Both the position numbers and the translations under genes were made by a program. 25,621 nucleotides of DNA from positions 31,608 through 57,228 of the forward strand of contig NW_001914944.1 of assembly GCF_000208925.1 (NCBI RefSeq). Direction: 5' to 3'. Shown here piece after piece: positions 1 to 25,621 of the stretch; position 1 is the stretch's first letter; every line of letters begins with the position of its first letter. The notes beneath the pieces are model-generated. The model was not told the origin of the DNA, did not search any database, and was given only the letters and a program-made list of their open reading frames with translations. This DNA is from Entamoeba histolytica HM-1:IMSS. Its lineage: Eukaryota; Evosea; Mastigamoebida; Endamoebidae.

Positions 1-497
1 AAATATCAGTTGAAAAGAATCATGTACCAAGAACATCAGTTTATGGAGTTATTTTAGTTCATAAAAATAATTTTCCACATTTATTAGTATTACAATCAAA
101 TTTATCAATGGATTTAAAAGATGAAATTCATCTTGTTGGAGGAAGATTAAAAATTGGAGAAGATGATCCTGTTGAAGGATTAAAAAGAAAATTAAGAAAA
201 AAAATGTCAATGGAATATATTACACATTATGAAATAGGAGAATTACTTGGAACATTTTATAGAATAGAATATGATAAAAATTTATATCCATATATTCCAG
301 TTCATGTAAGTCAAGTCAAAGAAATTATTAATATTTATATGATTCATCTTGTTGAAAAATGTGATTTTAAAATATTTGATACAGACAAATTAAGTTCAAT
401 TCCACTTTTTGCTTTACATAATAATTTTGAAAAATACAATATTACACTTTGTTCTATTCCAACTTTAGTTTCAAGGTATCTTATGATTTATGGTTAA
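1..497 (+). CDS. NUDT21: Cleavage factor Im 25 kDa subunit (CFIm25/NUDT21), 5' partial
   Basis: This is the C-terminal 164 residues of the small subunit of mRNA cleavage factor Im, which binds UGUA elements in pre-mRNA and helps choose the poly(A) site in the nucleus. The frame is open from base 3 and ends at TAA 495-497. The ATG at 108 is internal, because homologous sequence (VPRTSVYGVILVHKNNFPHL) precedes it. Family landmarks are the Nudix-like stretch GGRLKIGEDDPVEGLKRKL, then YPYIPVHVSQVKE, and a tail reading IPTLVSRYLMIYG, close to the animal ending LLSRFNFIYN. The Nudix box lacks the REXXEE glutamates, as in other CFIm25 proteins, so it should bind RNA and not hydrolyse nucleotides. 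The N-terminus lies outside the window. The next gene starts 96 nt downstream on the same strand. Confidence 0.9.
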   Translation, partial: ISVEKNHVPRTSVYGVILVHKNNFPHLLVLQSNLSMDLKDEIHLVGGRLKIGEDDPVEGLKRKLRKKMSMEYITHYEIGELLGTFYRIEYDKNLYPYIPVHVSQVKEIINIYMIHLVEKCDFKIFDTDKLSSIPLFALHNNFEKYNITLCSIPTLVSRYLMIYG

Positions 498-593
498 TAA
501 AAAATAATTTAATATGAATTTGTAAAATTTGAAATTCTTTTCATTAAATAAAAAAAAAAGAAAAAAGAAAAGAAAAAGAACTTAAAGAAATTA

Positions 594-1666
594 ATGAATG
601 CACCTAATTTAAGAAGTGAAGGATTAACTCAAGAATCATTAAAAGTAACACAAAACTTTATAATAGGAGGATTAACACAACCACTTCCTGATTCATTTCA
701 AAGTGTAGAAATTGGAAGAATTACAATGCTTATGTTTTATTTAGGTGCATATAAAATATTATTTCCAGAACAACCAATTAACAAAGTAATAGATACAGAA
801 AAAACTATACAATATATTTTAACATCACTGAGTGTAAAAAGTGATTCAAAAGAAGTATTTCAAGGATTTACAGGATGTGAAATGTATGGAATATTTAAAC
901 ATGGACATATTAGTTATACATATGCAGCACTTGCATCACTTTCACAATTAGGATATGATTTAAGAAGAATTGATAAATCTAGCATTGTAAATTCATATCA
1001 TACATTATTTAGAAAAGAGTGTAAAGGAGTATTTGCAACAAGTCTTGAAGAAGAAGGAGAATATGATATTAGATTTATATATTCATTATGTGCTACATGT
1101 TATTTATTAAATGATTGGGGAAATATTAATAAAGAAATATTATTTGAATTTATTATGAGTTGTAGAAGTTATGATTTTGCATTTGGTCAAATGCCAAAAA
1201 GAGAAAGTCATGGAGGATCAACATATTGTGCAATTCAAAGTTTATCATTAATGGGAATGATAAATAGATTAGATCATATTGAAGAATTAGTTCAATGGCT
1301 TGTTCAAAAAAGTTATTTAGGATTTTCAGGAAGAATAAATAAACCAGCAGATACATGTTATAATTATTGGATTGGTTCAACATTAAAAACACTTGGATAT
1401 GAACATTTAATAGATAAAAAATTTGTATTGTTTGTTTGGAATTATTTAAATAAATAATAAAAAAAAAATAAGAATTTATTATATATAGAGCATTTACAGA
1501 AAATTGTGTATCAAAAAGATTTGGAGGAATTGGTAAAAATCAAGAAGCATTGCCAGATCCAATGCATACATTTTGTTCATTAACAGGATTATCATTAATT
1601 GGAGCATTACCAGTAAAATATACAATTGATTCTAGAATAGGAATTGAAAAACCATCATATCTTTGA
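594..1666 (+). CDS. Protein geranylgeranyltransferase type I, beta subunit (two exons)
   Basis: This is the catalytic beta subunit of the cytosolic enzyme that attaches geranylgeranyl to the cysteine of C-terminal CaaX boxes, acting as a heterodimer with an alpha subunit encoded elsewhere. Exon 1 is 594-1429 and exon 2 is 1489-1666. Splicing the 59-nt intron gives 337 residues and removes an early stop at 1455. Prenyltransferase beta repeats are visible: FTGCEMYGIFKHGHISYTYA, SYDFAFGQMPKRESHGGSTY, FSGRINKPADTCYNYWIG and FGGIGKNQEALPDPMHTF. By family comparison the zinc ligands are D253, C255 and H305; H305 is in exon 2, so the spliced form is needed for activity. ESHGGSTYCAI and the short length fit GGTase-I better than farnesyltransferase. 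The convergent TBP gene ends 47 nt away. Confidence is high for the beta family, a little lower for the GGTase-I subtype. Confidence 0.9.
1430..1488 (+). other. Spliceosomal intron in the GGTase-I beta gene
   Basis: The 59-nt intron begins GTTTGT, the usual Entamoeba donor, and ends TATATAG. Exon 1 ends in phase 2 (tt), and the first base of exon 2 completes a Leu codon. Removing it joins the frame ending ...DKKFV to LAFTENCVSKRFGGIG and runs to TGA 1664-1666. The intron contains in-frame stops, so retaining it would cut the protein at 287 residues and lose the third zinc ligand. Confidence 0.9.
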
Positions 1667-1713
1667 TAAATTAAAATAAAAGTTAATTTAATTTTTCTTT
1701 TTACAAATAAAAA

Positions 1714-2412
1714 TTAATTATCATTGTTTGCAACTTGAAGTAATATTTTGTATATCTCACTAAATGCTTTATTAATTTGTTCTATTTCTTTCCCTCCTGT
1801 AAATACTATTTTTCCTGATGCAAAAATTAATAATACCATTTTAGGGTCAGCTAAACGATATACAACACCTGGAAATATTTCTGGTTCATATTTAGTAATT
1901 TTTGGAGCAAGTTGAATTAATTCTTTAAGTGAAATAGCAAATTTCATATCACATGATGCAACTACATTTTGTATTTTAAAATGATTAAATTTAACATTAT
2001 ATCCAAGTCTTTGTAAAATTCTTGCATATTTTCTTCCTGCTAATCTTGAGTCATCAACTGTTTTTCCTCCTGTAACAACTAATTTTCCTGAATGAAAAAC
2101 AAGTGCTGTTGTTTTTGGATTTGTAATTCTTATTATTAATGCTCCAAATCTTTTAGGGTTATATTCTGCATTTCTAACTCGACGAACAACATCTTGTAAA
2201 TTAATTGTACAATCAAGTTCTACTGTTGCTACTATATTTCTATTCTTTAAATATTGATTAAATTATAAAATTAATTAAATACCAAACTGAATAACTGGTT
2301 TTTCAATTTCATTTGTAGGAACTGGTAATTGTTTTATTATTGGTTTATTGTTATTACTTGATATTTCTAAATCATTGTTTGTTAAAGAAATTGGAGATGA
2401 TTGAGAAGACAT
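1714..2412 (-). CDS. TBP: TATA-box-binding protein (two exons)
   Basis: This is the general transcription factor that binds core-promoter DNA and nucleates RNA polymerase I, II and III initiation complexes. On the minus strand, exon 1 runs 2412-2288 and exon 2 runs 2239-1714; splicing yields 216 residues. After a variable 40-residue Ser/Asn-rich N-terminus comes the bilobed saddle. Lobe one reads QNIVATVELDCTINL, then RNAEYNPKRFGALIIRI and SGKLVVTGGKTVDDSRLAGR. Lobe two reads FKIQNVVASCDMKFAISL, then YEPEIFPGVVYRL and LIFASGKIVFTGGK. The splice restores the conserved QNIV(A/S)TV start of lobe one, which supports the chosen sites. The gene diverges from the ARM/MYND gene over a 147-nt spacer and converges on the GGTase gene. 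Entamoeba TBP has altered DNA-contact residues in the literature and recognises non-standard TATA elements; I did not check individual residues. Confidence 0.95.
2240..2287 (-). other. Spliceosomal intron in the TBP gene
   Basis: On the minus strand this 48-nt intron begins GTTTGG at 2287 and ends AATAG at 2240. Exon 1 ends in phase 2 (ca), and the first base of exon 2 completes a Gln codon, giving VIQNIVATV, which matches the start of the TBP core in other eukaryotes. Retaining it introduces TAA stops right after FGI. An alternative donor (GTATTT at 2282) with an acceptor at 2245 cannot be excluded, but it gives a poorer match. Confidence 0.8.
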
Positions 2413-2559
2413 TTATTTTTTGAAGATTATTTTCTTCTTCTAATTTTTTTTTTTTGTTGAAAATCTAAAATATAATTTTTATAAAGTAGAATATGAATGA
2501 ATTATGAATAAATGAAAAGACATTATAATGAAAGAAAGAAAATGAATTAAAAAAAAATA
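2413..2559. promoter_or_regulatory. Divergent promoter spacer between TBP and the ARM/MYND gene
   Basis: These 147 nt must hold both 5' regions. The TBP-proximal half is T-rich on the plus strand (a run of T near 2443-2455) and the half near the ARM gene is A-rich. I see no exact GTATTTAAA element in either direction. Confidence 0.5.
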
Positions 2560-3768
2560 ATGAATAGAATATTAAAAATGAATAATAATGAACGCAGTTC
2601 ATTAGATACAAATAAACAAGAATTGAAAGAAATAATTTTAAGAGAAATTAAAATTAGAACTAAACTCCTTCAATCAAATCAAAGATATAATGGAATGAAA
2701 TGTGAAGGGTATTGTAGTGTTCTTATTGGAGATGAAGTTCCAGGGAAATTTACAGTTAGTACATTTCCACCACCAATTGAAGATGAATTTTTTTCAATAG
2801 AAAATTTATTAAAAATAATTGAAAGATTTGAAGAGGATGCAGAAATTATTAATGCAGTAATGTATTGTATTGCTATTATGGTATTAGAAATAACAAATAG
2901 AAGTAAATTTAAAAGAAGTAATGGAATAGAAATTATTAAAAAGATTATTAGAAGATATGAATATAATTTAACAGTTTTAAGATGTTGTTGTTCAATATTA
3001 GCAAATGTTGGACCATATATTATTGATTTAGAATGTATTAAAGAAATTGAAAGAATAATAAAAATTCATCCATATGATCAATTTATTCAAACAGCATTAT
3101 GTGCAACATATGCAAATTATGCAAGAATAAATCCAAGAATTATTGTTGAAAATGGGATTATAGAAAAAATGAAACCAATGTTATGTGAAATAAATAATAC
3201 AGATTTACAATATTCAGTATTAGCAGCATATTCAAATATATCAAGAAATTGTACTATTGGACAAAAGAAATGTATTGAAAATAAAATACATGAAATAATA
3301 ATAAATAAATTAGTAAATGAAAAATGTACAACACAATATTGGAGAGTTTCATGTAATACATTAGGATGTTTAGCAATAAATGGATTAGGATATGAAAGTA
3401 ATGAAGTAGTTAAATATGCACAAAGAAAAGGATTAATTGATAAAATTATAGAAATTCTTCATATTATTGAACATAAAGAAATACAAGATAAAAGATTTGA
3501 AAGAATGTATGGATGTTTAGCAAAATTTGCACTTGTTCAACCAATTAAAAGAATTCCTAAATTAATATGGATTTGTTATCAACAATGTTTAAAAAAAGAA
3601 TTACTACCAAATCCATTAAATGAAATATTTCATAATGATTCATTTAAATGTCATATTTGTAAAAAAATATGTGATCCAATGATGATAAGAAGTATTAAAT
3701 TTCAAGAAAAATTAATATTAATGTCATATTGTAGTATAAAATGTTGGAAAAAAAGACATGAAAATTAA
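2560..3768 (+). CDS. Armadillo-type repeat protein with C-terminal MYND-like zinc finger
   Basis: This is a 402-residue protein that I cannot match to a named gene. Residues of about 70-340 are all-helical repeats of armadillo style: VLRCCCSILANVG, TALCATYANYARINPRII, YSVLAAYSNISRN and WRVSCNTLGCLAINGLG recur at roughly 40-residue spacing. The last 41 residues carry C364-x2-C367-x3-C371, then C391-x3-C395 and H400 inside YCSIKCWKKRH, resembling a compact MYND-type finger. An armadillo plus MYND-like layout suggests a protein-interaction adaptor; partner and location are unknown. The start at 2560 is the first ATG in frame after an A-rich leader; a second ATG lies six codons on. The gene converges on the XPB helicase with only 8 nt between stop codons. 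Confidence 0.75.
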   Translation: MNRILKMNNNERSSLDTNKQELKEIILREIKIRTKLLQSNQRYNGMKCEGYCSVLIGDEVPGKFTVSTFPPPIEDEFFSIENLLKIIERFEEDAEIINAVMYCIAIMVLEITNRSKFKRSNGIEIIKKIIRRYEYNLTVLRCCCSILANVGPYIIDLECIKEIERIIKIHPYDQFIQTALCATYANYARINPRIIVENGIIEKMKPMLCEINNTDLQYSVLAAYSNISRNCTIGQKKCIENKIHEIIINKLVNEKCTTQYWRVSCNTLGCLAINGLGYESNEVVKYAQRKGLIDKIIEILHIIEHKEIQDKRFERMYGCLAKFALVQPIKRIPKLIWICYQQCLKKELLPNPLNEIFHNDSFKCHICKKICDPMMIRSIKFQEKLILMSYCSIKCWKKRHEN

Positions 3769-3776
3769 TAAATGAA

Positions 3777-5546
3777 TTAAAAATCAATAATACTTTCTTT
3801 TTTAGATTTAGAATTAAAATAACGTTTATCACTTTCATTAAGAATATATTTAATTAAATTTAATTGTTCATTAGTATTCATATGAGTTATTATAGTACTA
3901 TTAATACATTCAAATCCAAATCCAAGATTTTGCATATAAATTTGTTTTTTATGAATAAAATATTCTTCATGTGTATCTATTGATGTTAATGTATAAAAAT
4001 AACCAATTCTTTCATTTTTTTTAATTCTAGATATTCTTCCAAGTCTTTGAAGTTGTTGTTTTCTTGAACCATTATTTGTACTAATTTGAATAATTACACT
4101 AGCATCAGGAATATCAAGAGAAGTATCACCAACACTTGACATTCCAATACAATTAATATCTTTTAATTTAAATTTATTTAATATATCTAATCTTTCTTTA
4201 TTTGGACTTTCACCAAAAAAAATTGGACAATTTATTTGATAACCAATTTCTTTAAGAACAATAATAGAATCACAAAATAATATTATTTGTTCATTTCTTT
4301 TTAAATGTTGTTTAATAAGAAATTTTGTTACTTCAATTTTATTTGGATTAAGTGCTGATAAAATTATTTTATGTCTATAATTTGAATTATTAATATATTC
4401 TTCATAAAATGGAATAGTCATTGGACATTTAATATCAATACATTGAACATTAGCTATATATTTTTCTTTAATTAATTCTTTCCAACTTTCTTGATATAAT
4501 ATTGGTCCTATTAAATAATCTAAATCTTTAATTTTACAATCTTCTCTAATTGGTGTTGCTGTTATTCCAATTCTACATCTTGCTTCAATTAAATAATATA
4601 TTTTTCTAAATTCTTTTGCTACTGATGAATGAACTTCATCAAGAATCATCATTCCATATTTTTTCTTTCTTATTTCTTCAATTTCTTTTGATTGAATCAT
4701 TTGATATGTTGTTATTACAATATAACTTTCTTCTATTGTTTCTTTTATAATTGATGAAAAACATTTAATTTTATTTAATGGAATAGTTGACCATTTTCTA
4801 ATTTCATCTCGCCATTGTTCTATAGATATTGTTGTTGTACAAATAATTATTGTTGGTTGTTGAAATGTACAAATAATACCAATTGTCATTAATGTTTTTC
4901 CTGCTCCACATGGTAAAATAATAATTCCACTTTGTGCAAATCCTTTTCTAAATACTGAACTAATTCCACTTATTTGGTATTTTCTCAAAACAGTATCATC
5001 TTTTAATGCAATAGGAATAGTTTTTTCTCCAATTTCAATTTTTTCATTTATTAAAATTCCTTTTTCTTGACATTTTTTTTTAAATACTATAATATTACTT
5101 TTTAATTCATATTCATTCTTATTTATTGTTATACATTCTTTTATTTCTTCTATTATTTTTTTATCTCCTTCACATATTCTTCTTCCTTCATAATTACAAA
5201 TAACAGTTATAATTCTACTTTTTATTGTTTTTTCAATAAGTTGTTCAATTCGTTCTGGAATATTATTTTTAGAATATTTCTTTAATTGATAAATAATTAT
5301 TTCTGGTTTTATTCCACTTGATATTGCTGAATAAATAGTATATTCAGTTATTATATATTCTTCCATATGTTCTAAAAGACATTTAACTTTTGATATTTTT
5401 TTAATAAATTCACTTGCTATTTGATAATTTTTATTATCACGTTCAATAATAATTAATCCATTTGGACATATCCAATATGGATTAGATGTATTTATAATCT
5501 GAAGTTTAAATTCTTCTGAATCATCATTTTCTATAGTACTTTTCAT
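3777..5546 (-). CDS. ERCC3: XPB/ERCC3-type TFIIH DNA helicase
   Basis: This is an SF2 helicase/translocase of TFIIH, used for promoter opening and nucleotide-excision repair. In the 589 residues, motif I is LPCGAGKT (211-218), motif II is the XPB-type DEVH (303-306), and motif III is ITATP (328-332). The XPB-specific RED motif follows (R334-E335-D336), with DLDYLIGPILYQESWKEL just after. Motif V lies in GDTSLDIPDA (473-482), and motif VI in QRLGRISR (500-507). The thumb and second RecA lobe fit too (CPMTIPFYEEY; YMQNLGFGFECI). The protein is shorter than animal XPB (about 780 residues), mostly at the N-terminus, but residues 20-180 still look like the damage-recognition region. It diverges from RRP5 over 95 nt and converges on the ARM/MYND gene. 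The family call is very secure; whether it sits in TFIIH is inferred from homology. Confidence 0.92.
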   Translation of the reverse strand: MKSTIENDDSEEFKLQIINTSNPYWICPNGLIIIERDNKNYQIASEFIKKISKVKCLLEHMEEYIITEYTIYSAISSGIKPEIIIYQLKKYSKNNIPERIEQLIEKTIKSRIITVICNYEGRRICEGDKKIIEEIKECITINKNEYELKSNIIVFKKKCQEKGILINEKIEIGEKTIPIALKDDTVLRKYQISGISSVFRKGFAQSGIIILPCGAGKTLMTIGIICTFQQPTIIICTTTISIEQWRDEIRKWSTIPLNKIKCFSSIIKETIEESYIVITTYQMIQSKEIEEIRKKKYGMMILDEVHSSVAKEFRKIYYLIEARCRIGITATPIREDCKIKDLDYLIGPILYQESWKELIKEKYIANVQCIDIKCPMTIPFYEEYINNSNYRHKIILSALNPNKIEVTKFLIKQHLKRNEQIILFCDSIIVLKEIGYQINCPIFFGESPNKERLDILNKFKLKDINCIGMSSVGDTSLDIPDASVIIQISTNNGSRKQQLQRLGRISRIKKNERIGYFYTLTSIDTHEEYFIHKKQIYMQNLGFGFECINSTIITHMNTNEQLNLIKYILNESDKRYFNSKSKKESIIDF

Positions 5547-5641
5547 TTCAATTTAAATAACAGTTATGAATTTACTATATCAATGGATATTTTTCTTTTT
5601 TTTTTGAAAAAAAATTAGGGTTTAACTTACATTATTAAACA
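5547..5641. promoter_or_regulatory. Divergent promoter spacer between XPB and RRP5
   Basis: Both start codons face each other across 95 nt. The middle holds T and A homopolymer runs (5591-5616) followed by TTAGGGTTTAACTT, 13 nt ahead of the RRP5 ATG. No exact GTATTTAAA element is present. Confidence 0.5.
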
Positions 5642-8600
5642 ATGTCAATTGATAATAAAACCCAATTAAAATATCTTACAGAAGAAAAGAAAAAGAATAT
5701 CAAACCAAAGAAAGTAAGTAAAAAAGAATTTAAAGAACCAAAAGAAGAAAAAAAAGAAAAAGAAATTACAAGAATTCCATTTCCAACTGGTTATTCATTA
5801 AATCCAAAAGATAAAATTCTTGGAGTTGTTTCTGAAATTAAAGATGGTAGAATTATAATTAGTTTACCATTTAGATTAAAATATGTTTGTTCATTTGAAA
5901 ATATTCCATTTGTTAAACTTGGAGATATAATTCCATTATCAGTAATTTCACCAACTACAAAAGAAAATAGATTAGATTGTACATTTGATATTTCTATAAT
6001 AAATGAAAATAGAGGAATTAAAATAAATGATGTTGTTTATGGAATAATTCTTTCAATTGAAGATTATGGATATCAAGTTAATGTTGGAAATAATAATACA
6101 GTTTTTGTTAAAAAAAATGAAGATATAAATGATATAACAGAAGAAAATGATATGTCAGAAATAAGTAATGAAGAAAATGAAGAAAATGAAGAAAATGAAG
6201 AAAATGAAGAAGAAAATAAAGAAAAGAAAGAATTTAGAATAAGAAAAGTAGGAGATTTTATTCAAATAAAAATTACAGAAGAAGTAGGAGATAAATTTAA
6301 AGGAATTATTGCAGATAGTAGTTGTATTGTTGAAGAAATGAAGAATGTAAGAGTAGGATGTCATGTTAAAGTTAAAAATAATTATCAAACAAAAAATGGA
6401 AATGTTATGAAAATGTCAGGAGGAAATTTATATTGTCATTTATTTCATAATAATGAAGAAGGAGAAGAAGGAGTAGTTATTTATTATAATAATCAACTAA
6501 ATAAATATTATATAAGTATGTTACCACATGTTATTTGTGAAGATTTTGAAACTAAAACACCACTTGAATATTTTAAAATTATAGAATTTACAATTAGTAA
6601 AATAGATGAAAATGTAGGAATTATTGGAGAAACTGAAGATAAAGAAGAAGTATTTTTATCAAAAAAACAAATAAAAGATGAAAGTTGTTCAGATATTCCA
6701 AAAGAATTTAAAATAGGAAGTACACATAAAGGAAGAGTAATGTATTATTCAGCATTTGATGGGTATTGTGGAATAACAACAAGAGAAAGTATATTATCAG
6801 ATAAATATCAAAGTATATTTGATATTAAATCAGGGATGATAATTGAAGGAACAATTAAAGAAGTTAATGAAAAAGGAATTATTGTTAAAATAGGAGAAAA
6901 AATCTATGGATTTTGTGATAAAATTAATAGTGGAGATATTCCTATTGAAGATTTACAAAGTGTATTTAAAAAAGAACAAAAAAGTAAATTTAGAGTATTA
7001 ACAGTAAATAATAGAAATAATAGTATTTATTTAACACATAAAAGAACATTAATGAAAGCAACAACACCAATTATTACAACTATTGAAGAAACAGAATTAA
7101 ATACAATAACATTTGGTACAGTAACATTTATTGATAATAAAAGAGGAGTATATTTAAAATTCTTTAATAATATAGAAGGGTTTATTCCTACAATTGAATT
7201 ATTTAATCAAAAAATAGGAATGATTAGTATTGGACAACTTTTAAAAGTTAGAATTATTTCATTTGATAAACAACTTTTACTTTGTTCATTAAATTTATTC
7301 CCAGAAGAAAATGTACCAGAAAAATATGAAGATGTTAGTAGACATTTTGAAGTAGGAGAAATTTATGAAGGAATTGTTGTTGCTAAAAGAGAAAAAATTA
7401 TGTTAGTAAGAATTAAAAGTGGAGATGTTCAATATATTGCAATGATGCCATATTATCTTGTTATTGATGGAGATGAAGGACAAGATATTCCTAAAATGAT
7501 AAGAAATGGAACAATATTAAAAGAATGTTTATTATTAAAGAATCAAATGGGACAAATGGTAATTACAACAAAGAAATCACTTATTTCATTAAGAAAAAAA
7601 ATAGGAAAATTTAATTCTAAAGAAGAAATGACAGTTGGAAAATATATTGGATATGTAAGTAAAATTAAAGGAAAGTATTGTTTCATTTCATTTTATAATG
7701 GAGTAACAATACTTTGTTATAGAATGAATGTTAGTGATACTAATTTACCAATTGAAGAAGTATTAGAAGTTGGACAAACAGTATATGGATATTTAAATAA
7801 GAAAGGTATTTTTTCATTAAAAGAAAGTAGTGTAGGAAGTATTAAAGAAGAATTTATGTTATTAAGAGTAGAAAGAGATGTTGAACCAAAATATGGAAGT
7901 CAACTTAAAATAGAAATAAAAGATATTAAACCATATGGAATTATTGGAAAAAATAAAGAAAGAGAAGAAACAATATTTATTCCAAAAACAGGAATTGAAG
8001 GAGATATTAAAGAAATGAATAAAGGAAATACTATGAAATGTATTGTTATTGGAGTTGATAAAGAAAGAAAAATGATTGATTGTATTCAAGAAAAAATGAT
8101 TACAAAACAACATATAGAAAATAATAAAATATATAAAGGAAAAGTTCTTCTTAATAAAGAAGAGTATTGTGTTTGTCTTGTTGAAGGAAATATTGTATTT
8201 GTAAATAAAATTCGAATGAATGGAGGAAAATATACAGTAAAAGAAGAAGTTGAAATAATCATTGGAAAAGAAATGGAAGGATATCAAAATATTTATGAAG
8301 GAACAATTAATAGTAAACCAATTGTTTATAGCATTAAAAATAATACAATTAATATTGGAGAGAAGATAGAAGGAGTAGTAAGTTATACAAATGAAAGTAT
8401 TAGTTATTTAAATTTAGGAAAAGGAATTACAGGAAGATTACATAAAATTAATAGTACAAAGAAGATAGAAATAGGAGAGAAAATAGAATGTTATATTATT
8501 GGAATACAAGTTAAAGGAGAAATAATTAAAGAAAAAGGAAAAGAAATAGAAGGAAGAATAGAAATAGTTGAATTAAGTATGAAGGAAGAAGGAAATATGG

Positions 8601-10774
8601 AAGAAAAAATTCAAGAAGGAGAAGAAATCGAAGGAATTATTAGTAGAGAAATGAAAGATGGATATATAATTTCGTTTAATTCAATACTTAAAGGAAAATT
8701 AAATTATATTGAAATAGGAGATAATATTGAAGAAATTAATATAAATAAAAAAGAATATAATGTTGGAGATAAAATAAAAGTTAAAGGATATTATAGTAAA
8801 GAAAATATCTATTTAATAAAAGACAAAAAAGAAGAAATTAAAGAAGGAGAAATTATTGTTGGAGAAGTTATTGGTAATAATACAAAAGAATTAAAAATTA
8901 AAGTATTAATTAAAGGAAATAGAATAGGATATATTCATTATTGTGATATAAGTAATGTTTTTAATCCATTTCCAAGAGATTATTTACAAAATGGAAAATA
9001 TATTAATATGTATGTACTTTCAAATAAACCCGAAATTTTATGTTCAATGAGAAAAGAATATTTAAAAGAAGCTTATGATGAAATATTCCCACCATTAATA
9101 GGAGGAGTTCAAACACGTATTGTAACAAAAGATACTATTAAAGAAGGAGAAATTTTAACAGGATATATTATAAAAAGTAGTGAAGAAGAAGGAGTTGATG
9201 TAATGGTATCAAGAGATGTAACTATTCATGTAGCACCAGGAGAATTATTAGATAATACAAGTTATCATGGGAAAGATTTTTCAAGAATCTTTTGTATTCA
9301 ACGATTAGTAAAAGTAAGTATCATTGATAAAGAAGGATTAGAAGGAACATTAAAACAAAGTGTTATTTATCCAGGAATAATTAAATACTTTAAAGATATC
9401 AAAGAAAATATAGTAACTAAATGTGTTATAGTAAATATTACAAGTGAAGGATTGTTTTTAAGATTCTTTAATTCTAATATTCGAGGATTATGTCATTGTA
9501 GTAAAATAGAAGATAAAAAATTAACAAAGAAAGAAATGGAAAAGAGATTTAAAATTAAAGATGTCATAATGGCAAAAGTAGTTCATATTGACAAGAAGAA
9601 ACATCGAGTTAATTTTAGTATCAAACCAGAAGATGTAGGAGAAGTAGAAATGAAAGATGAAGAAGAAACAATAGCTATTGATCCATGGAAATTAGCATTA
9701 AAAAGAAAAGAACAAAAAAGAAGAAATGAAGAAAAAGATATTGCAATTAAAGAAGAAATGAAAGATGAAGAATTTAAAGAAGGAGTAGAAGATGAGGCTA
9801 ACATAGAATGGGATGATCCTACTAAAGAAGAAGAAAAACATGAAAATACTACTATGGAAGAGGAAGAAGAAATAGAAGAAGGTAAAGATAATAATAAAGA
9901 AGAAGGAAGTATGGAAGAAGATAAAGAAGAAGAAGATAAAGAAGAAGAAAATATGGAAGAAGAGGAAAGTGAAGAAATTGTATTAGATTTAGATGAATGT
10001 CAAAAAGGAGTTGAAAAAGACCCAGATAATTCAATAGAATGGATTAAATTAATGCAATGTTTCATTCAAAGAAAAGAAATAGATGAAGCAAGAAAAGTAG
10101 GAAAGACAGGAATAGAAAGTATCAATTTTAGAAAATTAGAAGAGAAATTAAATATTTGGAAAGCATTAATGCAATTAGAAGCTAATCATGGAGATGAAAA
10201 GAGTTTAAAGAAAGTATATAATGAGGCATTAGAGGTATGTGATAGGAAGAAAATCATGCTTCATATGATTCACATTTACAAAGAAAAGAAAGAGGTAGAA
10301 GAAGAAGAGAAAATCTTCAGAACATTATTTAAGAAAGTTAAAGGCAGTTGTAAAGTATATAAGAAATACTGTAATTTCCTAATGAGAAACAACAGAGAAG
10401 AAGAAATCAAAAACACATTAAGCAAAGCAAAAACAACATTAGATAAAAAGAAAATGATAAGTTTAGAAATTCATATTGCCCGATTAGAATATAAATATGG
10501 ATCAGTTGATAAAGGAAGGTCAATGTTTGAAGATATTTTAACAAACAATCCAAAACGACATGATGTTTGGAATATTTATATTGATATGGAGAAAGAAGTA
10601 GGAGATGTAGGAGTAATAAGAAGAATATTTGAACGAATAGTTAAACAAAAACTAAGTACAAAGACAATGAAAACATTCTTAACTAAATACTTAGAATTTG
10701 AAAGAAAATATGGAGATGAAAGTAGACAAGAACATGTTAGAGACATTGCTAAATCATTTGTTTCAACAAAATGA
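5642..10774 (+). CDS. RRP5: Rrp5/PDCD11 rRNA-processing protein
   Basis: This is the nucleolar assembly factor that binds pre-rRNA at the small- and large-subunit halves and is needed for early cleavages of the 35S-type transcript. In the 1710 residues, a basic N-terminus (Lys-rich to residue 45) precedes about a dozen degenerate S1 RNA-binding repeats from about 50 to 1330. Readable repeats include GTIKEVNEKGIIVKIGEKIY, FGTVTFIDNKRGVYLKFF, GRLHKINSTKKIEIGEKIE and the last, KCVIVNITSEGLFLRFFNSN. An acidic, Lys/Glu-rich linker spans about 1333-1447. The C-terminus (about 1450-1705) is a HAT/TPR helical array: NSIEWIKLMQCFIQ, IWKALMQLEANHGD, HDVWNIYIDMEKEVGD, FLTKYLEFERKYGD. This order and length fit Rrp5 and no other S1 protein. 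It is a single exon, ending TGA. Confidence 0.93.
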   Translation: MSIDNKTQLKYLTEEKKKNIKPKKVSKKEFKEPKEEKKEKEITRIPFPTGYSLNPKDKILGVVSEIKDGRIIISLPFRLKYVCSFENIPFVKLGDIIPLSVISPTTKENRLDCTFDISIINENRGIKINDVVYGIILSIEDYGYQVNVGNNNTVFVKKNEDINDITEENDMSEISNEENEENEENEENEEENKEKKEFRIRKVGDFIQIKITEEVGDKFKGIIADSSCIVEEMKNVRVGCHVKVKNNYQTKNGNVMKMSGGNLYCHLFHNNEEGEEGVVIYYNNQLNKYYISMLPHVICEDFETKTPLEYFKIIEFTISKIDENVGIIGETEDKEEVFLSKKQIKDESCSDIPKEFKIGSTHKGRVMYYSAFDGYCGITTRESILSDKYQSIFDIKSGMIIEGTIKEVNEKGIIVKIGEKIYGFCDKINSGDIPIEDLQSVFKKEQKSKFRVLTVNNRNNSIYLTHKRTLMKATTPIITTIEETELNTITFGTVTFIDNKRGVYLKFFNNIEGFIPTIELFNQKIGMISIGQLLKVRIISFDKQLLLCSLNLFPEENVPEKYEDVSRHFEVGEIYEGIVVAKREKIMLVRIKSGDVQYIAMMPYYLVIDGDEGQDIPKMIRNGTILKECLLLKNQMGQMVITTKKSLISLRKKIGKFNSKEEMTVGKYIGYVSKIKGKYCFISFYNGVTILCYRMNVSDTNLPIEEVLEVGQTVYGYLNKKGIFSLKESSVGSIKEEFMLLRVERDVEPKYGSQLKIEIKDIKPYGIIGKNKEREETIFIPKTGIEGDIKEMNKGNTMKCIVIGVDKERKMIDCIQEKMITKQHIENNKIYKGKVLLNKEEYCVCLVEGNIVFVNKIRMNGGKYTVKEEVEIIIGKEMEGYQNIYEGTINSKPIVYSIKNNTINIGEKIEGVVSYTNESISYLNLGKGITGRLHKINSTKKIEIGEKIECYIIGIQVKGEIIKEKGKEIEGRIEIVELSMKEEGNMEEKIQEGEEIEGIISREMKDGYIISFNSILKGKLNYIEIGDNIEEININKKEYNVGDKIKVKGYYSKENIYLIKDKKEEIKEGEIIVGEVIGNNTKELKIKVLIKGNRIGYIHYCDISNVFNPFPRDYLQNGKYINMYVLSNKPEILCSMRKEYLKEAYDEIFPPLIGGVQTRIVTKDTIKEGEILTGYIIKSSEEEGVDVMVSRDVTIHVAPGELLDNTSYHGKDFSRIFCIQRLVKVSIIDKEGLEGTLKQSVIYPGIIKYFKDIKENIVTKCVIVNITSEGLFLRFFNSNIRGLCHCSKIEDKKLTKKEMEKRFKIKDVIMAKVVHIDKKKHRVNFSIKPEDVGEVEMKDEEETIAIDPWKLALKRKEQKRRNEEKDIAIKEEMKDEEFKEGVEDEANIEWDDPTKEEEKHENTTMEEEEEIEEGKDNNKEEGSMEEDKEEEDKEEENMEEEESEEIVLDLDECQKGVEKDPDNSIEWIKLMQCFIQRKEIDEARKVGKTGIESINFRKLEEKLNIWKALMQLEANHGDEKSLKKVYNEALEVCDRKKIMLHMIHIYKEKKEVEEEEKIFRTLFKKVKGSCKVYKKYCNFLMRNNREEEIKNTLSKAKTTLDKKKMISLEIHIARLEYKYGSVDKGRSMFEDILTNNPKRHDVWNIYIDMEKEVGDVGVIRRIFERIVKQKLSTKTMKTFLTKYLEFERKYGDESRQEHVRDIAKSFVSTK
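6170..6217 (+). repeat. 9-nt tandem repeat encoding Glu-Glu-Asn inside RRP5
   Basis: Four perfect copies of gaagaaaat (6170-6205) are followed by an expanded variant (6206-6217). They keep frame and encode an acidic EEN tract between two S1 repeats, probably a variable-length linker. Confidence 0.85.
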
Positions 10775-12665
10775 ATTGATTGATTTTTAAGTATTTGTAA
10801 TTATTTATCAAATAATAAAAGAAGAAACTAAGTCAATGAAATATCTAAACTAAATTATCAATATACTTTCAATAATTATTTTAGAGTATTTTTATTAAGT
10901 TTATTTGTTTTATTCATTGTCATAATTGATATTTGAGATATTCTTTAATTCTATTGTTTCAATCTTTTATTCTTTAACTCTTGTTTTTATTCTTCGTTTC
11001 TATTATTTTTTTCTTTGTCTTTTATTTTAAACATCTTGTTTCTTATTCATAAATCATTGTTTTGTTATTTGTAAAATATGAAATATGATAGAATATTGAA
11101 TAATAAAATACTCTATTCATTTATAATGTGATTAAAATAATATAAAAGCAATTAATTAATGAAATGTATTTATTAAAGATATTGAAATTAATAAAATCAT
11201 TTGAATGTTATTTTGAATTATAATCATACAACTCTTATTTATTATTTTGTTTTATTATTTATTCAATTTCTTGTTTATTTACGTTCATTTAAATAAAACA
11301 AAAAAAGAAATAAAGATAAGAATATATATTGAAATAATTTTATTGACGTTTAAAATGGTTTGAAATATAATTTATATAAATAGGATGTTAAACGTATTTT
11401 AATATATATAAAATAAGTATTAATAATATAAATCAGTGCAAAGTCAATGACAAAATGAAATGCAGATGAAAATAATACTAAAATAGTTAATGAATTAAAA
11501 AGAATAAAATGAAATACATGAATAAGAATGATGATATATTGCATTTAAATTATTTATAATGTATAAAAGAAATATATTCATTTGATACATGAATGTAAAG
11601 AAAATAAAAGAAAATTTACACAATAACATTAAAAAGGTGAATAATAAAAATAAGAAAGAAAAGAAATAAATGGTATTATAGGTAAATGATATAAATTAAT
11701 GAAGTGATGATGACATTCATAAATTGTTAGATATGAATAATGAAACAATCAATTAATTCATTTGAAGGTGATATTGAGAAATAGATGATGTTAAATTAAT
11801 TATTATCATTTTATTTTAAAATTATTTTTTTCAAGTTTAAAGATAATGAAGAAGAAATAAAGTGAATAATTTGAAATTGTAATTTTATTTTAATAATTGT
11901 TTCTAAAATGTCACTTGGTAAAATTGATGAAATCATATTTTAACAAATAAGAAATAAATTCAAGTATTTTATATAAAATAATGAAATAGAACATAATAAA
12001 ATTATGAAAAAATTCAAATTAAATTTACAATAACATTTAAAAGAAATAATAAAAAAGAAGAATAAAAGAGAATAATTAGAAATATAATGAACAAAGAAAT
12101 AAAAGAGAAATAAAAATAAATAAAATTTAACACAAGAAATGAAGATAGAAAAGAAAATAAAAAAAAAAGAATAATGAAATAACAATAGAATCAATGATGG
12201 AAATAATCAAATGAATAACATAATGAAATAATAAGTATGAATAAATAAATAAGTCTAAATAGTCAACATCAAATAATAAAATAAAGAAGAAAAGATAGAT
12301 ATACAAAATGAATAAAATGAAATAAAACAACAAATAGAAAATAAATAGGGGGTAATAAATAAAAAAGAAAAAGAAAAGGAAATAAAATAAATTATGAGAA
12401 GAAAATATATAAATTGAAACAACATTTGTGTTAATACAGTATGATAAAAATAACGACACAATCATGTTAACGAAATTGAAAATGAAAGAAAAGAAATAAA
12501 GAAATAAAACTGATAAACCACGAAATTCGATAAAAATAAATAGAAATAACATTACATTAACACCGATAATGCTATTTTTATGATTATGAAATGATAAAAT
12601 AAAAACAAAACAGTGAAAAACATCACTGGAATAAAATAGAAATAATAGTAATTCTTCATTCAACA
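10775..12665. other. Long AT-rich intergenic region, no gene seen
   Basis: This is about 1.9 kb of low-complexity DNA. From about 10900 to 11050 the plus strand is T-rich; from about 11560 to 12660 it is strongly A-rich (runs such as aaagaaataataaaaaagaag). Long minus-strand frames at 11940-12194 and 12127-12663 encode almost only Phe, Ile, Leu, Tyr and Ser, and simply reflect the A-rich plus strand. I see no coding signal, RNA gene or transposon end. Confidence 0.7.
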
Positions 12666-12675
12666 GTATTTAAAG
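12666..12675 (+). promoter_or_regulatory. GTATTTAAAG core-promoter TATA element
   Basis: This is an exact match to the Entamoeba TATA consensus GTATTTAAA(G/C). It begins 39 nt upstream of the ATG of the BspA-like gene, which leaves room for transcription to start about 30 nt downstream with the very short leader typical of Entamoeba mRNAs. Confidence 0.85.
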
Positions 12676-12704
12676 AAGATGAAAAAGCTATAAAATAACA
12701 AAAC

Positions 12705-14375
12705 ATGTTTGGAATTAAAGATAGAAAAAAATATGGAATGAAAATACCAGAAAAGTTTTGTGGAATAGCTGATGAATGTTTTTCTGGATGTAATAATCTT
12801 AGGCAAATTAATATACCATCAAATATTGAATCAATAGGAGACTCTTGTTTTTCGGAATGTACATCATTAACAACAATTAATATACCAACAAGTGTTAGTG
12901 AAATAGGAGATGAATGTTTTAGTAGATGTACATTATTAAAATCAATTACTATTCCATCAAGTATAAGTAAATTAGGATATGGATGTTTTTCGGAGTGTTC
13001 ATCATTAACAACAATTAATATACCAACAAGTGTAATTGAAATAGAAAGGAGATGTTTTAATGAATGTAAGTCATTAAGAACAATTGCTATACCAACAAGT
13101 GTAGTTGAAATAGGAGATAATTGTTTTGATGAATGTAAAATATTAACATCAATTACGATACCAACAAGTGTAAGTAAAATAGGGGATGGTTGTTTTTCAG
13201 AATGTTCATCATTAAGAATAATTTCTATATCTACAAGTGTAATTGAAATAGGATATGGATGTTTTAATGAATGTTCATCATTAAAAACAATTAATATACC
13301 AACAAGTACAAGTAAAATAGGAGACAATTGCTTTGATGGATGTAAAACATTACAATCAATTGACATACCAACAAGTGTAAGTAAATTAGGAGATGGATGT
13401 TTTTCAGAATGTTCATCATTAGACTCAATTACTATACCAACAAGTATAAGTAAATTAGGAAATAATTGTTTTAGAGAGTGTTCATCATTACAATCAATTG
13501 ACATACCAACAAGTGTAAGTAAATTAGGAAATAATTGTTTTTCTGGATGTACAAGATTAAAAACGATTACTATATTCACAAGTGTTAGTAAAATAGGAAG
13601 TTCTTGTTTTTATGGATGCTCATCATTAACAACAATTAGTATAGAAGATGTAAAATATATAAGTGAAGAAAGAATATTTATGAATGAACCAGTGTTAATT
13701 AGTATTGAAATACCAAAGAATTTAAAAACAATAAATGGAAAGAAGATTGAAAAGAAAGATATTAATGAATTTATTATTCCATCAACAATCACTAAATTAG
13801 GAAATGGTTGTTTTGAAGAATGTGAATCATTAAAATCAATTACTATACCAACAAGTGTTAGTGAATTAGGAAATGATTGTTTTGAAGAATGTGAATCATT
13901 AACAACTATTAATATACCAACAAGTGTTAGTGAACTAGGAGATAGTTGTTTTAGTTCTTGTTCATTATTAACGTCAATTAATATACCAACAAGCGTTAGT
14001 AAAATAGGAAATAGTTGTTTTTATGGATGTACAAGACTAAGAACGATTAATATACCAACAAATGTTAATGAACTGGGAAATAGTTGTTTTGATGGATGTT
14101 CGTCATTAACATCAATTAATATTCCATCAAGTGTAATTGAAATAGGAGATTGGTGTTTTTCAGAATGTAAGTCATTAAGAACAATTACTATACCAACAAG
14201 TGTAATTGAAATAGGAGGGTGGTGTTTTAATGAATGTAAATCATTAACATCAATTAATATATCCACAAGTGTTATTGAAATAGGAGATAATTGTTTTGAT
14301 GGATGTCCGAATGAGTTGAAAAAGAATGAGGTATTAAGAAAGATATATTATAAAGATGACTGTGTCATTGTTTAA
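12705..14375 (+). CDS. BspA-like leucine-rich-repeat protein with C-terminal CaaX box
   Basis: The 556 residues are almost entirely Treponema pallidum/BspA-type LRRs (LRR_5) with a 23-residue period: IPTSVSKLGDGCFSECSSL and variants. I count about 21 CF-x2-C repeat cores. They form two blocks, 13 repeats then 8, separated by a non-repeat spacer (about residues 312-363, containing ISEERIFMNEP and KTINGKKIEKKDINEF). There is no signal peptide or membrane helix. The C-terminus ends DCVIV, a CaaX prenylation box. Entamoeba BspA-like proteins such as EhLRRP1 are reported to lack a signal peptide yet reach the plasma membrane, with prenylation proposed as the anchor; this gene fits that pattern. 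A likely role is surface contact or ligand recognition, with the ligand unknown. The start is the first ATG after the TATA element. Confidence 0.9.
   Translation: MFGIKDRKKYGMKIPEKFCGIADECFSGCNNLRQINIPSNIESIGDSCFSECTSLTTINIPTSVSEIGDECFSRCTLLKSITIPSSISKLGYGCFSECSSLTTINIPTSVIEIERRCFNECKSLRTIAIPTSVVEIGDNCFDECKILTSITIPTSVSKIGDGCFSECSSLRIISISTSVIEIGYGCFNECSSLKTINIPTSTSKIGDNCFDGCKTLQSIDIPTSVSKLGDGCFSECSSLDSITIPTSISKLGNNCFRECSSLQSIDIPTSVSKLGNNCFSGCTRLKTITIFTSVSKIGSSCFYGCSSLTTISIEDVKYISEERIFMNEPVLISIEIPKNLKTINGKKIEKKDINEFIIPSTITKLGNGCFEECESLKSITIPTSVSELGNDCFEECESLTTINIPTSVSELGDSCFSSCSLLTSINIPTSVSKIGNSCFYGCTRLRTINIPTNVNELGNSCFDGCSSLTSINIPSSVIEIGDWCFSECKSLRTITIPTSVIEIGGWCFNECKSLTSINISTSVIEIGDNCFDGCPNELKKNEVLRKIYYKDDCVIV
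12760..14310 (+). repeat. 69-bp tandem repeats of the LRR coding region
   Basis: The coding sequence is made of 69-bp units (23 codons), broken near 13640-13790 by a unique spacer. Many units share near-identical stretches such as ataccaacaagtgtaagtaa, so slippage or unequal exchange within the gene, or gene conversion with paralogues, is plausible. Confidence 0.85.
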
Positions 14376-15209
14376 GTGAAGGAAATTAACCTAAAATAAT
14401 TGAATTTTAAAATAAGAAATAAAGAATAAAATAAGAAAAGAAAATAAAGATATAATAAAAATTAAGAAGAAAAGAATAAAGAGAAATTATAAGAATATAA
14501 ACAAAATAATAAAATAAATATACAAAATGAATATAAATGAAAAAAGAATAACATAATCAAATAAATAATATAATAAGAAATAGAAATGAATTTTGTTTTA
14601 TTAATCGTTTAAAATTGAAAATATAAAAAGAAATAAAGAAATGATTAACACATTGATAAATTAAATGAATAACATATTATTCTCATTCAATTAATATTAT
14701 TCATTTTAAATATCATCATTTTTCATGATTCTTTTCATACAAAGAAAGACAAATAAAAATAACATTAAAGAAATAATAAAATGGCAATATTTCATAACTA
14801 AAAAGTAGAAAAGAATAAACATAAAAAGAAAAAATATAAAACAGATATATCAAGATATAAAGAAGTATTTATTAATTTATATGATATATACTCAAATAAA
14901 AAAATGATTGAAATAATTAATTCTATTTTCCAATTGAAATTCGTTGTATTTTGTGAATGAAGAAATAAACAAAGAAGAAAATCAAATAGAAACAATATAA
15001 TATTTATTTAAATAAGAATAAATGTATGATAATTGTTATTTAAATTAAAATTTGTTTATACATATGATTTAAAGTTCATTAAGCAATTTTAATATTGAAA
15101 AGAATAATTAAAAATAAGTGATAAATCAAATTCAAACATAAAGAAGTTAAATGATTTGTGTATGTTGCTGATAATCATTTTCACGAAGAATGTAATTAAA
15201 TGATAATAA

Positions 15210-15353
15210 AAATTAAAGATAGTGATAATTGTACAAAGGTCTAAGATTAAAATAAGTTATACTAACAATAGTTTTAACGAAAAAAGAATTTCTGGTAACC
15301 GTCAACAATTTGTTAAAGTTATATCTGATACACTTCAATTAAAATACTTTTGA
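15210..15353 (+). pseudogene. Possible gene relic: 47-codon open frame with protein-like C-terminus
   Basis: The frame has no ATG near its start (it follows TAA 15207-15209) and ends TGA 15351-15353. Its last part reads SFNEKRISGNRQQFVKVISD and then TLQLKYF, of mixed composition unlike the Asn/Lys/Ile noise around it. It may be the end of a decayed gene or a last exon. I cannot name a family. Confidence 0.25.
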
Positions 15354-15572
15354 AATGTGTGTGTATATTATATGAATAGTTATCAAAAGAAGAATATTTT
15401 AAAAGATAAAAACAAAAAGAGTTGAATAAACTTATTAAACAAAAGAAAACACTGATATTCAATGTATTTTATACATTCACAATAAAATAAAAGATAAAAC
15501 AAAAAGAGAAATTGAAAGAAAAAAATAATAAAAAGTGAATGTGATAGAATCAAGTTGTGATTATTGATGTTG

Positions 15573-15659
15573 TTAATTTCTTATCGTTGAATATTCAATA
15601 TACACTTCCCACATACCTTCAAATTTTCTTTCGTTTAAACAATACTTAATCCACTTATT
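15573..15659 (-). pseudogene. Possible gene relic on the minus strand
   Basis: Read from 15659 downwards this encodes NKWIKYCLNERKFEGMWEVY and then IEYSTIRN before TAA (15575-15573). The two Trp, two Cys/Met and a mixed composition are unusual for intergenic Entamoeba DNA. Upstream the frame dissolves into Asn/Ile/Tyr codons. The family is unknown. Confidence 0.22.
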
Positions 15660-16355
15660 TCCATTGTTATTATTAAAATATATATGATGATAAAAATGAA
15701 TGAAATGATTCATATAATGTTTAGTATGATGATTATTGTATCTCTGTCAATACAAATATTTCATATTTTACACACTCTTCTATCGTTTATATTTATTTGT
15801 TGATATGAAATTTTCTTTTGTTATTATTAACATCTTTGTGACATTTCATGACTTTCATTTTTTAGTCGAAAGAAAAGAATTGGAAAAAGAAAAATAAAAG
15901 AAATTGAAATAAAAATGATAACATATTTATATATCATAATCATTACCCCTTCAATGTTATCATAATTTCAGCACAATGATGTTTGAAATGATGAAATAAA
16001 GAAAGAGTATTAACAATAAAAATAAAAGAATAACCGAAAGAGAAAATAGAATGAAATAAGTCAATTGATTTTATCTATTTTTAATTTAAAGAAATTCAAG
16101 TCAACAAAAAATAGACAAAAAGGAATGATTAAGAAGCAATTATCAATGTATTTTTACAATGAAGAAAATTTTATTGTAACTTTATTTCATGAATATGCAA
16201 TTGACGATAAAAAATATACCGAAATAAAAATAAATAAAACGAAGTGAAATATTAAAAACGGTGTTTAGTATCGAAACAAATGATGTTTATGAGAAATAAC
16301 CAATCAGAAAAGAAGTACTACTTTTAAACAAATAACCTATTTTGACGAATGGTAT

Positions 16356-16365
16356 GTATTTAAAC
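16356..16365 (+). promoter_or_regulatory. GTATTTAAAC core-promoter TATA element
   Basis: This is an exact Entamoeba TATA consensus, starting 36 nt upstream of the ATG of the GTPase gene. A CCAAT sequence lies further up (16300-16304); its role is unknown. Confidence 0.85.
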
Positions 16366-16391
16366 AAGAAAACAAACTTGTTAATCATTAA

Positions 16392-19175
16392 ATGTCAAGA
16401 GTAGTAGTTAGATTTATTTTAAATGGACAATGCGTTGCAACTAAACCACTAAATTCACAAGACAAATTGAAAACAGCAAGAGAGAAAATAAAAGAAAAGA
16501 TGTCTGACTCTCAACACTTTTTAACAAAAGAAGGAGATATAATTGATAAGAATGATGAAGAGTGTTTTACTGTAGGAGATGTAATTGATGAAAAAAGAGT
16601 AATAAATATTAAAGGAATAGAAGATAAAAAAGAAATAAGAATAAAGATAAATGATAAGATAATTACTACTATTGAAATAGATATTAAAACACCATTAAGT
16701 GATGTTAGAAAAATAGTTCAAAACATTCCAGATTCAGCATATTTCTATACACTTGACAATGATAAAATTGAAAGAAATACTGAAGAAGAATTTATAGTAG
16801 AAGACATAATAAATAATGATGAAATTATTCTTAAAGAAGAAAAAGAAAATATACCAGAAATCAATGATATAACAATTGGAATATGTTTGAATGGAAAACC
16901 AAAGATAAAAAAGCAATTCAACAAGAATATTTCTCTTTCAGATCTTAGAAAAGAAATTGAAAATGAAAAAGAAATTCCAAAAGACTTTTCTTTTGAAGAT
17001 CAAGATGGATTTAAAATATCAATTAATGATGAACAATCATTAAAACTAACATCTATTTTGCACGATAATAAAATCAATATAAAAACAGAAGTTACTGATA
17101 CCTCTCCTAATAATATTGAAGTTAGTCTTAAAGATGAGAAAGAAAATACACCAGAAATCAATGATATAACAATTGGAATATGTTTGAATGGAAAACCTAT
17201 GCTTAAAAAGCAATTCAACAAGAATATTTCTCTTTCAGATGTTAGAAAAGAAATTGAAAGACTACAACAAATTCCGAAAAGGTTTGATTTTGAAGATCAA
17301 GATGGATTTAAAATATCAAGTGATGATGAACAATCTTTACAATTAACATCTATTTTGCATGATAATAAAATCAATATAACAACATTGACAGAAGACATAA
17401 TAAATAATACATTAACTAATGTTTCACCCAGTAAAACAACAACACAGTGCACTCCATTAAGTAATAATTGTAATCAATGCTTCCCAAATAAAAGTAACGA
17501 TTCTGAAACTTCAACAAGTAATACAGATGTGTCTGAACCAAATGTTCCAATTGAAGGAAGTATAAGATTGGAAAATCATGAAAATGGAAAATTAAAAATA
17601 TATTTATATCCAAATCAGCCATTTAATCAAAAAGATGAGAATGATGCAATTGGTATTCTAGTTGTTGGTCAAACAGGAAGTGGCAAAACTACATTATTGA
17701 ATAGTTTTGTAAATGCATTATATGGAATAAAAATAACAGATGACTTTAGATATATAATTATAAATGAAGATAATTTAGAACAACGTAAAGATCAATCTAA
17801 AAGTCAAACAAGTCAAGTAACAATTTATAATATTAAAAGAACAAAAAGAACACCACCAATCAAAATAATAGATACACCAGGATTTGGAGATACAAGAGGA
17901 ATTGCTTATGATAGGGAAATTACTAAACAAATAAAAGAAGCATTTGAAAATAAAGTATTAGATTTAAATGCTATTTGTTTTGTTGCACAATCAAGTAATG
18001 CAAGATTAACTCTAAGTCAACAGTATATATTTGGGAATATTATCAACTTATTTGGGAAAGATGTTAAAAAGAATTTTATTGCAATGCTTACATTTTGTGA
18101 TGGTAAAACACCACAAGTCATAAATGCATTACAATCAAAAGAATGTGATTTCAGTACAATTATTCCAGAAATAGACTCACCATGGTATTTAAAATTCAAT
18201 AATTCAGCTATTTATGATGATAATACAGAAGATAAATTTACACAAATGTTTTGGGAATTAGGTATGAAGAATTTTGATGATTTTATAACAAAATTATTAA
18301 AACTACCAAGAAAATCATTAGAGAAATCAAGAGAAGTGTTGAAGAGAAGAGAGTGTATTAAGGCACGAATTGAAGACTTAAAAACAACATTAAATAGTCA
18401 ATTGGCAAAAATGAATGAGATAAAACAGATATATGAACAGCTGAATGAAAATCGAGAAAAAGTTAAAAATAATGAAAACTTTACTTTAACTACACAAGTA
18501 GAAGTACAAAAAAAGGTTGACTTAAAACCAGGAGAATATGCAACGAATTGTAATAAATGTCATAAAACATGCCATTATCCATGTCATGTTCCATTTTTTA
18601 TTTCAGCATTTACAAACAGATTTTGTACATGCATTGAAAACAAACATTGTAGAGTATGTGGTTGTCATCATACAGAACATGTAAATGAATCATGTAAATA
18701 TGAATATGTAATAGAGACAAAAGAACAAAAATTGGAAGATGTGTATAAAAGATATAGTGAAGGTAAAGAAGGTATGGCTAGTGCAGAAAGTATGTTAATA
18801 AGGTTAGAAGAAGATTATTATAAAATTCAAAGTGAATGTTATGACCAACAACAAGAAATTATCGATTGTGTTAATACATTATCTGAAATTGCATTAAATA
18901 AGAAAGTGACCAGTTCAAATGAATACTTAGACATGTTGATTAAAACAGAAAATGAAGAAAAGAAACAAGGATATGAAGCAAGAGTTGAAGGATATAAAGA
19001 ACTTAAAAAAACGAATGAAATGATAGAAGATATTATGAAAAATTCAACAACAAAAAAGAGTAAGGAAGAAATTAATGCAGAAGTTAAAAGAAGAATGAAA
19101 GAAGAAGAAAAAACAACAAGAGTTAAAACAGGGAGAAGTTGGTTATCAGCAAAACCAAATAACCAAAAGAAATGA
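16392..19175 (+). CDS. AIG1/septin-like GTPase with four N-terminal ubiquitin-like repeats and a Cys/His cluster
   Basis: This 927-residue protein has an uncommon layout. Residues 3-75, 80-150, 157-231 and 256-331 are four copies of a roughly 70-residue beta-grasp-like unit (VRFILNGQCVATKPL; ITIGICLNGKP...ISLSDLRKEIE...FEDQDGFKIS). A Ser/Asn/Thr linker with four Cys follows (332-390). The G domain (about 418-640) has G1 GQTGSGKT (426-433), G3 DTPGFGDTRG (494-503) and a non-canonical G4 region, LTFCDG. Conserved-looking FVAQSSNARLT and YLKFNNSAIY also appear. Next comes coiled coil (about 640-700), a cluster of about 14 Cys/His (720-768) and more coiled coil to a basic tail. There is no signal peptide, membrane helix or CaaX. 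The G domain resembles AIG1/GIMAP and septin-related GTPases and large uncharacterised GTPases of fish and fungi (from memory). Function is unknown. Confidence 0.8.
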   Translation: MSRVVVRFILNGQCVATKPLNSQDKLKTAREKIKEKMSDSQHFLTKEGDIIDKNDEECFTVGDVIDEKRVINIKGIEDKKEIRIKINDKIITTIEIDIKTPLSDVRKIVQNIPDSAYFYTLDNDKIERNTEEEFIVEDIINNDEIILKEEKENIPEINDITIGICLNGKPKIKKQFNKNISLSDLRKEIENEKEIPKDFSFEDQDGFKISINDEQSLKLTSILHDNKINIKTEVTDTSPNNIEVSLKDEKENTPEINDITIGICLNGKPMLKKQFNKNISLSDVRKEIERLQQIPKRFDFEDQDGFKISSDDEQSLQLTSILHDNKINITTLTEDIINNTLTNVSPSKTTTQCTPLSNNCNQCFPNKSNDSETSTSNTDVSEPNVPIEGSIRLENHENGKLKIYLYPNQPFNQKDENDAIGILVVGQTGSGKTTLLNSFVNALYGIKITDDFRYIIINEDNLEQRKDQSKSQTSQVTIYNIKRTKRTPPIKIIDTPGFGDTRGIAYDREITKQIKEAFENKVLDLNAICFVAQSSNARLTLSQQYIFGNIINLFGKDVKKNFIAMLTFCDGKTPQVINALQSKECDFSTIIPEIDSPWYLKFNNSAIYDDNTEDKFTQMFWELGMKNFDDFITKLLKLPRKSLEKSREVLKRRECIKARIEDLKTTLNSQLAKMNEIKQIYEQLNENREKVKNNENFTLTTQVEVQKKVDLKPGEYATNCNKCHKTCHYPCHVPFFISAFTNRFCTCIENKHCRVCGCHHTEHVNESCKYEYVIETKEQKLEDVYKRYSEGKEGMASAESMLIRLEEDYYKIQSECYDQQQEIIDCVNTLSEIALNKKVTSSNEYLDMLIKTENEEKKQGYEARVEGYKELKKTNEMIEDIMKNSTTKKSKEEINAEVKRRMKEEEKTTRVKTGRSWLSAKPNNQKK
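16854..17090 (+). repeat. Upstream copy of a 297-nt-spaced direct repeat in the GTPase gene
   Basis: This encodes ubiquitin-like repeat 3. It matches 17151-17380 at a constant offset of 297 nt (99 codons). The first 45 nt (from ccagaaatcaatgatataac) are identical, and further near-identity runs to ttttgca(c/t)gataataaaatcaatat. Confidence 0.9.
17151..17380 (+). repeat. Downstream copy of the 297-nt-spaced direct repeat in the GTPase gene
   Basis: This encodes ubiquitin-like repeat 4, much closer to repeat 3 than either is to repeats 1 and 2, which points to a recent in-frame duplication. The main differences lie around residues 286-300 (RKEIERLQQIPKRFDF against RKEIENEKEIPKDFSF). Confidence 0.9.
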
Positions 19176-19727
19176 AAGTTTTAATTAACTGGTTTTAAAA
19201 ATATTTTTTTTTAATTAAGGAATAAAATTGATAATTAATATTCATTATTCACAATTGACAATACCAAACTATTTTGTTTTCAATCAAATTCACTCAATAT
19301 GTTTGAATGAATAGAATAAATCAAATCAACCATCTTGTTGTTAAATACATTGTTTTATTATCACTAATAATGTCATTTTCAAAAGTTCACCATTTAATTA
19401 ACTCTGCTTTTGATTGATATATCTTTCATTATGTTTGTATAGTGGATATCATTTTTATTCTTTATTATTAGTTTTCTTTATTACCATTTCATAATATTTC
19501 TTCTAATTATTTTATTTATAACTATAAATCAAATTATTTGTTTTTTTTTTCTTTGACTTTATTCTTTTTTCTCAATATTCTTAGTATTTCTTAGTATTTC
19601 TTTATTTTCTTCATTCTTATAAACTTTCTATTTCTTCTTTCTATTATGTCTTTTATATTTATGCTTTATGTCTTTAGGCTATGTTATTTTTTCGTACATT
19701 ATTTGATTAATTGTATCTCAATCATCA

Positions 19728-19907
19728 ATGAATAACATAGAAATCGAAATGAAATATCTTAAAAGTAATTGTAAAAGAACTAAATTTGAAATTGTCTTTC
19801 AATGTGATGAATCAACAATGAAAATGATGTTTGATGAATGTGTGAGACAAAGTCACAATTCAAAATATTCTCTTATTATTTTGTTGATAATTCATTATGT
19901 TAATTGA
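19728..19907 (+). pseudogene. Possible gene relic: 59-codon frame, TLDc-like at best
   Basis: An ATG opens a 59-residue frame ending TGA 19905-19907. The part YLKSNCKRTKFEIVFQCDES then MFDECVRQSHNSKYSLIILL has mixed composition, and the pattern FxIVFxxDES...FxECV...SLIIL is loosely like the start of an Entamoeba TLDc domain. The resemblance is from memory and weak. No promoter element is seen and the frame is too short for a whole domain, so a decayed 5' fragment is most likely. Confidence 0.3.
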
Positions 19908-20167
19908 TTGTTTCACAAATAAATACATCATAAAGAAGGACATCATCTGAAACAATCATCAAAAGATGAAATATTTCATTTGTTTGTGTTTTTATTGTAT
20001 ATTGAAATACGTAATGAAATAAAAATACTCTAAAAACACTTGAATAATCATGACTGAAAAGAAATGTGTAAAATAATATGTTCAGAACATGATTTGAAAT
20101 AATGTGTTAAGAGTACGAAAATAAGCAAAGAAAAAATGCATCTAAATAATTTGCAAAAAAGAAAAAA

Positions 20168-20187
20168 GATGCAAAAAAATTTGCATC
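20168..20187. repeat. Short inverted repeat
   Basis: Perfect 8-nt arms GATGCAAA and TTTGCATC are separated by AAAA. A looser related pair (TGCATC...TTTGCAAA) lies just upstream at 20137-20156. The function is unknown; it is too short to call a terminator in this organism. Confidence 0.5.
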
Positions 20188-22131
20188 CATAGAATATTCA
20201 ACTTATTATATTTTGCTCCTAAAAAAAATAAAAAAATAAAAAATATGATAAATACAGAATATATAAATATTTATGTTTATATTTTATAATCATTTGTATT
20301 CATTTTATATGAAATATTAATGAAATAGATGATTTGATTATTCATATTTATTTTTATTATTTTTATTCTTTTATTTATATGTTATTTATCTATCGTATTT
20401 TTATATTTATTTCTCTGTTTATATTATTTATATCATTGTATTCTTCTTATTATCTATATATTATTATATTCTTCTTATTTTATGTTTTTTATGTTTATAT
20501 TATTTAGATTTTCTTATTGTTATTCTTTTCTATTTAAATGTATTTTATTATTTGTTTATTCATCCTTATCATTTTTATATTATTATCATTTATATCTACT
20601 TTCATTTTATATTATTTCTCTTTTGTTTTATATTAATATTAATTTTATATTTTATACTTTTTATTTTCTTATTATATCATTTATTATCATTTCTCCTTTT
20701 ATTTATCATTTATTCTTATTATTCTTTTGTTTTATATTCTATCTATGTTATATATTCATATCATTTTCATTTATATTACATATTACATTTTATATAATAA
20801 CATAACACATATGATTGAATATATATTAAACATCATGTTTAAATATACATATAAATAATAAACATAAAAATAATAAAATAATTTTCAATAATAAAATAAT
20901 ACCAATTATTTTACATCATTAAATTAGACACTTTTATTTCATATTTCTAATTTTTACAATAAAAAATACACTTTTTATTTCTTCATTCATCTTTTATTAT
21001 CTATTCTATTTTATTACTCTTTATCTTCTTTCTTCTTCTACTTTCTTTTTATTCTTTTATATATTTATATTCTTTTATATCTTTATCTTCATTGCCTAAT
21101 TTAATAATCATTAAATTCAAAATGAAATAATGAGTTAAAAAAAGAAACAAATAATTTGATAGTAATTGAAAAACAATAATTTAAAAGAAATAAAACAAAA
21201 TGAAGAAATTGATTTTCTTATTTCTCAATATGATGAAAATCAAAATATTATATTAAACATAAAAGAAAACAAATATTTTAAGAAAGAGTGTATTTCATTA
21301 GCATTATAATAGTTTGTATACTTTTCTATAATTCGTAACAATATTAACGTAAAATATTTTGTTGAATAATATCCATTATATATTTCATCATTTCTTTAAT
21401 AATACATACCAATTATTATATTAGAATGATTAATATACATTCTTTATAATAATGAATAATACAAATTGTATCAAAATAGAAAATCATAAACAAATAATAA
21501 AAAAGAGAGTTTACTCATAAATTTGTATTATGAATTATATGATATTTCACATAAATTAACTTCTATTTAACAAATAGAAATAAATATACAAACAAGAAAT
21601 AAATAAACAGAAATAAATAAACGTATTAATTGAAGAAGAGATTTAGAATTATAAAATCAAGAAGAAAACATCATAATATAACAAAACATCATAATATAAC
21701 ATAAATAATTACAAACAATTAGAATAAACACACATCCTAATGATACAAAGCAAATCAATAAAGAGTAATACAACACACATAAATGTGATAATACTACAAA
21801 TGAAATAATAAACGAAGGAATGAGAATATAAAAGAATAAAAAGAGAAGAAATAATAATAGTAAAAGAGAAAAAAAGATAGAAAAGAATAAAAAGAATATC
21901 AACACAAATTAAGAAAGTTAAACCAAGAAATAACAAAAGAAGAAAAGAATAGTTTTAATTAAAAATGAATAAGAATAAATAAGTAGAAGAATAAGAAATA
22001 CCAAAAAGAGAAATAAATATAAGATGATAAAAATATAAAGAAAAATCAAACAATTAATAATAATAAGAAGTAAAAGAGATAGAAGAAGAGACAAAATAAG
22101 AAAAGAAATAAGATAAAAAGATAAGAGAAGA

Positions 22132-22152
22132 ATAAAGGATAAAGAGAGAAAA
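22132..22152. repeat. Target-site duplication, left copy
   Basis: A 21-bp sequence starting ataaaggataaagag is repeated without mismatch at 22756-22776. The two copies bracket the SINE-like insert, as expected for target-primed insertion of a non-LTR element. Confidence 0.8.
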
Positions 22153-22755
22153 TAAAATAAGTCAGTTATGATTAACCTTATTTTTTAGGTTTTTCATCAT
22201 GTTGAGAAGTGAGCGAATTAGTTTCTTCAAAATGCTTTATTTCTATTGAAATATTGTTTTTGCAAGCATGCTCGAATTAAATAATTCTTCATTTAAGTTG
22301 CTGTATGACTTTTATTTTGATTTTAATGAGTAATATAATATTTCTCATTCTTTATATTGTTGTTTTAAGGAGAGTATATCCATAACATACTGTTATAGCT
22401 CATCTCCTTTTACCTTCGACACCCTTTAAAGAAATACCATCCCTTGATAATATCCTTATATTCAAACGTACATCCAACAGTAACAATAATATATGCATCT
22501 TCTTTAATAAATGATAATTCTTAATACATAATACCTCCTTATTAAATAATAATCCTTATAAATAATAATGAATAACAATACACCTCAATGAATAATAATC
22601 TTTTATAATAAATATTAATAAATAATAACAAGTTAGTTTTGAATATAAATTATCACACCAAATGCATGTCATGACTAGGCAATAACTGAGATATTTGAAG
22701 TATGTAAATATTTTATTGTTGTATGTGGTGTCTGTGACGTGCCATCTTCGAATCT
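22153..22755 (-). mobile_element. SINE-like non-autonomous retroelement (EhSINE type)
   Basis: This 603-bp insert between perfect 21-bp direct repeats is close to the usual 550-650 bp of Entamoeba SINEs. It has no coding capacity. Its lower-coordinate end (22189-22290), the 3' end in minus orientation, resembles the 3' end of the adjacent LINE (22880-22980): about 78% identity by eye over the best 50 bp, including ttgagaagtga and agtttcttcaa. Sharing a 3' tail with a partner LINE is how Entamoeba SINEs are thought to borrow its reverse transcriptase. The 5' end starts agattcgaagatgg on the minus strand. The middle holds A/T-rich short repeats (ataataat-type, 22530-22630). The clean boundaries suggest a full-length and fairly young copy. 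Family assignment needs comparison with known EhSINEs. Confidence 0.75.
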
Positions 22756-22776
22756 ATAAAGGATAAAGAGAGAAAA
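22756..22776. repeat. Target-site duplication, right copy
   Basis: This is the perfect second copy of the 21-bp repeat at 22132-22152. It lies just beyond the 3' flank of the LINE, so the SINE appears to have landed immediately downstream of, or in, the LINE tail. Confidence 0.8.
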
Positions 22777-22853
22777 GAGAAAAAGAAAAAAATAAAAAAA
22801 CGAAAATAAAAAAAGAAAATAAATGAACTAAATAAAGAAGAAATTAAAGAATA

Positions 22854-25560
22854 TCAATTAATAGATATATCCATAATTGGATTTTCTTCATATTGAGAAG
22901 TGATTATTTCAGTTTCTTCAATATGCTCTATTGTTGTAATAGAGTTAATTTCTAACATACTCGCATTAGATTGTTCTTCTTCTAATGTGCTGCCAGAATT
23001 TCCTGTGTAAAACATTAAGTCTTTCATATTTTTGATAATTATTGTTTGTATGATTGTGGAAAAGTATAATTGTAATTTTAGTGATTTTAATCTTCTTATA
23101 GACTCTTTATGTATTAATCCATTTATTGATAATATTACAGGTATTATTTCTACATATATTATTTCTCTATTATTTCTTAATTTCTCTTGTAAATCTTTGT
23201 ATTTATTTATTTTATGAATATAATTTAATTCTAAATTATTATCCTGACATATAGCAACATCTATAATATATCATTTCTTTTCTGTAATATTTTGATAATA
23301 TATATCTTATATTCTAGCATGGAAAGAATTTTCATTAACCAATAAATCTTTATTGTAAATTATGACCATTTTATCATTATTAATACATTTAGGAGGATTA
23401 TTAAAATCAAATGAATCAAATTCAGTAAAGTGTGTAATTAATATATGTTTATATATTTGTTTACAAACATAATCATGTTTTAATATTTGGTTCTTTTTCA
23501 TTACAGGACATCCTAACAATATATGATTAATAGATGCTATAGTGTTATGACAATGTTTACAATATTTTAAAGCATCATTTTTGAGTATTTTAGATTTAAT
23601 ATTTCCTGTCATAGTTACTCCTTCTTGCATCTTTACTATTTGGAGGAATGCATTTATTTTTATATTTAATGACCTCCAAGTGGCTACTGTTAATTTCTTA
23701 TCATTGAAAGTGCCATTTGCACATCTTATATATTCTCCACATTTCTTTTCTTTCCATTCATTTAAATATCTTTCATTTAATTCATTATTTACCCATTCAA
23801 ATACTTCCTTTACATTGTGCTTTCTTTCATTTAATTCTATTACGTTCATTAATTCATTAAAATTAATCTTCTTACAAAATACTTTCTTCATTCTTTTAAT
23901 TATTCAATTTGGATTTTCTTTTATTGTTTCTATCATTTCTCCTATTTCTGTGCTTGATCTCCACTTATATTTTAAATATATTCTTAATAATTCTTTAGCG
24001 CATTCATCTCTTGCTGACATTAATCCTAATCCAAATTCATTTATTTTAACATATAGTATACTTTTTGGGATATTTCTACTGTATAATTGGAGTTGTATTA
24101 ATGCTTTTCTTATCTGTTTATCTATCTTCTCCAATTCTCCTAGTTTCCATGTGACAATACAAAATCCATATCTTAATTTGGAGATTATATCACTATTAAT
24201 CTTCTTATTGTAATGAGGCTGCTGTATTTCATAGTGTTTAATGATGATAAAATAGAAGACACATCATTTGATATTCTTGTACAATATTTATTAATATTTA
24301 TTTTATCTCATATTTCAATACCAAGATATTTATAAGGGTTATCATTAGTTATTCTTGGTAATTCAGCTAATTCTCCATTTATTTGACTATTAATATTATT
24401 CATTATCCCACTCTTTTCTACATTAATTTTTAATCCTATTGCATTAAATATTTCTTTAGTTAATTTGTGTGCTTTTTCCATTTCATCGAGGCTATTATTC
24501 ATTATCTTTAAATCGTTCATATATAATATGTGGTTTAACTGGACTTGTTTTTCTTCTCCATTCATTTTAATATTTAGTTTGTTAATTTGTTTATCTAATT
24601 GTTTAGATAATATGTCAATAGATAATACAAATAAAAGTGGAGATAGGCTGTCACCTTGTATTATTCATCTTTCTACATTAATTATACCCACACTTTCTTG
24701 ATTATAATATAAATTAAGATATGTATTATTTAATATATATAATATACTATTAATTACTGCTAGTGGGATATTAAAATAAATCAAGCATTGTTTAATCCAT
24801 TGATGATTAATACTATCATATGCTTTGGATATGTCATAATATGTTTCTACCAACTTCCATTTATTCTTTAATAATAATTGTTGGATTATAATGTTGTATA
24901 ATAATCCTTCTTTTGATGCGTATGTATATTTCTTACATCCAATTTGATTTAATGATAGTTGTTTTTCAATTGGATTTAGCATCAATTGATTTTCTATTTT
25001 CATCTTTAATATTGATGTATATACTTTTAACAGACAAGTTAAACAAGTTATTTGTCTGTAATTCTGTGGGTCTAATTTATCTCATTTTTATATATTAATA
25101 TTGTCCTTCCTTGAATAAAATGAGGAGGTATTTCATTAGGATTATTCAACCATTCATTAAATAATTTTAATAAATATTTCATTGGTTGTTCTAATTATTT
25201 AATCCAAAATCATTGTATTTTATCAACTCCCGGCGCCTTCCAGTTAGCAATAAATTTAATATCACAGTCTAGTTCATTGGGAGTGATTATTGATATTCTA
25301 TTATTAATTCTGCTTTCAATTAATATTTCATATAAATTAATACTCAGGAAATCTATATTAGTGTTAGTTTCATAGATTCATTTCCAGAAATTAATAGTGG
25401 AGATATTATCTGGATATTCATCTTATTTAGATTTATTTAGATGTTGCACTTTCCATACCCCCTCATTTTATAATTCCATCTTATTCTTTTCCAATTATTC
25501 TTTCTTGCTTCTATTTCTATTCTTTTCATCTTTCTGAGGTATTTATAGTAGTTTATTTGT
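22854..25560 (-). pseudogene. LINE ORF2 relic: reverse transcriptase plus restriction-like endonuclease
   Basis: Conserved blocks are found in order on the minus strand: NWKAPGVDKIQ*FWIK (about 25242-25201), YRQITCLTCLLKVYTSILK (to 25004), YYDISKAYDSINHQWIK (about 24840-24780), QGDSLSPLLFVLSIDILSKQ (24655-24596), YMND (24523-24512), then KLRYGFCIVTWKLGELEKID and NEFGLGLMSARDECAKELLR. The finger C-x2-C-x8-H-x4-C follows (23561-23508), then the endonuclease core DIYYQNITEKK*YIIDVAI and a C-terminus ending at 22854. In-frame stops: TAA 25423-25425, TGA 25378-25380, TGA 25210-25212, TAA 25195-25197, TGA 24665-24667, TGA 24308-24310, TGA 23904-23906, TAA 23307-23309 and TGA 23271-23273. The frame shifts near 25085 and between 24310 and 24240, and probably near 25460. 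The polymerase YxDD motif is YMND. Not functional. Confidence 0.88.
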
Positions 25561-25585
25561 TTTTTTTTTAAGTGTTTTGAAAGCG

Positions 25586-25607
25586 TTTTTTTTTTTTTTT
25601 TTTTTTT
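25586..25607. repeat. 22-nt T homopolymer (A22 on the LINE strand)
   Basis: An uninterrupted T run near the window edge is followed by TCA and another T run to the end. It lies just upstream (LINE sense) of the first recognisable ORF2 codons. Confidence 0.9.
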
Positions 25608-25621
25608 AAGTCATTTTTTTT

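Follow-up and report, generated by a model that had tools for sequence, protein, structure and literature searches.

A large GTPase of Entamoeba histolytica with predicted tandem beta-grasp domains and a conserved Cys/His module is one member of a widespread multi-copy family

The window (the whole stretch of Entamoeba histolytica DNA that was analyzed, 25,621 nucleotides) contains an open reading frame for a large GTPase, and this protein belongs to a multi-copy, widespread family whose conserved core is the G domain together with the Cys/His module (Table 1). An earlier sequence-only reading had named the gene the best candidate for an undescribed system in the window; since it is one member of such a family, it represents no system particular to the window. 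The remark of that reading that no function is known for this layout has held, as neither a characterized member nor a functional study of any family member was found in the literature searched. We tentatively propose, at somewhat less than even confidence, that the protein, a GTPase of the AIG1/Toc34/septin group, may form a self-assembling scaffold under nucleotide control, in which an arm serves for docking and a variable tip for recognition.

Table 1. Position and basis of the features of the GTPase gene and its product
Feature	Window positions	Strand	Basis or remark
TATA-like element GTATTTAAAC	16356..16365	+	Exact match; 26 bases separate element and ATG
Whole ORF, 927-aa large GTPase	16392..19175	+	Open from ATG to stop codon
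Beta-grasp repeat 1, residues 3-75	16398..16616	+	Repeat alignment, repeat HMM, AlphaFold2, Foldseek
Beta-grasp repeat 2, residues 79-149	16626..16838	+	Repeat alignment, repeat HMM, AlphaFold2, Foldseek
Beta-grasp repeat 3, residues 159-232	16866..17087	+	Same basis; within direct repeat 16812-17087
Beta-grasp repeat 4, residues 258-331	17163..17384	+	Tandem copy of repeat 3
Linker, residues 334-380	17391..17531	+	pLDDT < 50
TRAFAC G domain, residues 400-640	17589..18311	+	Pfam, PDB sequence search, AlphaFold2, Foldseek
P-loop (G1) GQTGSGKT, residues 426-433	17667..17690	+	G426 and K432 in 125/125 aligned proteins
G3 DTPGFGDTRG, residues 494-503	17871..17900	+	D494 in 122/125, G497 in 125/125
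G4 variant TFCDG, residues 567-571	18090..18104	+	T567 and D570 in 125/125; F568 in 124, C569 in 117
FNNS motif, residues 602-605	18195..18206	+	N603 in 125/125
Long helix 1, residues 644-686	18321..18449	+	AlphaFold2; precedes Cys/His module
Cys/His module, residues 698-780	18483..18731	+	Alignment conservation, AlphaFold2
Putative metal ligands C720 to H763, ten conserved Cys/His	18549..18680	+	Conservation
Long helix 2, residues 798-833	18783..18890	+	AlphaFold2; follows Cys/His module
Basic C-terminal tail	19125..19172	+	Net charge +6 in last 18 residues; ends NQKK

The only Pfam match above cut-off in the window protein was the general GTPase model MMR_HSR1 (E 1.6e-5), while AIG1 (PF04548), Septin and the GBP model were not among the 21 families listed at E<=1. 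Its best sequence matches in the PDB were septins (E 1e-3). The predicted G domain resembles solved GIMAPs; its structural scores with Toc34 and GIMAP are no lower than those with septins, and the score of EF-Tu is close to that of Toc34. This fold, together with the G1 and G3 motifs, places the protein in the AIG1/Toc/septin group of TRAFAC GTPases, in line with the AIG1/septin-like assignment made from the letters, and the P-loop and DTPGFGDTRG are intact, as had been read. The G4 motif had been described as non-standard; TFCD is indeed odd, but because Thr567 and Asp570 are constant in all 125 aligned proteins, the deviation is a family trait. FNNS is the probable G5-region loop, a role suggested by its position.

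Among 38 relatives analyzed with Pfam (E<=0.01), Septin was matched by 26, AIG1 by 16 and Dynamin_N by 7. The Septin matches, the ranking of septins among PDB sequences and the common G3 DTPGFGD would agree with a septin-like cytoskeletal protein whose G domains polymerize into filaments bundled by the helices. However, we regard this as decidedly unlikely for the window protein, which does not match Septin at E<=1 and carries extra domains, and whose structural scores with Toc34 and GIMAP are at least equal; to our knowledge, a metal module and a beta-grasp chain are not septin features. From the GIMAP/IAN proteins (AIG1, PF04548) it differs by TFCD as G4 and by the absence of an AIG1 match at E<=1, and we know of no beta-grasp chain or Cys/His module in GIMAPs. 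Toc34 and Toc33 are plant chloroplast import receptors that are not known to have such flanking domains. GBPs are similar in being large GTPases with a helical C-terminal part; some members have a CaaX end, and their G4 is TLRD.

The AIG1 matches, and the AIG1-type names that several relatives carry in UniRef, could also indicate a larger member of the described virulence-linked E. histolytica AIG1 family. According to the available parts of the publications, proteins of that family have calculated masses of 20 to 45 kDa, VIDTPGL as G3 and an HVCIVWTKC box (PMC2823695); one of them affects adherence and virulence, and the family has been linked to protrusions (PMC5884625). The window protein, with 927 residues, contains neither VIDTPGL nor HVCIVW and has no AIG1 match at E<=1, so that the roles of the published family should not be transferred to it. 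On these described features of size and motifs, we consider membership highly improbable.

AlphaFold2, run on an alignment of 125 sequences (full-protein mean pLDDT 82.1, pTM 0.57), gave four domains of the ubiquitin-like beta-grasp fold in the N-terminal part, mostly with pLDDT above 90, which agrees with the four ubiquitin-like folds expected there. In a Foldseek search of the PDB with the full model, linear tetra-ubiquitin complexes ranked first, followed by GIMAP7 and Toc34. The top match, 7yui_A (305 residues), had an E-value of 7.9e-11 over 345 columns at 13% identity; its TM-score of 0.26 by target and rmsd of 20 imply that the domains match in succession, whereas their arrangement does not. 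The four front segments are also mutually alignable: in 1000 shuffles, none of the six pairwise local scores was reached more than three times. The DNA at 17109-17384 is 89% identical to that at 16812-17087, a direct repeat of 276 nt with a spacing of 297 nt. The linker behind the repeats is probably disordered, to judge from the model.

An HMM derived from the four repeats found one to six of them in 168 of the 181 nearest relatives listed, and none in the cod and Paramecium proteins included there. The E. histolytica counterpart P0002 has four repeats as well, and the close paralog L002, identical to P0003, has three. Sequence comparison gave no clear assignment of these repeats to a known family. 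The repeat profile retrieved nothing convincing from the PDB (5 sequences at E<=10, best E 0.56, no ubiquitin), and among 26 representative repeats PB1, Ubiquitin_2 and UBX were each weakly matched by one, Ubiquitin_2 at 0.047. In the window protein, PB1, a beta-grasp family, was matched at residues 173-218 below its cut-off (19.0 vs 23.6 bits).

Four beta-grasp domains in a row and the top Foldseek rank are what the arm shares with linear polyubiquitin, and the sequence-only reading had suspected a link to the ubiquitin pathway. The tetra-beta-grasp chain could imitate linear ubiquitin for ubiquitin-binding partners, and the Cys/His module, under control of the G domain, could work as a zinc module that is E3-like or binds ubiquitin. 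However, nothing we found ties the protein to this pathway: identity to polyubiquitin in the Foldseek alignment is 13%, ubiquitin sequence profiles gave no more than the one weak Ubiquitin_2 match, Gly-Gly is absent throughout residues 1-336, no RING, RBR or other zinc-finger family is among the 21 Pfam families at E<=1 (residues 700-780), and the number of repeats varies among the relatives listed. A ubiquitin-pathway machine thus appears quite improbable.

Two long predicted helices flank the Cys/His module, where the sequence-only reading had placed coiled coils. Modelled alone, residues 640-927 reached a pTM of 0.78, and the structure search with this model returned no matching solved structure. 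The full Cys/His signature was present in 288 of 298 relatives among the matches listed, so the cluster nearly always follows this G domain; frog and Daphnia relatives are without the full signature. Eight of the ten likely ligands are retained in all 23 Entamoeba rows of the alignment. From this pattern of Cys and His residues we infer that the module would bind metal.

These 298 proteins, drawn from the best 120 matches of each search, comprise 181 on the Entamoeba side and 117 on the animal side; the named sources include E. dispar, E. nuttalli, Paramecium bursaria and cod, as well as many fish, three sharks, a frog and Daphnia. Most are annotated as "hypothetical", "uncharacterized" or "G domain-containing", and a few bear borrowed toxin, enzyme or P-loop names. 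A tree of 52 leaves unites the 16 Entamoeba proteins in a single clade with support 1.0 and groups the seven animal leaves at a support of only 0.29. Two or three P-loops occur within one protein in P0124, P0125, P0134, P0212, P0281 and P0286, the last three of which have two Cys/His stretches each.

The front end of the protein is exchanged within the family: among the matches listed, one to six beta-grasp repeats are found on the Entamoeba side and SNTX/MACPF domains in many fish. In the cod relative P0186 and the shark protein P0284, MACPF_SNTX, Stonustoxin_helical, Thioredoxin_11 and fn3 domains precede the G domain, which is followed by the Cys/His module at positions 1125 and 1088, respectively. 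These SNTX-like fish and shark proteins with a C-terminal GTPase have the same G domain as the window protein, with TFADG in 108 and the full Cys/His signature in 113 of the 117 listed, but differ in these N-terminal domains. PF24674 was present in about 56 of 120 animal-side rows among the matches listed (hand count). In the parts available of one description, SNTX has four domains, and no GTPase is named among them (PMC10566576).

The two sides also differ at the C-terminus. A Cys at position -4 was found in 135 of the 181 nearest relatives listed, mostly as CxIF, where about 4 would be expected from the overall Cys content, a count of related and hence not independent sequences; it was found in 1 of 117 animal-side relatives among the matches listed. 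CVIC ends occur in 6 of the 28 proteins P0001-P0028, which were taken as Entamoeba. The window copy lacks the Cys at this position and therefore has no CaaX-like end. At 594-1457 (+) the window also encodes a prenyltransferase beta subunit of 287 residues, with geranylgeranyltransferase type I beta as its best PDB match (E 1.5e-36). Many relatives have CxIF ends, for which geranylgeranyltransferase type I would presumably be the fitting enzyme type; the presence of this gene in the neighborhood of the GTPase is probably a coincidence.

A search of the E. histolytica genome revealed six intact copies, one fragment running into a contig end, and additional weak, stop-containing matches, part of which may belong to other GTPases; those on C171, C117, C46, C367, C333 and C384 are possibly decayed copies. 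Of the five paralog frames, four are identical to E. histolytica database proteins, and the window protein is 94% identical to another. The 90 bases upstream are much alike across the six intact copies. The 10 bases GTATTTAAAC, which we take to be the Entamoeba TATA-like motif, are found upstream of four of the six, and the other two carry one-base variants. Within the whole window there are 2 exact matches, where 0.37 are expected and at least two were obtained in 5 of 100 shuffles. The second, GTATTTAAAG at 12666-12675, is located 29 bases 5' of the ATG of a frame at 12705-14375 (+) that encodes a 556-residue BspA-type leucine-rich repeat protein (Pfam LRR_5, E 3.3e-167).

Evolutionary rates differ strongly along the protein. 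In a calculation of the Nei-Gojobori type (own script), pooled over the 15 pairs of the six E. histolytica copies, which are non-independent and have an AT bias outside the model, dN/dS stayed below 1 in four regions: residues 1-150 with 0.50 (0.33-0.81), the G domain with 0.33 (0.22-0.47), the first helix with 0.30 (0.18-0.50) and residues 783-890 with 0.55 (0.35-0.92). The highest of the five values, 1.18 (0.81-1.77), was that of residues 700-782 with the Cys/His module, where L006 is gapped and the interval includes 1; the linker window 331-390 reached 0.97. In all 15 pairs the module had a higher dN/dS than the G domain; its value was above 1 in nine pairs, 1.00 in two and below 1 in the remaining four. 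At 80-90% identity of the G domain, non-ligand positions of the module were 46% identical in 208 Entamoeba pairs vs 69% in 291 others, but the first helix differed in the same direction (66% vs 81%). The rates of the module are compatible with diversifying selection as well as with a relaxed constraint under which the ligands were retained.

If constraint is relaxed, the fast-changing Cys/His loop could mark a decaying multigene family, in which the window copy no longer has its membrane anchor and may be of little functional use. The stop-containing genomic matches, the absent CaaX end and an interval that includes 1 are consistent with this view, but the constrained G domain, the eight of ten likely ligands kept in every Entamoeba row, the six intact frames and the conserved upstream stretch argue against it, and we consider such decay unlikely.

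The scaffold GTPase that we favor would work in several steps. GTP binding drives G-domain pairing and assembly in GIMAPs and Toc GTPases, and by analogy with these related folds the window protein may self-assemble in the same manner. The assembly would be located at a membrane, via the prenylated C-terminus in relatives with a CaaX end and perhaps via the basic tail in the window copy. The Cys/His module would form the metal-folded tip of a helical stalk; this tip would recognize a target and differ between paralogs. The beta-grasp chain would serve as a docking or oligomerization arm, with repeat duplication determining its length. The shared upstream sequence suggests that the paralogs may be co-expressed as versions with different tips. 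The setting is likely defence, phagosome or stress biology, the cellular role being the least certain step.

One GTPase core with a near-invariant Cys/His signature extends over amoebae, a ciliate, sharks and fish, and partly to frog and Daphnia. It could represent an unrecognized, eukaryote-wide family of cell-autonomous defence GTPases, with an ancient core of G domain and metal-folded stalk tip, lineage-grafted arms (a polyubiquitin-shaped chain and prenyl anchor in Entamoeba and nearer kin, a perforin-like domain in fish and sharks) and a tip under diversifying selection in Entamoeba, a broader view that we hold to be rather unlikely. Should this core prove to be a switchable membrane scaffold, it would form a link between the Entamoeba AIG1 genes, GIMAP immunity and the SNTX-like perforins of fish. 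The unusual G4, residues 640-927 without a solved match and the fast-changing tip offer testable parts.

Elsewhere in the window, a 402-residue frame at 2560-3768 (+) has several Cys near its end and no Pfam match at E<=1. Two frames at 23307-25003 (-) gave weak reverse-transcriptase and zf-RVT matches (E 2e-4 and 0.007) and are probably remnants of a non-LTR element.
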